Below, piece after piece: positions 1 through 64,000 of a stretch of 64,000 bases of DNA. The notes below the pieces were generated by a model. The model was given only the letters and a program-made list of their open reading frames with translations. It searched no databases and was not told where the DNA came from. The translations under genes and the position numbers were made by a program. The DNA is from an uncultured Pelagibacteraceae bacterium (GTDB lineage: Bacteria > Pseudomonadota > Alphaproteobacteria > Pelagibacterales > Pelagibacteraceae): the NCBI GenBank assembly GCA_902557155.1, contig CACDYR010000001.1:62001-126000 (forward strand), in the 5' to 3' direction. Positions within the stretch are counted from its first letter, which is position 1. Each line of letters begins with the position of its first letter.

Positions 1-142
1 ATATGATGCTATAAATATTACTTTAGGACTGCCCTTTATTCGAATTTCACCAGATCATGGTCCTAATGAAAAAATGATAGGAAAGAATACCTCTAACCCT
101 TTAAGCTTAATTAAAGCTATTTCTTTTTTGGATAAAAATTGA
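1..142 (+). CDS. pdxA: 4-hydroxythreonine-4-phosphate dehydrogenase PdxA, C-terminal fragment
   Basis: This is the 3' end of a gene entering from the left edge; the frame starting at base 2 encodes about 46 residues and stops with TGA at 140-142. The tail ITLGLPFIRISPDHGPN resembles the conserved PdxA C-terminal segment (ITLGLPFIRTSPDHG). PdxA oxidises 4-phosphohydroxy-L-threonine in the DXP-dependent vitamin B6 pathway. The stop overlaps the TTG start of rsmA (TTGA), and pdxA-rsmA adjacency is common in proteobacteria, which supports the call. Too short to judge catalytic residues. Confidence 0.85.
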   Translation, partial: YDAINITLGLPFIRISPDHGPNEKMIGKNTSNPLSLIKAISFLDKN

Positions 143-924
143 TTAAAGCTAAAAAAAGTTTAGGTCAAAATTTTTTAATTGATAAAAATATTTTAGAAAA
201 AATTACAGATATAACTGATATAAAAGATAAAATTATTCTAGAAATTGGACCAGGCACTGGAAATTTAACATCATATATTCTTAAAAAAAATCCAAAAAAA
301 ATTTTTGTAATTGAAAAAGATAATAACCTTGCATTAAACCTTAAAAATAAATTTGATGATAAGCTAATTATTATTAATGATGATGTTTTAAAAATAGATG
401 AAAATATACTTTTTAAAGACAAAGTAATAGTTTTTGGTAATTTGCCTTATAATATTTCAACTGAAATACTAAGCAAATGGATAATTAATTTAAAGGAAAG
501 TTTTTGGTTTGAATCATTGGTATTGATGTTTCAGAAAGAAGTTGCTGACAGAATAATTGCTAAATTTAATACATCAAATTATGGGAGACTATCAATTATT
601 TGTAATTGGAAACTAAATATAAAGAAAGTATGTGATATAAAGCCTGGAGCATTTTATCCTAAACCAAAAGTAGATAGTTCTTTATTATTTTTTCACCCAA
701 AAAAAAATTTTATTAAATTAAATAATCCTAAAAATTTAGAAAAGGTTACTAGAATTTTTTTTAACCAAAGAAGAAAAATGTTAAAAAAACCTTACAATCA
801 ATTGTTCAATGGAGATCAGAAAGTTTGTAATAAGTTAAAAATTAACCTAAGTTTGAGACCTCAAAATTTAAATTTAGATACTTATTGTAAATTAGCTTAT
901 GAATATGAAAATTTAAGAAGTTAG
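139..924 (+). CDS. rsmA: 16S rRNA (adenine1518-N6/adenine1519-N6)-dimethyltransferase RsmA (KsgA)
   Basis: RsmA dimethylates two adjacent adenines in the 3'-terminal hairpin of 16S rRNA during 30S maturation. Visible motifs are SLGQNFL (residues 7-13), the SAM-binding loop EIGPGTGNL (about 35-43) and the catalytic NLPYN motif (about 101-105). The length of 261 aa is normal. The start is TTG, overlapping the pdxA stop by 3 nt, so the two are probably translationally coupled. The 3' end overlaps the end of convergent gmk by 12 bp, with no terminator between them. Confidence 0.95.
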
Positions 925-1545
925 TTTTTCAACATGCTTTCTAATGTATTCTAAATCGTAATCTTTTGAACCATTGTTTATCACTGCATCAATTAAATTT
1001 ATAATTTTTGAATAACACTCTTCCAAATCATTGTTAATTACAACGTAATCATAATTTATCCAGTGTAAGACATCTCTTTCAAATTGCTTCATTCTTTCTT
1101 CAGCTATTATTTTTTCATTTTTATGACGTTTAGTCAGTCTTTCAAATAAAACTTCTTTACTTGGGGGTAATATAAAAAAGGTAATTAATTTATAATCTAA
1201 TTTTTTATTCTTAATTTGATCAGCGCCCTGCCAATCAATATCAAAAAGGATATTTTTGCCTTTGTTTAATTTATCTATAACTGGTGTTCTTGTTGTACCA
1301 TAAAGATTATCAAAAACTTTTGCATATTCGAGAAACTCTTCGTTGCTAATTAATCTTTTAAACTCTGTTTCATTAACAAAAAAATAATCTACATTTTTAT
1401 TTTCGTTAGGACGAGGTTGTCTTGTTGTGTGAGATATAGAAATTTCAAAATTATCTTTTTCAGATAATTTTTTAACTAGAGTAGTTTTACCTGCTCCAGA
1501 TGGAGAAGATAAAATGATCATTACCCCATCTTTTTCTGAGGGCAT
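913..1545 (-). CDS. gmk: Guanylate kinase
   Basis: Guanylate kinase phosphorylates GMP to GDP with ATP. The P-loop SPSGAGKTT is at residues 14-22, followed by the GMP-binding region ([11 protein letters not shown], then VDYFF) and the DIDWQGA motif. The length of 210 aa is typical. An internal ATG at residue 9 is an alternative start; the longer start leaves 8 bp after the acpP stop. It is last in fabD-fabG-acpP-gmk on the minus strand. fabF, which commonly follows acpP, is absent from this position. Confidence 0.96.
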
Positions 1546-1553
1546 TAAAATTT

Positions 1554-1793
1554 CTAGTTAGCTTTACCTTCGATAAATTTAACTGCATCACCCACAGTTA
1601 AAATTTTCTCAGCTTCACTATCAGAAATTTCAGATCCGAATTCTTCTTCGAAAGCCATCACTAATTCAACAGTATCTAAACTATCGGCTCCCAAATCATC
1701 TATAAAACTTGACTCCTCAGTTACCTTAGCTTCATCTATACCCAAGTGATCTGCTACAATTTTTTTTACTTTGCTTGAAACGTCTTCTGACAT
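1554..1793 (-). CDS. acpP: Acyl carrier protein
   Basis: A 79-aa acidic protein that carries growing fatty acyl chains on a 4'-phosphopantetheine arm. The attachment motif [10 protein letters not shown] is present with the modified serine at residue 38. A good Shine-Dalgarno-like AAAGGAT lies just upstream, and a promoter-like TTGACA/TATTAA pair lies in the 48-bp gap after fabG, so acpP may be transcribed more strongly than the upstream fab genes. Confidence 0.97.
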
Positions 1794-1817
1794 ATTGATC
1801 CTTTTCGTTATAAATTC

Positions 1818-1845
1818 TTAATAGTTTAAATACCTATTTTGTCAA
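1818..1845 (-). promoter_or_regulatory. Candidate acpP promoter overlapping the fabG stop
   Basis: On the minus strand a perfect -35 TTGACA (1845-1840) is followed after 16 bases by TATTAA (1823-1818). The -35 overlaps the stop codon of fabG. The predicted transcript would start about 18 bases before the acpP ATG and include an AAAGGAT ribosome site. The match to the sigma-70 consensus is seen; activity is inferred. Confidence 0.5.
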
Positions 1846-2579
1846 GCCATATACATTCCCCCATTAACATGCAAGGTCTCACCATTAATATAACTTGATT
1901 GATTTGAGCATAAAAAAAGCACTGCATTTGCAATATCATCTGGCTCTCCGAGACGTGCTGAAGGAATTTTAGATATTATTGCATCTTTATATTTGTCATC
2001 CAACTTATCCGTCATGGCAGTTTTAATAAAACCAGGTGAAATACAGTTTATATTTATATTTTTCTTAGCATATTCTATTGCTAAACTCTTTGACATTGCA
2101 ATTATCCCTGCTTTAGATGCTGTGTAATTAGCTTGTCCGAGATTGCCTGTATGTCCAACAACTGATGTAATATTAACAATCTTTCCAGATTTATTTTTAA
2201 GCATTTTTTTTATTGCTGACTTGCTCATTAAAAAAGTTGATGTCAAATTAATATCAATTACTTTTTGCCATTCCTCTAAAGTCATCCTTATTGCTAAATT
2301 ATCTTGAGTAATACCCGCATTATTAACTATACAATCTAAACTACCACCGAGTTCTTTGGTTGCATTTTCTATAAATTCTTCAATTTTATCACTTTGAGAA
2401 ATATCAAATTTTAGCGTTTTAATATTTCCATACTTTCCTTTTAGTTCCTCAAGTTTTTCTATTCTTGTGCCTGAAGCTAAAATATTTGCTCCAGCTTGAT
2501 TTAATTTTTCAATTATTGAATTTCCAATTCCTCCTGAAGCACCTGTGACAATAATATTTTTACCTTTTAAATCAGTCAT
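1842..2579 (-). CDS. fabG: 3-oxoacyl-[acyl-carrier-protein] reductase FabG
   Basis: An NADPH-dependent short-chain reductase performing the first reduction of each fatty-acid elongation cycle. It has the Rossmann motif TGASGGIG (12-19), NNAG, and the catalytic Ser then YTASKAG (Tyr about 152). Its 245 aa and the C-terminal ending HVNGGMYMA are typical of FabG rather than a general SDR. The start overlaps the fabD stop by 4 bp (ATGA). Placement between fabD and acpP confirms the role. Confidence 0.95.
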   Translation of the reverse strand: MTDLKGKNIIVTGASGGIGNSIIEKLNQAGANILASGTRIEKLEELKGKYGNIKTLKFDISQSDKIEEFIENATKELGGSLDCIVNNAGITQDNLAIRMTLEEWQKVIDINLTSTFLMSKSAIKKMLKNKSGKIVNITSVVGHTGNLGQANYTASKAGIIAMSKSLAIEYAKKNININCISPGFIKTAMTDKLDDKYKDAIISKIPSARLGEPDDIANAVLFLCSNQSSYINGETLHVNGGMYMA

Positions 2580-3502
2580 ATTTTTAGATCCTCAATATCA
2601 CTTTGAGAATTAATTGTATTAATTTTTACATTTCTATTAACTCTTTTTACCAGACCTGACAAAACTTTCCCAGGTCCAATTTCTATAAAATGGTCTACAT
2701 TATTTTCTATCATATTAATCACACTTTCTCTCCATCTAACTCTATTTTCTATTTGCTTAATCAATAGATTTTTTAGCTCATCTGGATCTTTAATTTCATT
2801 AGCAGTTACGTTTGAAATTAATTTATTTTGCCCATGTTTAAAATTAAGTTTATTTAACTCTTCTTTCATAATGTTTGTAGCATTACTCATCAATTCGCAG
2901 TGAAAGGGTGCACTTACAGGAAGTTTAATATTTTTAATGGAATTATCCTTTAAAATTTGAATTAACTTTTCTAAATCTTCTGTTTTTCCACTCAATACAA
3001 TTTGACCTTCTGAATTATCGTTGGCTATTTGTGCTTTTAAATTTTCTTTATTTTCCGTTAAAATTTTTTCAATCAGATCAACTGACGAACCTAATACGGC
3101 AACCATTCCTCCCTGCCCTTTTGGAACAGCGTTTTGCATTGCATCTCCTCTAATTCTTAGTATTTTTAAAGTATCTGAAAAATCCAAATATCCTGCACAT
3201 GATAATGCCGAATATTCTCCTAAAGAATGTCCTGCAAAGTATTTTGCTTTATTTAAATCTAAGTTAAATTCATTTTTTACAAGATTAAATATTGAATAGC
3301 TTATTAGATATATTGCTGGCTGTGTATTGGCTGTTAAATCTAGCTCTTCTTTTGGTCCTTCTAGAATAAGTTTGGAAATAGAAAAATTTAGTGTTTCATC
3401 AGCCTGTTTAAAAAGGTCTTTTACTATATTAAATTTATCATAAAGCTCTTTTCCCATTCCCACTATTTGAGATCCCTGACCTGGAAAAATTACTGAAAAC
3501 AT
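2576..3502 (-). CDS. fabD: Malonyl-CoA:acyl carrier protein transacylase FabD
   Basis: FabD moves malonyl groups from CoA to acyl carrier protein, supplying the extender unit for fatty acid synthesis. The sequence shows the N-terminal FPGQGSQ (7-12) and the nucleophile elbow GHSLGE with Ser93; a later FHCELM segment supplies the catalytic His. Length 308 aa is normal. It is first in the fabD-fabG-acpP-gmk unit and divergent from rpsF, with 86 bp between their starts. Confidence 0.95.
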   Translation of the reverse strand: MFSVIFPGQGSQIVGMGKELYDKFNIVKDLFKQADETLNFSISKLILEGPKEELDLTANTQPAIYLISYSIFNLVKNEFNLDLNKAKYFAGHSLGEYSALSCAGYLDFSDTLKILRIRGDAMQNAVPKGQGGMVAVLGSSVDLIEKILTENKENLKAQIANDNSEGQIVLSGKTEDLEKLIQILKDNSIKNIKLPVSAPFHCELMSNATNIMKEELNKLNFKHGQNKLISNVTANEIKDPDELKNLLIKQIENRVRWRESVINMIENNVDHFIEIGPGKVLSGLVKRVNRNVKINTINSQSDIEDLKI

Positions 3503-3528
3503 ATAAAAAAACTAATTATTTTGCCTTT

Positions 3529-3556
3529 TTAACTATTGTAATTGAACTTTTATAAT
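3529..3556 (+). promoter_or_regulatory. Candidate promoter of the rpsF-rpsR-rplI-dnaB operon
   Basis: In the 86-bp divergent gap between fabD and rpsF, TTAACT (3529-3534) and a perfect TATAAT (3551-3556) are 16 bases apart, placing a start site about 25 bases before the rpsF ATG. The -10 element is strong and the -35 is moderate. Promoter function is inferred. Confidence 0.45.
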
Positions 3557-3588
3557 AGTATATCCTCACTTTTTATTAAAGAACTTAA

Positions 3589-3942
3589 ATGAATTTATAC
3601 GAACATACAATTATAGCTAGGCAAGATACTTCACCAAGTGAATTAAAGCAACTAACGGAAAAATATTCTAAAATTGTTGAAAAAAATGATGGTGAAGTTG
3701 TTAAAACTGAAAACTGGGGATTACTTAACTTATCTTATCTAATTAAGAAGAATAAAAAAGGGAGTTACATACACTTTAAAATAAAAGGTAAAGGTAATGT
3801 TATTGATGAATTAGAAAAAAATGAAGCTATAGATAAAAAATTACTAAGGTATCTAACAGTAAGAGTTAAAAAGTTTGATTTAGAAACAAGCTATTTTGGA
3901 AAAAAAGAGGATAGTGAAAAAAAGGAAAGTGTTAAAAACTAA
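3589..3942 (+). CDS. rpsF: 30S ribosomal protein S6
   Basis: S6 binds the central domain of 16S rRNA together with S18. The N-terminal [16 protein letters not shown] matches the family start, followed by the conserved [19 protein letters not shown] segment. At 117 aa it is standard, ending in a Lys/Glu-rich tail. The stop shares one base with the rpsR start (TAATG), the conserved rpsF-rpsR order. Confidence 0.97.
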
Positions 3943-4214
3943 TGCCAAAAAGACAAAGTGGAAATAAAAAAGGTAAACAAAGTAACTTTGCAAAATTAAG
4001 TATTTTTCAACCAAATAAATATAAATTTAAAAAAACATGTCCATTGTCAGTAAAAGGTGCTCCTGAAGTGGATTATAAAAATATAAAACTTTTAAAAAAG
4101 TATGTATCTGAAAATGGTAAAATTTTACCTTCAAGAATCACAAATGTGTCTCAAAAGAAACAGAGAGAGCTTTCTCTTTCAATTAAAAGAGCTAGAAACT
4201 TAGCATTAATATAA
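3942..4214 (+). CDS. rpsR: 30S ribosomal protein S18
   Basis: S18 forms a heterodimer with S6 on the 30S platform. The protein (90 aa) is basic and contains the family signature [48 protein letters not shown]. It sits between rpsF (1-bp overlap) and rplI (1 base apart), the usual order. Confidence 0.97.
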
Positions 4215-4215
4215 A

Positions 4216-4674
4216 ATGAAAGTAATATTATTAGAAAACGTAAAAAGAATTGGATCTATTGGTGAAGTAATTGATGTGAAAAGAGGTTTTGCTAGAAACT
4301 TCCTAATTGCAAATAAAAAAGCTCTTTATGCATCAAAAGAAAATATTAAAGAAGTTGAAAAAATTAAAGCAGAGTTATCTAAAAAAGATAACGAAAAGAA
4401 AAAAGAAGCCTCTCAAATTGCTGAACAAATAAATGGTAAAGAATATTCTGTCAAAAAACTAAGTACAGAAAATAATGAATTATATGGTTCAGTTAAACCA
4501 ACTGAAATTTCAAAACTTATTCAAGAAGAAAACAAAATTGATATTAAGCCTTCAATGATACAACCAACTGAAGAAATAAAAGCTTTAGGAAAATTTAAAG
4601 TTAAAATTTCTTTACACTCAGAAGTTGACGCTGAAATTACAATCAATGTTTCATCAGCTGATACAATTCAATAA
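4216..4674 (+). CDS. rplI: 50S ribosomal protein L9
   Basis: L9 binds domain V of 23S rRNA and projects from the L1 stalk base. The N-terminal RNA-binding domain MKVILLENVKRIGSIGEVIDVKRGFARNFLIA is unmistakable, followed by the long charged connecting helix (about 45-75) and a C-terminal domain. Length 152 aa is normal. Confidence 0.97.
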   Translation: MKVILLENVKRIGSIGEVIDVKRGFARNFLIANKKALYASKENIKEVEKIKAELSKKDNEKKKEASQIAEQINGKEYSVKKLSTENNELYGSVKPTEISKLIQEENKIDIKPSMIQPTEEIKALGKFKVKISLHSEVDAEITINVSSADTIQ

Positions 4675-4742
4675 TTATACATTCTTTTCCCCAGTAGAAA
4701 TATACAATTTGATTTAATTATTTTTCATGTAAGTTTATTTTC

Positions 4743-6182
4743 ATGGAAAACAATTTAAGTATAGTCAAAGATCAAATTAAAGAATTACCAAACAATATTG
4801 AAGCAGAACAGGCTGTCATTGGCTCTCTTTTAGTAAATAATGAAATCTATGATGAAATAAGTCTTATTCTAGATCCTGAAATTCAAGCTACTTTTGGTGA
4901 TAAATTTTTTGACCCAATGCATCAAAAAATTTTTAATGCAATTAGAAGTATGATTTTTAAAGGGATGCTTGCAAATCCAATAACGTTAAAGAATTATTTT
5001 AAAGATGAGAAAGATGATATAAACGTTTCAGAATATTTGGTTAAAATTACTAAATTTTCTACATCTGTAAGACAAACAATTGAGTACGCTAAAATTATTT
5101 ATGACATGTTTGTAAGACGTGAACTTATAAAAATTTCAGAACAAGCTGCTGATGATGCAAAAATTACAGATTTAGAAAATGATGGTCAATCAATAATTGA
5201 AAATACTGAAAAACTTTTATTTGATTTGGCTGAAAAAGGTTCTTCGAACACTTCTTTGGTAAAATTTGATGATGCTATGAAACAAACAATAGAAATGGCT
5301 CAAGCTGCATTTAAAAATGAAGAAGGGATAGTTGGGGTTCCTACAGGTTTAACAGATTTAGATAATAAACTAGGTGGATTACATCAGTCAGATTTAATTA
5401 TTATTGCAGGTCGTCCATCAATGGGTAAGACCTCGCTTGCAACTAATATTGCTTATAATGCTGCTAAAAAATTACAAGATAGTGGAAAAAAATCATCTAT
5501 AGCATTCTTTTCACTTGAAATGTCCTCTGAACAGTTGTCCACAAGAATAATTTCTGAGCAAGCTAGAATAAGTTCGGACTTCATTAGAAGAGGAAGGATA
5601 ACTGATGATCAATTTGATAAATTTATAGAAACATCAAAAGATATTGCTGACCTTCCACTTTATATAGATGAAACGCCAGCTATCAGTGTTGCTGCATTAA
5701 GTAATAGAGCTAGAAGAATAAAAAGACTTCAGGGTCTTGATATGATTTTGGTAGATTATATTCAGTTAATGCGTGGTTCGCTTAATAATAGAGATGGAAG
5801 AGTACAAGAAATTTCTCAAATAACTCAAGGTCTTAAAGCTATTGCTAAAGAGCTTTCTGTGCCTGTTGTAGCTCTTTCTCAACTGTCTAGACAAGTAGAA
5901 CAAAGAGATGATCATAAACCTCAGTTAGCAGACTTACGAGAATCTGGTTCAATTGAACAAGATGCGGACGTTGTAATGTTTGTTTATAGAGAAGGGTATT
6001 ATCTTTCAAGAAAAGAACCTAGAGAGGCAACAGTTGAACATGCTGAATGGCAAGCAAAAATGAATGAAGTTGCACATTTAGCTCAAATTATAATTGGAAA
6101 ACAAAGACATGGTCCTATAGGTAATGTAACTCTTGAATTTGAGGAAAGATTTACAAAATTTAAGGATACTCAATCAAGTTAA
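4743..6182 (+). CDS. dnaB: Replicative DNA helicase DnaB
   Basis: DnaB is the hexameric helicase that unwinds DNA ahead of the replisome. It has the N-terminal domain starting LPNNIEAEQAVIGSLL, a linker, and a RecA-like C-terminal domain with Walker A AGRPSMGKTS (about 222-231), the ILVDYIQLM Walker B region (LVDYIQLM), ALSQLSRQVEQR and DLRESGSIEQDADV. No intein is present; 479 aa is normal. The 68-bp gap after rplI shows no clear terminator, so it may be cotranscribed with the ribosomal genes. Confidence 0.97.
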   Translation: MENNLSIVKDQIKELPNNIEAEQAVIGSLLVNNEIYDEISLILDPEIQATFGDKFFDPMHQKIFNAIRSMIFKGMLANPITLKNYFKDEKDDINVSEYLVKITKFSTSVRQTIEYAKIIYDMFVRRELIKISEQAADDAKITDLENDGQSIIENTEKLLFDLAEKGSSNTSLVKFDDAMKQTIEMAQAAFKNEEGIVGVPTGLTDLDNKLGGLHQSDLIIIAGRPSMGKTSLATNIAYNAAKKLQDSGKKSSIAFFSLEMSSEQLSTRIISEQARISSDFIRRGRITDDQFDKFIETSKDIADLPLYIDETPAISVAALSNRARRIKRLQGLDMILVDYIQLMRGSLNNRDGRVQEISQITQGLKAIAKELSVPVVALSQLSRQVEQRDDHKPQLADLRESGSIEQDADVVMFVYREGYYLSRKEPREATVEHAEWQAKMNEVAHLAQIIIGKQRHGPIGNVTLEFEERFTKFKDTQSS

Positions 6183-6203
6183 ATTCCAATATAAAGAGCT
6201 TGA

Positions 6204-8600
6204 ATGATAGCTCATTTTTATCAAAACGTTATCCTTAAAAATCCCAAAGCAATATTTGTATTGTTAATTATTGCAATTTTAAGTTTTGGATACTATTCAA
6301 AAAATTTTAGGTTAGATGCTTCATCAGAAACCTTATTAATAGAGGGTGACCCAGATTTAGCATATTTGAAAGAAGTCTCTGAAAGATATGGATCTAAAGA
6401 ATTTTTAATTCTTACCTATACACCAAATGAGGGAATGGTAACCGATTCATCAATTAATAATTTATTAAGTTTAAAATATAAAATTCAGAGCCTAAATTGG
6501 GTCCATAGTGTAATTACATTATTGGATATTCCTCTTTTAAATAATTCTGATGCACCCCTTCAAGAAAGACTTGAAAGCTTTAAAACATTAAAAGATGAAG
6601 ATGTTGATAGAGATCGAGGTTTTAAAGAGATTTTAAATAGTCCTGTTTTTCGAAATTTTGTTATTAGCGAAGATGGTAAAACTAGTGGGATTATTGTTAA
6701 CATTAAACGGTCTCAAAAATTAGAAGATATAAAAAATAAATCAAAAGAAGAAGTTGAGCTAATTAAAGATCAAATCAAAAAACAAAACCATCAAAATATT
6801 TTAGAAATTAGACAAGTTATTCAAAGTTATGGTGATGTTGGAAAGATTTATCTAGGAGGAATACCAATGATTGCTGATGATATGATGACTTTTATCAAAA
6901 GCGATATAATTGTTTTTGGTTTAGGGGTTCTATTATTTATAATTGCTACTTTATGGTTTGTTTTTAGAAACCTTCTTTGGATTGTAGTTCCTATAAGCAG
7001 TTGTCTTTTTTCTGTGATAATAATGATGGGATTGCTTGGATTGCTAGGATGGAAGGTCACGGTCATCTCATCAAATTTTATTGCACTAATGTTAATTTTA
7101 ACAATGGCGATGAATATTCATATGAGTACTAGGTTTCTTCAGCTTAAAAAAGATTTTCCATCAAAAAATAATTTTGAAATTATATCCTTAACAACTTCAA
7201 AAATGTTTTGGCCAATTCTTTATACTGTTCTAACAACAATTTTTGCTTTCTTATCTTTAATTTTTAGTGAAATAAAACCTATTATTGATTTTGGCTGGAT
7301 GATGACTTTTGGTTTGATTACATCCTTTATTATTACATTTACTTTACTACCTACCCTTTTAAACTTTGCACCCACAAATAATATTTCAGTTAAGAAAGAA
7401 CAGAAATCTAAAATCACAAATTTACTTGGTTTAATCTCTATAAATAATAAAAACTCTATCTTCTTAGTAACTGGAATAGTTATAATATTCAGTATAACTG
7501 GAATAAGTAAGCTTGAAGTTGAAAATAGTTTTATAAATTACTTTGATAAGAATACTGAAATTTACAAGGGCATGAAGCTTATAGATGAGGAGCTAGGTGG
7601 AACCACTCCTTTAGAAGTTATTATAAAATTTCCTGAGAAAAAGAAGGTAAAAAAATCTGAGGAAGATGATGAGTTTGACGATTGGGGTGATGAAGAAGAT
7701 ACTAACGATGAAAAATATTGGTTTACTAAAGATAAAATTGATCTAATTACATCTGTTCATAATTACTTAGATAGCTTACCAGAAATTGGTAAAGTTCTAT
7801 CTTTTTCATCAATTATAGAAGTAGCTACTCTATTAAATAATAATAAGCCTTTAGGCACTTTAGAAATGGGAGTACTTTACTCTAAAATTCCTGAGAGCAT
7901 TAAAACTGAAATCATTGATCCCTATCTTTCGATTAAAGATAATGAGGCTAGAATTAGTTTAAGAATCATAGATTCGCAGGAAGATTTAAGAAGAAATGAT
8001 TTAATTAACAAAATTAATTTTGATTTAAAAGATCAATTCGGGTTAGAAGAAAAAGATTACAAATTAGCAGGTGTATTAATATTATTTAACAATTTATTAC
8101 AAAGCTTGTTTAAATCTCAAATTTTAACATTGGGATTAGTTATGATTGGAATATTTTCAATGTTCATAATCTTATTTAGAAATATTAAACTTTCATTAAT
8201 TGGTGTTGTTCCTAATTTTATTGCTGCTTTTTTTATACTAGGAATAATTGGATTGTTAGGAATACCTTTAGATATGATGACTATAACTATTGCAGCAATT
8301 ACAATAGGAATTGCTGTAGATAACAGCATTCACTATATTTACAGATTTAAAGAAGAGTTTAATAAAATAAAGGATTACAATAAAACATTAAAAACTTGTC
8401 ATTCAACTGTTGGGGTTGCTATACTAAACACTTCAATTACGATTGTTTTTGGATTTTCAATTTTGGTTTTATCAAAGTTTATCCCAACAATTTACTTTGG
8501 TGTGTTTACAGGACTAGCTATGTTATTGGCCATGATATCTGTATTAACTTTATTGCCAGCATTAATCTTAGTGATTAAACCATTTAACAAAGCATCTTAA
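6204..8600 (+). CDS. RND-superfamily (MMPL-type) exporter
   Basis: A 798-aa inner-membrane protein with the twofold RND/MMPL plan: one N-terminal TM helix (about 15-30), a periplasmic domain, a block of about five TM helices (about 230-400), a second TM helix (about 418-435), a second periplasmic domain and a final TM block (about 640-795). The membrane motif GIAVDNSIHYIYRF is typical of the family. The second periplasmic domain carries a very acidic insertion, KSEEDDEFDDWGDEEDTNDE (about 484-505). Substrate unknown; lipid or hopanoid-type export is possible by family only. It precedes cvpA with a 1-bp overlap. Confidence 0.85.
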   Translation: MIAHFYQNVILKNPKAIFVLLIIAILSFGYYSKNFRLDASSETLLIEGDPDLAYLKEVSERYGSKEFLILTYTPNEGMVTDSSINNLLSLKYKIQSLNWVHSVITLLDIPLLNNSDAPLQERLESFKTLKDEDVDRDRGFKEILNSPVFRNFVISEDGKTSGIIVNIKRSQKLEDIKNKSKEEVELIKDQIKKQNHQNILEIRQVIQSYGDVGKIYLGGIPMIADDMMTFIKSDIIVFGLGVLLFIIATLWFVFRNLLWIVVPISSCLFSVIIMMGLLGLLGWKVTVISSNFIALMLILTMAMNIHMSTRFLQLKKDFPSKNNFEIISLTTSKMFWPILYTVLTTIFAFLSLIFSEIKPIIDFGWMMTFGLITSFIITFTLLPTLLNFAPTNNISVKKEQKSKITNLLGLISINNKNSIFLVTGIVIIFSITGISKLEVENSFINYFDKNTEIYKGMKLIDEELGGTTPLEVIIKFPEKKKVKKSEEDDEFDDWGDEEDTNDEKYWFTKDKIDLITSVHNYLDSLPEIGKVLSFSSIIEVATLLNNNKPLGTLEMGVLYSKIPESIKTEIIDPYLSIKDNEARISLRIIDSQEDLRRNDLINKINFDLKDQFGLEEKDYKLAGVLILFNNLLQSLFKSQILTLGLVMIGIFSMFIILFRNIKLSLIGVVPNFIAAFFILGIIGLLGIPLDMMTITIAAITIGIAVDNSIHYIYRFKEEFNKIKDYNKTLKTCHSTVGVAILNTSITIVFGFSILVLSKFIPTIYFGVFTGLAMLLAMISVLTLLPALILVIKPFNKAS

Positions 8601-9145
8601 TGTTAGAAATCATAAAAGATTTTTATAAAGCAATATCAATAATTGATTTAATTTATTTAATTTTAACAATCCTTTCTTTGATAAATTGTTACAAAAAGGG
8701 TTTTATTTTAAGTATTCTTTCAATGGCTAAATGGTTGCTGGCTTATATAATCACATTAATTCTATTTCCCAAAATTAAACCATATGTAAAAGACATAATT
8801 GATAATGAATATGTACTCGATGTTAGTTTAGGAATAGTAATATTTGTCGTTGTTATATTTTTAGTTTTATTGGTTATTAAGGGAATCAGTAAAGCGGTCA
8901 GATATACAGGAATCGGTGGCTTAGATACTACATTTGGATTCTTTTTTGGTTTTATAAGAGCTTACATTATTTCTGTATGTATCTTTTCAGGTGTTCATAT
9001 CGTTTATAATTATGATAAATGGCCAATAAATTTTGACAAATCATACGTCTTTCCATATTTAGAAAAAGGTAGTAGTTATCTGATAAAAGAATTTCCTAAT
9101 GAAAAAACATATCAAGATTCTAAAGAAAAAATTACAGATCTATAA
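8600..9145 (+). CDS. cvpA: CvpA family inner-membrane protein
   Basis: A 181-aa membrane protein with about four hydrophobic segments and the CvpA-type pattern: a first TM around INCYKKGFILSILSMAKWLLAY and the later GGLDTTFGFFFGFIRAYI motif. CvpA homologues are linked to colicin V production and envelope stress, with an unclear biochemical role. The placement directly before purF, overlapping it by 47 bp, is the classical cvpA-purF arrangement. Confidence 0.85.
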   Translation: MLEIIKDFYKAISIIDLIYLILTILSLINCYKKGFILSILSMAKWLLAYIITLILFPKIKPYVKDIIDNEYVLDVSLGIVIFVVVIFLVLLVIKGISKAVRYTGIGGLDTTFGFFFGFIRAYIISVCIFSGVHIVYNYDKWPINFDKSYVFPYLEKGSSYLIKEFPNEKTYQDSKEKITDL

Positions 9146-10580
9146 TCCAAGACTAAAGGAAGAATGTGGAGTTTTTGGTATTAGCAATGCAAAAGATGCT
9201 TCGGCTCTAACAGCACTTGGACTACATGCATTGCAACACAGAGGTCAAGAAGGTTGTGGAATAGTTACATTTGATGGAGAAAAATATTACTCTGAAAAAA
9301 GATTTGGTTTAGTTGGTGATAATTTTAATAAAGAAAAAGTACTCAATAATCTTAAGGGAAATTATGCGATTGGCCATAACAGATACAGCACAACTGGAAA
9401 TAACATATTAAGAAACATCCAGCCTTTTTTTGCAGACACCAATGCAGGTGGAATTGGAGTTGCACATAATGGAAATCTTACTAATTCAATTGCTTTGAGA
9501 AATAAACTCGTTGAGGATGGAGCTATATTTTACACTACTTCAGATACTGAAACGATTGTTCAATTAATTGCTAAATCAAAAAGACCAAAAACTATTGACA
9601 AAGTAATTGATGCAATTTTTCAAATTCAAGGTGGCTATGCACTAGTGATGTTAACGCAAAACTCATTAATTGGGGTTAGAGATCCTTATGGAATTAGACC
9701 TCTAGTAATCGGTAAGCTTGGAAATAGTTATGTCCTGGCATCTGAAACTTGTGCGTTTGATATAATTGGTGCAAAATTTGTAAGAGAAGTTGAAAATGGT
9801 GAAATAGTTTTAATTGAAAATAATGAACTGAAAAGTATTAAGCCTTTCCCTGCTAAAAAAGTTAGACCTTGCGTATTTGAATATATTTATTTTTCAAGAC
9901 CAGACAGTCTAATAGGTGGAAAAACAGCATATGAGCATAGAAAAAACATAGGTAGAGAACTTGCAAAAGAAAATGATACTGATGCTGATATAGTGGTTCC
10001 TGTTCCAGACTCTGGAAATGCTGCTGCTATGGGTTTTGCTCAAGAGTTAAAAATGAATTTTGAGCATGGATTAATTCGAAACCATTATGTTGGAAGAACT
10101 TTCATCGAGCCAAGCCAAAAAATTAGAAGCTTAGGTGTAAAATTAAAATTAAATGCTAATCAAACAACAATAAAAAATAGAAAAATTATTCTAATTGATG
10201 ACTCTCTTGTTCGAGGAACAACTTCATACAAAATTGTTAAAATGCTTTATGATGCTGGTGCGAAAGAAGTTCATGTTAAAATTGCGTGCCCTGAAATAAG
10301 GTACCCAGATTTTTATGGTGTAGATACACCTACAAAAAAAGAATTGTTAGCAGCAAATAAAACAAATGATGAAATTTGTGAATATATTGGAGCTAAAACT
10401 TTGAGATTTTTATCAATAGAAGGATTATATAAAGCTATTGGTTTTGAAAACAGAAACGAAACATATCCACAATTAACAGATCATTATTTCACGGGTGAAT
10501 ATCCTGTTAAATTAGTGGATGAATTAGGAGATAATAAAATAACTCAGTTATCTTTATTAAGCACTCGATCAAACAATTAA
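9099..10580 (+). CDS. purF: Amidophosphoribosyltransferase PurF
   Basis: PurF commits PRPP to purine synthesis by replacing pyrophosphate with ammonia from glutamine. A 22-residue propeptide (basic, Lys-rich) precedes the catalytic nucleophile Cys23 in EECGVFGI, which would be exposed by autoprocessing. HRGQEGCG and GHNRYSTTG lie in the glutaminase domain, and the PRPP loop ILIDDSLVRGTTS is at about 363-375. No other ATG/GTG/TTG lies between base 9099 and the catalytic Cys, so this start is likely even though it overlaps cvpA by 47 bp. Confidence 0.95.
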   Translation: MKKHIKILKKKLQIYNPRLKEECGVFGISNAKDASALTALGLHALQHRGQEGCGIVTFDGEKYYSEKRFGLVGDNFNKEKVLNNLKGNYAIGHNRYSTTGNNILRNIQPFFADTNAGGIGVAHNGNLTNSIALRNKLVEDGAIFYTTSDTETIVQLIAKSKRPKTIDKVIDAIFQIQGGYALVMLTQNSLIGVRDPYGIRPLVIGKLGNSYVLASETCAFDIIGAKFVREVENGEIVLIENNELKSIKPFPAKKVRPCVFEYIYFSRPDSLIGGKTAYEHRKNIGRELAKENDTDADIVVPVPDSGNAAAMGFAQELKMNFEHGLIRNHYVGRTFIEPSQKIRSLGVKLKLNANQTTIKNRKIILIDDSLVRGTTSYKIVKMLYDAGAKEVHVKIACPEIRYPDFYGVDTPTKKELLAANKTNDEICEYIGAKTLRFLSIEGLYKAIGFENRNETYPQLTDHYFTGEYPVKLVDELGDNKITQLSLLSTRSNN

Positions 10581-10583
10581 ATT

Positions 10584-11141
10584 ATGAAAACAGTAAATTT
10601 TACTGAAATGAAAAATGGAACTAAGGAAGATTATGAACTTCTTGAAAAATTTGAGAAAAACTTTGAGAGACAAACTGCTGAGAGAGTTTTAAATTATTTA
10701 TCTAAACAAACAACGACATTGGAAGGATACAAAATCACTAGATTAGAACACTCTTTACAGGCTGCAACGAGAGCTTTTAAAAATAAAGAGAGTGATGAAA
10801 TGGTTGTTGCAACTTTACTACATGATATTGGAGATGATTTAGCGCCAATGAATCATTCTCAATATGCCGCATCTATACTAAGACCTTATGTTTCAGAAAG
10901 AACTTATTGGATTGTTCTACACCATGGTCTTTTTCAAACTTACTACAGCGCTCATCATTTAGGCGGTGACAGAAATGCAAGAGATAAATTTAAAGACCAC
11001 AAGTATTATCAGGACACTATAGATTTTTGTGAAAAATATGACCAATGCTCTTTTGATCCTGATTACAAAAGTATGACTTTGAATGATTTTAAGCCACTAG
11101 TTAAAAAAATATTCGCAAAAGAGCCTTATTATTACCTTTAA
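10584..11141 (+). CDS. HD-domain protein resembling diiron PhnZ/MIOX-type enzymes
   Basis: A 185-aa soluble protein with an HD metal-binding fold. The likely ligands, read directly, are His56 (RLEHSLQAA), His80-Asp81 (LLHDIGDD), His91 (MNHSQYAA), His113/114 (VLHHGLFQ) and Asp153 (EKYDQCSFD). This order and the EHSLQAA ... LLHDIG ... HH ... D layout resembles PhnZ/TmpB and myo-inositol oxygenase, mixed-valent diiron oxygenases, more than a nucleotide phosphohydrolase. The residue seven before the first His is Tyr (PhnZ has Glu27 there, from memory). It follows purF by 3 bp and precedes gshA; function unassigned. Confidence 0.65.
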   Translation: MKTVNFTEMKNGTKEDYELLEKFEKNFERQTAERVLNYLSKQTTTLEGYKITRLEHSLQAATRAFKNKESDEMVVATLLHDIGDDLAPMNHSQYAASILRPYVSERTYWIVLHHGLFQTYYSAHHLGGDRNARDKFKDHKYYQDTIDFCEKYDQCSFDPDYKSMTLNDFKPLVKKIFAKEPYYYL

Positions 11142-11170
11142 ATTTAGATATAAATCACTACTTACAGCAC

Positions 11171-12466
11171 ATGATTGATTCAAAAGAAAAAATTATAAAT
11201 TATTTTAAATCAGGCATTAAGGAAGCCAAAAATTTCAAAATTGGGATCGAGCATGAAAAGTTTTTATTTAATAATTCGGACAATAAAAGGATTAATTATT
11301 CAAAAATAAAAGAAATGTTTACAGCCCTGCTTGAATTTGGCTGGAATCCAGTTTTTGAAAAAGAAAATATTATTGCACTTAATAAAGGTGGTAAAAATAT
11401 AACTCTTGAACCAGGCAATCAAATAGAATTATCAGGAGATAAATTAAATCATATGCACGAGGCTTGTGCAGAGTCACAAGACTATTTGTTTGAATTAAAA
11501 CAAGTTACAAAAAAATTAGATATTAAAATTGTTAGTGCGGGATTTGATCCAATATCTAAATTAAGTGAAATACCAAATAATCCTAAACAACGATATGAGC
11601 TGATGACAAAGGATATGCCTCAAGGTGGTGAACTAAGTTTGGACATGATGTATCGAACATGTGGTACACAATTAAATATAGATTATAGTTCAGAAGAAGA
11701 TTTTATTAAAAAGTTCAGAGTAGCAAATTCTATTGTGCCTATTGCTATTGCTTTATTTGCTAATTCATCAATCGTAGAGAAAAAAAATAGCAACTATTTA
11801 TCTTATAGATCTAAAGTATGGCAAAGTACCTCTAGAGGTGGATTGCCAAAATTATTTTTCGAAAACATGAATTTTGAAAAATATGCAGATTTTGTAATTA
11901 ATTTTCCTATATTGTTTATACAAAATAAAGATCATTATATTTCAGGTAGGAAATATATTTTTAAGGATTTTATGGAAAAAAAAATCCAAGAAATTGGAAA
12001 TAGACTTCCAATTGAAGCAGACTTAACAACTCACTTAAGCACAATATTTACTGAGAATAGAGTAAAAAAATATATTGAATTAAGATCAATGGATACATGT
12101 GGTTGGGATTGTTTATGTGCAGGACCAGCCTTCAATATAGGTATGCTTTATGGAAATTTAGATGAAGTTTATGAACTAATTTCAACATGGGACATCGATA
12201 AAATAATTAACGCTTATCTAGAAGCGCCACAAAAGGGATTTAATACTCAATTAATGGGTAAAGATCTTCTTTATTGGTCATCTACACTTTTAGATCTTTC
12301 AAGAAAAGGGTTAGAGAATAGAGATGTTTTAAGCAAAAAAGGTAATAATGAGACTGTATTCCTAAACCATCTACAAAAAGTAATTGATAATAAAACAACA
12401 AACGCAGATCATATGATTAGTAAATTTTCAAAAAACGAAAATTTAGACGAATTGTATGATAAGTAA
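11171..12466 (+). CDS. gshA: Glutamate-cysteine ligase (plant/alphaproteobacterial type)
   Basis: It catalyses the first step of glutathione synthesis, joining glutamate and cysteine. The sequence has the GCS2-type signature: FKIGIEHEKFLF near residue 22, ITLEPGNQIELSGD (about 77-90), MYRTCGTQLNIDYSSEEDF and a later IELRSMDTCGWDC. Length 431 aa suits the plant-like class. It overlaps gshB by 11 bp, so the two enzymes are probably coupled. Confidence 0.92.
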   Translation: MIDSKEKIINYFKSGIKEAKNFKIGIEHEKFLFNNSDNKRINYSKIKEMFTALLEFGWNPVFEKENIIALNKGGKNITLEPGNQIELSGDKLNHMHEACAESQDYLFELKQVTKKLDIKIVSAGFDPISKLSEIPNNPKQRYELMTKDMPQGGELSLDMMYRTCGTQLNIDYSSEEDFIKKFRVANSIVPIAIALFANSSIVEKKNSNYLSYRSKVWQSTSRGGLPKLFFENMNFEKYADFVINFPILFIQNKDHYISGRKYIFKDFMEKKIQEIGNRLPIEADLTTHLSTIFTENRVKKYIELRSMDTCGWDCLCAGPAFNIGMLYGNLDEVYELISTWDIDKIINAYLEAPQKGFNTQLMGKDLLYWSSTLLDLSRKGLENRDVLSKKGNNETVFLNHLQKVIDNKTTNADHMISKFSKNENLDELYDK

Positions 12467-13382
12467 AATTGTTGCTGTTCAAGGAAACCATCCTTCCAAA
12501 CTAAATCCTTTAACGGATACAAGTATTTTTTTAGCAAACGAAATTCAGAGTAAAAAATATAAAATTTTCTATTACGATCCAAAAGACTTATCGGTTGTTA
12601 ATTCAAAAGTAACAGCTGACGGTTTTTTTATTAAATTTAACTATAGAAATAAAAAATTCTATAAAATCACAAAAAAACAAAATCTAGACTTAACAAAATG
12701 TAAATTTATTCTTATTCGTCAAGATCCACCTTTTAATCTTGAATATATTTCAACAACATACATTTTGGATACAATTAAGAATAAAGTTAAAATAATTAAC
12801 AACCCTACCTCTGTAAGGAATATTTCTGAAAAATTGTATTCATCTAAATATCAAAAATATATGCCAGCTACTATTTTTACTCAAAATATGGATGAAATAA
12901 AAAAATTTTTCAAAAAAAACAAAAAAGTCATTTTAAAACCCATCCATAGTTTCAGTGGAAATGATATTCATTTACTAACTAGATTTAATTCAAAATTAGT
13001 AAATAAATTTATAAAAAAACATGATCATATCATGTGCCAAAAATTTCTTCCTAAAATAAGTAAAGGAGACAAAAGGGTTTTTATTATAAATGGAAAAGTA
13101 TGTGGGGCAATTTCAAGAGTTCCAAAAAAAGGTTCAATTTTAAGTAATATGAGTAAAGGAGCAAAACCAACTAATATAAAATTAACAAGTAAAGAAATTA
13201 AAATTTCAAAATTAATTGCAAAAGATTTAAAAAAAGAAAATATTTTTTTTTCAGGAATTGATTTTATAGATCAAAAACTCAATGGAGATATTAATGTTAC
13301 CTCTCCAACTGGACTTAAAACACTTTACGATCTATCAGGAAAAAATTTAGCTAAAACTTTTTGGAAAGAGCTTAAAGCGTGA
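12456..13382 (+). CDS. gshB: Glutathione synthetase
   Basis: An ATP-grasp ligase adding glycine to gamma-glutamylcysteine. Recognisable segments are the N-terminal GshB fold with FILIRQDPPFNLEYISTTYIL (about 88-108), NPTSVRNISEKLY, the ATP-binding VILKPIHSFSGNDIH and the metal region GDKRVFIINGKVCGAISRVP. C-terminally, INVTSPTGLKTLYDLSG matches the substrate loop. Length 308 aa is usual; the protein is unusually Lys-rich, which fits the AT-rich genome. Confidence 0.9.
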   Translation: MISKIVAVQGNHPSKLNPLTDTSIFLANEIQSKKYKIFYYDPKDLSVVNSKVTADGFFIKFNYRNKKFYKITKKQNLDLTKCKFILIRQDPPFNLEYISTTYILDTIKNKVKIINNPTSVRNISEKLYSSKYQKYMPATIFTQNMDEIKKFFKKNKKVILKPIHSFSGNDIHLLTRFNSKLVNKFIKKHDHIMCQKFLPKISKGDKRVFIINGKVCGAISRVPKKGSILSNMSKGAKPTNIKLTSKEIKISKLIAKDLKKENIFFSGIDFIDQKLNGDINVTSPTGLKTLYDLSGKNLAKTFWKELKA

Positions 13383-14254
13383 ACAATTTGACTAATCAGC
13401 AAAAAGGTTCTTTGATGGCTTTTATAGGAGTTATGTTTATCACTCCTGACTCTTTGCTAATTAGATTATCAAATATTGATACTTGGGGGATGCTTTTTTA
13501 CAGAGGGGCAATGCCATTTGTGGTAGTTCTAATCGGTCTTCTTTTGTTTTATAAAAATAATTTCTTAAAAGCTTTGTTTAAAATTGGTTACCCAGGTATT
13601 TTTTATGTAATTAGTTTTTCTATTTGTAATATTACTTTTATTATCTCAATCCAAAACACCAATGTAGCAAATACTTTATTAATGGTAGCTCTTGCGCCGA
13701 TGCTTTCAGCCATCTTAGGAGCTATTTTCTTAAAAGAAAAACCAGATAATAAGACTTGGGTTGCTATAATAATTACTTTTATTGCTTGTGTTTATATTTT
13801 TTACGACTCTTTAAGTCTTGGCAATTTTTATGGAGATTTATTTGGTTTAATAACTTCTTTTGGATTAGCCTGTAACGCAAACATTGCAAGATATGCAAAA
13901 TCTACCGATTTAGTGCCTGCTGCAGTAATTGGAAAATCGTGTGTTGCAATATTTGCCTTTTTCTTTGTTAAAGACTTTGCATTAGTGGGAAATGATCTTT
14001 TTTATATACCTTTAATGTGTGTGATGTGTGTAGCCATACCATTTGTTTTAGTGACCATAGCGCCAAGATTTATAACTGCAGCTGAAGTTAATCTATTTTT
14101 CCTACTAGAAACTATCCTTGGACCGATATGGGTTTGGATGGTTATCAAAGAACAACCTTCTAACGAGACTATCTATGGAGGTATCGTTATCATTATTACG
14201 ATAGCAATTCATTCTTTACTGGCCATAAAAAAAACACAAACCAAAACTACGTAG
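13379..14254 (+). CDS. EamA/DMT superfamily permease
   Basis: A 291-aa protein with about ten hydrophobic segments in two EamA repeats. Conserved elements include MLFYRGAMPFVV in repeat 1, NTNVANTLLMVALAPMLSAILGAIFLKEKP at the repeat end, and GPIWVWMVIKEQPS near the C-terminus. The start is GTG, overlapping the gshB stop by 4 bp, so it is cotranscribed with glutathione genes. Two related permeases lie at 22043 and 43149. Substrate cannot be read from sequence; a thiol, amino acid or small metabolite is possible from context. Confidence 0.85.
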   Translation: MNNLTNQQKGSLMAFIGVMFITPDSLLIRLSNIDTWGMLFYRGAMPFVVVLIGLLLFYKNNFLKALFKIGYPGIFYVISFSICNITFIISIQNTNVANTLLMVALAPMLSAILGAIFLKEKPDNKTWVAIIITFIACVYIFYDSLSLGNFYGDLFGLITSFGLACNANIARYAKSTDLVPAAVIGKSCVAIFAFFFVKDFALVGNDLFYIPLMCVMCVAIPFVLVTIAPRFITAAEVNLFFLLETILGPIWVWMVIKEQPSNETIYGGIVIIITIAIHSLLAIKKTQTKTT

Positions 14255-14283
14255 CCAGAAAATATTAAACTTAAAAACTAAAT

Positions 14284-15588
14284 ATGCAAAAAGAAGTAAA
14301 AAAGTCTTGGGCTCTATTTATAGGAATAGGGGTAATGATGATTGCTCATGGTTTGCAAATGCAAGTTATGGGTATTCGATCAGTACTTGAGGATTTTAGT
14401 GTTTTTACAACTGGTATATTTATGTCTGGATATTATGTTGGTTACTTTGTAGGCTCAAGAACAACACCTAACTTTGTACAAAAAGTTGGTCACATAAGAG
14501 TTTTTGCTGCATTCGCTTCACTTGCATCTTTAAGTGCTTTAATCGCTGTTGTTTATGTAAATCCATTTATGTGGACAATTAGTAGATTCATAACAGGTAT
14601 AAGTTTAGTTAGTTGTTATGTAGTTACTGAAAGCTGGTTAAATGATAGAGCGACTAATAAAAATAGAGGACAACTATTGTCTGCTTATATGATGGTAATC
14701 TATTTTGGATTAGCTATAGGCATGTTGCTACTTAATGTTAGCAAACCAGAAGACTACGAACCATTTATTTTAGTTTCTATTTTACTTTCTCTTGCACTTG
14801 TTCCTATTTTATTAACTAAAAGACCTGCGCCTAAATTTAAAAAGATTGAAACAATAAGCATCAAAGAATTGTATAAGATTTCACCACTTGGTTCATTGAG
14901 CTCTTTCTTTACTGGCATCATTCACGCAGCATTCTTTTCTTTAATATCTGTTTACGCAACACTTGCAAAATTTTCTTTGGTTGAAACATCAATACTTTTA
15001 TTTATTGCAACAATTGCAGGAGTGATTGGCCAAGGACCAATAGGTTATTTTTCAGATACATTTGATAGAAGAAAAGTAATTGTTATTACAACTTTTGGAA
15101 GTTGTTTTTTAGCGTTTATTTCAATTCTAACTTCAAATGATCCTATTCAAAATATTTATTACATGGATGAATTTGCTTTAAGAAAAATTATATTTTTTAT
15201 TGCTGTAGGATTGTATTCAAGTTTATGTCTTCCTTTGTTTTCACTTAACCTTGCTCATACAAATGACTTTGTTCCCAAATCAAAATTCGTAGCAGCTGGA
15301 GGTGGTTTGCAGTTTATCTTTGGTGTAGGCGCAATTAGTGGACCTATTTTATGTTCTGTGTTTATGGAATGGTTTGGATTAAATGGTTTATTTGTTTTTT
15401 TAATTATTGCTCATGGAATAATTGGTGGATTTGGTTTATATAGGATGAAAGTTAGAGAAACTGTTGAAAACCCGGACTCAACTTTTACACCTGTGCCAGC
15501 AACAATTACACCTGCTGGACTAGAACTAGACCCAGATACACCTGCAACACTTGATGAAAATCCAGTTAATGAAACTGTAAAAACTTAA
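14284..15588 (+). CDS. Major facilitator superfamily transporter (YcaD-like)
   Basis: A 434-aa, about 12-TM carrier. The first half includes GIFMSGYYVGYFVGSR, ISRFITGISLVSCYVVTESWLND and AYMMVIYFGLAIGMLLL, typical of the YcaD/YfkF-like MFS group. The loop with GYFSDTFDRRKV is the MFS motif-A equivalent of the second half. A Pro/Thr/Asp-rich hydrophilic tail follows the last helix (about 395-434). Substrate unknown. It ends convergently with the MOSC gene, sharing a TTAA that provides a stop on both strands. Confidence 0.85.
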   Translation: MQKEVKKSWALFIGIGVMMIAHGLQMQVMGIRSVLEDFSVFTTGIFMSGYYVGYFVGSRTTPNFVQKVGHIRVFAAFASLASLSALIAVVYVNPFMWTISRFITGISLVSCYVVTESWLNDRATNKNRGQLLSAYMMVIYFGLAIGMLLLNVSKPEDYEPFILVSILLSLALVPILLTKRPAPKFKKIETISIKELYKISPLGSLSSFFTGIIHAAFFSLISVYATLAKFSLVETSILLFIATIAGVIGQGPIGYFSDTFDRRKVIVITTFGSCFLAFISILTSNDPIQNIYYMDEFALRKIIFFIAVGLYSSLCLPLFSLNLAHTNDFVPKSKFVAAGGGLQFIFGVGAISGPILCSVFMEWFGLNGLFVFLIIAHGIIGGFGLYRMKVRETVENPDSTFTPVPATITPAGLELDPDTPATLDENPVNETVKT

Positions 15589-16031
15589 TTAATTATTTCT
15601 ATTTTATCACCGACATTAATTTTGGAAGATGAGAGAATTTGGCATCTAAGACCACCTTTTCTCATAAATTCTTTCAGAATATTTTTTTGATCAAGCATTT
15701 CAGTCAAATGTCTGCACGGACGACATAATTCAATCCCCTCTAATTCAACATTTCCTACTTTTAATTTTTTTCCTATTAAATCGTTTAACTGAATGCCTTT
15801 TGTAACGACATTCCTTCTAAAATCGATGTAAGGTATATCGAGCCCAAATTTAATATTATATTCATCAATATTTTCAGACTCTATTAAAGATAATTGATTG
15901 TAAGGATCATTAAAATCATGAAAATGTCGATCACCTACTATTCCTTTATTTGCTAAAACATCAATTGAATTTACTTCCTTAATTGGTTGATTGTTGTTTG
16001 CTGCAATTCCTAATTTAAATACTTCAGCCAT
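15585..16031 (-). CDS. MOSC domain protein
   Basis: A 148-aa single-domain MOSC protein. Features include the N-terminal IDVLANKGIVGDRHF motif (about 23-37), NQLSLIESE, DFRRNVVTKGI and the conserved cysteine in IELCRPCRHL (about 96-105). MOSC domains bind or transfer sulfur at molybdenum cofactor proteins; stand-alone versions act in oxime/amine-reducing systems or unknown pathways. It is not next to the Moco genes at 23-24.8 kb, and it is divergent from the PhyH gene. Confidence 0.85.
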   Translation of the reverse strand: MAEVFKLGIAANNNQPIKEVNSIDVLANKGIVGDRHFHDFNDPYNQLSLIESENIDEYNIKFGLDIPYIDFRRNVVTKGIQLNDLIGKKLKVGNVELEGIELCRPCRHLTEMLDQKNILKEFMRKGGLRCQILSSSKINVGDKIEIIN

Positions 16032-16037
16032 AAATTA

Positions 16038-16064
16038 TTGAAGAAATAGTTGAGCTCATATAAT
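16038..16064 (+). promoter_or_regulatory. Candidate promoter of the PhyH-Gfo/Idh/MocA operon
   Basis: A TTGAAG box (16038-16043) and a perfect TATAAT (16059-16064) lie in the 47-bp gap between the divergent MOSC and PhyH genes. The 15-base spacing is short but usable. The predicted start site is about 8 bases before the PhyH ATG, so the transcript would be nearly leaderless. Inferred from consensus only. Confidence 0.4.
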
Positions 16065-16078
16065 CTTTTCAAAATAAT

Positions 16079-16903
16079 ATGACTTATCTATCATCAAATC
16101 AACTTAAACAGTATGAAGATAAAGGATACATATCCCCTATTGAAGTTTTGTCTAGTAGTGAGGCCTTAGAGGCAAGAGAAGAAATAGAATTAATTGAAAA
16201 AAAAATGCCAAATGAAATAGATAAATCGGGAAGATATAATGTTCATTTAATTTCACCAAAACTTGATTCGATTGTTCATAATTCAAAAATTTTAGATGCT
16301 GTAGAAAGTATTATTGGAAAAAACATCTTAGTTTGCAGTACTACTTTATTTATTAAAAACCCTAGCGAGCGAGGTTTTGTAAGTTATCATCAAGATGCAA
16401 AGTACATAGGATTAGAACCTCATAATTGGGTCACAGCATGGGTAGCATTAACAGATTCGAACGAAAATAATGGATGTATGAAAATGTGGCCTAAATCACA
16501 TTTAAATATTAAAGATCACAATGAGAAATTTAATGAAGGCAACTTGCTTACTAGAGGACAAACAGTAGAGAATGTGCCTGAAGAAGAAGTTAAATCTATA
16601 GAACTAAAAGCTGGTCAAATGTCATTGCATCATCCAAGAGTAGTGCACGGGTCAGGAATAAATAAGAGTAATGATAGAAGAATAGGATTTGTTATCCAAA
16701 GTTATATAGGGACAAACGTAAAACAGACCTTAGGTAAAAATAGTGTCCAAATTGCAAGAGGAGAGGATAAATATCATTATCATGAAATTATAAATAGAAC
16801 TAATACTTTAATGAATGAAAAAAGTATTTTACTTCGAAAAAAAGAAAATGATTACCTGCAAGAAATTTTTTATAAAGGTGCAAAACAAAAAGGATCTTAT
16901 TAG
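16079..16903 (+). CDS. Phytanoyl-CoA dioxygenase (PhyH) family oxygenase
   Basis: A 274-aa Fe(II)/2-oxoglutarate-dependent oxygenase. The iron ligands can be read as HQDAKY (His and Asp about 101-103) and the distal His in HHPRVVHGSGIN (about 184), with a following Arg suited to 2-oxoglutarate. The HxD motif is complete, which argues for hydroxylation rather than halogenation. It begins a tight operon with two Gfo/Idh/MocA oxidoreductases (3-bp gaps or overlaps). The substrate is unknown; the context suggests a sugar, polyol or organic acid rather than phytanoyl-CoA. Confidence 0.85.
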   Translation: MTYLSSNQLKQYEDKGYISPIEVLSSSEALEAREEIELIEKKMPNEIDKSGRYNVHLISPKLDSIVHNSKILDAVESIIGKNILVCSTTLFIKNPSERGFVSYHQDAKYIGLEPHNWVTAWVALTDSNENNGCMKMWPKSHLNIKDHNEKFNEGNLLTRGQTVENVPEEEVKSIELKAGQMSLHHPRVVHGSGINKSNDRRIGFVIQSYIGTNVKQTLGKNSVQIARGEDKYHYHEIINRTNTLMNEKSILLRKKENDYLQEIFYKGAKQKGSY

Positions 16904-16906
16904 TTT

Positions 16907-17917
16907 ATGAAAAAAGCACTTAACCTTGGGGTAATCGGAATAGATCATGGTCATATTTTCGATATGCTAGATGAAATGATTAAAGAAGGTTGTAGCTGTA
17001 ATTACTTTTGGACAGATGGGGATCCTTTAACTCTTCAAGAATTTAATAAAAAATATCCAAATATTAAAAGAAAAGAAAATAAAGAGGAAATATTAAATGA
17101 CTCATCTATTGATATGATTTTAATATCTTCAATCCCTGCAGATAGAGCTGGTCATTCAATAGATGCCTTAAAAGCTGGGAAAGATGTTATGGTAGATAAA
17201 CCAGGCTGCACTACCTTAGATCAGCTTAATAATTTGAAAAACACTGTTAAAGAAACTGGAAAGATCTGGTCTGTAAATTTTTCTGAAAGATTTCACGTTG
17301 CTGCAATTGCTAAAGCAGAAAAATTAGTCAATGAGGGAAAAATTGGTAAAGTAAAACAAACTATTGGTACAGGTCCCCATAGACAGGGTAATTATGAAAG
17401 ACCTGATTGGTTTTATAATCGTCAAAGTTATGGAGGAATTATTACCGATATTGGTTCCCACCAAATTCATCAATTTTTGGTTTTTACAAATTCAAATCAA
17501 GCAAAAATCAACCATGCATTAGTAGAAAATACGACAAAGAAAGATATGCCTGGTTTTCAAGATTTTGGTGAAGTGAACCTTACTGGTAATGGTGGGCATG
17601 GCTATATTCGTCTGGATTGGTTTACTCCAGATGCCCTTCCAACTTGGGGAGATGGAAGATTATTAATCCTTGGAGATAAAGGTTTTATTGAAATAAGAAA
17701 ATATACAGACTTAGCAAAATCAGAAAAAGGTAATCATTTATTTTTAGCAAATAATAATGAAGTGAAATATATTGATTGTTCTAATGTTAAGCTGCCCTAC
17801 TTTAGAAATTTAATTAATGATGTTTTAAAAAGAACAGAAACTGCATGTCCTCAAGAACTTACTTATCTTTCAATGGAACTTGCCATTAAAGCTCAAGAGC
17901 AAGCTGAAAAAACATGA
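16907..17917 (+). CDS. Gfo/Idh/MocA family oxidoreductase
   Basis: A 336-aa NAD(P)-dependent dehydrogenase of the glucose-fructose oxidoreductase/inositol dehydrogenase family. The N-terminal Rossmann fold starts LGVIGIDHGHIFDML, with GIDHGHI replacing the usual GxGxxG. The substrate/cofactor motif is MVDKPGC (about 93), a DKP variant of the family's EKP. A C-terminal alpha/beta domain includes GGIITDIGSHQIHQFL. The stop overlaps the next gene by 4 bp. The exact substrate cannot be told. Confidence 0.85.
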   Translation: MKKALNLGVIGIDHGHIFDMLDEMIKEGCSCNYFWTDGDPLTLQEFNKKYPNIKRKENKEEILNDSSIDMILISSIPADRAGHSIDALKAGKDVMVDKPGCTTLDQLNNLKNTVKETGKIWSVNFSERFHVAAIAKAEKLVNEGKIGKVKQTIGTGPHRQGNYERPDWFYNRQSYGGIITDIGSHQIHQFLVFTNSNQAKINHALVENTTKKDMPGFQDFGEVNLTGNGGHGYIRLDWFTPDALPTWGDGRLLILGDKGFIEIRKYTDLAKSEKGNHLFLANNNEVKYIDCSNVKLPYFRNLINDVLKRTETACPQELTYLSMELAIKAQEQAEKT

Positions 17918-18993
17918 AAAAATATCAAGTAGCAATAATTGGAACAAATATAGGAGCAAAACATTTTGAAGATTTTCAAAAAGTTTCTGAGAGATTTAGT
18001 GTTCACACATTATGTGGTTTAACTCGTGAAGCTATTGATAAAATATTACAATCAAATACTGAGACAAAAGTTTCTCTAAACTTTGAAGATGTATTAAAAA
18101 TTAAAGAAATTGATATCATTGATATTTGTCTTCCACCCCATTTACATTTTTCTGCTTGTAAAAAAGCTATGGAAGCTGGAAAGCATGTGATTTGTGAAAA
18201 ACCATTAGTTTCTAGTCTTAAAGAAGTAGATGAGTTAGAAAAGATCAGTAAAGAAACGGGTAAAATTATTTTTCCAGTTTTCCAATATCGATATGGTTTA
18301 GGATTTTCAAATTTAAAAGCATTAATCAAATCTGGTTTAGCAGGAAACCCTTTGGTTGCTTCTTTAGAAACTCATTGGAATAGAGGTAAAGATTATTATT
18401 CAAAACCTTGGAGAGGAACTTGGGAAGGTGAACAAGGCGGAGCTATTTTAAGTCACTCTATCCATATTCATGATTTAGTTAGTATGATCCTAGGTCCTGT
18501 TTCAAATGTTTTTGCCAAACTATCAACTAGAGTAAACGATATTGAGGTTGAAGATTGTGCTGCCCTTTCAATTGAAATGGAAAGTGGAACCTTGGTGACA
18601 AGTTCTATTACATTGGGTGCTGCAAACGATACTAGTAGACTTCGATTTTGTTTTGAGGGAATAACAGCTGAGTCAGGTGCATCACCAGATAAACCATATA
18701 GTCCAGCTGATGATAAATGGAATTTTTTACCAAGAGCTCCCATAACTCAAGCTCAAATAGATGAAGTGCTATCAAAAATAAAAGAACCAAAATCATGGTA
18801 TGCAGGTATGTTCGAAGAAATTGCAAATAAACTAGATGGATCTACTAGTGATGAAGTAACTTTATCAGATGCTAGAAAATCTCTCGAATTTGTAACAGCT
18901 GTGTATGATTCTTCAAGACAAAATAAGAATATTAAACTTCCAATCAATAAAGATAATCCTTTATATAGTTCGTGGTTGCCTTTAAATAATTAA
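17914..18993 (+). CDS. Gfo/Idh/MocA family oxidoreductase
   Basis: A second, divergent member of the family (359 aa). It starts QVAIIGTNIGAKHFEDF and has VICEKPLV (EKP at about 94-96) and GGAILSHSIHIHDLVSMILG, with His residues matching the catalytic region. It overlaps the preceding dehydrogenase by 4 bp, so together with the PhyH enzyme they probably act on one pathway. The family acts on inositols, sugars and their derivatives; no specific assignment is possible. Confidence 0.85.
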   Translation: MKKYQVAIIGTNIGAKHFEDFQKVSERFSVHTLCGLTREAIDKILQSNTETKVSLNFEDVLKIKEIDIIDICLPPHLHFSACKKAMEAGKHVICEKPLVSSLKEVDELEKISKETGKIIFPVFQYRYGLGFSNLKALIKSGLAGNPLVASLETHWNRGKDYYSKPWRGTWEGEQGGAILSHSIHIHDLVSMILGPVSNVFAKLSTRVNDIEVEDCAALSIEMESGTLVTSSITLGAANDTSRLRFCFEGITAESGASPDKPYSPADDKWNFLPRAPITQAQIDEVLSKIKEPKSWYAGMFEEIANKLDGSTSDEVTLSDARKSLEFVTAVYDSSRQNKNIKLPINKDNPLYSSWLPLNN

Positions 18994-18995
18994 AC

Positions 18996-19463
18996 ATGGG
19001 AGATTCAAATAAAGCACCAAATGATTTTTTTGATAATTGGAATAAAATCCAATCAATGTCATATAAAAATGTCATTGAGCTACTTGTGAAAAGAAGTAGC
19101 GAAAAAAAGATATTAGCTTTAATTCAATTTGAATTAGATCAATTTTCAGAAAATGTTCAAAAGGATTTAGCTATTTCTGAAACAAGTTCTTTTTATCAAG
19201 AAATATCTAACCTTTTCAGAGATTCTAATTGGTGGTCAACTGCTACAGTAACAGATGCTTGTAAATATTATTTAAACTGTGCGAGAAATAATATTTCTTA
19301 TTTTGAAAACTATGTAGAGGCAGATAGTGATTTATCTCAAATTGAAAAAAATGAGATATTTGCTTTGTATCAATTATGTACTTTATTTGTTTCTTGGAAT
19401 GCTGTTAAAGAAAAACAGATCAGAGAAATTATAGATATTAGAAAAAGTTTATTTTTTAGATAA
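18996..19463 (+). CDS. Protein of unknown function (155 aa)
   Basis: I do not recognise this protein. It is 155 aa, predicted mostly helical and soluble, with an acidic, aromatic-rich composition and no signal peptide or TM segment. Notable stretches are FFDNWNKIQSM near the N-terminus, SNWWSTATVTDACKYYLNCARN in the middle and IREIIDIRKSLFF at the end. It follows the second Gfo/Idh/MocA gene by only 2 bp, which supports it as real and cotranscribed, but the role is unknown. Confidence 0.7.
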   Translation: MGDSNKAPNDFFDNWNKIQSMSYKNVIELLVKRSSEKKILALIQFELDQFSENVQKDLAISETSSFYQEISNLFRDSNWWSTATVTDACKYYLNCARNNISYFENYVEADSDLSQIEKNEIFALYQLCTLFVSWNAVKEKQIREIIDIRKSLFFR

Positions 19464-19474
19464 AACTTATTAGC

Positions 19475-19702
19475 ATGAACAAAGAAAACGCAAGTAAGCT
19501 CTGGAAAATTATCCAGGAAGCTGGCGATTATTTGGTGGGACAATTACCTGACCATCCAAACCATCCTAAAGGAAGAAACCCTTACGCACATGTTGCTATA
19601 TGTGTAAAAAGTAAATTCAATGCAAGTTACAAAGATATTCCTGATGAAAAATATAATGATGTTATTAAATACATTGAATTTTTAAAACAAAATCCAAATT
19701 AA
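19475..19702 (+). CDS. Small protein (75 aa), possible ORF6C-like domain
   Basis: A 75-aa protein with no firm family match from memory. The second half (NPYAHVAICVKSKFNASYKDIPDEKYNDVIKYIEFL) resembles the ORF6C domain that ends some phage antirepressors, whose pattern is roughly 'K..F.V.SYKDI....F..AI.FI'. No DNA-binding N-terminal part is present. It follows the 155-aa orphan by 11 bp, and its TAA stop abuts the stop of the convergent amidinotransferase gene (TAATTA). Domain similarity is a weak inference. Confidence 0.6.
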   Translation: MNKENASKLWKIIQEAGDYLVGQLPDHPNHPKGRNPYAHVAICVKSKFNASYKDIPDEKYNDVIKYIEFLKQNPN

Positions 19703-20818
19703 TTATTGTTTTGGAAAGTAATCTTTAAGTTCACCCTCTCGGTAAACGTCTGCAGTACAGCAGTGTAAACCTCCGCCAAAAGCGTATGCATCTCTAAGTT
19801 CTACTGGTATAACTTCCATTCCTAATTTATCCAATTGTTCAGCTTGATATTTTTCGCTTTTTTCCACACATACAGTTTTAGGATCCAAAACTAAGACATT
19901 CATTGATAGCCAAGTTGATGAATAACATAATGGTGGTGGTTCGTTATGTGCTGGTTGTGCACTGTCTATGATTTCCCAACCATTATCCTCAAATAATTTT
20001 CTTTGTTCCTTAGGAAGTCTTCTTTGTGGGTTATTGATAATTAAACCCTCTTTAATTGGGGTAAAAGTTGCATCAATATGAATTGGATATGGATCACCTG
20101 GGAAGTTAACTGCATGAACTCTATGATCTTTATAATGTCTTTTAAGCCAATCAATTCCTTTTAAATTTGTTGTAAATCCATGTTGTACAACCAAGTCTTT
20201 TCCAAATCTTAGTACATCCGCTGCATCAAATAATGGTTCTTCCTCAGTGGTTACAAAATATTTTTTTTCAGTCCACTCTAATCTTTTTTGAACACCAATT
20301 TTATCTGATAAATAATCTTTTCTATAATCTGCATCAGTTAACCTTGGTTTTGGAGCAGACTCGTGTCTCATATTAGGATCTTGATTATAATAATCTTTTA
20401 AAAGTGGTCGGTAACATAAATATTCAAACCAACGACAACGATAACTCATTGTAGCTTCTAAAATTTCGTTCCCTACTGTTAATAAAACATCTCTTGGAGG
20501 CATGCAGCCAAACATGGTTTCTGCTTCCCAATCAGGTGTAGATGTTTTTTGATTAAAATCTATTGGTGTCGGTCTATCAACTTTAATGCCTCTTTTTTGA
20601 AGCATGTTTGAAAAGTTATCTAATAATTCATTTGCTTTATCGACAGTATCTTTGGTTCTTGGTCCAAACTGACCTCGCATATCACTGTCTTCTGGAACTT
20701 TTGCATCTAATGCTGGTTCAGGCGCAGGTATACATGTGCCATCTGCTCTCCCAACAATTACATGTTTTAATGGATCCCATTCGTTCCAACTATTAACAAT
20801 AGTTTTATTCTCGCTCAT
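19703..20818 (-). CDS. Glycine amidinotransferase (AGAT family)
   Basis: A 371-aa amidinotransferase. The catalytic triad of L-arginine:glycine amidinotransferase is visible: Asp in FDAADVLR (about 198-201), His248 in HIDATF and the nucleophile Cys353 in GGGLHCCTADV (human enzyme GGGFHCWTCDV). N-terminal NSWNEWDPLKHVIVG is also typical. The family transfers an amidino group from arginine to glycine (guanidinoacetate) or related amines; direction here is unknown. It is the last gene of a minus-strand operon, 5 bp after creatinase, strongly suggesting guanidino-compound metabolism. Confidence 0.88.
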   Translation of the reverse strand: MSENKTIVNSWNEWDPLKHVIVGRADGTCIPAPEPALDAKVPEDSDMRGQFGPRTKDTVDKANELLDNFSNMLQKRGIKVDRPTPIDFNQKTSTPDWEAETMFGCMPPRDVLLTVGNEILEATMSYRCRWFEYLCYRPLLKDYYNQDPNMRHESAPKPRLTDADYRKDYLSDKIGVQKRLEWTEKKYFVTTEEEPLFDAADVLRFGKDLVVQHGFTTNLKGIDWLKRHYKDHRVHAVNFPGDPYPIHIDATFTPIKEGLIINNPQRRLPKEQRKLFEDNGWEIIDSAQPAHNEPPPLCYSSTWLSMNVLVLDPKTVCVEKSEKYQAEQLDKLGMEVIPVELRDAYAFGGGLHCCTADVYREGELKDYFPKQ

Positions 20819-20823
20819 AAAGA

Positions 20824-22041
20824 TTAGTTTTTTATAATATTATGCTCAGGACCAAAAGGAAATTTTGTAATATTCTCTGCTCCATCTTTACCAATCACCA
20901 AAATATCGTGTTCTCTATATCCACCTGCGCCAGGATTACCCTCTGGGATCATTATCATTGGCTCCATCGACACGACCATATTTTCCTCAAAAACAGTATC
21001 AATATCTTCTCTTAATTCTAAACCAGCTTCTCTTCCATAAAAGTGTGAAAGCATACCAAATGAATGTCCGTAACCAAATGTTCGATACTGAAGGTAACCA
21101 AGCTCAGCAAAAAGTTCGTTAAGCTCATGACAAATATCAGAACATTTAACACCTGGTTTAATTAATTCTAATCCACGTTTGTGAACTTTAACATTTGCTT
21201 CCCAAGCTTTAAGTGAAGCATCATCTGCATGATCTAAAAATAAAGTTCGCTCTAGTGCAGTGTAGTATCCTGAGATCATTGGAAAAGTATTTAAAGATAA
21301 AATATCTCCTTTAACTAATTTTCTATTAGTCTTTGGATTGTGAGCTCCATCTGTATTGATACCTGATTGAAACCATACCCAAGTATCCATGTACTCTGCG
21401 CCAGGATAACTTTTAACAATCTCCCTTTCCATTCTATCTCTTGCAGCTATTGCCACTTCAATTTCTGTATTATTTTCTTTAATATTTTTAACTATTTCTT
21501 CACCACCAATGTCTGCAATTCTTGCACCATTTCTAATGATCTCAATTTCTTCGTTCGATTTAATCATTCTAAGTTTCATTAAATCTTTTGAAACATCACT
21601 AAATACTGAGAAAGTAAAAATAGACCCTATTTTTTCTCGCATATCTAATGTGACATGATCATTTTCAATTCCAATATTTTTTGGTGGATCATCTCTTCCT
21701 ATAATTGAAACAATGGCTCTTAAAAAATTATCTCTTTTCCAATCAGTATAAATAACATTATCGCAATGAGATCTTCGCCAAGGCTGACTTGCATCAATGT
21801 TAGCTGAAATTGTAGAGATTTTATTTTGAGTGATCACACATCCGTATGGTCTTCCAAAAGAGCAATAAATAAAACCTGTGTAATATGCAACGTTATGCAT
21901 TGAGGTTAAGATAACCATATCAAGACCATTTTGATACATCACTGATCTAAGTTTACTTACTCGATCATTATATTCTTTATCTGTAAATGGTAATTTTACT
22001 TTTTCACCATTTTTAAGTTCAAAAAAATCCGGTCGTTCCAT
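20824..22041 (-). CDS. Creatinase (creatine amidinohydrolase)
   Basis: A 405-aa protein of the 'pita-bread' (M24-like) fold. It matches Pseudomonas creatinase far more closely than Xaa-Pro peptidases: FGRPY, ISANID, QPWRR, SGINTDGAHNP, GYYTALERTLFLDH, FGYGHSFG, YGREAGLELREDIDTV and PGAGGYREHDIL. Key P. putida residues F62, R64, H232, E262, R335 and E358 correspond here to F62, R64, H234, E264, R337 and E360. Creatinase hydrolyses creatine to sarcosine and urea without a metal. It is between a DMT permease and an amidinotransferase; a related guanidino substrate is possible. Confidence 0.85.
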   Translation of the reverse strand: MERPDFFELKNGEKVKLPFTDKEYNDRVSKLRSVMYQNGLDMVILTSMHNVAYYTGFIYCSFGRPYGCVITQNKISTISANIDASQPWRRSHCDNVIYTDWKRDNFLRAIVSIIGRDDPPKNIGIENDHVTLDMREKIGSIFTFSVFSDVSKDLMKLRMIKSNEEIEIIRNGARIADIGGEEIVKNIKENNTEIEVAIAARDRMEREIVKSYPGAEYMDTWVWFQSGINTDGAHNPKTNRKLVKGDILSLNTFPMISGYYTALERTLFLDHADDASLKAWEANVKVHKRGLELIKPGVKCSDICHELNELFAELGYLQYRTFGYGHSFGMLSHFYGREAGLELREDIDTVFEENMVVSMEPMIMIPEGNPGAGGYREHDILVIGKDGAENITKFPFGPEHNIIKN

Positions 22042-22042
22042 A

Positions 22043-22948
22043 TTAATTTAATGCTATATATCTTTTGTTCCATCTCATTATTAAACTGTAATAAAATATA
22101 GATACAAAAAGAAAAAAACCGCCGATTATAGTATTTGTGGATGGTACTTCATTAATGCCAAATAATGGCAACCAAACCCAAAAAATTCCACCTACAACTT
22201 CAGTTAAAGATAATAAAGTCAATTCTGCTGCTGGTATCGCTTTAGATCCAATTGAATATAAAATTAAACCAAAACAAACCAGTGTCCCGTGCAAAGAAAA
22301 TAAAGCTCCATTATAGCTAGATGAAAAGAAAACTAAGTTGTTTGATAAAATCATAATTGTTGCAAACACAAAACAAAAAAAACCTGCAAAAGCTACAGTT
22401 GTGAATTTTGGTGTTTCTTTTCTCCATCTTAGGGTTACAGAAAAAACTGAGAAACCAATTGAGGAAGTTAAACCAAATACAAAACCAATTAATGATTTTT
22501 CACCGGTGTTTCCAAGTGCCATAATAATGATACCAACTGTTGCAATTATTATTGATATCCACACATTGAGAGAAATTTTTTCTTTTAAAAATAAAAATGC
22601 CAATAATGCTGTAAAAAAAGGCATTGCAGCTAAACAAAGCAAAGTAACAGCAGCACTAGTATTTGTAATTGAATAAATAAATGTAATCATGGCGATCCCC
22701 AATCCAGATCCACCGATTACTCCAGATAAACCTATTTTATAATAGTTTTTATAAAAATTTTTTCCTTCCTCGAAAAATAAATAAAGATTTAATAGGATGA
22801 AAATTGTTAAACCTCTGCCAAAAATGTACTGCCAAGGTGCCAATTGCGGATTATCCATGTATCGAACCACCAATGGGCCAAACGACCACAATAGACCAGC
22901 AAAAAGTACAACAGGAATGGCTATTCTTGGATTTCTCAACTCTAACAT
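22043..22948 (-). CDS. EamA/DMT superfamily permease
   Basis: A 301-aa, about ten-TM permease with two EamA repeats. Motifs include WQYIFGRGLTIF in repeat 1, NTSAAVTLLCLAAMPFFTALLAFLFLKEKI and GIFWVWLPLFGINEVPSTNTIIGG. It starts the operon with creatinase (1 bp gap) and the amidinotransferase, so it may move a guanidino compound or product across the membrane; that is inference. A 49-bp gap separates it from moeA upstream. Confidence 0.85.
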   Translation of the reverse strand: MLELRNPRIAIPVVLFAGLLWSFGPLVVRYMDNPQLAPWQYIFGRGLTIFILLNLYLFFEEGKNFYKNYYKIGLSGVIGGSGLGIAMITFIYSITNTSAAVTLLCLAAMPFFTALLAFLFLKEKISLNVWISIIIATVGIIIMALGNTGEKSLIGFVFGLTSSIGFSVFSVTLRWRKETPKFTTVAFAGFFCFVFATIMILSNNLVFFSSSYNGALFSLHGTLVCFGLILYSIGSKAIPAAELTLLSLTEVVGGIFWVWLPLFGINEVPSTNTIIGGFFLFVSIFYYSLIMRWNKRYIALN

Positions 22949-22997
22949 AATAGGAAATCTAATTGTAAATAGAATTTTCTACAACAAAAATACGTTT

Positions 22998-24242
22998 CTA
23001 AACTAAATTTTGATTTGAAAGGTTGGGGAAAAAGCAATCAACGATATCTCCCTTTTTAAATTTTGATTTACCCGCTGGTAACAAAACCCAAATATTTGAT
23101 TTTACAAATGATTTAATTCTAAAAGACTCTTGACCTTTTAAAATTTCAACATTTAGTTTTCCATTTTTAGTTGTGCTTAATTGGCTCTTTACAAATCTTG
23201 TGAAATTCTTTTTTTTATCAAATCCATTCGTCAAAATAGCTTTAATTGATTTTTCTTCTGATAATCCTAAAGCATTTAAAATATATGGAATTACAAAAAA
23301 TCTAAAACATGCAGCTGAGGAGATTGGGTTTCCAGGGAGTCCAAATATTGCCTTTTCTTTTCCTTGAATTTTTGCAAACATTATTGGTTTTCCAGGCCTT
23401 ATTGCAGCACTTTTAAAGTAGCTTGATAACTCAAATTTTTTAACAACATCAGGTATAAAATCAAACTTACCTGCAGACACTGCGCCTGATGTAATAATAA
23501 TATCATCTTTAGATTTAATTAATTTATTTATTTTTTGTTTAAAAATATTTTGATGATTATCTCTTAAAATGCTTCCACTTTTAAAATTAAATACAAAATT
23601 TTGACTTAAGTTTTTAATATAGTGTGTATTTGAATTTCTTACCATCCAATTTGGAATATTATCTTTGTCTGATATTTCGTTTCCTGTTGAAAAAAATAAT
23701 ATATTAATTCTTTTTTTTACTTTAATTTGTTTAATACCTAAACTTTTAAAAGCTAAAATATGGTTTGGTTGAACAATTGTATTTTTTTTTATTATAACCT
23801 CCCCCTTTTTATAATCCGAACCTAAAAACCTAACGTGATTAAATTTTTTTATTTTTTGGTCAATTAAAATATATTTTTTATTAGGCGCAAAAATTATTTG
23901 TTCTATAGGAATAATTGTATCAAAACCCTTTGGTATAATTCCTCCAGTCATTATTTCGGCAGTATCAAATTTTTTTATCTTTTTTTTAAATGGTTTCATT
24001 CCTGCAGCAATTGAACCAATAATTTTAAATTTTTTTGGGAATTTTTTTTTTAATTCATTAGTATCTTTTGAATTAATTGCATAACCATCAAACGCAGCAT
24101 TATTCCCTGCTGGATAATTTATTTTAGAATAAATATTGGTGGAAACTACTCTATTTAAGGAATTTATACTCTTTATAGTTTCGTCTTTAATTTTAATTTT
24201 GGCTTTTTTTAAAATTGTTTTTGATTTTTCGTAACTAATCAT
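22998..24242 (-). CDS. moeA: Molybdopterin molybdenumtransferase MoeA
   Basis: MoeA inserts molybdate into adenylylated molybdopterin. The 414-aa protein has the N-terminal domain with FDGYAIN (about 50), the MTGGIIPKGFDTIIPIEQ motif and the GDSF-equivalent region SSGAVSAGKFDFIPDV. It also has GLPGNPISSAACFRFFVIPYI in the C-terminal part. The start overlaps mobA by 8 bp. Its function fits the nearby molybdenum-dependent formate dehydrogenase. Confidence 0.9.
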   Translation of the reverse strand: MISYEKSKTILKKAKIKIKDETIKSINSLNRVVSTNIYSKINYPAGNNAAFDGYAINSKDTNELKKKFPKKFKIIGSIAAGMKPFKKKIKKFDTAEIMTGGIIPKGFDTIIPIEQIIFAPNKKYILIDQKIKKFNHVRFLGSDYKKGEVIIKKNTIVQPNHILAFKSLGIKQIKVKKRINILFFSTGNEISDKDNIPNWMVRNSNTHYIKNLSQNFVFNFKSGSILRDNHQNIFKQKINKLIKSKDDIIITSGAVSAGKFDFIPDVVKKFELSSYFKSAAIRPGKPIMFAKIQGKEKAIFGLPGNPISSAACFRFFVIPYILNALGLSEEKSIKAILTNGFDKKKNFTRFVKSQLSTTKNGKLNVEILKGQESFRIKSFVKSNIWVLLPAGKSKFKKGDIVDCFFPNLSNQNLV

Positions 24243-24843
24243 TTTTGAATATTTCTTCAGCTTTTTTTAAATCTTCTTTTGTATTTATATTAAAGAAAGG
24301 ATCATTATTTGAAAACTCCATATTAATTATTTTTACCCCAGTATTATTAGCCCACAACTCTACTTTTCTTTCTCCATTTTTTAGATCCTTCTCTAACTTA
24401 TCTAATAAATTAATCGACCATAAGCCAAATATATTATGTCGTGTGTTGTTTGACTTAATAAAAAATAAATCACTTTCATTGAAATTAATATTTTGAATAA
24501 AATCTTTTAATATTTGTCTCTTAAAAAAGGGTGTATCAACAGGGAAAGTCGCTATCCATTTGAAGTCTTTTTGATTTTCTTTTATCCATTTCATAGCTGA
24601 AAAAACTCCACCTAACGGACCAAGACCTTTTTCATAATCTTCGATTATTGAAATTTTTTCTGAGTTATGAAAATTAATTTTATTATTTGATACTATTAAG
24701 AGTTCTTTGAATTCATCAATAATTTCAGTCAACATGTGATCAATCAACAATTTACCAGCTAACTTTACTTGGGATTTATCTTCTCCAAATCTTTGTGACT
24801 TACCACCTGCTAGCACAGTGCCTAAAATATTGTTATGATCCAT
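24235..24843 (-). CDS. mobA: Molybdenum cofactor guanylyltransferase MobA
   Basis: MobA transfers GMP to molybdopterin to make the guanine dinucleotide form of the cofactor used by DMSO-reductase-family enzymes. The nucleotidyltransferase signature LAGGKSQRFGEDKSQVKLAGKLLIDH is at about 11-36 and the ATFPVDTPFF metal motif near residue 97. Length 202 aa is normal. It precedes moeA on the minus strand and diverges from the NifU-like gene (42 bp between starts). Confidence 0.92.
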   Translation of the reverse strand: MDHNNILGTVLAGGKSQRFGEDKSQVKLAGKLLIDHMLTEIIDEFKELLIVSNNKINFHNSEKISIIEDYEKGLGPLGGVFSAMKWIKENQKDFKWIATFPVDTPFFKRQILKDFIQNINFNESDLFFIKSNNTRHNIFGLWSINLLDKLEKDLKNGERKVELWANNTGVKIINMEFSNNDPFFNINTKEDLKKAEEIFKND

Positions 24844-24885
24844 CTATAAAATATAAAACATTCAAAGTTGAATTAAAGAAATTAA

Positions 24886-25284
24886 ATGGATTTAAGAATT
24901 TTAGAAATAGCAGCCCATACTGAAAATAATAAAGTTGTTGAAAACTATACTCATAAGTCAAAACACAAAAATCCATTATGTGGTGATGAGATGGAAATTA
25001 GCTTAATTGTCAAAGAAGATGTTGTAAAGGATATGGGCTATCAGTGTAAATCGTGTGTTTATTGTCAGGCATCAGTCAGTCTATTATCCAGAAAAATTAA
25101 GGAAAAAAAAGTTGATGATATTAAAAAATTTATAAAAGTTGGTGAGCATCTTTTTGAGGACGCAAAAGTAAGTATGGAAAAACATTGGAAAGACTTTAAA
25201 GAAATTTTAGATAAAAAAAATCTTTCAAGAAAAGAATGTTTGCTTTTACCTTTAAGAACTATTGCCAAAGCATTAAAAATATAA
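24886..25284 (+). CDS. NifU N-terminal/IscU-like iron-sulfur scaffold protein
   Basis: A 132-aa IscU/SufU-like protein. Conserved ligands are Cys32 with Asp34 in NPLCGDEMEI, a cysteine cluster at C54, C57 and C60 (GYQCKSCVYCQAS) and C118 in RKECLLLPLRTI. The three-cysteine central cluster is denser than the single Cys seen in standard IscU. It opens a run with an HPP protein, fdhD and formate dehydrogenase, so it may supply clusters to that Fe-S-rich enzyme (inference). Confidence 0.8.
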   Translation: MDLRILEIAAHTENNKVVENYTHKSKHKNPLCGDEMEISLIVKEDVVKDMGYQCKSCVYCQASVSLLSRKIKEKKVDDIKKFIKVGEHLFEDAKVSMEKHWKDFKEILDKKNLSRKECLLLPLRTIAKALKI

Positions 25285-25761
25285 ATGATCAAAATTACAA
25301 AACCATTATTACAAAAAGCTTTAATTGCAGGTTTTTTTTCAGCATTTACAATAGGTGTGCTAACAGTCCTTACTTATAAAAGCACACTAGGATATTTTAT
25401 TGCAGCCTCATTCGGTTCCTCAATGGTTTTGCTATTTGGTTTTCCTGAAAGCCCATTTGCACAACCAAAGAATGTTTTTTTTGGACATTTGGTAACAGCT
25501 TTAGTGGGAGTAATTTTTGTAAACTATATTCCACTACCTATTTATATCAGTATTGCAACTGCTGTTGGAGCGGGAGTTTTTTTAATGATTTTGTTTAATA
25601 TTGTACACCCACCTGCTGGTGGAAATCCAATTATAGTTATAATTGGAAGTGCCTCTTATGATTATTTAATTAATCCAATAATTTTTGGTTGTATAATTAT
25701 ATTACTATTAGCAATTATCATTAACAAATATTTATTAAAAAAAAACTATCCACTAAAATAA
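25285..25761 (+). CDS. HPP family integral membrane protein
   Basis: A 158-aa protein with about four to five TM segments and the family motif HPPAGGNPII (about 109-118). It also has the conserved FGSSMVLLFGFPESPFAQPKN loop (about 43-63), which matches the HPP family. Some HPP proteins act in nitrite transport into plastids and cyanobacteria. Here it lies directly (0 bp) after the NifU-like gene and 4 bp before fdhD, so transport of a small anion such as formate is tempting but unproven. Confidence 0.82.
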   Translation: MIKITKPLLQKALIAGFFSAFTIGVLTVLTYKSTLGYFIAASFGSSMVLLFGFPESPFAQPKNVFFGHLVTALVGVIFVNYIPLPIYISIATAVGAGVFLMILFNIVHPPAGGNPIIVIIGSASYDYLINPIIFGCIIILLLAIIINKYLLKKNYPLK

Positions 25762-25765
25762 TTTT

Positions 25766-26605
25766 ATGAATTCTAAATACAAAGTTTTAAAATATTCATC
25801 TAATAAGTTTGAAAGTATAGATGATTTAATTTCAATTGAAGAACCATTGGAGATTTCATTAAAGTATAAAGAATCTGATAAATGGATAAATCAAAGTTTA
25901 TCAATAACAATGAGAACTCCTGGTGATGATGAAGATCTTGTAAGAGGATTTTTATATAATGAACAAATTATAAAAAATATTGATGATATTGATTCAATAG
26001 AAAGTTATGGAGATAAAGTTGGCCAATACAGTATTGAAAATAAAATACTAGCAACTTTAAATAATTCTGAAAATGTGAATATTTCAAAAATAAAAAGAGA
26101 CTTTTTAACTAATTCATCATGCGGTGTATGTGGAAAATCTTCTCTTGATGCTCTAGAAATAATTAAAAAAAATAAAACAAATTCATCAGAACCCAAAATC
26201 AAAAAAGAGGTAATTGTTAAATCACCAGATATATTGAGAGAAGGCCAATCAGAGTTCAGTAAAACAGGCGGAATTCATGCAAGTGGTCTTTTTACTAGTA
26301 ATGGGGAACTGGTTGCTGTCAAGGAGGATGTGGGAAGACATAATGCTCTAGATAAACTTATTGGTTGTGCATTAAAGAACAATCAAATAGATGCCAAAAA
26401 CCAATTTATAACATGCTCTGGAAGACTAAATTTTGAATTGGTTCAAAAGGTTTTAATGACAGATATAGGTATAATGATAGGCGTTGGTGCGCCAACTAGT
26501 CTTGCTATCGATTTAGCGAATAAATTTGACATTACCCTTGTTGGTTTCGTAAAGAGAGACAGTTTTAATATTTACACAAATAACAAAAAAGTTATTGTGA
26601 GCTAA
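25766..26605 (+). CDS. fdhD: Formate dehydrogenase accessory sulfurtransferase FdhD
   Basis: FdhD transfers sulfur from a cysteine desulfurase to the molybdenum cofactor before it is inserted in formate dehydrogenase. The CxxC sulfur-transfer motif is C119-C122 in SSCGVCGKSS. Other family blocks are MRTPGDDEDLVRGFLY and FSKTGGIHASGLF, followed by VKEDVGRHNALDKLIG, LNFELVQKVLMTDIGIMIGVGAPTSLAIDLA. Length 279 aa is normal. It precedes the formate dehydrogenase genes by 18 bp. Confidence 0.94.
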   Translation: MNSKYKVLKYSSNKFESIDDLISIEEPLEISLKYKESDKWINQSLSITMRTPGDDEDLVRGFLYNEQIIKNIDDIDSIESYGDKVGQYSIENKILATLNNSENVNISKIKRDFLTNSSCGVCGKSSLDALEIIKKNKTNSSEPKIKKEVIVKSPDILREGQSEFSKTGGIHASGLFTSNGELVAVKEDVGRHNALDKLIGCALKNNQIDAKNQFITCSGRLNFELVQKVLMTDIGIMIGVGAPTSLAIDLANKFDITLVGFVKRDSFNIYTNNKKVIVS

Positions 26606-26623
26606 ATTAATAAAAGGGTATTT

Positions 26624-28279
26624 GTGTCAAAAAATATAAGCAATTTATCAGGCAGAATAGGCTTAAAAGATAACCTATTTAAGCAAATCTCAGAAAATAC
26701 CTTAAGCGATAATCCACAAGATATTAAAGAAATTGCCAAAAAACATAACCTAGGTGTTTCAACTCTACATGGCGCAGAGTCTTTTTATGAATTTTTAAGA
26801 CCTTCTCATAGAGAAAAGAAAGCTTTTGTTTGTAACGGTAGTGCATGTATGTGTGCAGGCACTCAAGACAAACTAAAAGATAAACTAAAAGAAAAACTAG
26901 GTGATGACAAAGTTGGAGAAATGTTCTGCTTAGGTCATTGTTATGAAAACCATGCTTTCCATTATGATGGAGAAAATTATGCTGGTAAAGATATTGAAAA
27001 AATAGATCAAATTTTAAATGGTGAAGAAATTAAACAAGATAAGTTTTTCTCTAAGAGTTATGCTACAACAAGTTTTTTAATGGATGACAAGTTATCATCA
27101 ACAGATCAATTCAAAGAGCAATTAAGTAAATTTTTAAAAATAGATAAAAAAGAAATAGTAAAATCATTATTAGATTCAAATTTAACAGGAAGAGGTGGTG
27201 CAGGTTTTCCAACAGGAATGAAATGGGATTTCTGTAGTAAAGCAAAAGGAGATAAAAAATATGTTATCTGTAATGCAGATGAGGGTGACTCTGGTGCTTT
27301 CTCAGACAGATACTTATTAGAGGATCAACCTTTAAAAGTTATTTTTGGAATGGTAATTTGTGGTTATGTGATAGGAAGTAATGAAGGAGTTTTATACATT
27401 AGAGGTGAATATCCTAAATCTATTGAAGCAATTAATGGCTGCATCAATGAACTTAAAAAATTAAATTTACTAGGTGAAAATATTTTAGGAACTGATTTTT
27501 CTTTTGATCTTGGAATTTGTATCGGACAAGGTGCATATATTTGTGGAGAAGAAACTGCTTTGATAGCTTCTATTGAGGGAAGAAGAGCTGAAGTAGATGT
27601 AAGACCTCCCTTTCCTGTAACAGAAGGTTTATATAAAAAACCAACTGTTGTTAATAATGTAGAAACATTGGCTGCTGCAACTGGAATTTTATTAAATGGA
27701 TCAGAAAAATTTTCTTCAGTTGGAAATAAAAAATCAGCTGGAACAAAATTAGTTTGTTTAGATAGTTTCTTTAACAACCCAGGTGTTTATGAAATAGATA
27801 TGGGTACGCCAATGAAAAGAATATTTAATGAAATTGGTGGTGGATACAAAGAACCTGTTAAAGCTTTCCAAATAGGAGGTCCATTAGGTGGTGTTGTTCC
27901 TTTAAGTGAAATAGAAAATTTAAATTTAGATTTTCTAGAGTTCACTGCAAAAGGTTTTATGTTAGGTCACGCAAGTGTAGTTAGTATTCCAAAAGATTTT
28001 CCAATGGCTGAATACATTCATCACTTGTTTGAATTCTCAGCAGAAGAATCATGCGGGAAATGTTTCCCAGGAAGACTTGGATCTTACAGAGGTAAGGAGA
28101 TGTTTGATCAAGCTAAGAAGAAAACGGCTAAAATTCCATTAAAATTACTAGAAGAATTGTTGGTTACTATGCAAAAAGGATGTCTATGTGCTCTTTGTGG
28201 AGCAATCCCAACTCCAATTCAAAACATTCTAAAATACTTTGGTGATGAAATGAAAAATGATATGGTGAAAGATAATTAA
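26624..28279 (+). CDS. fdsB: NAD-dependent formate dehydrogenase, fused gamma/beta subunit
   Basis: A 551-aa fusion of a NuoE-like and a NuoF-like module. The N-terminal thioredoxin-like domain has CNGSACMCAG and CLGHC, ligands for a [2Fe-2S] cluster. The NuoF-like part has the FMN/NADH-binding GRGGAGFPTGMKW and CNADEGDSGAF, then GAYICGEETALIASIEG and the [4Fe-4S] motif ESCGKCFPGR. It carries electrons from the alpha subunit to NAD+. In FdsABG enzymes these modules are separate (FdsG and FdsB). The start is GTG behind an AAAAGGG ribosome site, and the stop overlaps fdsA by 1 bp. Confidence 0.9.
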   Translation: MSKNISNLSGRIGLKDNLFKQISENTLSDNPQDIKEIAKKHNLGVSTLHGAESFYEFLRPSHREKKAFVCNGSACMCAGTQDKLKDKLKEKLGDDKVGEMFCLGHCYENHAFHYDGENYAGKDIEKIDQILNGEEIKQDKFFSKSYATTSFLMDDKLSSTDQFKEQLSKFLKIDKKEIVKSLLDSNLTGRGGAGFPTGMKWDFCSKAKGDKKYVICNADEGDSGAFSDRYLLEDQPLKVIFGMVICGYVIGSNEGVLYIRGEYPKSIEAINGCINELKKLNLLGENILGTDFSFDLGICIGQGAYICGEETALIASIEGRRAEVDVRPPFPVTEGLYKKPTVVNNVETLAAATGILLNGSEKFSSVGNKKSAGTKLVCLDSFFNNPGVYEIDMGTPMKRIFNEIGGGYKEPVKAFQIGGPLGGVVPLSEIENLNLDFLEFTAKGFMLGHASVVSIPKDFPMAEYIHHLFEFSAEESCGKCFPGRLGSYRGKEMFDQAKKKTAKIPLKLLEELLVTMQKGCLCALCGAIPTPIQNILKYFGDEMKNDMVKDN

Positions 28280-31047
28280 TGAGCTCAGAAAAAAGAAAAA
28301 TTGCTTATATTGATGGAAAACCATACGAAATTGGTCCTAAACACTCATCTATTTTAAAATTTGTAAAAAGCTATGTAGGTGAAAAAAAAGTACCTACTTT
28401 ATGCGATGATCCAAACCTAGCTCCTTATGGTGCTTGCAGAGTTTGCTCTGTAGAAGTTGCTTTAGAAAAAGATGGTCCAACAAGAGTGGTCGCATCATGT
28501 CATACTCCAGTTGCTGAAAACCAGCATATCTTTACTTCAAATGAAGCTTTAACAAGTCTAAGAAAAAATATTGTTGAATTGGTTTTAACTGACCATCCAA
28601 TGGAATGTGATACTTGTGAAGTAAATAATAATTGTGAATTACAAACAGTGGCAAACGATTTAGGAGTTGCTGATCACAGATACAACAGTCCTAAACAGCA
28701 CAAAGGTATACCAAGAGATACTTCTCACGATTACATGAGAATGAATTTAGACAATTGTATTAATTGTGGAAGATGTGTCAGAGCTTGTGATGAAATTCAA
28801 GGTTCATTTGTACTAACAATGAGCGGAAGAGGTTTTGAATCTAGAATAACAACTGATAATGATATGATGTTTGGAGATAGTTCATGTGTATCTTGTGGTG
28901 CATGTGCACATACATGTCCAACAGATGCAATTTCAGATGTTTTTCAATCTAAATCTGTAGCTGTAGATAAAAAAGTTAGAACAACTTGTTCATACTGTGG
29001 TGTTGGATGTAATTTAGAAGCATCAATAAAAGATGATAAAGTTGTTGCAATAGATACTCCAAAACAAACTGAGGTAAATGCTGGTCATACTTGTATTAAA
29101 GGAAGATATGCATTTAGTTTTTATGATCACCCTGACAGATTAAAAACACCTTTAATTAAAAGAAATGGAAAGTTTGAAGAAGCTTCGTGGGATGAAGCTT
29201 ATGATTTTATTAAAAAAGAAATGAACAGAATTACAAAAGATAATGGTCCAGATGCCTTTGCTGGAATTTCTTCTGCAAGATGTACAAATGAAGAAAATTA
29301 TGTTTTTCAAAAAATGATTAGAGCTGCTGTAGGCACTAACAGTGTAGATTGTTGTGCAAGAATTTGTCATTCACCAACAGCTTGGGGAATGCAACAAACT
29401 TTTGGGACTGGGGCAGCAACTAACTCTACAGAAGATATTTATCATGCGGATTTATTTTTGGTAATTGGAGCTAATCCAACAAACGCTCATCCTGTAACAG
29501 GTGCAAAAATAAAACAGCAAGTCATGAAAGGTAAAAAATTAATTGTGCTTGATCCAGTTACAACTGAATTAGCAAAACTTGCTGATTATCATATAAAACT
29601 TAGACCAGGAACTAACGTTGCAGTTCTAAATATGATTTTACACTTTATTATTAAATCAAAACTTTATAATGCAGATTTTGTTAGAGATAGAACTGAAGGT
29701 TTTGATAATTTCTTAAAAGAAATTGAAAGACAAGACGTTGATCATTTAGCAAAAGTAGCTGGAGTAGATAAACAATTAGTTAAAGAAGCAGCAATTGCAT
29801 ATGCTACTGCAAGAAATTCAATGGAGTTCCATGGTTTAGGAGTTACTGAACACGAGCAGGGATCTAAAACAGTAATGTTAATTGCAGATCTAGCAATGAT
29901 TACTGGAAACATTGGACGAAAAGGTGTCGGGGTTAATCCTTTAAGAGGTCAAAACAATGTTCAAGGTGCAGCAGATATGGGATGTCAACCACACCAAGGT
30001 GCTGGATATTTTCCTGTAGCTGATGAAAAGCATCAAGAATTCTACACAGAAAAATATGGAGTAACTCACCCAACTAAGCCAGGATTAAAAATTCCTCAAA
30101 TGTTTGAAGCTGCAATAAACAAGGAATTAAAAGGTTTGTGGATTATTGGAGAAGATATTGTTCAAACAGATCCTAATAGCGCACATGTTATTGAAGCTAT
30201 GAATTCTTTAGAACTTTTAGTTGTTCAAGAAATATTTATGAGTGAAACAGCAAAATTAGCAACTGTTGTTCTGCCAGGTACTACTTTCTTGGAAAAAGAT
30301 GGAACTTTTACAAACACTGAGAGAAGAATTCAAAGAGTGAACAGAGCTGTGCCTCCTCTACCAGGTACTAAACCTGATGGATTAATTGTAACTGAGATGA
30401 TGCAGAAATTAGGATTTGATCAGCCAACTTATGATGCAGATCAAGTTCTAGCAGAAATTGCTGATATCGTTCCTTTCTTTAAGGGAGTTACTAGAGAGAG
30501 ACTTGGAAAATTTGGATTACAATGGCCAGTTCAAGAAGATGGAACTGATACAAAAATTTTACATACAGAAACATTTAAATTGGGTAAAGGCAGACTTAAA
30601 AACTTTGATTGGAAAGAATCATCAGAAATAGAAGCTAATCAAAAAGACTATCCTTTGATTTTAACAACAAGTAGGGTTTTGCAACATTACAACGCAGCAA
30701 CAATGACTAGAAGAACAAAAAATATTAATATTGTTGATGAAGATGTTTTATTAATTCATCCTAAAGATGCGGCTCATAGAGATTTAAATACTGGTGATAT
30801 TGGAAGACTTTATTCAGGTAGAGGTGAGGTTGCACTTAAAGTTGAGGTTACAGATAAAGTTAAAGAAGGAATTGTGTTTACTACATTCCATTTCCCAGAG
30901 CATATGGTTAATATGGTTACAGGTCATGGTAAAGATGAAGAAACAATGTGTGCTGAATACAAAGTATCTTCTGTTGAAGTACAAAAAATCTCTAATCAAT
31001 TTAAAACAGAAGTTAAACCAAAAGAAAATCAAGCTGAAGTTAGTTAA
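28279..31047 (+). CDS. fdsA: NAD-dependent formate dehydrogenase, alpha (molybdenum) subunit
   Basis: A 922-aa catalytic subunit. Domains in order: a [2Fe-2S] plant-type domain (YGACRVCSVEV near 54), a NuoG-type cluster site (DHPMECDTC...C near 110), two ferredoxin [4Fe-4S] motifs (CINCGRCVRAC, CVSCGACAHTC), then a molybdopterin domain beginning CSYCGVGC. The Mo ligand is Cys363 (CARICHSP), cysteine and not selenocysteine. It oxidises formate to CO2. The C-terminal MopB domain has TTSRVLQHYNAATMTRRT. The cofactor genes mobA, moeA and fdhD lie next door. Confidence 0.92.
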   Translation: MSSEKRKIAYIDGKPYEIGPKHSSILKFVKSYVGEKKVPTLCDDPNLAPYGACRVCSVEVALEKDGPTRVVASCHTPVAENQHIFTSNEALTSLRKNIVELVLTDHPMECDTCEVNNNCELQTVANDLGVADHRYNSPKQHKGIPRDTSHDYMRMNLDNCINCGRCVRACDEIQGSFVLTMSGRGFESRITTDNDMMFGDSSCVSCGACAHTCPTDAISDVFQSKSVAVDKKVRTTCSYCGVGCNLEASIKDDKVVAIDTPKQTEVNAGHTCIKGRYAFSFYDHPDRLKTPLIKRNGKFEEASWDEAYDFIKKEMNRITKDNGPDAFAGISSARCTNEENYVFQKMIRAAVGTNSVDCCARICHSPTAWGMQQTFGTGAATNSTEDIYHADLFLVIGANPTNAHPVTGAKIKQQVMKGKKLIVLDPVTTELAKLADYHIKLRPGTNVAVLNMILHFIIKSKLYNADFVRDRTEGFDNFLKEIERQDVDHLAKVAGVDKQLVKEAAIAYATARNSMEFHGLGVTEHEQGSKTVMLIADLAMITGNIGRKGVGVNPLRGQNNVQGAADMGCQPHQGAGYFPVADEKHQEFYTEKYGVTHPTKPGLKIPQMFEAAINKELKGLWIIGEDIVQTDPNSAHVIEAMNSLELLVVQEIFMSETAKLATVVLPGTTFLEKDGTFTNTERRIQRVNRAVPPLPGTKPDGLIVTEMMQKLGFDQPTYDADQVLAEIADIVPFFKGVTRERLGKFGLQWPVQEDGTDTKILHTETFKLGKGRLKNFDWKESSEIEANQKDYPLILTTSRVLQHYNAATMTRRTKNINIVDEDVLLIHPKDAAHRDLNTGDIGRLYSGRGEVALKVEVTDKVKEGIVFTTFHFPEHMVNMVTGHGKDEETMCAEYKVSSVEVQKISNQFKTEVKPKENQAEVS

Positions 31048-31052
31048 TTAAA

Positions 31053-32498
31053 ATGACCATTGGTTGGCATTTTGATAATACATATTCAAAGTTATCAAAT
31101 ACTTTTAAGGAAAATATTAAACCAACTCCTGTTCATGATCCTGAATTAGTAATTTTAAATGAGGAACTAGCATCTACTTTAAATTTAGATTTTTCAAAAA
31201 CGGACAAAAAAAAATTAGCAGAAATATTTTCCGGAAACTCCATACCGGAAGAAACTAATACTATTGCGCAAGCATATGCAGGTCATCAATTTGGACACTT
31301 TACTATGTTGGGAGATGGTAGAGCGGTTTTATTGGGTGAGCATTTAGTAAACAATGACAATCGTTTTGACATTCAGTTTAAAGGTTCAGGAAGAACTTCT
31401 TTTTCTAGAGGTGGTGATGGAAGAGCAGCACTAGGACCTATGCTTAGAGAATATATTATCAGTGAAGCGATATATTCATTAAATATTCCAACTACGAGAA
31501 GCCTTGCTGTAGTCAAAACAGGAGAAAAAGTTGTAAGAGAAAATCTTTTACAGGGCGCTATATTAACAAGAGTTGCATCAAGTCATCTTCGAGTTGGAAC
31601 ATTTCAATATATTGCTGCAACTCAAAACATTGAAAATTTAAATACTTTAGTTGACTACACAATTAAGAGACATTATCCAGAAATTAAAGCATCAAATTCA
31701 AAAGCATTAGATCTGTTAAATCTTGTAATGGAAAAGCAATGCCAGCTAGTAATCAATTGGATGAGAGTTGGATTTATTCATGGAGTTATGAATACTGATA
31801 ACATGGCAATTTCAGGTGAAACCATTGATTATGGTCCTTGTGCATTTATGGATCATTATGACCCAAAAACTGTATTTAGCTCAATCGATAAATTTGGAAG
31901 ATATGCCTTTTCTAATCAACCACCAATCACAAAGTGGAATTTAGCAAGATTTGCAGAATGTTTAATCCCTCTAATTGATAAAAATGAAGATACTGCAATT
32001 AAATTAGCAACAGATTTAATAGATAATTTTCAAAATATTTATGAAGAAAAATGGTTAAATATGATGAGAGATAAACTTGGTCTATTTGGTGAGGATAAAA
32101 ATGATAAAAAATTAATTAATGATTTATTTAATTGGATGGAAAAAAATAAAGCAGATTACACAAATACTTTTTGTAATTTAATGGATATCAATTCTGATGA
32201 AATTTACAAAAGTAATGATTTTATCGATTGGAAAAATGGATGGAAAAAAAGATCTGAGTTAAATAATTCAACTAAGGAAAAACAAAGCAAACTTATGAAG
32301 TCAAATAATCCAATTATAATTCCTAGAAATCATAAAGTAGAGGAAGCTTTGGCTGAAGCAGATAAAGGTAATTTAGATAAAATAAAAAAGTTACTATCTA
32401 TTTTAAAAAATCCTTATGACAATCAGAATAATATTGAAGAATATCAAGCGCCCGCTCCATCGAGCAACGAAAAATATCAAACTTTTTGTGGAACTTAA
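31053..32498 (+). CDS. selO: Protein adenylyltransferase SelO (YdiU family)
   Basis: A 481-aa pseudokinase-fold enzyme that AMPylates proteins on Ser/Thr/Tyr. Characteristic blocks are YAGHQFGHFTMLGDGRAVLLGE, FDIQFKGSGRTSFSRGGDGRAALGPMLREYI, PTTRSLAVV, GAILTRVASSHLRVGTFQY and the catalytic HGVMNTDNMAISGETIDYGPCAFMD. The C-terminal Cys in YQTFCGT corresponds to the conserved redox Cys/Sec position of the family. It ends 1 bp from the convergent DAO-family gene. Confidence 0.92.
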   Translation: MTIGWHFDNTYSKLSNTFKENIKPTPVHDPELVILNEELASTLNLDFSKTDKKKLAEIFSGNSIPEETNTIAQAYAGHQFGHFTMLGDGRAVLLGEHLVNNDNRFDIQFKGSGRTSFSRGGDGRAALGPMLREYIISEAIYSLNIPTTRSLAVVKTGEKVVRENLLQGAILTRVASSHLRVGTFQYIAATQNIENLNTLVDYTIKRHYPEIKASNSKALDLLNLVMEKQCQLVINWMRVGFIHGVMNTDNMAISGETIDYGPCAFMDHYDPKTVFSSIDKFGRYAFSNQPPITKWNLARFAECLIPLIDKNEDTAIKLATDLIDNFQNIYEEKWLNMMRDKLGLFGEDKNDKKLINDLFNWMEKNKADYTNTFCNLMDINSDEIYKSNDFIDWKNGWKKRSELNNSTKEKQSKLMKSNNPIIIPRNHKVEEALAEADKGNLDKIKKLLSILKNPYDNQNNIEEYQAPAPSSNEKYQTFCGT

Positions 32499-32499
32499 A

Positions 32500-33603
32500 T
32501 TATAGAACGTAGGGCTCTGGCCTAGCAGTTTTACCCAAAACTCTCTCAACTGCAAAATCACTTATATCAATTGTTTGGTATGATCCTGTTGTGATTAACT
32601 CAGTTAAGGCTCTACCGATACCTGGTGCCTGCATTAATCCTCGGCCTGTAAATCCAGAAGCCATATAAACATTATCATATTTTGGATGCTTACCAACAAC
32701 TGCATTATTATCTAATCTATTACAATCATAATAACCTGCCCATCCACCAGTTAACTTCAATTCTTCAAAGGCAGGTATTCTCTTAGCAAGAGCTGGCCAA
32801 ACTAATTCCTCAAAATCATTCCAAGCTGGTTCCAAATCATCTGCATCAAATACAGAAATAGGTGATCCTGCTAAATATTCCCCACCCTCTGGTCTCCAAT
32901 AAACACCCGTTGTTAAGTCTCCACTTAGTGGCATCTCTTTTATATATGTTGGGCATTTAACTCTAAACACAGTATGCTTTTGAGGAACAACAGGAATATC
33001 TTCTAACAATTCTTTAGTCCAACAACCAGCCGCCGAAACAATTGTTTTGGCATTTATTTCAGAAATACTTTTTACTTCACCTTTAATAAATTCTGCACCA
33101 AGCTCTATTGCTTTACTTTTAAGAGCGCTGTGAAACATAAATGGATCAATCCATCCTTCACTTTGATTATCCGTATAAGTTGCTGTCTCTATCCCTTCAC
33201 TATTCACATAAGGAAAAACCTTAGATAATTCTGACCCTTTAATATTTTTTGTTCCTGCATCACATTCTTTATGATTTTCTAATGCTCTATATTGTTCTTC
33301 AGCGTGTTCAGAACCAAACATTAAAAGATATCCATTGGTTACCATACTTGCTGTTGGATTAGGATTTTTTTCTGTTTTCAATAATTCTGGTATTTGAAAA
33401 ATAAATTCTCTTGCAAATTTTCCTAATAAAATGTTTTCTTTTTGGAAAAATTGTCTTCTAAAACCACCTAGAGATAATGGGAATGAAGCTGTTTTATAAG
33501 TAGGATCTCTTTCGATAACTTTTACTTTTCTCCCCTCTTTGGATAAAAAATAAGCAGTTGCCGCCCCTATTATTCCACCACCAATTACTACAACATCATC
33601 CAT
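32500..33603 (-). CDS. FAD-dependent oxidoreductase, DAO family
   Basis: A 367-aa flavoprotein with the N-terminal dinucleotide-binding VVIGGGIIGAATAYFLS (5-21) and a following acidic ER residue. It has the DAO-type C-terminal YDCNRLDNNAVVGKHP and MASGFTGRGLMQAPGIGRALTELI. The family oxidises secondary amines such as sarcosine, dimethylglycine and D-amino acids, or acts as heterotetrameric beta subunits. With creatinase 10 kb away, sarcosine is a plausible substrate but not demonstrated. TspO follows upstream on the same strand by 2 bp. Confidence 0.82.
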   Translation of the reverse strand: MDDVVVIGGGIIGAATAYFLSKEGRKVKVIERDPTYKTASFPLSLGGFRRQFFQKENILLGKFAREFIFQIPELLKTEKNPNPTASMVTNGYLLMFGSEHAEEQYRALENHKECDAGTKNIKGSELSKVFPYVNSEGIETATYTDNQSEGWIDPFMFHSALKSKAIELGAEFIKGEVKSISEINAKTIVSAAGCWTKELLEDIPVVPQKHTVFRVKCPTYIKEMPLSGDLTTGVYWRPEGGEYLAGSPISVFDADDLEPAWNDFEELVWPALAKRIPAFEELKLTGGWAGYYDCNRLDNNAVVGKHPKYDNVYMASGFTGRGLMQAPGIGRALTELITTGSYQTIDISDFAVERVLGKTARPEPYVL

Positions 33604-33605
33604 AT

Positions 33606-34088
33606 CTAATTTAACAAAATTAAGCTTGTATTCAGAATTAGTGCAAAGCTACACCAAAGTAAATATGGAATCATTAAGTAGGCACTCAACATCTTGACGC
33701 GTTTAAACCTTAAAATAAGATTAATTATCAATGCTATTAGTATGATTAATACTAGAAGAGCTAAAACCATATTATGGAAAACAAAGAAAACTACACTCCA
33801 AGTTGTATTAAATGCTAAATGAATAAAATAAATATAAACAGTATTCATATCTCTATTTTTTGTATGCCAGTAAAGCCATATCGAAATTGTCATCAATGTA
33901 TACAAGGTGGTCCAAACAGGTCCGAATATCCAATCCGGTGGATTAAATGATGGTTTATTTAGTAATGAGTACCATGGCTCTTTAAATGTAATGGTAGCTA
34001 AACCACCAATCAATGAGGCAGAGAATGTAATAGTAAGAAACAATATAAATGTTAAAAATTTATTTTTAAACATGTTAAATATATACAT
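33606..34088 (-). CDS. tspO: TspO/MBR family membrane protein
   Basis: A 160-aa, five-TM protein with the family features: FKEPWYSLLNKPSFNPPDWIFGPVWTTLYTLMTISIWLYW (about 33-72) and NTTWSVVFF, with tryptophans in the expected positions. TspO binds tetrapyrroles and modulates stress or pigment genes in alphaproteobacteria. An alternative start at Met6 (34073) is possible. The ATG lies only 8 bp from the divergent SDR start, so promoters must overlap coding sequence. Confidence 0.9.
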   Translation of the reverse strand: MYIFNMFKNKFLTFILFLTITFSASLIGGLATITFKEPWYSLLNKPSFNPPDWIFGPVWTTLYTLMTISIWLYWHTKNRDMNTVYIYFIHLAFNTTWSVVFFVFHNMVLALLVLIILIALIINLILRFKRVKMLSAYLMIPYLLWCSFALILNTSLILLN

Positions 34089-34096
34089 AACAAAAA

Positions 34097-34855
34097 ATGA
34101 CTAAAAAAACTATTTGGATTACAGGCGGTAGTACAGGGATTGGTAAAGCTTTAGCGATTAAGTTTGCAAGTAAGGGATGGAATGTTGCTATATCTGCAAG
34201 AAGAGCTGAATTGCTAAATGAGCTTTCAAATTCTTATGAAAATATTTCAGGTTTTCCTTTAGACGTCACAGATAAAGAAAAGTGCAAAGAAGTATTTAAT
34301 GAAATTAAAAACAAATATGAAAATATAGATATTTGTTTTTTTTCAACTGGAACATGGGATCCTAAAAAAGAAAAAGATATAGATGTTGAGCAAATAGAAG
34401 ATGTCTTTAAAGTAAATTTTTTTGGAACTGTGAATAGCATCAAAGCGGTTGAACAATACTTTAGAGATAAAAAAAACGGTATAATTACTGTTGTATCGTC
34501 AATTGCAGGATATAGGGGGTTACCTAATTCAACTGGATATGGACCATCTAAATCTGCGTTAAATAACTTAGCTGAAAGTTTGTACTTTGATTTTAAAAGG
34601 TACAATGTACGTGTTTGTTTAGTATCTCCTGGATTTATAAAAACACCCATGACAGACAAAAATGATTTTAAAATGCCTTTTTTAAAAACTCCTGAGTATG
34701 CTGCGGATCAAATTTATGAAGGTTTAGTTAACAAAAATATATTTGAAATACATTTTCCAAAATCACTTACAATTACATTAAAACTATTGAGTTTTTTACC
34801 GAGTAAAATTTATTTTGGTTTAGTTGGAAAACTAACGAAATATCAAAAAAAATAG
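34097..34855 (+). CDS. Short-chain dehydrogenase/reductase
   Basis: A 252-aa SDR with TGGSTGIGKAL (about 9-19), the catalytic Ser in VVSSIAG (about 136), YGPSKSALNNLAES (Tyr about 149, Lys 153) and PGFIKTPMT. The C-terminal hydrophobic stretch (LTITLKLLSFLPSKIYFGLVG) suggests membrane association. It lies in the cluster SDR/DUF3833/Cfa-like/DUF1365/FAD. Similar SDRs accompany Cfa-like genes in ChrR/RpoE-controlled clusters of other proteobacteria. The substrate is probably a lipid, inferred. Confidence 0.85.
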   Translation: MTKKTIWITGGSTGIGKALAIKFASKGWNVAISARRAELLNELSNSYENISGFPLDVTDKEKCKEVFNEIKNKYENIDICFFSTGTWDPKKEKDIDVEQIEDVFKVNFFGTVNSIKAVEQYFRDKKNGIITVVSSIAGYRGLPNSTGYGPSKSALNNLAESLYFDFKRYNVRVCLVSPGFIKTPMTDKNDFKMPFLKTPEYAADQIYEGLVNKNIFEIHFPKSLTITLKLLSFLPSKIYFGLVGKLTKYQKK

Positions 34856-35416
34856 TTAATCTTTTACAAACACAACTGTCAATTCAGCTACTTTAAAACC
34901 AAATTTAGTCATTGTTGCTCTATTAATTGCAACTCTATCGTCTTGTTTAAAAATCCAATCATCGAAAGTTATTTTTAATTCTTTACCTTTAACCGGAACT
35001 AATAAAACATATTCAAATTTAAACGCTGGACCATAAGAATATCCTTTTGCCTTGCCAACAACATCTCCAGCAGTTCCTTCGTAATTATGCTCATCAATTT
35101 TATTTATTGTCCACTCTCGGTCTTGAATTTCACCATCGTCCCAATTAAATTTTTCTTTAAGAATTAATTGCTTTCCATCCCATGTTCCATTTAAATCTGC
35201 AGAAAATTGTCTTGTAACTTTTCCTGATCTATTTTGTAGAACACCCCAAGCCTTAACATTTCCAGATAAGTATTCCTCAATAATTAATCTTGGTTCTTTG
35301 TTTTTAAAGTCTTCTGGTTTCATAGCGCTATTATTTGAGCAACTTGTAATTAAGAATAATGAAATTATCAATGAAATTGACTTAATTATTTTTATATGTC
35401 GCATAAATATCTCCAT
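34856..35416 (-). CDS. DUF3833 family lipoprotein
   Basis: A 186-aa exported protein. The signal peptide has a lipobox-like end, LIISLFLITSCSNN, with the lipidated Cys at about 26. The mature part matches DUF3833, with PRLIIEEYLSGNVKAWGVLQNRSGKVTRQFSADLNGTWDG and DGEIQDREWTI followed by a long beta-rich segment. Function unknown. DUF3833 proteins occur with Cfa-like genes, as here (5 bp from the Cfa-like gene). Confidence 0.85.
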   Translation of the reverse strand: MEIFMRHIKIIKSISLIISLFLITSCSNNSAMKPEDFKNKEPRLIIEEYLSGNVKAWGVLQNRSGKVTRQFSADLNGTWDGKQLILKEKFNWDDGEIQDREWTINKIDEHNYEGTAGDVVGKAKGYSYGPAFKFEYVLLVPVKGKELKITFDDWIFKQDDRVAINRATMTKFGFKVAELTVVFVKD

Positions 35417-35421
35417 TATTT

Positions 35422-36600
35422 TTATTTGTTTTGCATTGAAAATTGTATCAGATCAATATTTTTTGACTTAAATCCAGCCTCACAATAAGAAAGATAAAAC
35501 TCCCACATTCTTTTAAATGTTAAGTCAAAACCTTGATTTTTTATTAAATCCCATTTTTTTAAAAAATCGTTTCTCCATATCGCCAATGTATTTGCATAAT
35601 GATCAGCATAGGAAATATATGAATTAACAGTTAAACCGTTGTCAGAAACATAACGATTAATGCTATTTTTATTTGGTAAAAAACCACCTGGAAAAATATA
35701 TTTTTGAATAAAATCTTGTTTGTTTTTGTATCTATCAAACAACCTATCATCGATGGTAATTGCTTGAATAGCTGCTTTACCGCCATCAGATAAGTTAGTT
35801 TTAATGGTTTTAAAATAACCCTCTAAATAATTTTGACCAACAGCCTCAATCATCTCTATTGAAGCAATTGAATTGTATTTACCTTTAAGATCTCTGTAAT
35901 CCTTTATTTCAATATTTACTTTTTCGTTTAAACCGCAATTAAAAATTCTTTCTTTTGCATATTCAAATTGTTTTTTTGATATTGTAATACAGTCTAGTTT
36001 AACATCATATTTTTTACCTAAGTACTCAGCAAAACCTCCCCAACCACATCCTATTTCTAAAACTTTGTCACCATTATTTGGTTTAATTAGATCAATTAAT
36101 TTTTGATATTTGTTATTTTGAGCATCAGAAAGATTTTTCGACTTATCATCAAAAATAGCACTAGAGTAAGTGAGTGTGTCATCTAACCAAAGAGAAAAAA
36201 AATCATTGCCTAGATCATAATGTTTAGCAATATTTTCTTTACTTCTGCTTTTTGTATTTTTGATTATTTTATTTTTTACAAAATTAATTATTGGAAAATC
36301 AAGAAGGCCCGAGAATTTATATATAACTTCTATATTTCTTGCAGTTAATTCAATTAAGTTTGATAAGTTATCAGTTTCAAATTCACCTCTCATGTAGCTT
36401 TCGGCAAATCCAATACTGCCACCTCTAATTAAATTATAATTAAAATCTGGTTTTTTGATTGAAATATTTGCATGCAATTTTTCATTCAGATTTCCAAACT
36501 TTAAAACTTTTCCGTCATGTGTAGTCAGCTCTAGATAACCATGATTTATTTTATTAAGAAATTTGAAAACCAATTTATCTGCGGTATTATTTAAAAACAT
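35422..36600 (-). CDS. Cfa-family SAM-dependent fatty-acid methyltransferase (UfaM-like candidate)
   Basis: A 392-aa protein aligned by eye to E. coli Cfa: HYDLGNDFF, the SAM loop LEIGCGWGGFAEYL, DYRDL and YIFPGGFLP. The bicarbonate-site residues differ: E. coli C139 is Ser147 (TYSSAIF), H266 is Gln279 (IQAITI) and Y317 is Arg343 (IWRNDF), while E239 is kept as Glu252. It may therefore methylate an unsaturated acyl chain without forming a cyclopropane, like UfaM of furan-fatty-acid synthesis. It overlaps the DUF1365 gene by 1 bp. Confidence 0.82.
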   Translation of the reverse strand: MFLNNTADKLVFKFLNKINHGYLELTTHDGKVLKFGNLNEKLHANISIKKPDFNYNLIRGGSIGFAESYMRGEFETDNLSNLIELTARNIEVIYKFSGLLDFPIINFVKNKIIKNTKSRSKENIAKHYDLGNDFFSLWLDDTLTYSSAIFDDKSKNLSDAQNNKYQKLIDLIKPNNGDKVLEIGCGWGGFAEYLGKKYDVKLDCITISKKQFEYAKERIFNCGLNEKVNIEIKDYRDLKGKYNSIASIEMIEAVGQNYLEGYFKTIKTNLSDGGKAAIQAITIDDRLFDRYKNKQDFIQKYIFPGGFLPNKNSINRYVSDNGLTVNSYISYADHYANTLAIWRNDFLKKWDLIKNQGFDLTFKRMWEFYLSYCEAGFKSKNIDLIQFSMQNK

Positions 36601-37364
36601 TAATTTTCTACTGTAATATTATTTTTAATTTTAAATTTTTTCTTAATAAATTTAATTCCTTTAATCCACAATTTAAACGCTTCAAAATGTATCGCAGAGA
36701 TAATTTTAAATGTCATTAAAGGGTGTTTAAGATAAGAATTAATCAAGTTTTTGCTTGTCAAATCAGATCTTTCACCATCTTGAGATGCAAAAAGAATTTT
36801 TCCTTCCTGATCATATTGATCAATTACAACTGACAACTTCTGCTCTGGATTTAATATCCTAAAAAAATAATTACAATTCATTTCAATAAATGGTGAAACA
36901 TGAAATTTCTTTGAGCAATTATTTTGAATTAATTTATTTTGTCCCTCTACTTTAAAAACATATGTGTGTTGCTCACCAAATGTATTTTTAACCTCATACA
37001 ATATAGAAATTAAATTATCATTTTTATCGTATACAAAAAAAATACTAAGTGGATTAAAAACATAGCCTAATATTCTTGGATAGCATAAAAGTTTAACTTT
37101 TATGTTGTCTGTATTGATTTCGTTATTAATTAGATTTTTTTTTACCCATTCAAAAAGAGATGAGCCATCACGATCACCATGATCTTTCTCGTAAAAACTA
37201 ATAAGATTAAATTTATTTAATGAAAAAAATTTTAATTTATCATTAAGCTCATCGAGCTCTGATAGATCTATAAATAATGAAAATACTTTATATTTAAAAA
37301 AATGTTCTTTTGGTTTAAATCTCTTATGGATTACATTTCCATTATATATACAAGAACTAATCAT
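36600..37364 (-). CDS. DUF1365 family protein
   Basis: A 254-aa protein recognised as DUF1365 by the N-terminal SCIYNGNVIHKRFKPKEHFFKYKVFSLFIDL and the later YPRILGYVFNPLSIFFVYD, ending in a basic tail. Biochemical function is unknown. It is nearly always next to a FAD amine-oxidase-like protein and a Cfa-like enzyme, as here (8-bp overlap with the FAD gene and 1 bp with Cfa-like), which suggests a shared lipid pathway. Confidence 0.88.
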   Translation of the reverse strand: MISSCIYNGNVIHKRFKPKEHFFKYKVFSLFIDLSELDELNDKLKFFSLNKFNLISFYEKDHGDRDGSSLFEWVKKNLINNEINTDNIKVKLLCYPRILGYVFNPLSIFFVYDKNDNLISILYEVKNTFGEQHTYVFKVEGQNKLIQNNCSKKFHVSPFIEMNCNYFFRILNPEQKLSVVIDQYDQEGKILFASQDGERSDLTSKNLINSYLKHPLMTFKIISAIHFEAFKLWIKGIKFIKKKFKIKNNITVEN

Positions 37365-38595
37365 TAAGGTTTTTCAGCATTTCAATAGATGATTTTATTC
37401 CATCTTCATGAAATCCGTAACCAAAATAACTGCCACAAAAAAGTAAATCTTTTTGATTTTGTATTTTAATAAGCTCTGATTGAGCATCTAATGCTTTTTG
37501 ATCGTAATATGGATGTGTAAATTTTACTTTTCTCAATATTTTTTTCTCATCAATATTGAAGTAAGGATTTAGTGTTAAGAAAATATTTTCATCACACTTT
37601 AAATTTTGTAATAAATTTAACCAGTAGGTTATTGAATTTTTCTCTAAATTCTTGTCATCTATTGACGAATTCCATGAAGACCAAGCTTTTTTATTTTTTG
37701 GCATGGCTCGCTGATCTGTATGTATGTAAGCTATATTTTCCTTGTAGCTAAAATTCGAAAGAATATTTTTCTCATCCACAGTTGGATTTTCAATTAACTT
37801 TAAGGCTTCATCAGCATGCGTTGCCAAAACTACTTTGTCATAATCGAAAAATTCACTTTCTCCACCATAATATAAATCTAATCCTGATGATTTTCTTTTC
37901 ACTCTTGTAACTTTGTAATTTTTGTAATGTTCACCACTTATTTGGGAAAGTATTTTACTAACATAAGTTCTGCTTCTATTGGTTACTGTGTACCACTGCG
38001 GTCTATCTTTCAATTTAAACAAACCATGATTTTGGAAAAATCTAAGAAAGAAACTAATTGGCATCTTGCTAGCTTCATAAGGAGGCATAGACCAAATTGC
38101 AGATACCATTGGTATTATATGATAATCAACAAATGTTTTTGATAATTTATTAATTTTTAAATATTCACCCAAAGTAATTTTATCATTTGATATATTTACT
38201 TGATCACTTTTTTTATAAAATTTAATTATATCAAAAAACATTTTTAAGAACTCTATGTTAAACAAATTTGATTTATTAGAGAAAATTCCACTCAACCCTT
38301 TTCCACAATATTCAAAGTTTGTATTATCTACTGAAACTGAAAAAGACATATTGCTTTTTTCAATTTGAATATCATTTTCCTTAAAAAAATTAATTAAATT
38401 TGGATAAGTTTGAAAATTAAAAACAATAAAACCAATATCTACTAAAACTTTTTTTTCATCAAAAATCAAATCTATTGTATGAGAGTGTCCACCAAAATGA
38501 TCTTCTCGCTCGAAAAGATCTACATGATGTTTTTTAGATAAATAATAAGCAGCACTTAATCCGGAAATACCTGAGCCAACAACAGCAATTTTCAT
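37357..38595 (-). CDS. FAD-dependent amine-oxidase-like protein (UfaD-like candidate)
   Basis: A 412-aa flavoprotein with the FAD motif VVGSGISGLSAAYYLSK (5-21), the following FEREDHFGGHSHT and a C-terminal FCGSYFGYGFHEDGIKSS flavin motif. The family includes protoporphyrinogen oxidases and carotenoid or fatty-acid desaturases. Next to the DUF1365 and Cfa-like genes it resembles UfaD, a flavoprotein desaturase of furan-fatty-acid synthesis in Rhodobacter; that link is from context. It is first in the minus-strand cluster, 6 bp from the gcvP stop side. Confidence 0.82.
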   Translation of the reverse strand: MKIAVVGSGISGLSAAYYLSKKHHVDLFEREDHFGGHSHTIDLIFDEKKVLVDIGFIVFNFQTYPNLINFFKENDIQIEKSNMSFSVSVDNTNFEYCGKGLSGIFSNKSNLFNIEFLKMFFDIIKFYKKSDQVNISNDKITLGEYLKINKLSKTFVDYHIIPMVSAIWSMPPYEASKMPISFFLRFFQNHGLFKLKDRPQWYTVTNRSRTYVSKILSQISGEHYKNYKVTRVKRKSSGLDLYYGGESEFFDYDKVVLATHADEALKLIENPTVDEKNILSNFSYKENIAYIHTDQRAMPKNKKAWSSWNSSIDDKNLEKNSITYWLNLLQNLKCDENIFLTLNPYFNIDEKKILRKVKFTHPYYDQKALDAQSELIKIQNQKDLLFCGSYFGYGFHEDGIKSSIEMLKNLND

Positions 38596-38601
38596 TAATT
38601 A

Positions 38602-41472
38602 TTATGCTGCATCTTCTTTAAACTCATCCATACTTGGACAAGTACAAAAAATATTTTTATCTCCATATACGTTGTCAACTCTTGCAACTGGAGGCCAAAA
38701 TTTATTTGCTTTTAAAAATTTTGCTGGATATGCAGCTTGCTCTCTTGAATATTTATGATTCCATTCATCTGAAGCTAATTCAATATCTGTATGAGGTGCA
38801 TTTTTAATTGGATTATCAACTTTATCAAATTTTCCTGATTTGATCATATCTATTTCTGATTTAATACTAATCAAAGTATCACAAAATCTATCTAGTTCGG
38901 ACAAGCTTTCACTTTCGGTTGGTTCAATCATCATTGTACCTGCTACTGGCCATGACATTGTTGGTGCATGAAAACCATAATCAATCAACCTTTTAGCTAT
39001 ATCTTCTTCGGTGATCCCTGTTTCAGTTTTAATAGATCGAATATCAATTATACATTCATGAGCTACATTTCCGTTTGAACCTTTATAAAGAATTGGGTAA
39101 TGATCTTTAAGTCTATGAGCTATATAATTTGCATTTAATATTGCAACTTGAGTAGCTAATTTTAAACCTTCAGAACCCATCATTTTAATATACATCCATG
39201 AAATTGATAAAATACTTGAACTTCCCCAAGGTGCTGCTGAAACTGCTCCTATTCCTGTAGCAGGTCCACAGTCCTTAACAACAGGATGATTAGGCAAATA
39301 AACTTGTAAATGTCTTTTACATGCAATTGGTCCCATTCCTGGTCCTCCACCACCATGTGGAATACAGAATGTTTTGTGTAAATTTATGTGACAAACATCT
39401 GGACCAAAATTTCCAGGTCTTGCTATACCAACAAGCGCATTTAAATTTGCACCATCCATATAAACTTGGCCACCGTGTTTATGAATTAACTCACATATAT
39501 CTGTAATTTTTTCCTCAAATACTCCGTGAGTAGACGGATAAGTGACCATTAATGCTCCAAGATTTTCAGAATGCATTTCTGCTTTTTTCTTTAAATCCTC
39601 AAAATCAACATTTCCTTCTTTGTCACAATCAACAACGACAACTTTCATTCCTACCATTTGTGCACTAGCAGGATTGGTTCCATGTGCTGAGCTAGGTATT
39701 AAACATATATTTCTGTTTTCTTCGCCTCTATCTAAATGATATTTTCTAATAACCATTAATCCTGCATATTCGCCTTGGGCACCTGCATTTGGTTGAAGCG
39801 AAACACCAGAAAAACCTGTAATTGATCTCAGCCAATTTTTAAGATCAGTGAATAAATCTCTATATCCTTCCATCTGCTCTATAGGCACGAACGGATGAGG
39901 CTCAGCTAATTCTCTCCACGAAATAGGTATCATTTCTGCAGTAGCATTTAATTTCATAGTACATGAACCAAGTGCAATCATAGTTCTATTTAAAGCTATA
40001 TCTTTATCTTCTAACTTTTTTAAATATCTGAGCATCTCAGTTTCTGAGTGATATGAATTAAAAACAGGATGTTCTAAATATTTTGAAGTTCTTAATAAAT
40101 TTTTTGGTAAATTAGGTAAACTTACTGTTGGGTCTTCTTTTTTAATCGACTCAGCTGCATTAAAAATTTTTAGTAATTGATTTACTCTATAAACGTTTTT
40201 CTTTTCATCAAAAGAAACTGCCAACATTTCAGAATTTACTCTTCTAATGTTTACCTTTTGATCCAAAGCATTTTTATAGATTTGATCAGTTTTGTCTTTA
40301 GTAACAATTGTAACCGTATCAAAGAAATGATCTGAATAAATTTCATATCCTGATTGTTTTAATTTGTCTGCAAAGTTTTTAGCTAATTGAGAAACTCTCT
40401 CAGAAATAGTTCGAATACCTTCTGGACCATGATAAATAGCATATGCTGCTGACACAATTGCTAATAAAGCTTGGGCAGTACAAATATTACTTGTAGCCTT
40501 ATCTCTTCTTATATGTTGTTCCCTAGTTTGTAGTGATAATCTATATGCTTTGTTTCCATGCCTATCAACAGATACCCCAACAATTCTTCCAGGCATAGAT
40601 CGTTTGTATTCATCTTTAGTTGCAAAGAAAGCTGCATGAGGTCCACCATAACCCATTGGAATACCAAATCTTTGAGAGCTTCCTACAGCAATATCTGCTC
40701 CAAGTTCTCTTGGTGTTTTTAACTTGGCAAGTGCTAATAAATCACAAGCTAAAATTGCTTTACCATTTTTTTTATGAATTTTACTTATTGCTTCACTAGG
40801 ATTTTTTATATCTCCTAATGTTCCCGGATATTGTAATATACCACAAACTAAATCTTCTTTTAATTGATCTAATACTTTGTCCTCATTGCCAACAAGCACT
40901 TTTAATCCCATCGGTTCCGCTCTTGTTTGAATTACATCTATTGTTTGTGGGTGACAATTTTCAGAAACAAAAACTAAATTATTATCTTTTTTATTTAATC
41001 TATGACTTAATCCCATCGCTTCTGCAGCTGCTGTTCCTTCATCTAATAAAGATGCATTTGCGATATCCATACCTGTAAAATCAACTATCATTTGTTGGAA
41101 ATTAAGCAGCATTTCTAATCTTCCTTGAGCTACCTCGGGTTGATAAGGCGTATAAGAAGTGTACCAACCTGGATTTTCTAAAATATTTCTTAGAATTACA
41201 TATGGTGTATACGTGCCATAATAACCCATCCCTATAAAGTTAGAGTAAATTTGATTTTTTTTCGAAATTGCTTTTAATTTTCTTAATGCTTCGTATTCTG
41301 AATTAGACTCACCAATATTTAATTCATCTTTCAATTGGATCTTTTCTGGAACTGTACTTTTGATTAAATCATCAAGTGATTTGTAATTAAGTTCCTTAAG
41401 CATTTTATTTTGATCTTCATCTGAAGGTCCAATGTGCCTTTTTAAAAAATCTTTTTGAGAATTATGTAACAT
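38602..41472 (-). CDS. gcvP: Glycine dehydrogenase (decarboxylating), single-chain P protein
   Basis: The PLP-dependent decarboxylase of the glycine cleavage system, in single-chain form (956 aa) rather than split GcvPA/PB. It starts FLKRHIGPSDEDQNKML. The PLP lysine is in HINLHKTFCIPHGGGGPGMGP (Lys about 699) and the C-terminal half has EPTESES. It follows gcvH with a 1-bp overlap, so P, H and T are one operon behind the glycine riboswitch. The protein releases CO2 and passes an aminomethyl group to GcvH. Confidence 0.96.
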   Translation of the reverse strand: MLHNSQKDFLKRHIGPSDEDQNKMLKELNYKSLDDLIKSTVPEKIQLKDELNIGESNSEYEALRKLKAISKKNQIYSNFIGMGYYGTYTPYVILRNILENPGWYTSYTPYQPEVAQGRLEMLLNFQQMIVDFTGMDIANASLLDEGTAAAEAMGLSHRLNKKDNNLVFVSENCHPQTIDVIQTRAEPMGLKVLVGNEDKVLDQLKEDLVCGILQYPGTLGDIKNPSEAISKIHKKNGKAILACDLLALAKLKTPRELGADIAVGSSQRFGIPMGYGGPHAAFFATKDEYKRSMPGRIVGVSVDRHGNKAYRLSLQTREQHIRRDKATSNICTAQALLAIVSAAYAIYHGPEGIRTISERVSQLAKNFADKLKQSGYEIYSDHFFDTVTIVTKDKTDQIYKNALDQKVNIRRVNSEMLAVSFDEKKNVYRVNQLLKIFNAAESIKKEDPTVSLPNLPKNLLRTSKYLEHPVFNSYHSETEMLRYLKKLEDKDIALNRTMIALGSCTMKLNATAEMIPISWRELAEPHPFVPIEQMEGYRDLFTDLKNWLRSITGFSGVSLQPNAGAQGEYAGLMVIRKYHLDRGEENRNICLIPSSAHGTNPASAQMVGMKVVVVDCDKEGNVDFEDLKKKAEMHSENLGALMVTYPSTHGVFEEKITDICELIHKHGGQVYMDGANLNALVGIARPGNFGPDVCHINLHKTFCIPHGGGGPGMGPIACKRHLQVYLPNHPVVKDCGPATGIGAVSAAPWGSSSILSISWMYIKMMGSEGLKLATQVAILNANYIAHRLKDHYPILYKGSNGNVAHECIIDIRSIKTETGITEEDIAKRLIDYGFHAPTMSWPVAGTMMIEPTESESLSELDRFCDTLISIKSEIDMIKSGKFDKVDNPIKNAPHTDIELASDEWNHKYSREQAAYPAKFLKANKFWPPVARVDNVYGDKNIFCTCPSMDEFKEDAA

Positions 41473-41852
41473 TAGCTAGCACTCTCCTTTGCAAATTTAT
41501 CGTATTCTTCTTTGTTCATAAGACTATCCATTTCAGATTGATCTTTCATTTTAAGTTTAAAAAACCATGCTGAACCCTCTGGATCTTCATTAATTTTAGA
41601 TGGGTCGTCTACAATAGCTTGGTTTGTATCTACCACCTCACCGCTAACTGGAGTATAAACATCACTAGCGGCTTTCGTAGACTCTACTACTCCTGCAGTA
41701 CCATCTTTTTCAACATTAGATCCTTTTTCAGGAAGTTCTGCAAAAACGATGTCGCCAAGCATTTCTGTTGCATGTTTTGTAATTCCTATTGTAGCTACAT
41801 CTCCCTCCAAAGTAATCCACTCATGTTCTTTAGAAAATTTTACTTCACTCAT
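41472..41852 (-). CDS. gcvH: Glycine cleavage system H protein
   Basis: The 126-aa lipoyl carrier shuttling the aminomethyl group between GcvP and GcvT. It has [20 protein letters not shown] and the lipoylation site [13 protein letters not shown] with Lys60. The length is normal. It overlaps gcvT and gcvP by 1 bp on each side, so translation is likely coupled. Confidence 0.97.
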
Positions 41853-42955
41853 TAATTTACTCCTTTCACATAATTTTTTTTATAAAATGGTAATGCACAA
41901 ACACTTGCTGGATGTTTTTTTCCTCTTACCTCAAGCAAAATTTTAGTATCAACTTTTGAAAACTCTTTATCAACATAACCCATCGCTATAGGACCGTTTA
42001 CACTTGGTCCAAACGTTCCACTAGTTATCTCACCAATTTGTTTATCTGAATCATTAAATATTTTAGTTTTTTCTCTTGCAATCAGTCTACCTTCAGGCTT
42101 AATCCCTACTCTTATTTGACTTGCTCCATCTTGCATTTGGTTCATAATTTTTTTCGATCCAATAAAACCCCCATTTGATAATCTAGATTTTGAGATTGCC
42201 CATCTAAGGTTTGCCTCAACTGGTGTTTTATTAATATCTAATTCGTGACCATATAAACATAATCCAGCTTCTAATCTCAAGGTATCTCTTGCCCCAAGTC
42301 CTATAAGTTGTGCTCCCTTTTTTATTAAATTTTCAACGAATTTTTCAGCTTTATCATTAGAAATTGAAATTTCAAATCCATCTTCCCCTGTATAACCTGA
42401 TCTTGTAACGAATAATTTTTGATTATCAGAATTAAACCAATTTCCTGTCATAAAATTTAGTTGATCAACCCCATTTATAATTGAGTTTAAAATTTCAACA
42501 GACTTAGGTCCTTGAATTGCTATTAATGATCTATTGTTATCTAAATTCATTTTAAATTTCGAACCTAGTAAATTAGATAAAATCTCAAAATCTTTATCTT
42601 TACATGCAGCATTTAAAATAATTAAATACCCTTCTTCTATTTTAGTGATGATTAAATCATCATAAATTCCCGCATCCTCATTCATTAAAAAACTATACTT
42701 AGAGCAATTTTGTTTTAAATTTTTTAAATCTAATGGAAAAATTTTTTCTAATTCATCTGTTAAAGTTTCATCGCCATATATAAATAATTGACCCATATGA
42801 GATACATCAAATATTCCAGAATTCGATCTTGTGAATTTATGTTCTTCAATAATACCTTTGCTATACTGAATAGGCATTTCATAACCAGCGAATTCAACAA
42901 ACTTAGCTTTGTTACTTTGATGAAGTTTATTTAGCGATGTTTTTTTTATTTCCAT
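41852..42955 (-). CDS. gcvT: Glycine cleavage system aminomethyltransferase T protein
   Basis: The T protein transfers the methylene group to tetrahydrofolate and frees ammonia. Recognisable parts are [33 protein letters not shown] (about 184) and [21 protein letters not shown]. The length of 367 aa is normal. It is the first gene downstream of the tandem glycine riboswitch, whose 3' end approaches the ATG; the ATG itself is complementary to a linker segment. The minus-strand gcvT-gcvH-gcvP operon responds to glycine. Confidence 0.96.
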
Positions 42956-43040
42956 ATTAACTCTTCTGTGCCCCCTCTGTCTTGGTGCCTGAGAGATTTG
43001 CTCCTTCGGCGAGAATAATTCTCTTTCCAGAGTTAATATG
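42953..43040 (-). promoter_or_regulatory. Candidate expression platform: start-codon sequestering helix of the glycine riboswitch
   Basis: The RNA linker CAUAUUAACUCU (from bases 43040-43029) is an exact 12-base complement of AGAGUUAAUAUG (42964-42953), which ends with the gcvT start codon. The linker's CUCU is also the 5' strand of aptamer 2 P1, so the two pairings cannot coexist. Glycine binding would form P1 and release the start codon. The pairing is seen; the switching is inferred. Confidence 0.7.
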
Positions 43041-43111
43041 TACGGTCCTTTTGCCTGAGAGTTTCCGGGGTGGTTGCTCCTTCGGCGCTACAAAAGTAGT
43101 CTCTCCCGTGT
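42965..43111 (-). ncRNA. Tandem glycine riboswitch upstream of gcvT
   Basis: Two aptamers are visible on the minus strand. Each has the conserved CGCCGAAGGAGCAA core and a CUCUCAGGC segment: aptamer 1 spans about 43109-43041 and aptamer 2 about 43032-42975. P1 of aptamer 2 is CUCUG (43032-43028) pairing with CAGAG (42979-42975). The region is followed by only about 20 bases before the gcvT ATG, with no terminator poly-U, so control is probably at translation. Glycine riboswitches are known in SAR11 upstream of gcvT. Confidence 0.93.
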
Positions 43112-43116
43112 ATAAA

Positions 43117-43146
43117 TTTATAGCACATTTAAAATGTTTATGTGAA
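43117..43146 (-). promoter_or_regulatory. Candidate promoter of the riboswitch-gcvTHP transcript
   Basis: On the minus strand TTCACA (43146-43141), an 18-base spacer and an extended -10 TGCTATAAA (TATAAA at 43122-43117) predict a start near 43110, exactly at the 5' edge of aptamer 1. The position relative to the aptamer supports the call. Promoter activity is inferred. Confidence 0.5.
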
Positions 43147-43148
43147 AT

Positions 43149-44021
43149 TTATTTAGCTACCTTTTTGACAAGTAATGGTGACAAAAACTGTATAACTACC
43201 GCTGTTATAACTACTGCTCCACCAAAAAGCACTGTAAGTGGTGGGTTTTCGTTTGCAAACATCCATGCCCACAAAGGTCCTAGAACAGCTTCAGTTAACA
43301 TTATGATTCCAACAAATGCTGAAGGCGTTGATCTTGCTCCAATTGTTATAAGTATAAATCCAAGTCCAACTTGAAAAAATCCTGCAATAAAACCTAAAAA
43401 AATATCATTTGTTGAAACCAAAATACTCGGTGACATGAACAAACCTATTAGTGTTGCAAAAATTCCAGCAACCAGTTGCAAAGGTATCATGTCGACTTTT
43501 GGATATTTTCTTACAATTAAAATTAAGATTGCAAATGATATCGGCATAATAAATGCAACAAAGTTTCCAGTCATTTGACCTGGTGTCAGTGAACTTCCCA
43601 ACATTAAAATGATACCAGCTACTGCTGTAATAATGCAAGTTAATGTAATTTTTGAAATTTTTTCTTTTAAAAATACGTAACCAAAAATTGCTAAAAACAA
43701 AGCTTGAGTTTGAATTATGAAGTTTGCATTAGCTACTGTTGTTTCGTACATAGCAAATACATAGCTAGCAAATCCAATGGATAAAATTATACCTCCAAAT
43801 AAACCTGGAATTCCAGATTTATAAAGCGCACTGAAAATTTTTCCTCTGTAAGTAGAGATTAAAAAAATTGTAATTACTCCAATAAAGAAAAGTGATCTCC
43901 AAAATAATATTTGCCAAAGTGTAGATCCATCAAAAGACTTAACAATTAAACCTCCAAAACTTAATGCACAAGCTCCTAAAAAAACTAAAAAAGGGCCCGG
44001 TATTTTTGATAAAAAATTCAT
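43149..44021 (-). CDS. EamA/DMT superfamily permease
   Basis: A 290-aa, about ten-TM permease with WQILFWRSLFFIGV, ETTVANANFIIQTQALFLAIFGYVFLKEKI and GPLWAWMFANENPPLTVLFGGAVV, related to the permeases at 13379 and 22043. It overlaps pxpC by 1 bp (TAATG) in the order pxpB-pxpC-DMT, so it may transport 5-oxoproline, glutamate or a related compound. Its stop is followed by the promoter and riboswitch of gcvT. Confidence 0.85.
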   Translation of the reverse strand: MNFLSKIPGPFLVFLGACALSFGGLIVKSFDGSTLWQILFWRSLFFIGVITIFLISTYRGKIFSALYKSGIPGLFGGIILSIGFASYVFAMYETTVANANFIIQTQALFLAIFGYVFLKEKISKITLTCIITAVAGIILMLGSSLTPGQMTGNFVAFIMPISFAILILIVRKYPKVDMIPLQLVAGIFATLIGLFMSPSILVSTNDIFLGFIAGFFQVGLGFILITIGARSTPSAFVGIIMLTEAVLGPLWAWMFANENPPLTVLFGGAVVITAVVIQFLSPLLVKKVAK

Positions 44022-44965
44022 TAAATTTGTGATAGTAAATTTTGAGTTTCCATCTCATATAACTTAAATAAAGTCTCTGCATCAGATAGATTAATCTCTT
44101 TAAATTTTATTTTTGAACCAGGAGACATCTGAACTAATCGGTCATAATCGACACTAGCCACAACTCCAATTTTTGGATAACCGCCAATAGTACCATGATC
44201 TGAAAGCATTATAATTGGATTTCCGTCTGCCGGTACTTGGATTACACCTTTAATCAAACCCTCTGATTTTATGTTAGTATTCACAATATTATCAATTTTA
44301 GGTCCCTCTAGTCTCATACCCATTCTGTCTGAAAGTTTCGATACTGTAAATTCCTTTTCATAAAATATTTTTTTACCTTCTTCAGAAAAGTAATCAAAAT
44401 TAGTGCCTTTGATCACCCTTATGTTTTCTATTTTGGTATTAATGTAATTAGTTTTTTTAATATCCTTATTTGAATTTATTTTTTTTAAATTAATTCTTTG
44501 CCCTTCATCTAATTTTTTTCCATCATTAGATCCAATATTTGCTTTTGTATTTATAGAGCAACTATTCCATTGGAATTTTAAATCGAACTCTCCACCTAAT
44601 GCTAAATATCCATAAACTGATTTATTTGTAGATATGATATTTATCTCATCTCCATTTTCAATTTGATAACTTTCGTAACATTTGCCCTCAATTTCAGTAT
44701 CTTTTTTTTTAATCGAAAAAATTACATCCCCGGTGACAGCAAAATTAATTTTTTCTCCTGAATATTTTATATGGGGACCTTGATATGCAAACTCTATCAC
44801 TGCAGAATCTAAATTATTATTAACAAGTTTATTGGCTATAAGATAATTTCTATTATCCATAGCGCCGCTAAACGGAATACCAATATGATAAAGATGATCC
44901 CTACCTTTATCTTGAAAGGTGGTATTAATTCCAGGCCTGATTATATCTAGATAATTGCTACTCAT
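44021..44965 (-). CDS. pxpC: 5-oxoprolinase subunit PxpC (KipA family)
   Basis: A 314-aa subunit of the PxpABC 5-oxoprolinase, which converts 5-oxoproline to glutamate with ATP. The family features are IRPGINTTFQDKGRDHLYHIGIPFSGAMDN (about 9-38), FAVTGDVIF, SDRMGMRLEGPKI and IMLSDHGTIGGYPKIGVVASVDYDRLVQ. It overlaps pxpB by 8 bp. Members are often mis-annotated as biotin-dependent or urea carboxylase subunits; the neighbouring PxpA and PxpB settle the assignment. Confidence 0.9.
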   Translation of the reverse strand: MSSNYLDIIRPGINTTFQDKGRDHLYHIGIPFSGAMDNRNYLIANKLVNNNLDSAVIEFAYQGPHIKYSGEKINFAVTGDVIFSIKKKDTEIEGKCYESYQIENGDEINIISTNKSVYGYLALGGEFDLKFQWNSCSINTKANIGSNDGKKLDEGQRINLKKINSNKDIKKTNYINTKIENIRVIKGTNFDYFSEEGKKIFYEKEFTVSKLSDRMGMRLEGPKIDNIVNTNIKSEGLIKGVIQVPADGNPIIMLSDHGTIGGYPKIGVVASVDYDRLVQMSPGSKIKFKEINLSDAETLFKLYEMETQNLLSQI

Positions 44966-45632
44966 TATAATTTTTATACTGATCTAAAGTAATTTCCTTA
45001 AAAATTACTGTGTCTCCTGGGTTTATTAGATTTGGTTTGTCTTCTTTTAAACTATCAAAGACATCTAAAGGTGTGTTTCCTAAAATATTCCATCCACCTG
45101 GACTTTCAAAAGTATAAATGTTTGCAAATTGCTCAGTTAATGCAACAGATCCTTTTGGCACTTTTACTCTTGGGGTTTCTAAACGTTGAGCTCGCATATT
45201 CTCATCTAAGTCACCAAGAAAAGGCATGCCAGCAATAAACCCTGTCATGTAACAAAAATATTCCTTATTTAAAAAATTCTCTAAAATTTTTTCTCTACTT
45301 AATTTTAATATTTCTTCCAATCTTTTAATGTCCATTGAAAAATTTTCATGACAACAAACTGGTATTTCTAATTTTTTTGAATTTATATCTATGGAGTCTT
45401 CGGGATTTATATTTTCAACATAATTTTTTACTTCTTTAAAATTTGTTTTTTTTAGATCATAAGAAATAATTAATTTATTATATGAAGGTGTTAAATTATT
45501 TATCCCTTCAAATTTTTTTTCTTTAATAGTTTTAAAATATTTTATAACTTCTGAATTAATTGATTTATTTACTTCATTACCAAAATCACAGTACAAAGCT
45601 GCGTCACCAAGATTTGATATATTTTTTATCAT
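44958..45632 (-). CDS. pxpB: 5-oxoprolinase subunit PxpB (KipI family)
   Basis: A 224-aa PxpB protein. It has the N-terminal ISNLGDAALYCDFGNEV, LEIPVCCHENFSMDIKRL in the middle and the C-terminal CYMTGFIAGMPFLGDLDENMRAQRLETPRVKVPKGSVALTEQFANIYTFESPGGWNILGNTP block. It overlaps pxpC by 8 bp and diverges from pxpA with about 27 bp between starts. It partners PxpC in ATP-dependent ring opening of 5-oxoproline. Confidence 0.9.
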   Translation of the reverse strand: MIKNISNLGDAALYCDFGNEVNKSINSEVIKYFKTIKEKKFEGINNLTPSYNKLIISYDLKKTNFKEVKNYVENINPEDSIDINSKKLEIPVCCHENFSMDIKRLEEILKLSREKILENFLNKEYFCYMTGFIAGMPFLGDLDENMRAQRLETPRVKVPKGSVALTEQFANIYTFESPGGWNILGNTPLDVFDSLKEDKPNLINPGDTVIFKEITLDQYKNYNE

Positions 45633-45659
45633 GTCATGTTATACTTAACATTAGAGACT

Positions 45660-46433
45660 ATGGAAATTAATATAAATTGCGATTTAGGTGAAAAATCAAA
45701 ACATCATTCAAATAAGCATGATCCAGATTTACTAGAAATAGTTAATTCTGCAAATGTCGCATGCGGTTATCATGCAGGTGATGATGAGTCGATGAATCAA
45801 GTAGTTCAAATTTCAAAAAAAAATGGTGTTAGTATTGGAGCGCATCCGTCATTTAATGACCCTGAAAATTTTGGAAGGCAAAGAATGAAACTTCCACCTA
45901 ATGAGGTAAGGCAATTAATTATTGATCAATATGAAATTCTTCAAAAAATTGCTCAAGATCATGGCGAGAATGTTACTCACATAAAACCACACGGAGCTTT
46001 AAATAATATGGCTTGTGAGGATATAGATTTAGCTACTACTTTAGCAAAAGCTATAAACGAGATTAGTAAAGATTTAATTTATTTGGTTCCTACAGGATCT
46101 AAAATGGAAGAAGCAGCCAAAAAACTAAACATGCGAATAGCTTGTGAAATATTTGCTGACAGGAATTACGAGGATGATGGTAATTTGGTTTCTAGAAAAA
46201 AACCACATGCTCTTATTACTGATCCAGAAGAAGCTAAAAAACACGTATTAAATATGGTTAAAAATCAGTCACTTAATTGTCACAGTGGAAAGCAGATACC
46301 TTGTGAAATAGACTCTGTGTGCATACATGGGGATAATGAAAGTTCATTGTCTACTGCAAAATCAATTAGGGAAAATTTAATAGAAAATGGGCTGCAATTA
46401 AAACCACTTAACCAAATGAAAAAATTTATATGA
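45660..46433 (+). CDS. pxpA: 5-oxoprolinase subunit PxpA (LamB/YcsF family)
   Basis: PxpA is the third subunit of the 5-oxoprolinase. The first conserved block MEININCDLGEKS starts at the ATG at 45660, which I chose over the upstream ATG at 45636 (adds MLYLTLET, with no family match). Other motifs are SANVACGYHAGDD, GAHPSFNDPENFGRQRM, HIKPHGALNN, CEIFADRNYEDDGNLVSR and CIHGDNESS. The shorter form has 257 aa, the family's usual size. pxpA is on the opposite strand from pxpB-pxpC. Confidence 0.92.
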   Translation: MEININCDLGEKSKHHSNKHDPDLLEIVNSANVACGYHAGDDESMNQVVQISKKNGVSIGAHPSFNDPENFGRQRMKLPPNEVRQLIIDQYEILQKIAQDHGENVTHIKPHGALNNMACEDIDLATTLAKAINEISKDLIYLVPTGSKMEEAAKKLNMRIACEIFADRNYEDDGNLVSRKKPHALITDPEEAKKHVLNMVKNQSLNCHSGKQIPCEIDSVCIHGDNESSLSTAKSIRENLIENGLQLKPLNQMKKFI

Positions 46434-46927
46434 TTAAAAAAACCTTTTTAACACTATTAACATTAATTTTATTATCAGCTAATTCTTACTCAGCTGGGAG
46501 TTCAAGTGATGGGAGCGACTCAAGTAAAGTTAAGTCTAACTATGATAAAGCTGTTACTTTAATTAAAGCAGCTAAGAAATATGAAAAAAAAGGAAAAATT
46601 GAAAAAGCCAACAAACGATATGAAAAAGCTCAAGCATTATTAATCAAATCAAACAAAAAAAAACCAAATCAAGCTGACACTTTAAACTACCTTGGTTTTA
46701 CAACTAGGAAACTTGGAGATTTTGAAAATGGAGAAAAGTATTATCTTTTAGGTTTAGAAATTGATCCAAATCACGTTGGTATAAATGAATATTTGGGTGA
46801 ATTATATGTTGTCACAAATAGATTAGATTTAGCAAAAGAACGGCTAAAAGTACTAGAAAGTTGTAATTGCGGGGAATATACCGAACTAAAAGAAATTATT
46901 GCTGGAACAAAACAATCTAAATATTAA
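46430..46927 (+). CDS. Exported TPR-repeat protein
   Basis: A 165-aa protein with a signal peptide (MIKKTFLTLLTLILLSANSYSA) and a Ser/Gly/Asp-rich linker followed by about three helical TPR-like units (for example NYLGFTTRKLGDFENGEKYYLLGLEIDPNHVGINEYLGELY). The region 40-85 is very Lys-rich. A Cys pair, CNC, is near residue 143. It overlaps pxpA by 4 bp. Periplasmic protein-protein interactions are likely; the partner is unknown. Confidence 0.78.
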   Translation: MIKKTFLTLLTLILLSANSYSAGSSSDGSDSSKVKSNYDKAVTLIKAAKKYEKKGKIEKANKRYEKAQALLIKSNKKKPNQADTLNYLGFTTRKLGDFENGEKYYLLGLEIDPNHVGINEYLGELYVVTNRLDLAKERLKVLESCNCGEYTELKEIIAGTKQSKY

Positions 46928-46980
46928 TTTATACTTTGAGTTATTTAAGGCTGAATCAATAAAATTGAACATAGCTCTGA

Positions 46981-47008
46981 TTGAAAATTTTACTGATTAT
47001 ACTATTAT
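46981..47008 (+). promoter_or_regulatory. Candidate promoter of the TerC-family gene
   Basis: TTGAAA (46981-46986) and TATTAT (47003-47008) are 16 bases apart in the 90-bp gap between the TPR gene and terC. The predicted start is at about 47014-47016, only a few bases before the TTG start at 47018, so the message may be leaderless. Consensus match only. Confidence 0.4.
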
Positions 47009-47017
47009 GTATTCATT

Positions 47018-47629
47018 TTGATTGAAGAACTCATAATTTTAACCAATATAATTTTTATCACAATTATATTAACAGCAGATAATGCCGTCATTGTTGGATC
47101 TATTGCTTCAAATTTTGTTCCAAAAAACAGAAAGCAAATAATTCTTTGGGGTGTAATTGGAGCCTTTGTTTTTAAAATCTTTTTTGCAATTTTTGCTACT
47201 TTTTTATTTGAATTTTATTTTATAAAAATTTTAGGTGGTTTGTTGCTAATTTGGATTGTAAATGATTTAAGGAAAGATTTATTAGACATTAAAAAAGTAA
47301 AACCCACTACTAAAAAAGGTAAAGAACCTTCATACATTAGTAGCATTGGAAAGGTTTTATTTGCAGACATCATGATTAGTTTTGACAATGTAATTGGTGT
47401 AGTTGCTGCAGCAAAAGGTTATTTCGGATTTATGATATTTGGACTGATGTTATCAGTTGTCTTAACTGGTGCTTTAGCGACATATATGGCTAATTATATA
47501 CAAAGACATATTTGGATAGCTTATATCGGCTTAGTATTTATCTTAATAGTTGGTCTGCAATTAGTAATTGGTGGATTGGTTGATCTTGAAATATTAAATA
47601 TTAATGAAGAATTTAAAAAATACTTTTAA
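47018..47629 (+). CDS. TerC/YjbE family integral membrane protein
   Basis: A 203-aa protein with about six to seven TM helices. The TerC acidic motifs are LTADNAVIVGSIASNF (about 18-33) and ADIMISFDNVIGVVAAAKG (about 115-133). TerC proteins are linked to metal (manganese, tellurite) homeostasis and may meter metal ions for secreted proteins. The start is TTG; the ATG seven bases upstream runs into an in-frame stop. The TAA stop abuts the stop of convergent panB. Confidence 0.8.
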   Translation: MIEELIILTNIIFITIILTADNAVIVGSIASNFVPKNRKQIILWGVIGAFVFKIFFAIFATFLFEFYFIKILGGLLLIWIVNDLRKDLLDIKKVKPTTKKGKEPSYISSIGKVLFADIMISFDNVIGVVAAAKGYFGFMIFGLMLSVVLTGALATYMANYIQRHIWIAYIGLVFILIVGLQLVIGGLVDLEILNINEEFKKYF

Positions 47630-48403
47630 TTAAAAAGAATTTTTTTTATTAGGAAATTTAATTTTTCTAACTTCTTTTGAATAATTTGAAACAGCTTTAG
47701 AAATATCGTTTCTAATATTTACATATTTTTTTACAAATTTATAATTTATTGGATTTAAGCCAATTAAATCATCAAAAACTAATATTTGACCATCACAATA
47801 TTTAGAAGCTCCAATACCAATAGTTGGTATCTTTAAATTCTGAGTTACAAGCTTTGCTAATGAAGTTTCAACACATTCTAAAACAATTGAAAACACTCCA
47901 GCTTTTTCTAATAATTGTGAGTCCCTTAGAATGTGATCTCTCTCTAGCTTTTTTTTACCTTTAAATTTAAAAGTTTTATCTGACTGAGGAAGCAACCCTA
48001 GATGGCCCATGACTGGAATTTTGTTTTTAACTAAAGATTTGATTGTTTCATAAATTTTTTTTCCACCTTCTAATTTTACACCGTCACACTTTGTTTTTTT
48101 CATTATTTGTTTTGCATTTTTCACTGCCTCTTTAGGAGTTCGATAGGTGTTATGTGGCATATCAACAATCATTAAGCTTTTTTTTATACCCATTCTGACA
48201 CTTTTAGAATGTTCAATCATTGTGCTCAAATTTACTTCTCTTGTAGATTTATAGTTGTATAAAACCGAACCAAGAGAATCTCCAACAAGTATAATATCGC
48301 AATAATTATCTAAAATTGATGCTATGTTTTTTGAGTAAGCAGTTAAACTTACAATTTTTTGTTTATTTTTTTTTTTAATTAAATCTGAAATTTTTTTTTT
48401 CAT
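47630..48403 (-). CDS. panB: 3-methyl-2-oxobutanoate hydroxymethyltransferase
   Basis: PanB adds a hydroxymethyl group from methylene-tetrahydrofolate to alpha-ketoisovalerate, the first step to pantothenate. Motifs are VSLTAYSKNIASILDNYCDIILVGDSLGSVLYNY, VDMPHNTYRTP, CDGVKLEGG, GHLGLLPQSDK and IGIGASKYCDGQILVFDDL. Length 257 aa is close to normal. The N-terminal is extremely Lys-rich (KKKISDLIKKKNKQK). It consumes methylene-THF, tying it to glycine cleavage. Confidence 0.94.
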   Translation of the reverse strand: MKKKISDLIKKKNKQKIVSLTAYSKNIASILDNYCDIILVGDSLGSVLYNYKSTREVNLSTMIEHSKSVRMGIKKSLMIVDMPHNTYRTPKEAVKNAKQIMKKTKCDGVKLEGGKKIYETIKSLVKNKIPVMGHLGLLPQSDKTFKFKGKKKLERDHILRDSQLLEKAGVFSIVLECVETSLAKLVTQNLKIPTIGIGASKYCDGQILVFDDLIGLNPINYKFVKKYVNIRNDISKAVSNYSKEVRKIKFPNKKNSF

Positions 48404-48407
48404 CGAC

Positions 48408-48827
48408 TTACCAAGAGCCGGTATTTTCCATAGAAGCCCAAGGTTCTTTAGGTTCTAAATTTCCCTCTTGAAGTATTTCAATTGAAATTTTGTCTGGTGA
48501 TCTAACAAAAGCCATATGGCCATCTCTTGGAGGTCTATTAATAGTATAACCCATATCCATTAATCTTTGGCAAGTTTCATAAATATTATCTACTCTATAG
48601 GCAAGATGACCAAAATTTCTTGAACCTTCTCCAAGCTCATCACCATCCCAATTATAAGTTAATTCTATTTCTGCTTTTTCATCATTAGGGGCTGCAAGAA
48701 AAATTAATGTAAATCTTCCTTTTTCATTTTCCATTCTTCTTGTTTCTTTTAAACCAAGCCCTTCGCAGAAAAATCTTAAAGACTCATCCACGTCTTTAAC
48801 TCTAATCATTGTGTGTAAATATTTCAT
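48408..48827 (-). CDS. gloA: Lactoylglutathione lyase (glyoxalase I)
   Basis: A 139-aa VOC-fold enzyme that converts the methylglyoxal-glutathione adduct to lactoylglutathione. The metal ligands can be placed at His5 (YLHTMIRV), Glu about 56 (AEIELTYNW), His about 74 (NFGHLAYRV) and Glu about 121 (SIEILQ). It fits with the gshA/gshB genes, which supply glutathione. It lies between panB and guaA on the minus strand. Confidence 0.92.
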   Translation of the reverse strand: MKYLHTMIRVKDVDESLRFFCEGLGLKETRRMENEKGRFTLIFLAAPNDEKAEIELTYNWDGDELGEGSRNFGHLAYRVDNIYETCQRLMDMGYTINRPPRDGHMAFVRSPDKISIEILQEGNLEPKEPWASMENTGSW

Positions 48828-48849
48828 AATGTTAATTTATAATTAAAAA

Positions 48850-50412
48850 CTACTCTAATTCAATAGTACTAGGTGGTTTTGAAGTAACATCATACACTAC
48901 TCTGTTTATACCCCTTATACTGTTAACTATTTTATTTGATATAGTTTGCATAAAAGACTTTTTAAATTCATAATAATCTGCAGTCATTCCATCTTCAGAT
49001 GTAATTGCTCTTAATAAACATAAATATTCATAAGTACGATTGTCTCCCATAACACCCACTGTTTTCACTGGAAGTAATGCTGCATAAGCTTGCCAAATCT
49101 TGTGATAAAGACCGTGATCTTTTAAAGCTTGAATAAAGTAATAATCAGCCTCTTTTAGAATTTTAATTTTTTCATTAGTTATAATACCTGGCATTCGAAT
49201 AGCTAAACCTGGTCCAGGAAAAGGATGTCTTGAAATAATTTCTTTACTTAAATTTAACTCTAATCCTAATTTTCTTACTTCGTCCTTAAATAAGAATTTT
49301 AGTGGTTCTACTAATTTTAAATTCATTTTTTTAGGTAAGCCACCAACATTATGATGTGATTTAATTTTTGAAGTTTGGCTTCCAGTAACAGATTTGCTCT
49401 CAATTAAATCTGGATAAAGAGTGCCCTGAGCTAAAAATTTAACATTTTTAATTTTCTTAGCGTATCGTTCAAATATTTTGATAAATAAATTACCAATTAT
49501 TTTTCTTTTTTTTTCTGGATCAGAAATATTTTTTAATTTTTTTAAAAATTCCTCTTCGGCATTTACATAAATTAAATTCATTTTTAAACGCTTCTTAAAA
49601 GTCTGCACCACCTGTACTTCCTCATTTTTTCTTAAAAGGCCAGTGTTTACAAAAATACAATAAAGTTTTTTACCAATAGCTTTATTAAGTAATTGAGCAA
49701 CTACACTACTATCCACACCTCCTGATAAAGCACAAATAACTTTGTTATTTCCAACTTGTTTTCTAACATCTTTAATAAGCTGATTTTTTTGATCCCTAGA
49801 TGACCAATTTCTTTTAATTTTACAAATTAAAAAAATGAAATTACTTATTAATTTCTTTCCATTCTCTGTATGAGTTACCTCTGGGTGGAATTGTACCCCA
49901 TAATATTTTTTTATTTTATTTTCAACAATTGCAAATTTTGAATTGGTGCTAGATGCAACAACTCTAAAATTCTTAGGCAGTTTTGAAACTTGATCAGCAT
50001 GGCTCATCCAAACTTGTTTGGATTTTTTGTTTCCAAAAAAATTAGTTGTTAAAAGACTGTTATTCTTTTTATAGACATTAGCTAAACCAAATTCTCTATG
50101 TTTTGATTGTTTTACCCTTCCACCATTAAGTTTTGATAAAATTTGATGTCCGAAACATATTCCAAGAACTGGTACATCAAGTTGTAAAATTTTTTTATCA
50201 AATGAATATTTATTTATTTGATAAACATTTAATGGACCACCAGATAATACTATTCCCTTAATACTGTGATTTATATCTTTAAGTTTTATTTTTTTGTGAC
50301 TAACTATCTCTGAAAAAACACCTAATTCTCTTACTCTTCTTGCAATTAATTGAGTAAATTGAGAACCAAAATCTATTATTAAGATTTTGTTAAGATTTTG
50401 ATCAAGACTCAT
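48850..50412 (-). CDS. guaA: GMP synthase (glutamine-hydrolysing)
   Basis: GuaA aminates XMP to GMP. The N-terminal glutaminase domain has Cys in [11 protein letters not shown] and His in [11 protein letters not shown]. The ATP pyrophosphatase domain has the P-loop [11 protein letters not shown] (about 229-239), and the C-terminal dimerisation domain has [11 protein letters not shown] and [12 protein letters not shown]. Length 520 aa is normal. It follows guaB with one TPR gene between, and overlaps it by 11 bp. Confidence 0.96.
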
Positions 50413-50842
50413 TATTTTCAGGTTCTATATTTTTTAATGACTCTTGAATATCTTTGTTTTCATCACATAAATTTTTGCAAACTTCTACAAACTTATCTAA
50501 AAGATCTTTGACTTTTTCATAATTAGATTTTTCTAAAGCAATTTTCATTAACATCAATAAAGCTTCTTCGTTATCAGGCTCAATTAAAAGTGTCGTTTCT
50601 AAATTGTATTCTTCTTTTCTTTGATTTTCTTCCTGGTTGTAAATTTTTGCTAAATATAAATATGAGCTTGCATCTTTTGGATTAAAAACAATATTTCTCT
50701 CAAATAGAAAACGCGCATCTTCATATTTTTCTTTTTTAAACAATTCTAAAGCTTCACTAAAAAAATTTTCTTTACTAAAAGACGTACTGTAAAAAAAAGC
50801 TGTTAAAAGTATTATTCCTGTTAATTTTAAAAATTTACTCAT
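50402..50842 (-). CDS. Exported TPR-like protein between guaB and guaA
   Basis: A 146-aa protein with a signal peptide ([19 protein letters not shown]) followed by TPR-like helical repeats: [42 protein letters not shown] and a second unit [36 protein letters not shown]. Likely periplasmic. It overlaps guaB by 1 bp and guaA by 11 bp, so it is cotranslated with the GMP genes, though no functional link is evident. Confidence 0.75.
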
Positions 50843-51918
50843 TAATATTTACTATCGTTTTTTACCACATCTACATTATGAACCATACTTTCATAAAATC
50901 CAGCTTTTGTAATTTTCACAAATTGTGGTTTATTTCTTAATTTAATGATTGTTTTTGATCCAAGATAGCCCATGGAAGATTTCAATCCACCAATTAATTT
51001 ATAAATAATACTCCCAACATCTCCTTTATATTTTACGAAACCTTCAACACCTTCAGGCACATATTTTGAGGAGTCTTTTTGTTTTTTTTGAAAGTATCTA
51101 TCAGCTGATCCTTTATTCATAGCTCCTACTGATCCCATTCCTCTAAAACTTTTGAAAAGCTGTCCATTTTTTTTTATTAATTTTCCTGGAGTTTCGTTTG
51201 TACCTGCAAATAACGAACCTATCATTACAGCATCTGCTCCTGCAGCAAAAGCTTTTGCTAAATCACCAGAATATTTTATTCCCCCATCTGAAATTATTTT
51301 AACATTTTTATTCTTTAAACCACTTCTCACACCTAAAATTGCGCTTAATTGAGGAACTCCTATTCCAGCAACCAGTCTTGTTGTGCAAATAGAACCTGGA
51401 CCTATACCAATTTTAATTATATCTACTCCTAACTTTATTAAGAATTTTGCAGCTTCTGGTGTTGCAATATTTCCTGCACACAAAGCAATTTTGTTAGTTT
51501 TTATTTTTTTAATATATTTAATTATTTCAGCAACTTTCTTTGTATGGCCATGTGCTGTGTCTACTACGATTAAATCTACACCTTCTTTAATTATTTCTTT
51601 AGCTCTGATAAATTCATTTGGTGCTGCACCTACAGCTGCTCCAACAATTAATTTTTGTTTTTTTACTTTTTTTATCTCCGATACTTGTTTTTTTATATCA
51701 AGGTTTCTGTGAATTACTCCAATACCCCCAGCTTTAGCTATAGCTATTGCCATTCTACTCTCTGTGACAGTATCCATTGCAGATGACAAAAGTGGAATTT
51801 TAAGTTTCAAATGCTTTGTTAAAGATACACTGGTGTCTGCATCAGAAGGTAATATTTCTGAATACTTTGGAGCTAATGTAACATCGTCAAAGGTAAGTGC
51901 TTCTTTTATGGGAACCAT
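50842..51918 (-). CDS. guaB: IMP dehydrogenase lacking the CBS (Bateman) module
   Basis: A 358-aa (beta/alpha)8-barrel enzyme converting IMP to XMP. The catalytic Cys178 lies in [11 protein letters not shown], and the flap has [18 protein letters not shown] (Arg274-Tyr275) and VPEGVEG. The usual IMPDH is about 490 aa with two CBS domains inserted after the first barrel strands. Here [17 protein letters not shown] runs directly into [13 protein letters not shown] with no CBS sequence. GMP reductase is similarly short, but the flap and guaA nearby favour IMPDH. Confidence 0.9.
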
Positions 51919-51955
51919 AATCTTTTATATACGATTCCTTTTAAATTAAAAGTCT

Positions 51956-52567
51956 CTATCGGATTTTTCTACAAATTATAAAACTTTCTTTTGAATCTTT
52001 TCTGCTAGATTTTGGTTTAAAAACCTTAACTTCTTTAAAATATTTTTTTCCCTCTGCGACGATTTCGTTAAATGTTCCTCCCATAAAAATTTTTGAAATA
52101 AAATATCCATTTTCTTTCATTAAATCTTTTGCAAAAAACATTGCCTCTTTACACAGTTCTCCAGTTTGTATTGAATCTATATTTTTAATACCAGTTGTAT
52201 CTACGGCCATATCAGACATAACGACATCAACTTTACCGTTTATATTTTTTTTAATTTCTTCTTGAGTTTTTTCTTCAGTAAAATCTCCTTGGATTTGAAC
52301 ACTATTACCTATGGGCTCCATTTTTTTTAAATCTATTGATATCAATTTTCCACTTTTAGCTGCTTTAAAAGCATATTGTGACCAGCTTCCTGGGGCTGCA
52401 CCAATATCAATTACTGATAATCCACCTTTAAAAATTTTAAATTTTTCATCAATTTCAATTAATTTGTAAGCTGATCTAGCGCGATACCCATCTACTTTGG
52501 ACTGTCTAACATAGATATCTCTACGCTGTTTATTAACCCAGTTCTTAGAGATTTTATTTTTTTTCAA
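51956..52567 (-). CDS. rlmE: 23S rRNA (uridine2552-2'-O)-methyltransferase RlmE
   Basis: RlmE (RrmJ/FtsJ) methylates U2552 in the 50S peptidyl-transferase centre. The 203-aa protein has RSAYKLIEIDEKFKIFKGG with the catalytic Lys, the SAM motif VIDIGAAPGSWSQYA (about 54-68), VVMSDMAVDTTG with its Asp and the SKIFMGG motif carrying the second Lys. The size and order are standard. It lies downstream of the glycosyltransferase-pss-psd unit. Confidence 0.94.
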   Translation of the reverse strand: MKKNKISKNWVNKQRRDIYVRQSKVDGYRARSAYKLIEIDEKFKIFKGGLSVIDIGAAPGSWSQYAFKAAKSGKLISIDLKKMEPIGNSVQIQGDFTEEKTQEEIKKNINGKVDVVMSDMAVDTTGIKNIDSIQTGELCKEAMFFAKDLMKENGYFISKIFMGGTFNEIVAEGKKYFKEVKVFKPKSSRKDSKESFIICRKIR

Positions 52568-53482
52568 TTAATTATTAAATCTTAAACTTTTATTTAAAAT
52601 TTTACCTGTAAGAGTTTGAATATTTATTTTAATATTCTTGTTTAATCTCATATCTTCGTTATCTTTCCAGATACCAGCAGCTAAATGCATAATTCCAATT
52701 TTATAGTTAGGTAAATAAGGCTCTACCCATGTATCTTTATCCTCATCAAATTTTGGTAAAAGGTTACTAGTGATCCAATTGCAGTTTAAAGGAAGAAATT
52801 CAGTTTCGACATTATCAACATAAACAGACATATTCATCGCTAATTGTTCAGAGCCAAATATTTCTCCACCTTTAAGTGTTTGCTTTAAGTTTTCCTGCCA
52901 TGAATTCCAACACGTTGAATTTTTTTCTAAAGAAAAAACACCAATATTGATATGAGGAGCAAAGGCTAACTTTCTAGCTTTTTCTAAACTAACATTGGAT
53001 TTAATTGCGTGTTTAAAATTTTGAGATTTAATAATTGCTAGTTTTCCAAAAACCCAATTTACTCTAGAAGTAATCTTGTAACCTGGTCCAATAGTTTGTG
53101 TAATTCCTAATTTGCCATTCTCACACGCTTTAAAATAAAGCTCAACTGATTGCCAATCATTGACCCACGCATCACAATCAATCCATAAATATTTTTCATA
53201 GCTTGGAAAGTATTTGGGCAAAAAGGCCCTGGATACTTGGCTCTTTAACCATTCACGCCCTTTGATTTTACTATCTGGAACTTTTATATCCCATTCTGCT
53301 GATTTTATTTCATCTACTTTTGATGATAATTCTGTCTTTTGATCCTCTGATAGACCAGCATCCAAAATACATATTGCAACTTCAGAGCTCTCTTTAAATC
53401 TTTTAATAGAGTCTATCAACTCATTTAATAAAGGGAAATAATTTGAATCAGCTAATGATACAATAACATTTTTTTTCATCAC
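52568..53482 (-). CDS. GT8-like glycosyltransferase
   Basis: A 304-aa protein with a GT-A type nucleotide-sugar fold: N-terminal VIVSLADSNYFPLLNELIDSIKRF, the metal-binding DCDAW (DxD, about 102-106), a hydrophobic core (WVFGKLAIIKS) and C-terminal IMHLAAGIWK resembling the HxxG-type metal ligand of GT8. No TM segment is seen. It overlaps pssA by 4 bp and lies 0 bp before rlmE, but is not an obvious fit. Donor and acceptor are unknown; a lipid or surface sugar is plausible. Confidence 0.65.
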   Translation of the reverse strand: MMKKNVIVSLADSNYFPLLNELIDSIKRFKESSEVAICILDAGLSEDQKTELSSKVDEIKSAEWDIKVPDSKIKGREWLKSQVSRAFLPKYFPSYEKYLWIDCDAWVNDWQSVELYFKACENGKLGITQTIGPGYKITSRVNWVFGKLAIIKSQNFKHAIKSNVSLEKARKLAFAPHINIGVFSLEKNSTCWNSWQENLKQTLKGGEIFGSEQLAMNMSVYVDNVETEFLPLNCNWITSNLLPKFDEDKDTWVEPYLPNYKIGIMHLAAGIWKDNEDMRLNKNIKINIQTLTGKILNKSLRFNN

Positions 53483-54288
53483 AAAATATCTTCAAGATCA
53501 TCATCTTCATCTTTATAATTCTGATCTTCGTTTTGTTTTTTTAATTTTTGATAATGAAAAAAACTAATTGGAAGCATACCTAAGTATATAATTGCACTAA
53601 TAGATATAACGTTAAATGGATATATTAAAAGTAATCCAAAAAATAAAACTATTCCAAATAAAAGAAAAATAGTTGCTTTTCTTTGAATTACGATTTTTTT
53701 AAAAGAATAACTTGGAAATTTACTAATCAATAATAAAGATGTTACGATAAAAAAAACTGGAACAATAATATTATAATTTATATTTATAAAATTGAAGCTT
53801 GTAAGACTAAAAATTAATGGAGTTAGAACTAAGATACCTCCTGCTGGAGATGGAACTCCTTCAAAAAAATTATCTCTCCAAGAAGGTGCTTGACCTGTAT
53901 TTACATTGAAACGAGCCAAACGTAATGCAACACAAATTACATATATTAAACATAACAACCATCCAAATCTTCCTAATGTATTTAGTTTCCAGAAATACAT
54001 AATAAATGCTGGGGCTACTCCAAAACTTATCATATCTGTTAAAGAATCTAACTCTTTACCAACTTTTGATGTCCCTTTAATTAATCTTGCTATTCTTCCA
54101 TCTAATCCATCAATAAGAGCAGCGAACATAATTGCTATAATTGCAAATTCAAATTTTCCATCCAATGCAAATCTGATTGATGACAAGCCTATACAAACCC
54201 CAATAAGAGTTAGCATGTTAGGTAAAATCACTCTTGCGTTTGTTTTTTTATCTGTAACAATTTTTAAATTGTTTTTTGGCTGTTCCAT
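53479..54288 (-). CDS. pssA: CDP-diacylglycerol-serine O-phosphatidyltransferase
   Basis: PssA makes phosphatidylserine. The CDP-alcohol phosphatidyltransferase motif is complete: DGLDGRIARLIKGTSKVGKELDSLTD (about 60-85), with about seven to eight TM segments in a 269-aa protein. The C-terminal tail is hydrophilic and acidic (NEDQNYKDEDDDLEDIL). It follows psd by 3 bp, the usual psd-pssA pair, and overlaps the glycosyltransferase gene by 4 bp. Confidence 0.93.
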   Translation of the reverse strand: MEQPKNNLKIVTDKKTNARVILPNMLTLIGVCIGLSSIRFALDGKFEFAIIAIMFAALIDGLDGRIARLIKGTSKVGKELDSLTDMISFGVAPAFIMYFWKLNTLGRFGWLLCLIYVICVALRLARFNVNTGQAPSWRDNFFEGVPSPAGGILVLTPLIFSLTSFNFININYNIIVPVFFIVTSLLLISKFPSYSFKKIVIQRKATIFLLFGIVLFFGLLLIYPFNVISISAIIYLGMLPISFFHYQKLKKQNEDQNYKDEDDDLEDIL

Positions 54289-54291
54289 AAA

Positions 54292-54939
54292 TTAATTTTT
54301 AGCCAGCAGTGTTTCTCCTGAAATTGCTGTTTGACCAACTTTAACTAGTGGTTCGTAATTTTCATAATAAACGTCTGCTCTACTACCAAATCTAATCATC
54401 CCAATTCTGTCACCTTGATTTAATTCCTGATTTTTATTTGTTTCACAAACTATTCTTCTTGCAACTAATCCTGCAATTTGAACGACCACAATATCATTTC
54501 CATGTTTGTCTTTTATTTTATAATAATTTCTCTCGTTGTCTTCGCTTGCTTTATCTAAAGATGCATTTAAAAACTTTCCTGGTTTATATAAAATATCTTC
54601 AACAATACCTGAGCATGGTGTTCTGTTAACATGACAATCAAAGACATTCATAAAAATACTAATTTTTTTAAATTTTTTATTTTCTAGTCCAAGTTCTTTT
54701 GGACCATCTACCTCCTCAACTTTAATCACTTCTCCATCAGCAGGACTTACTAGGTAACTATCATCTCCTATAATTGTTCTCTCTGGATCTCTAAAAAAAT
54801 AATAAACCCAGACACTTAGTAAAATTCCTATTAATCCTAAAAAATTATTAATAATTAGAAAAATGATAGTTATGAATACAGCTATGACTATAAACTTGTA
54901 TCCTTCTGTGTGAATCTTTGGAAATATCTTACTAAACAT
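54292..54939 (-). CDS. psd: Phosphatidylserine decarboxylase (short, archaeal-type)
   Basis: Psd decarboxylates phosphatidylserine to phosphatidylethanolamine. This is the short (215 aa) form. It has two TM segments near residues 15-50, ADGEVIKVEEV, FMNVFDCHVNRTP and the self-cleavage motif FGSRADVY (about 188-195), where GS yields the pyruvoyl prosthetic group. It is first in the psd-pssA-glycosyltransferase-rlmE-guaB run, divergent from icd. Confidence 0.94.
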   Translation of the reverse strand: MFSKIFPKIHTEGYKFIVIAVFITIIFLIINNFLGLIGILLSVWVYYFFRDPERTIIGDDSYLVSPADGEVIKVEEVDGPKELGLENKKFKKISIFMNVFDCHVNRTPCSGIVEDILYKPGKFLNASLDKASEDNERNYYKIKDKHGNDIVVVQIAGLVARRIVCETNKNQELNQGDRIGMIRFGSRADVYYENYEPLVKVGQTAISGETLLAKN

Positions 54940-54949
54940 ATTCTTCTAT

Positions 54950-54977
54950 TTGCTAATTTTCGATTAATATGTATATA
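54950..54977 (+). promoter_or_regulatory. Candidate icd promoter
   Basis: In the 76-bp divergent gap between psd and icd, TTGCTA (54950-54955), a 16-base spacer and TATATA (54972-54977) are in sigma-70 positions. A start around 54984 would give a 32-base leader. Match is moderate; inferred. Confidence 0.4.
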
Positions 54978-55015
54978 AAACGATCAAATTCAATTAATAA
55001 GATAATTTTTATTTA

Positions 55016-56230
55016 ATGAGCAAAATCAAGGTAAAAAACCCAGTTGTAGAGCTGGATGGCGATGAAATGACTCGTATTATATGGGAGTTTATTAAAAACA
55101 AACTAATCCTCCCATATTTAGATCTTGGTATTGAATATTACGATTTAGGCATGAAAAGCAGAGATAATACTGATGATCAAATCACAATAGACTCTGCGAA
55201 TGCAATCAAAAAAATTGGTGTTGGAATAAAGTGTGCAACTATTACCCCTGATGAAGCAAGAGTAGAAGAATTTGATTTAAAAAAAATGTGGAGATCTCCT
55301 AACGGAACGATAAGAAATATAATTGGAGGAACAGTATTTAGAGAACCAATTATTTGTAAAAATATTCCAAAACTTGTCCCTTCTTGGACTGATCCAGTGA
55401 TTATTGGAAGACATGCATTTGGTGACCAATATAGAGCAACTGATTTTAAAGTTCCTGGAAAAGGAAAAATGGAAGTGAAGTGGACATCGGAAGATGGAAA
55501 AGATGAAATTAAATATGAAGTATTTAATTTTACAGGTCCTGGTGTGGCTTTATCAATGTACAATTTAGATAAGTCTATTGAAGACTTTGCAAGATCTTGT
55601 TTCAGCTATGGGTTAATTAAAAAATGGCCTGTTTATATGTCTACAAAAAATACAATTCTAAAACAATATGATGGAAGATTTAAAGATATTTTCCAAGAAA
55701 TTTTTGACAAAGAATATAAGAGTGAATTTGAAAAAAATAATTTAACTTATGAACATAGGTTAATTGACGACATGGTTGCATGCGCAATGAAGTGGAGTGG
55801 AAAATATATTTGGGCTTGTAAAAATTATGATGGAGATGTGCAATCAGATACTATGGCACAAGGTTATGGTTCTTTGGGATTAATGACGAGTACATTATTA
55901 ACTCCAGATGGAAAAGTAATGGAAGCAGAGGCTGCACATGGAACAGTAACTAGACATTATAGAATGCATCAAAAAGGAAAAGAAACTTCAACCAACCCAA
56001 TCGCATCAATTTTTGCTTGGACTAGAGGATTAGCTCACAGAGGTAAATTAGATAATAATGAAGAACTGATCAAATTTGCACAAACTTTAGAAAAAGTTTG
56101 TATTGAATGTGTGGAAAGTGGATCAATGACAAAAGATTTAGCAATTCTTGTAGGTCCAAATAGTAAATTCTTAACTACAAATCAATTTTTAGACGAAATT
56201 GATGGTAATTTAAAAAATAAATTAAACTAA
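55016..56230 (+). CDS. icd: Isocitrate dehydrogenase (NADP+), homodimeric eukaryote-like type
   Basis: Icd decarboxylates isocitrate to 2-oxoglutarate in the TCA cycle, making NADPH. The 404-aa sequence is of the eukaryote-like subfamily [51 protein letters not shown] (with the phosphorylation-site-equivalent SPNGT), [32 protein letters not shown]. It ends convergently with alaS, overlapping by 9 bp. Confidence 0.95.
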
Positions 56231-58888
56231 ACCCTTAAGCTTTTCAAAAGCTTCTTCAATTTTTGACTGGTCTTGTCCACCAGCTTGGGCAAAGTCTTTT
56301 CTTCCACCACCGCCTTTGCCACCAATTATTTCAGATCCAACTTTAACAAATTGAACTGCATCAAACTTGTTAGTTAAATTGTCAGTTACGCCAACAGCTA
56401 ATCCAACCTTGTCATCTTTATTTGCAAACACAACCACAATACCTTCACCTAAATCTTTTTTACCTTTATCTACAAGTTTTCTTAATTCTTTTGGAGGCAA
56501 TCCATCTATTTTTTGGAGTCTTAACTTAACTCCATTAATTTTTTCATCTTTAACAATATTTTTAGATTTATTCTCTAAAATTGTATTTACTGAGATTGTC
56601 TCTAATTGTTTAGTTAAATTTTTAATTAAAGTTTTTTGGTCAGTTTCCTCTAAACTTGGTTTTCCACCAAGTTTGATAATTTGCTGACTTAAATCTTTAA
56701 TAGTTTCCTCATCTTTTTCTGCAGATATGTTTGATAATTTCTCTTTATTTTTAAGATATTCCTCTAATTGTTTATCTCTTAATGCCTCAATTCTTCTTAC
56801 CCCTGCAGCAATTGATGATTGGCTGACGATCTTAAATTTGCCTATATCGCCTGTGTTTTTGACGTGTGTTCCGCCACACAACTCTGTTGAAAAATATTTT
56901 CCATCCTCATCTCCCATTGAAAGAACACGTACTTCATCACCGTATTTTTCACCAAATAATGCTAAAGCACCATTTTCAACTGCCTCATCAGGTGTCATTA
57001 ATCTAGTTTTTACATCAGATTTTTTTGAAACCATTTTGTTCACAAACTCCTCTATTTTATCAATTTCCTCATTCAAAATAGGCTTCATATGACTGAAATC
57101 AAATCTTAATCTGCTTGGCTCTACTAAAGATCCTTTCTGAGTGACATGCGTACCAAGAACTCTTCTCAATGACTCGTGCAATAGATGGGTTGCTGAGTGA
57201 TAAGCGCGAGTATTATCTCTTCTTTCCACATCAATTTTTAACTCTACACTTTCTTGTAGTTTTGTAGATCCACTCTTTACCTTTCCATAATGGACAAATA
57301 AATCTCCTAGTTTTTTTTGGACATCAGTTACTTCAAATTTAAAGTCATTTGATACTATTTCACCAGTATCACCAACCTGACCTCCAGACTCTCCATAGAA
57401 AGGAGTTTGATTTACTATAATCATTCCCTCATCATTTTCTTTTAACTGATCTACTTCTTTGTTGTCTTTTAAAAGAGACAACACAACACCTTCAGCTTGA
57501 TTAGTTTCATATCCTAAAAATTCAGTCGCTTCTAATTTATCTTTTATTCCAAACCAGATATCTTCAACTGCAGCATCTCCAGAACCTTTCCAATTTTTCT
57601 TAGCAAGTTCTCTACTTTCCTTCATTAAAGATTGAAACTTTTCAGTATCAATTGACATTGATTTATTTCTTAAAATATCCTCTGTAAGATCTAACGGGAA
57701 ACCATAGGTATCGTATAATTTAAAAGCTACTTCACCTGGTAACACTTTATCTATTTTAGATATTTCATCATTTAAAATTTTTATTCCTCTGTCTAATAGA
57801 ACTAAGAATTTTTCTTCCTCCATTTTTAAAGTTTCTTTAATTAAAGACTCTGCTCTAACTAACTCTGGATAGTTTCCTGACATTTCATTTTTAAGAGTGT
57901 CAAACAAATTATAAAAAACTGGTTCCTTGGATCCAAGTAAATGAGAATGTCTCATCCCTCTTCTCATAATTCTTCTAAGAACATAACCTCTTCCTTCATT
58001 TGAAGGTAAAACACCTTCAGCAATTAAAAATGAACTTGCTCTTAGGTGATCAGCTATTACTCTAAAACTTGAAAGATTAGATTTATCTGATTTAACTTTT
58101 ACAATTTCTGAAGCTGAATTAATTATTTTTTTAAAATGATCTGTTTCATAATTATCATGAGTACCTTGTAATAAAGCTGCTATTCGCTCAAGTCCCATTC
58201 CTGTATCAACAGATGGTTTTGGAAGATTTATTCTTTTATCTTTTGTGACTTGCTCAAATTGCATGAAGACCAAGTTCCAAATTTCTATAAATCTATCTCC
58301 ATCCTCATCTTTACTTCCTGGTAATCCCCCAGGTAAATGATCTCCATGATCAAAGAATATTTCAGAACACGGTCCACAAGGACCTGTCTCACCCATTGAC
58401 CAAAAATTATCTGATGTATCAATTCTAATTATTCTATCATCGCTAAAACCCGCTATTTTCTTCCAAAAATTAAAGGCTTCATCGTCTTCATGAAATACAG
58501 TTACATAAAGTCTGTTTTTATCTATTCCAAAATCTTTTGTAATTAAGTTCCAAGCATAATGAATTGCTTGCTCTTTAAAATAATCACCAAAAGAAAAGTT
58601 TCCTAACATCTCAAAAAAAGTATGGTGTCTTGGTGTGTAACCAACATTTTCTAAATCGTTATGCTTACCACCTGCCCTTACACATTTTTGTGATGTGGTT
58701 GCTCTTGCATAATCTCTTTTTTCTAAGCCTGTGAAAACGTTCTTAAACTGGACCATTCCAGAGTTGGCAAACATCAATGTAGGATCATTGTTTGGAACCA
58801 AATTACTAGATTCTACTATCTTGTGATCGTTCTTTTCAAAATACTTTAAGAAAGTATTTCTTATTTCATTAAGTGTTTTGTCTGCCAT
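56222..58888 (-). CDS. alaS: Alanyl-tRNA synthetase
   Basis: An 888-aa class II synthetase. The N-terminal aminoacylation domain has [41 protein letters not shown]. The editing domain has [16 protein letters not shown] and [13 protein letters not shown], and the C-terminal DHHA1-like region ends with [15 protein letters not shown]. Length is standard. It lies downstream of recA on the same strand, separated by a strong intrinsic terminator, and overlaps convergent icd. Confidence 0.97.
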
Positions 58889-58936
58889 ATTTTTAAAATA
58901 CAGCTTTTTTATTCTATGTCTAGATATCGAAGGGAA

Positions 58937-58963
58937 AAAAGGCGCTTAAATTAAGCGCCTTTT
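58937..58963 (-). terminator. Intrinsic terminator of recA
   Basis: AAAAGGCGCTTAAATTAAGCGCCTTTT forms a GC-rich stem GGCGCTT/AAGCGCC with loop AAATT, extended by four A-T pairs. On the minus strand it lies just after the recA stop and is followed by a T run (rev-comp of the As at 58935-58940). It separates recA from alaS. It is the only strong terminator I could find in the window. Confidence 0.8.
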
Positions 58964-58981
58964 ATTAATAAAGATGACCTA

Positions 58982-60136
58982 TTAATTCTTTTTAGATGGA
59001 GGAGTAGCCTCTGCTTTTTCAGCTTCTTCTTTTTCAGCTACTTTCTTTTCTTTCTCTAATTTTTCAGGATCGATTGGATTTCCCTCTATTTTCTTAGAAA
59101 TCACACCTGCTTTTTCTCTAATTGCCATTTCAATTTCTGCAGCAACTTTAGGATTTTGAGCTAGATAAGTCTTAGCATTCTCTCTACCTTGACCAATCTT
59201 CTCACCTTTGTAAGCATACCATGCACCTGATTTTTCAATTATATCTGCTTTAGAACCAAGATCGACTAATTCACCCATCTTGCTAATTCCTCTTCCATAC
59301 ATCAAATCAAATTCAACAACTTTGAATGGTGGTGCTACTTTATTCTTAACTACCTTCACTCTAGTAGAGTTACCAATAATTTCGTCTTTATCTTTGATGG
59401 CACCAATTCTTCTAATATCCATTCTTACAGATGAGTAAAACTTAAGTGCATTACCACCTGATGTTGTTTCTGGACTTCCAAACATAACTCCGATTTTCAT
59501 TCTGATTTGGTTAATGAAAATCATCATTGTGTTTGTATTTGAGATTGAGCTTGTTAATTTTCTTAAAGCCTGACTCATTAATCTTGATTGAAGACCAACA
59601 TGATGATCTCCCATTTCACCGTCAATTTCAGCTTTAGGAGTTAAAGCTGCAACAGAGTCGATAACAATTACTGAAATAGAGCCTGATTTTACTAGTGTAT
59701 CAGCGATTTCTAATGCTTGTTCACCAGTATCTGGCTGTGAGATTAAAAGTTCTTCAGTATTTACACCTAATTTTTTTGCATAAACTGGGTCTAATGCATG
59801 TTCTGCATCAACGAATGCACAAATTCCACCAGATTTTTGAGCTTCAGCAACAACTTGTAATGCTAATGTTGTTTTTCCAGATGACTCTGGTCCATAAACT
59901 TCAATAATTCTTCCTTTTGGTAATCCACCTATACCTAAAGCTAAATCAAGACTTAAAGAACCTGTTGAAACAGACTCGATATCCATTGCTCTCTTTTCAC
60001 CAAGCTTCATTACAGAGCCTTTTCCAAAATTATCTGTAATTTGAGCTATCGCAGCGTCTAACGCTTTGTTCTTTTCTTTAACATCCATTTCTTGATCTTT
60101 GGTAGATTTAACTACTTTTAGGTTATTTTTCGTCAT
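58982..60136 (-). CDS. recA: DNA recombinase RecA
   Basis: RecA promotes homologous strand exchange and activates LexA/UmuD self-cleavage. The 384-aa sequence has the P-loop GPESSGKTT (82-90), [20 protein letters not shown], the L2-region and [22 protein letters not shown]. The C-terminus is a Glu/Lys-rich tail ([19 protein letters not shown]). AGAGG upstream is a good ribosome site. A LexA-like site lies 50 bp upstream. Single gene unit ended by the hairpin at 58937-58963. Confidence 0.97.
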
Positions 60137-60185
60137 TTTTTGCCTCTTTTTTTAAATTTTTTAACACTCGAATCATGGAATAAAT

Positions 60186-60200
60186 GTACACATTTTGTTC
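60186..60200 (-). promoter_or_regulatory. Candidate LexA (SOS) operator upstream of recA
   Basis: On the minus strand GAAC-AAAATGT-GTAC matches the alphaproteobacterial SOS box GAAC-N7-GAAC (reverse of GTTC-N7-GTTC) at seven of eight positions. It lies 50 bp upstream of the recA ATG, in the only intergenic space. A second, perfect copy lies at umuD. Consensus-based; LexA itself is outside the window. Confidence 0.5.
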
Positions 60201-60243
60201 TCATTAGCAATATATTTATTTTTTACTACTAAAAATCAAATAA

Positions 60244-61536
60244 TTACTTAAGTTTTAGATATTGGCTGTTGAGTAAACCCACGGCTTTGAGCAGATTGTA
60301 TTGAGCCATTAGATAATTTTTCTCAGAACTTGCTAAAGAAATTTGAGCAGAAAGTAATAAAGCATTTGATTGAATAACATCTAAAGTTGTTCTCGAACCT
60401 CTTTCGTACTCTGCTGCAATTCCTTCATTAGCTATTTCAGCTGCACTTACTTGAACTTTAACTGAATTTAAAAAACTTTCTGAAGACTCTAGGCTAGACC
60501 ATGCACTTGCTACATTTGTTTCATTTGTTCTTACAGCATCATCTAACAATAGTCTTTTTCTAGTAGTTAAGTTTGAATTTTTAGAAATAGTTGATCTTTT
60601 TTTTCCACCTGAATAAAAAGGCCAATTAACTGTTGCCTTTAATACATCTTTTTCTCTTTCATCATATGTAGAACTTAGATCATCAGTATAAGATCTTTCT
60701 AAAGATAAAGAAGCAGTTGGTTTTAGATCTGACTCAGAAATTTCTAATTCTTTCTCTGCTTTAGCTAAATCAAATTTTGCTATTTGAATATCCGGATTAT
60801 TTTGTTTTGAAATACTAATTGCCTCGTTTAAAGATTTTGGAATACTGACTATTGCTGTTGAATTTTTCTGTAATTTGTTTGGATCACTAATTTTCCCAAT
60901 TATATTCTCATAATTTAGTTTACTAATTAATAAATCACTTTTTGATTTTGCAAATTGTGCTTGAGCTCCTGCAAGCGATGATTCTGATTGTGCTAGGTCA
61001 GTATTAGTGATTTGACCTCTGTCTCTTCTAATTTGATCATTTTCAACTTGTCTGATTAAAAGATTTAAATTTTTTTTATTTATATCTAAAGTTTCTCTAG
61101 CTAAAATTAAATTTGTAAATGCATCAATTGCTTTATGTAAAATATCTTGTTCTTTTTTAACTAATTGAGCTTTTGCTAAATCTAAAGCAGTAATGTTTTT
61201 TTCTAGAGTTAAATCTCTTCCAAAATCTAACAATGTTTGTTCTAACTTAATTGAAGTAGTGAATGGGTCTACATCTGTTATACTTGCATCACCACCACTT
61301 TGATTAGTAAGTTTATTCGTATCCTCAATACTTTTTGTTCCACTTAATGTTAAAGATGGTTTGTAATCGGCTTTTGCAATATTAACATCTTCCTCTGATG
61401 CTTTAATATTTTCTCTTTCAGCATTTAATTGAATATTGTTTTTGTAAGTTTCATTTAATGCTTCAAGAAGGGTAACTGCAAAAGCGTTACTAAAATAGAA
61501 TATTGATGCGATAATTATGATAAATATTTTTTTCAT
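60244..61536 (-). CDS. tolC: TolC-family outer-membrane efflux protein
   Basis: A 430-aa outer-membrane channel. The signal peptide (MKKIFIIIIASIFYFSNAFA) is followed by two similar TolC halves: LLEALNETYKNNIQLNAERENIKASEEDVNIAKADYKPSL and later EAISISKQNNPDIQIAKFDLAKAEKELEISESDLKPTASL, ending with the periplasmic helix segment GSRTTLDVIQSNALLLSAQISLASSEKNYLMAQYNLLKAVGLL. It acts with RND or type I exporters. Its start overlaps the glycerate kinase stop by 4 bp. Confidence 0.9.
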   Translation of the reverse strand: MKKIFIIIIASIFYFSNAFAVTLLEALNETYKNNIQLNAERENIKASEEDVNIAKADYKPSLTLSGTKSIEDTNKLTNQSGGDASITDVDPFTTSIKLEQTLLDFGRDLTLEKNITALDLAKAQLVKKEQDILHKAIDAFTNLILARETLDINKKNLNLLIRQVENDQIRRDRGQITNTDLAQSESSLAGAQAQFAKSKSDLLISKLNYENIIGKISDPNKLQKNSTAIVSIPKSLNEAISISKQNNPDIQIAKFDLAKAEKELEISESDLKPTASLSLERSYTDDLSSTYDEREKDVLKATVNWPFYSGGKKRSTISKNSNLTTRKRLLLDDAVRTNETNVASAWSSLESSESFLNSVKVQVSAAEIANEGIAAEYERGSRTTLDVIQSNALLLSAQISLASSEKNYLMAQYNLLKAVGLLNSQYLKLK

Positions 61537-62462
61537 TTCGATTTGTATACAGCAGTTTTAATTTGATGGTTACTATTTAAATTTAAAATTATAGATGCAT
61601 ATTTGGGCATATTTTTAAACATATTTTGAGTAATTCTTTGATAGGTTTGCATAAAATTAATAACATCTCCTTTACTCATTATCTTATGACCACCTTTTTT
61701 CTTTGTTTTTAACCATAGTTTATGTTCCTGCTTTAATCTCCACTTTTGTAATAAACTAAAGTTTTTTGCTTTTAAGTAAATCATGCAATTTAGCTGAGAA
61801 TATAATTTTTTATACTTAGTTTTTAATTGCTGATTAACGTATTTTCTCCAAACTAGTTTTTGGTCATTAGCCTTTTCCATAGAATTAATGGATTTTTTTA
61901 ATGTCTTATTTACCTCTTCTCTTGCTCCAACACACCACCCTTCAAAAATAATAACATCTGGTCTTTTGTTAATTGTGTTCCATTTGTTTTTAGGAAATCT
62001 GTCATCAATTGCCTTATTAAAGTTTGGTAATTTCATATTTTTAAACTTTTTTGCTTTAGATTTTTTAAAGAAATCTAACATCATATCGATGTCATGAGTT
62101 CCGGGAACTCCTCTAGTAAGTAACATATGATGTACTTTTTTTGATAAAGCAATTCTTTCTTTTCTAGTTTTATAAAAATCATCAATAGAAATCTTGAATA
62201 CTTTCAATTTAAAATACTTTTCTAATATTATCTTTATTATGGAGCTAATAGTTGTTTTGCCTGTTCCTTGTCCTCCAGCTAATCCAACAAAGTAAGGTTT
62301 TTTGTTATCTGCTTTTTTTGCAATCCAAAAACATATTGGGATTAAAAAATTCTTGATCATCCTCTCTTTATTACCGAACTTTTCTGTTGAAGTTTCTTGT
62401 GATTTAATAAATTTAAAACAATCTTTTTTAACTTTTTTAAAACACTCTTCAGATAATTTCAT
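61533..62462 (-). CDS. P-loop kinase, likely D-glycerate 3-kinase
   Basis: A protein of the glycerate kinase (GLYK/Tda10-like) P-loop family. The Walker A motif is GLAGGQGTGKTTISS, followed by ISIDDFYKTRKERIALSKKVHHMLLTRGVPGTHDIDMM, FNKAIDDRFPKN and IIFEGWCVGARE, the family signature. It would phosphorylate D-glycerate to 3-phosphoglycerate. I chose the ATG at 62462 (309 aa, MKLSEECF) over the longer ORF start, which would overlap the GFA gene. The assignment to glycerate is by family. Confidence 0.8.
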   Translation of the reverse strand: MKLSEECFKKVKKDCFKFIKSQETSTEKFGNKERMIKNFLIPICFWIAKKADNKKPYFVGLAGGQGTGKTTISSIIKIILEKYFKLKVFKISIDDFYKTRKERIALSKKVHHMLLTRGVPGTHDIDMMLDFFKKSKAKKFKNMKLPNFNKAIDDRFPKNKWNTINKRPDVIIFEGWCVGAREEVNKTLKKSINSMEKANDQKLVWRKYVNQQLKTKYKKLYSQLNCMIYLKAKNFSLLQKWRLKQEHKLWLKTKKKGGHKIMSKGDVINFMQTYQRITQNMFKNMPKYASIILNLNSNHQIKTAVYKSK

Positions 62463-62469
62463 TGAACTT

Positions 62470-62835
62470 TTATTTTTCTTGATCCATTGGATGGTTAAGA
62501 CCATCAAAGTAAGCTACTTCTTTTAAATCCTCTACTTTAACCTCGTCTACACATCCCATATTAAATCCAGTCATAGCTGGTGCACTTCTTGGATTGTGAT
62601 GAGTGTAAATTCCACATTCAGTACAAAAGTAATGATTAGCAACTTTAGTATGATATTGATAAAGTTTTAATTTATCTTGTCCTTTAGTAACTTTAAAATC
62701 TTCATTTTTGACCATACCCATTGTTGCATTTTTTCTTTTACAAATTGAACAATTACATCTTACAATTTTTGCTAATTCTTTAACTGTAGCATTAATTTCT
62801 GCTTCTACAGCTCCACAATGACAATTTAGTTTCAT
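62470..62835 (-). CDS. GFA/CENP-V family zinc protein
   Basis: A 121-aa single-domain protein with the family's Zn ligands: NCHCGAVEAEI, CNCSICKRKNATMG, and YFCTECGIYTHHNPRS. The family includes proteins once called glutathione-dependent formaldehyde-activating enzyme; most members have unknown roles. With gloA and the gsh genes, a glutathione-adduct role is possible. It is 12 bp from the VOC gene and 7 bp from the kinase. Confidence 0.85.
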   Translation of the reverse strand: MKLNCHCGAVEAEINATVKELAKIVRCNCSICKRKNATMGMVKNEDFKVTKGQDKLKLYQYHTKVANHYFCTECGIYTHHNPRSAPAMTGFNMGCVDEVKVEDLKEVAYFDGLNHPMDQEK

Positions 62836-62847
62836 ACAACTCCTTTT

Positions 62848-63231
62848 TTATTTTAAAATACTTTTAGCTGCAATCTTATTTCCATCTAAATCACGAATAT
62901 ATCCATAATAATTTCCATCTTTTCTAACTCCTGGAACTCCCTCATCTGTTGCACCTTTTGATATTGCAATTTCATAAAATTTTTCAACAGCTTCTTTGTT
63001 TTCTGCTAATAAAGTTATTTGGGTTCCATTTCCAAACGTTGCATCTTTTCCATTTACTGGATGTGTTACATAAAATTGGACTTTCTCTGGATCACTTGAA
63101 TGAGCGTAACCAAGATATTTTTGTGTTTTCAAAACTCTTTTTAATTTCAAAGGTTCAAATACAGCATCATAAAAATCACCTGATTTTTCATGATCATCAG
63201 ATCCAACCATCACAAAATCTAAAATATTCAT
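62848..63231 (-). CDS. VOC family (glyoxalase/dioxygenase superfamily) protein
   Basis: A 127-aa VOC-fold protein with the paired beta-alpha-beta repeats: FVMVGSDDHEKSGDFYDAVFEPLGL-like N-terminus and FYEIAISKGATDEGVPGVRKDGNYYGYIRDLDGNKI near the C-terminus, typical of the uncharacterised glyoxalase-like group. The reaction cannot be named. It is in a minus-strand run with the GFA protein and the 64-aa orphan. Confidence 0.82.
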   Translation of the reverse strand: MNILDFVMVGSDDHEKSGDFYDAVFEPLKLKRVLKTQKYLGYAHSSDPEKVQFYVTHPVNGKDATFGNGTQITLLAENKEAVEKFYEIAISKGATDEGVPGVRKDGNYYGYIRDLDGNKIAAKSILK

Positions 63232-63234
63232 GAT

Positions 63235-63429
63235 TTATTTATTATATACCTCATAAACTTTTTCTCTTTCACTTTTGTTCATTCCCTTGGTTTCTTCTAT
63301 AAACTTATTTCTTAATTCTCTTGTTTTTAATATGAAAAAACAAACAGTGTCTTTGCTATGGTAAACTGCTTTTAATTCATCATCTATTTCGTTTAACTCT
63401 TCTGGAATATCTGCTTTAATACAAATCAT
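63235..63429 (-). CDS. Small protein of unknown function (64 aa)
   Basis: A 64-aa soluble, helical, charged protein: MICIKADIPEELNEIDDELKAVYHSKDTVCFFILKTRELRNKFIEETKGMNKSEREKVYEVYNK. I do not recognise a family. It lies 3 bp upstream of the VOC gene in the same direction, with plausible coding character, and the region to its 5' side holds promoter-like elements. The role is unknown. Confidence 0.6.
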   Translation of the reverse strand: MICIKADIPEELNEIDDELKAVYHSKDTVCFFILKTRELRNKFIEETKGMNKSEREKVYEVYNK

Positions 63430-63574
63430 AATTTTCCTTTATAAATCACTTTAAGACTACTTATTGTAAAAGTTATCCACATGTCCACCAAATGTTGTTT
63501 TCGATGTTCACGTTTTGATTCACTTTTGATTCAATTACGGACTCAAAATACAACCTCTTGAGTGTATTCTATAA
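63430..63574. other. 145-bp intergenic region with a DnaA box and direct repeats
   Basis: The gap between the 64-aa orphan and umuD holds a perfect DnaA box TTATCCACA (63473-63481), two copies of TTTTGATTCA spaced 11 bp apart (63513-63522, 63524-63533) and the start region of umuD. No tRNA or hairpin was found. It probably holds the divergent promoters for the orphan-VOC-GFA-kinase run and umuD. Confidence 0.5.
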
Positions 63575-63586
63575 ATGGTCTATAAA
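63558..63586 (+). promoter_or_regulatory. Candidate umuD promoter
   Basis: TTGAGT (63558-63563) and TATAAA (63581-63586) are 17 bases apart. The predicted start, near 63593, lies inside the LexA-like site, a typical repression geometry. It lies after the upstream ATG at 63575 and would favour the ATG at 63605. Consensus-based. Confidence 0.4.
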
Positions 63587-64000
63587 GTAGAACAAAACAA
63601 GAACATGAAACTAACAATCCCTTATTATCTACATAAAGCAGGCGCTGGCTTTCCTTCCCCTGCTACTGATTATATCGAAGAAGATATTGATCTGAACATG
63701 CATTTAATAAGAAATGTTCCAGCAACTTTCATCATCAGAGTTCAAGGAAAATCCATGGTCGATGTTGGGATTAATGATGGTGACTTATTGGTAGTTGATA
63801 AAAGTTTAAAACCAAAAAACTTTTCAACAGTGATTGCAAATGTTCATGATGAGCTTGTGGTTAAAACTTTAGTTCAAGAAAGAGATAAAAAATTTTTAAC
63901 TTCTGGATCTAAAGAATTTTCTGACAGAATTTTAATTAACAAAGAACAAGATATTTTTATTTGGGGGGTTGTTACTTATGTCATCCATTCAACATACTAA
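63575..64000 (+). CDS. umuD: UmuD, LexA-like autoproteolytic subunit of DNA polymerase V
   Basis: A 141-aa S24 peptidase homologue. The sequence GAGFPSPATDYIEEDIDLNMHL matches UmuD (CGFPSPAADY). Numbered from this start, cleavage A24-G25, Ser60 (GKSMVD) and Lys97 (ELVVKTL) fall at the E. coli positions. An alternative ATG at 63605 (131 aa) sits just after a LexA-like site, so the true start is open. After damage, RecA would trigger its cleavage; umuC is expected just beyond the window. Confidence 0.9.
   Translation: MVYKVEQNKNMKLTIPYYLHKAGAGFPSPATDYIEEDIDLNMHLIRNVPATFIIRVQGKSMVDVGINDGDLLVVDKSLKPKNFSTVIANVHDELVVKTLVQERDKKFLTSGSKEFSDRILINKEQDIFIWGVVTYVIHSTY
63590..63604 (+). promoter_or_regulatory. 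Candidate LexA (SOS) operator at umuD
   Basis: GAAC-AAAACAA-GAAC is a perfect match to the alphaproteobacterial SOS box as read on this strand (GAAC-N7-GAAC). It ends one base before the ATG at 63605, and overlaps the predicted transcription start. The recA site shares the GAACAAAA half. Inferred to bind LexA. Confidence 0.6.

Follow-up and report, generated by a model that had tools for sequence, protein, structure and literature searches.

The window analyzed here, a stretch of 64,000 nucleotides from a SAR11 genome of the Pelagibacteraceae, very probably contains a complete furan fatty acid operon, which in SAR11 is free of sigmaE-ChrR and is mostly located behind a glycine riboswitch and the gcvTHP genes. 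The enzymes are of a known kind, and what is new is the SAR11 host and the regulatory wiring. Within membranes, furan fatty acids act as quenchers of reactive oxygen. In R. sphaeroides, RSP2144 (UfaM) converts cis-vaccenate into 11Me-12t-18:1, the FAD protein RSP1091 (UfaD) yields 11Me-10t,12t-18:2, and the DUF1365 protein RSP1090 (UfaO) forms the furan using oxygen from O2 (PMC7380195). The R. palustris genes RPA2571-2570-2569, which are ufaD-ufaO-ufaM, are both required and sufficient to make the furan product (PMC7380195). In E. coli, expression of UfaM from a marine Halomonas yielded 11-methyloctadec-12-enoate (PMC12089945). Fish, algae, sponges and a number of marine bacteria are known to contain furan fatty acids (PMC3528120).

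The ORF and domain calls bore out the positions that the original prediction had given for five genes between 34097 and 38595, with the TspO gene located just outside this segment (Table 1). The resemblance of these genes to furan fatty acid and singlet-oxygen clusters, which had also been proposed, was supported by the match of ufaD-ufaO-ufaM, together with the DUF3833 and SDR genes, to a Rhodobacter-type locus. The ufaD gene starts 6 bases past the stop codon of gcvP on the same strand, and the pairs ufaD/ufaO and ufaO/ufaM overlap. Because UfaM, UfaD, UfaO, DUF3833 and SDR are all encoded in the window, it holds the genes of the whole predicted pathway and two conserved genes of the singlet-oxygen regulon.

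Table 1. Features of the ufa locus and its surroundings in the window
Feature	Positions	Strand	Basis
TspO, conserved neighbor within the SAR11 genus	33606-34088	-	PF03073; position kept
SDR, short-chain dehydrogenase, counterpart of RSP1087	34097-34855	+	PF00106; pairs with the SDR at the Cereibacter locus
DUF3833 lipoprotein, counterpart of RSP1088	34856-35416	-	PF12915, E 1.1e-60; pairs with DUF3833 at the Cereibacter locus
ufaM, Cfa-family SAM-dependent acyl methylase, 392 aa	35422-36600	-	PF02353; alignments, signature survey, tree, AlphaFold model
ufaO, DUF1365 protein, predicted O2-dependent furan-forming step	36600-37364	-	PF07103, E 9.5e-79; function of RSP1090/RPA2570 (PMC7380195)
ufaD, FAD amine-oxidase/phytoene-desaturase-like, predicted desaturase of the methylated chain	37357-38595	-	PF13450/PF01593; adjoins ufaO upstream, cf. 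RSP1091/RPA2571
gcvP	38602-41472	-	ORF; adjacency to ufaD kept
gcvH	41472-41852	-	ORF; order kept
gcvT, at the head of the presumed gcv-ufa operon	41852-42955	-	ORF; order kept; SAR11_0666 of HTCC1062 by coordinates
Glycine riboswitch aptamer upstream of gcvT	43033-43118	-	RF00504, 67.4 bits

The closest arrangement is that of R. palustris RPA2571-2568, in which, by description and gene order, the same three enzymes follow each other as in the window, with one further gene behind them (PMC7380195), while the window differs in its streamlined SAR11 host, in the position of ufa behind gcvTHP, and in having no ChrR-sigmaE. The core sigmaE-ChrR regulon of R. sphaeroides (RSP1087-1091 and RSP2144) contains counterparts of UfaD, UfaO, the DUF3833 lipoprotein and SDR, as well as a UfaM. 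In SAR11, however, ufaM lies inside the cluster, which has no equivalent of the GPH symporter RSP1089, the SDR gene is encoded on the other strand, and the sigmaE-ChrR regulators are absent. The genome used as an anchor for this comparison was that of Cereibacter johrii, which is near R. sphaeroides but is not R. sphaeroides 2.4.1 itself, and its ChrR is 95% identical to the R. sphaeroides ChrR in the PDB. Matches to the DUF3833 and SDR genes of the window are found in the Cereibacter locus, and a DUF3833 gene is linked to the ufa cluster in many alphaproteobacteria. The R. sphaeroides operon encodes a GPH symporter (RSP1089), a hypothetical protein (RSP1088) and an SDR (RSP1087; PMC7074977). 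The furan product was unchanged when RSP1087, 1088 or 1089 was deleted (PMC7380195), which suggests that DUF3833 and SDR are probably accessory.

To define the active site of the Cfa-like protein, it was compared with E. coli Cfa in a HMMER alignment, and in a MAFFT alignment of cluster-linked homologues and E. coli Cfa. The alignments confirmed the proposed replacement of C139 by Ser147 and of H266 by Gln279, and the retention of E239 as Glu252. Arg343, which had been taken as the replacement of Y317, was placed in a misaligned column, because E. coli Tyr317 pairs with Tyr335 while Arg343 sits in the column of Tyr325. Two further diagnostic changes, absent from the original prediction, were G236 to Glu249 and H240 to Ala253, so that the UfaM signature residues of the window protein are Ser147, Glu249, Glu252, Ala253, Gln279 and Tyr335. 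The complete set of Cfa bicarbonate ligands (Glu239, His266, Tyr317) is not present in the window UfaM, in which two of the three side-chain ligands, Glu239 and Tyr317, are kept and His266 corresponds to Gln279. Hence, the description of the bicarbonate site as rewritten holds for the replacement of H266, but not for Glu239 and Tyr317, and the changes are a signature of the whole UfaM family, not special to the window protein. The AlphaFold model of this protein had a mean pLDDT of 82.8, and its best matches were CFA synthases, with E of about 4e-31. Overall, the window UfaM shares with E. coli Cfa the fold, the SAM site, Glu239, Tyr317 and Ile268, while it differs in having Ser, Glu, Ala and Gln in place of Cys139, Gly236, His240 and His266.

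The signature was then surveyed in Cfa-family proteins sampled both inside ufa clusters and at other sites of the same alphaproteobacterial genomes, with the UfaM and Cfa types split by column 266 and with the remaining columns and the tree in agreement. All 51 distinct UfaM-type proteins had E/A/Q at columns 236/240/266 (G236E, H240A, H266Q), and their column 139 was Ser, Ala or Gly, but never Cys. All 24 Cfa-type proteins, including those of E. coli, Lactobacillus and Aquifex, had G/H/H at these columns together with Cys139. Each of the columns 236, 240 and 266 separates the two types with zero exceptions, and this three-column pattern is far beyond chance. In a maximum-likelihood tree of 69 rows, the UfaM and Cfa groups were split by a single change with SH-aLRT of 99, and the window protein was in one clade with the UfaM-type protein of Cereibacter johrii, apart from Cfa. 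The latter is the sole Cfa-family protein found in C. johrii; it bears the UfaM signature and groups with UfaM. The genome of the window also encodes a second, canonical Cfa, which is located outside the window (G000:C1:270356-271393). By strong homology, the Cfa-like protein is a UfaM, a predicted non-cyclopropanating acyl methylase. The signature, the tree and the homology of the cluster argue for the earlier proposal that its product would be methylated rather than cyclopropanated.

The MmaA1 mycolate methylase makes a product that is not described as ring-closed. Both MmaA1 and MmaA4/Hma have Glu at the Gly236 column, to which Hma adds Gln at 266, while the ring-closing enzymes CmaA1, PcaA and MmaA2 have Gly at 236 and His at 266. 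MmaA4/Hma and MmaA1 are similar to UfaM in having Glu for Gly236 and in that ring closure is described for neither of them, but they differ in using mycolate-precursor substrates, in having no N-terminal lipid domain, and in their products. A hydroxylated product has been described for Hma, in which Glu146 and Glu149 contact one water (PMC8708032). In E. coli Cfa, Glu239, His266 and Tyr317 bind a bicarbonate that accepts the proton whose removal closes the ring (PMC11387697). The loss of the bicarbonate site, to which the methylated product had been attributed, does not hold as a rule for every methylation that stops short of a ring, since BfaB enzymes retain this site and yet produce a methylene branch (PMC7791843). 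As a general cause it is further weakened by UmaA and MmaA1, in which His266 is kept. UmaA has both Gly236 and His266, which leaves Glu236 short of a complete rule as well. It could be that the extra carboxylate, Glu249, redirects deprotonation to the neighboring chain carbon, and since UmaA and BfaB show other routes we offer this as a hypothesis.

We infer that in SAR11 UfaM would catalyze SAM-dependent methylation of cis-vaccenoyl chains in membrane phospholipids, and that the carbocation would lose a neighboring proton in place of ring closure, giving 11-methyl-12-trans-18:1. The Glu249 that replaces Gly, Gln279 and the loss of Cys139 would probably steer deprotonation away from the cyclopropane. 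UfaD would desaturate this chain to the 10,12-diene, into which UfaO would insert O2-derived oxygen, and the resulting methyl furan fatty acid could scavenge singlet oxygen and radicals in the membrane. Photoprotection of SAR11 by furan lipids would be plausible.

The distribution of the gene set was followed by DUF1365. With one weak match counted, DUF1365 was present in 161 of 194 genomes of the SAR11 order with at least 88% completeness and in 10 of 11 SAR11 genera, while among the alphaproteobacterial genera sampled it was found in 102 of 190. Wherever the surroundings of SAR11 loci were inspected, ufaD, ufaO and ufaM were side by side. By this measure, the furan fatty acid gene set is near-universal in SAR11, including HTCC1062. 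The assignment of genome G489 (1,308,759 bases) to Candidatus Pelagibacter ubique HTCC1062 rests on the match of coordinates, as its riboswitch and gcvT are exactly at the positions published for HTCC1062 (intergenic region 649763-649953; PMC2704228). This genome bears the same ufa locus as the window, with UfaM, UfaD and UfaO encoded together in both, which makes the cultured strain open to a direct test. No SAR11 lipid data with a furan or an 11-methyl chain were found in the open-access literature, and a mention in subscription journals is possible. In the open-access search, furan fatty acids and SAR11 were named together in one paper, in which SAR11 appears once.

Three other explanations of the locus were weighed against the furan fatty acid pathway. 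It is very unlikely that the window protein still acts as an ordinary cyclopropane fatty acid synthase whose active-site residues have drifted. Such a role would agree with its PF02353 membership, with the CFA fold and with the two bicarbonate ligands kept, and in the Halomonas study E. coli with UfaM is reported to have contained cyclic fatty acids as well (PMC12089945). However, the perfect UfaM signature is common to a large clade, which in the tree is apart from all Cfa, and the same genome has its own canonical Cfa. The adjoining genes of a Cfa homologue and a FAD protein are also the Bfa layout (PMC7791843), which could suggest a BfaAB-type 10-methyl (tuberculostearate-like) pathway, where methylation is followed by reduction of the methylene group by the FAD protein. 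This explanation is highly improbable given that BfaB retains the bicarbonate site (PMC7791843) while the window protein has the UfaM signature, that the FAD protein is amine-oxidase/phytoene-desaturase-like, and that a DUF1365 gene of the UfaO family is present in a conserved order.

It is also unlikely that UfaM is functional while UfaD or UfaO has taken on another role, so that the product would be a methylated or diunsaturated chain with no furan. The low identity of SAR11 UfaO to its Cereibacter homologues (about 30%) would allow for such a change, as would the fold search for a cofactor with the UfaO model, in which no PDB match was found at E up to 0.001, the only similarities being weak ones to lipocalin-like barrels. 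On the other hand, SAR11 UfaO retains the residues that are invariant across 30 sequences, Cereibacter homologues included, which are His13, Arg15, Pro96, Phe103, Pro105, Asn127, Thr128, Tyr135, Lys152, Val156-Phe159, Tyr166, His226 and others. The presence of DUF1365 in nearly all SAR11 genera and the grouping of ufaD, ufaO and ufaM in the inspected loci also speak against a changed role, and for the complete furan fatty acid pathway.

To learn how the operon could be controlled, the regulators of the singlet-oxygen response were searched for, as the original prediction had suggested for ChrR/RpoE sites. ChrR (TIGR02451) was found in none of 13 genomes of the SAR11 family of the window. Of 25 other alphaproteobacteria bearing the cluster, 21 gave a ChrR match above the cut-off and two more gave one below it. 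One weak ChrR match, with a stop codon, was seen in another SAR11 family. The ECF11 RpoE query matched in none of 13 SAR11 genomes, and it matched in the five other alphaproteobacterial genomes. The motif TGATC-N17-20-TAAGA, which we take to be a form of the sigmaE promoter, was absent upstream of ufaD on its strand, and the whole window holds three occurrences versus one expected. Hence, the search gave neither the regulators in the SAR11 genomes tested nor a sigmaE site upstream of ufaD, and SAR11, unlike other cluster-bearing alphaproteobacteria, is without ChrR and the ECF sigma factor.

The comparison of upstream regions showed that gcvTHP is directly before ufaD in 24 of 34 loci of the genus with upstream sequence, while EamA is in this position in the other 10. 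The RF00504 riboswitch was present in all 23 gcv-linked loci of the genus with complete upstream sequence. The gcv link also occurs in six further loci of the genus, among them that of HTCC1062, and in three from two sister genera, and in other SAR11 genera the ufa genes are at other locations. Searches of the ten EamA-type genomes gave no gcvP and no glycine riboswitch at any site. Most of these genomes are incomplete, but their congeners readily show both. Thus, these ten relatives lost gcvP and the riboswitch and kept ufa, which shows that the gcv link is dispensable. Scans for sigma-70 promoters and terminators gave no excess over shuffled sequences, and promoter-like sites in gcvP occurred at chance frequency. 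In most of the genus gcvP and ufaD are separated by just a few bases. This spacing, 6 bases in the window, and the shared strand suggest that in most of the genus ufa is probably transcribed by read-through from the glycine-riboswitch gcvTHP promoter. A study of in situ transcripts describes reads that extend from a SAR11 glycine riboswitch into gcvT (PMC5069720), and the upstream end of the presumed gcv-ufa operon is thus active in the sea. This is the riboswitch-gcvT locus described before (Tripp 2009; PMC2704228; PMC5069720), with coordinates matching HTCC1062 exactly, and the available parts of these sources do not mention the downstream furan fatty acid genes.

With the three-residue signature, annotators can tell apart UfaM and Cfa, two types that are combined in family models like PF02353. 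The locus is also a case of rewiring, in which genes that elsewhere belong to a dedicated light-stress circuit outlive the loss of this circuit in genome streamlining, mostly behind a glycine riboswitch. We tentatively raise the possibility that furan fatty acid synthesis in SAR11 is either constitutive or controlled by the glycine riboswitch, which would couple the one-carbon supply from glycine cleavage to SAM-dependent lipid methylation with no singlet-oxygen sensor. If this were true, SAR11, the most abundant marine heterotrophs, would be a major, unrecognized source of marine furan fatty acids. The near-universal presence of the predicted pathway in SAR11, cultured HTCC1062 included, makes the question of where marine furan fatty acids come from directly testable.

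The predicted structure of UfaO, the DUF1365 protein expected to form the furan ring (model m0c41a47b2895; pLDDT 85.8, good confidence), consists of a beta-rich barrel followed by C-terminal helices, and its comparison with the PDB gave no significant match. His13, His226, Glu124 and Tyr135 are the conserved candidates for binding a cofactor.

The gene directly ahead of ufaD is EamA in ten SAR11 members of the genus (L230-L235, L237, L240, L251, L252), and no gcvP and no glycine riboswitch turned up anywhere in these ten genomes; glycine cleavage appears to have been lost in a lineage-specific manner. In the window, an FAD-dependent oxidoreductase of the DAO family adjoins TspO, and this position is kept across SAR11. 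A chrR-ufa locus of Rhodobacterales type was also observed within CP059262.1 (L147), a record entitled Exiguobacterium profundum; this organism title is probably erroneous. The SAR11_0636 sRNA, which lies elsewhere in the window, is a marker of Pelagibacter.

Coordinates of the features discussed
Feature	Position	Strand	Remarks
DAO-family FAD-dependent oxidoreductase	window 32500-33603	(-)	weak resemblance to ThiO/sarcosine oxidase, falling short of the NCBIfam cut-offs given
UfaO (DUF1365)	window 36600-37364	(-)	
Three 5-oxoprolinase-like ORFs	window 44021-46433	PxpC, PxpB (-), PxpA (+)	resemblance by eye only
SAR11_0636 sRNA (RF01827)	window 63465-63555	(-)	89.3 bits
Second Cfa-family gene (L199)	G000:C1:270356-271393		window's genome, outside the window; signature C-G-E-H-H-I-Y

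The second Cfa of the window's genome carries the canonical signature, and such a second Cfa was found in two further genomes of the genus. Hence, SAR11 may produce cyclopropane fatty acids in addition to furan ones.
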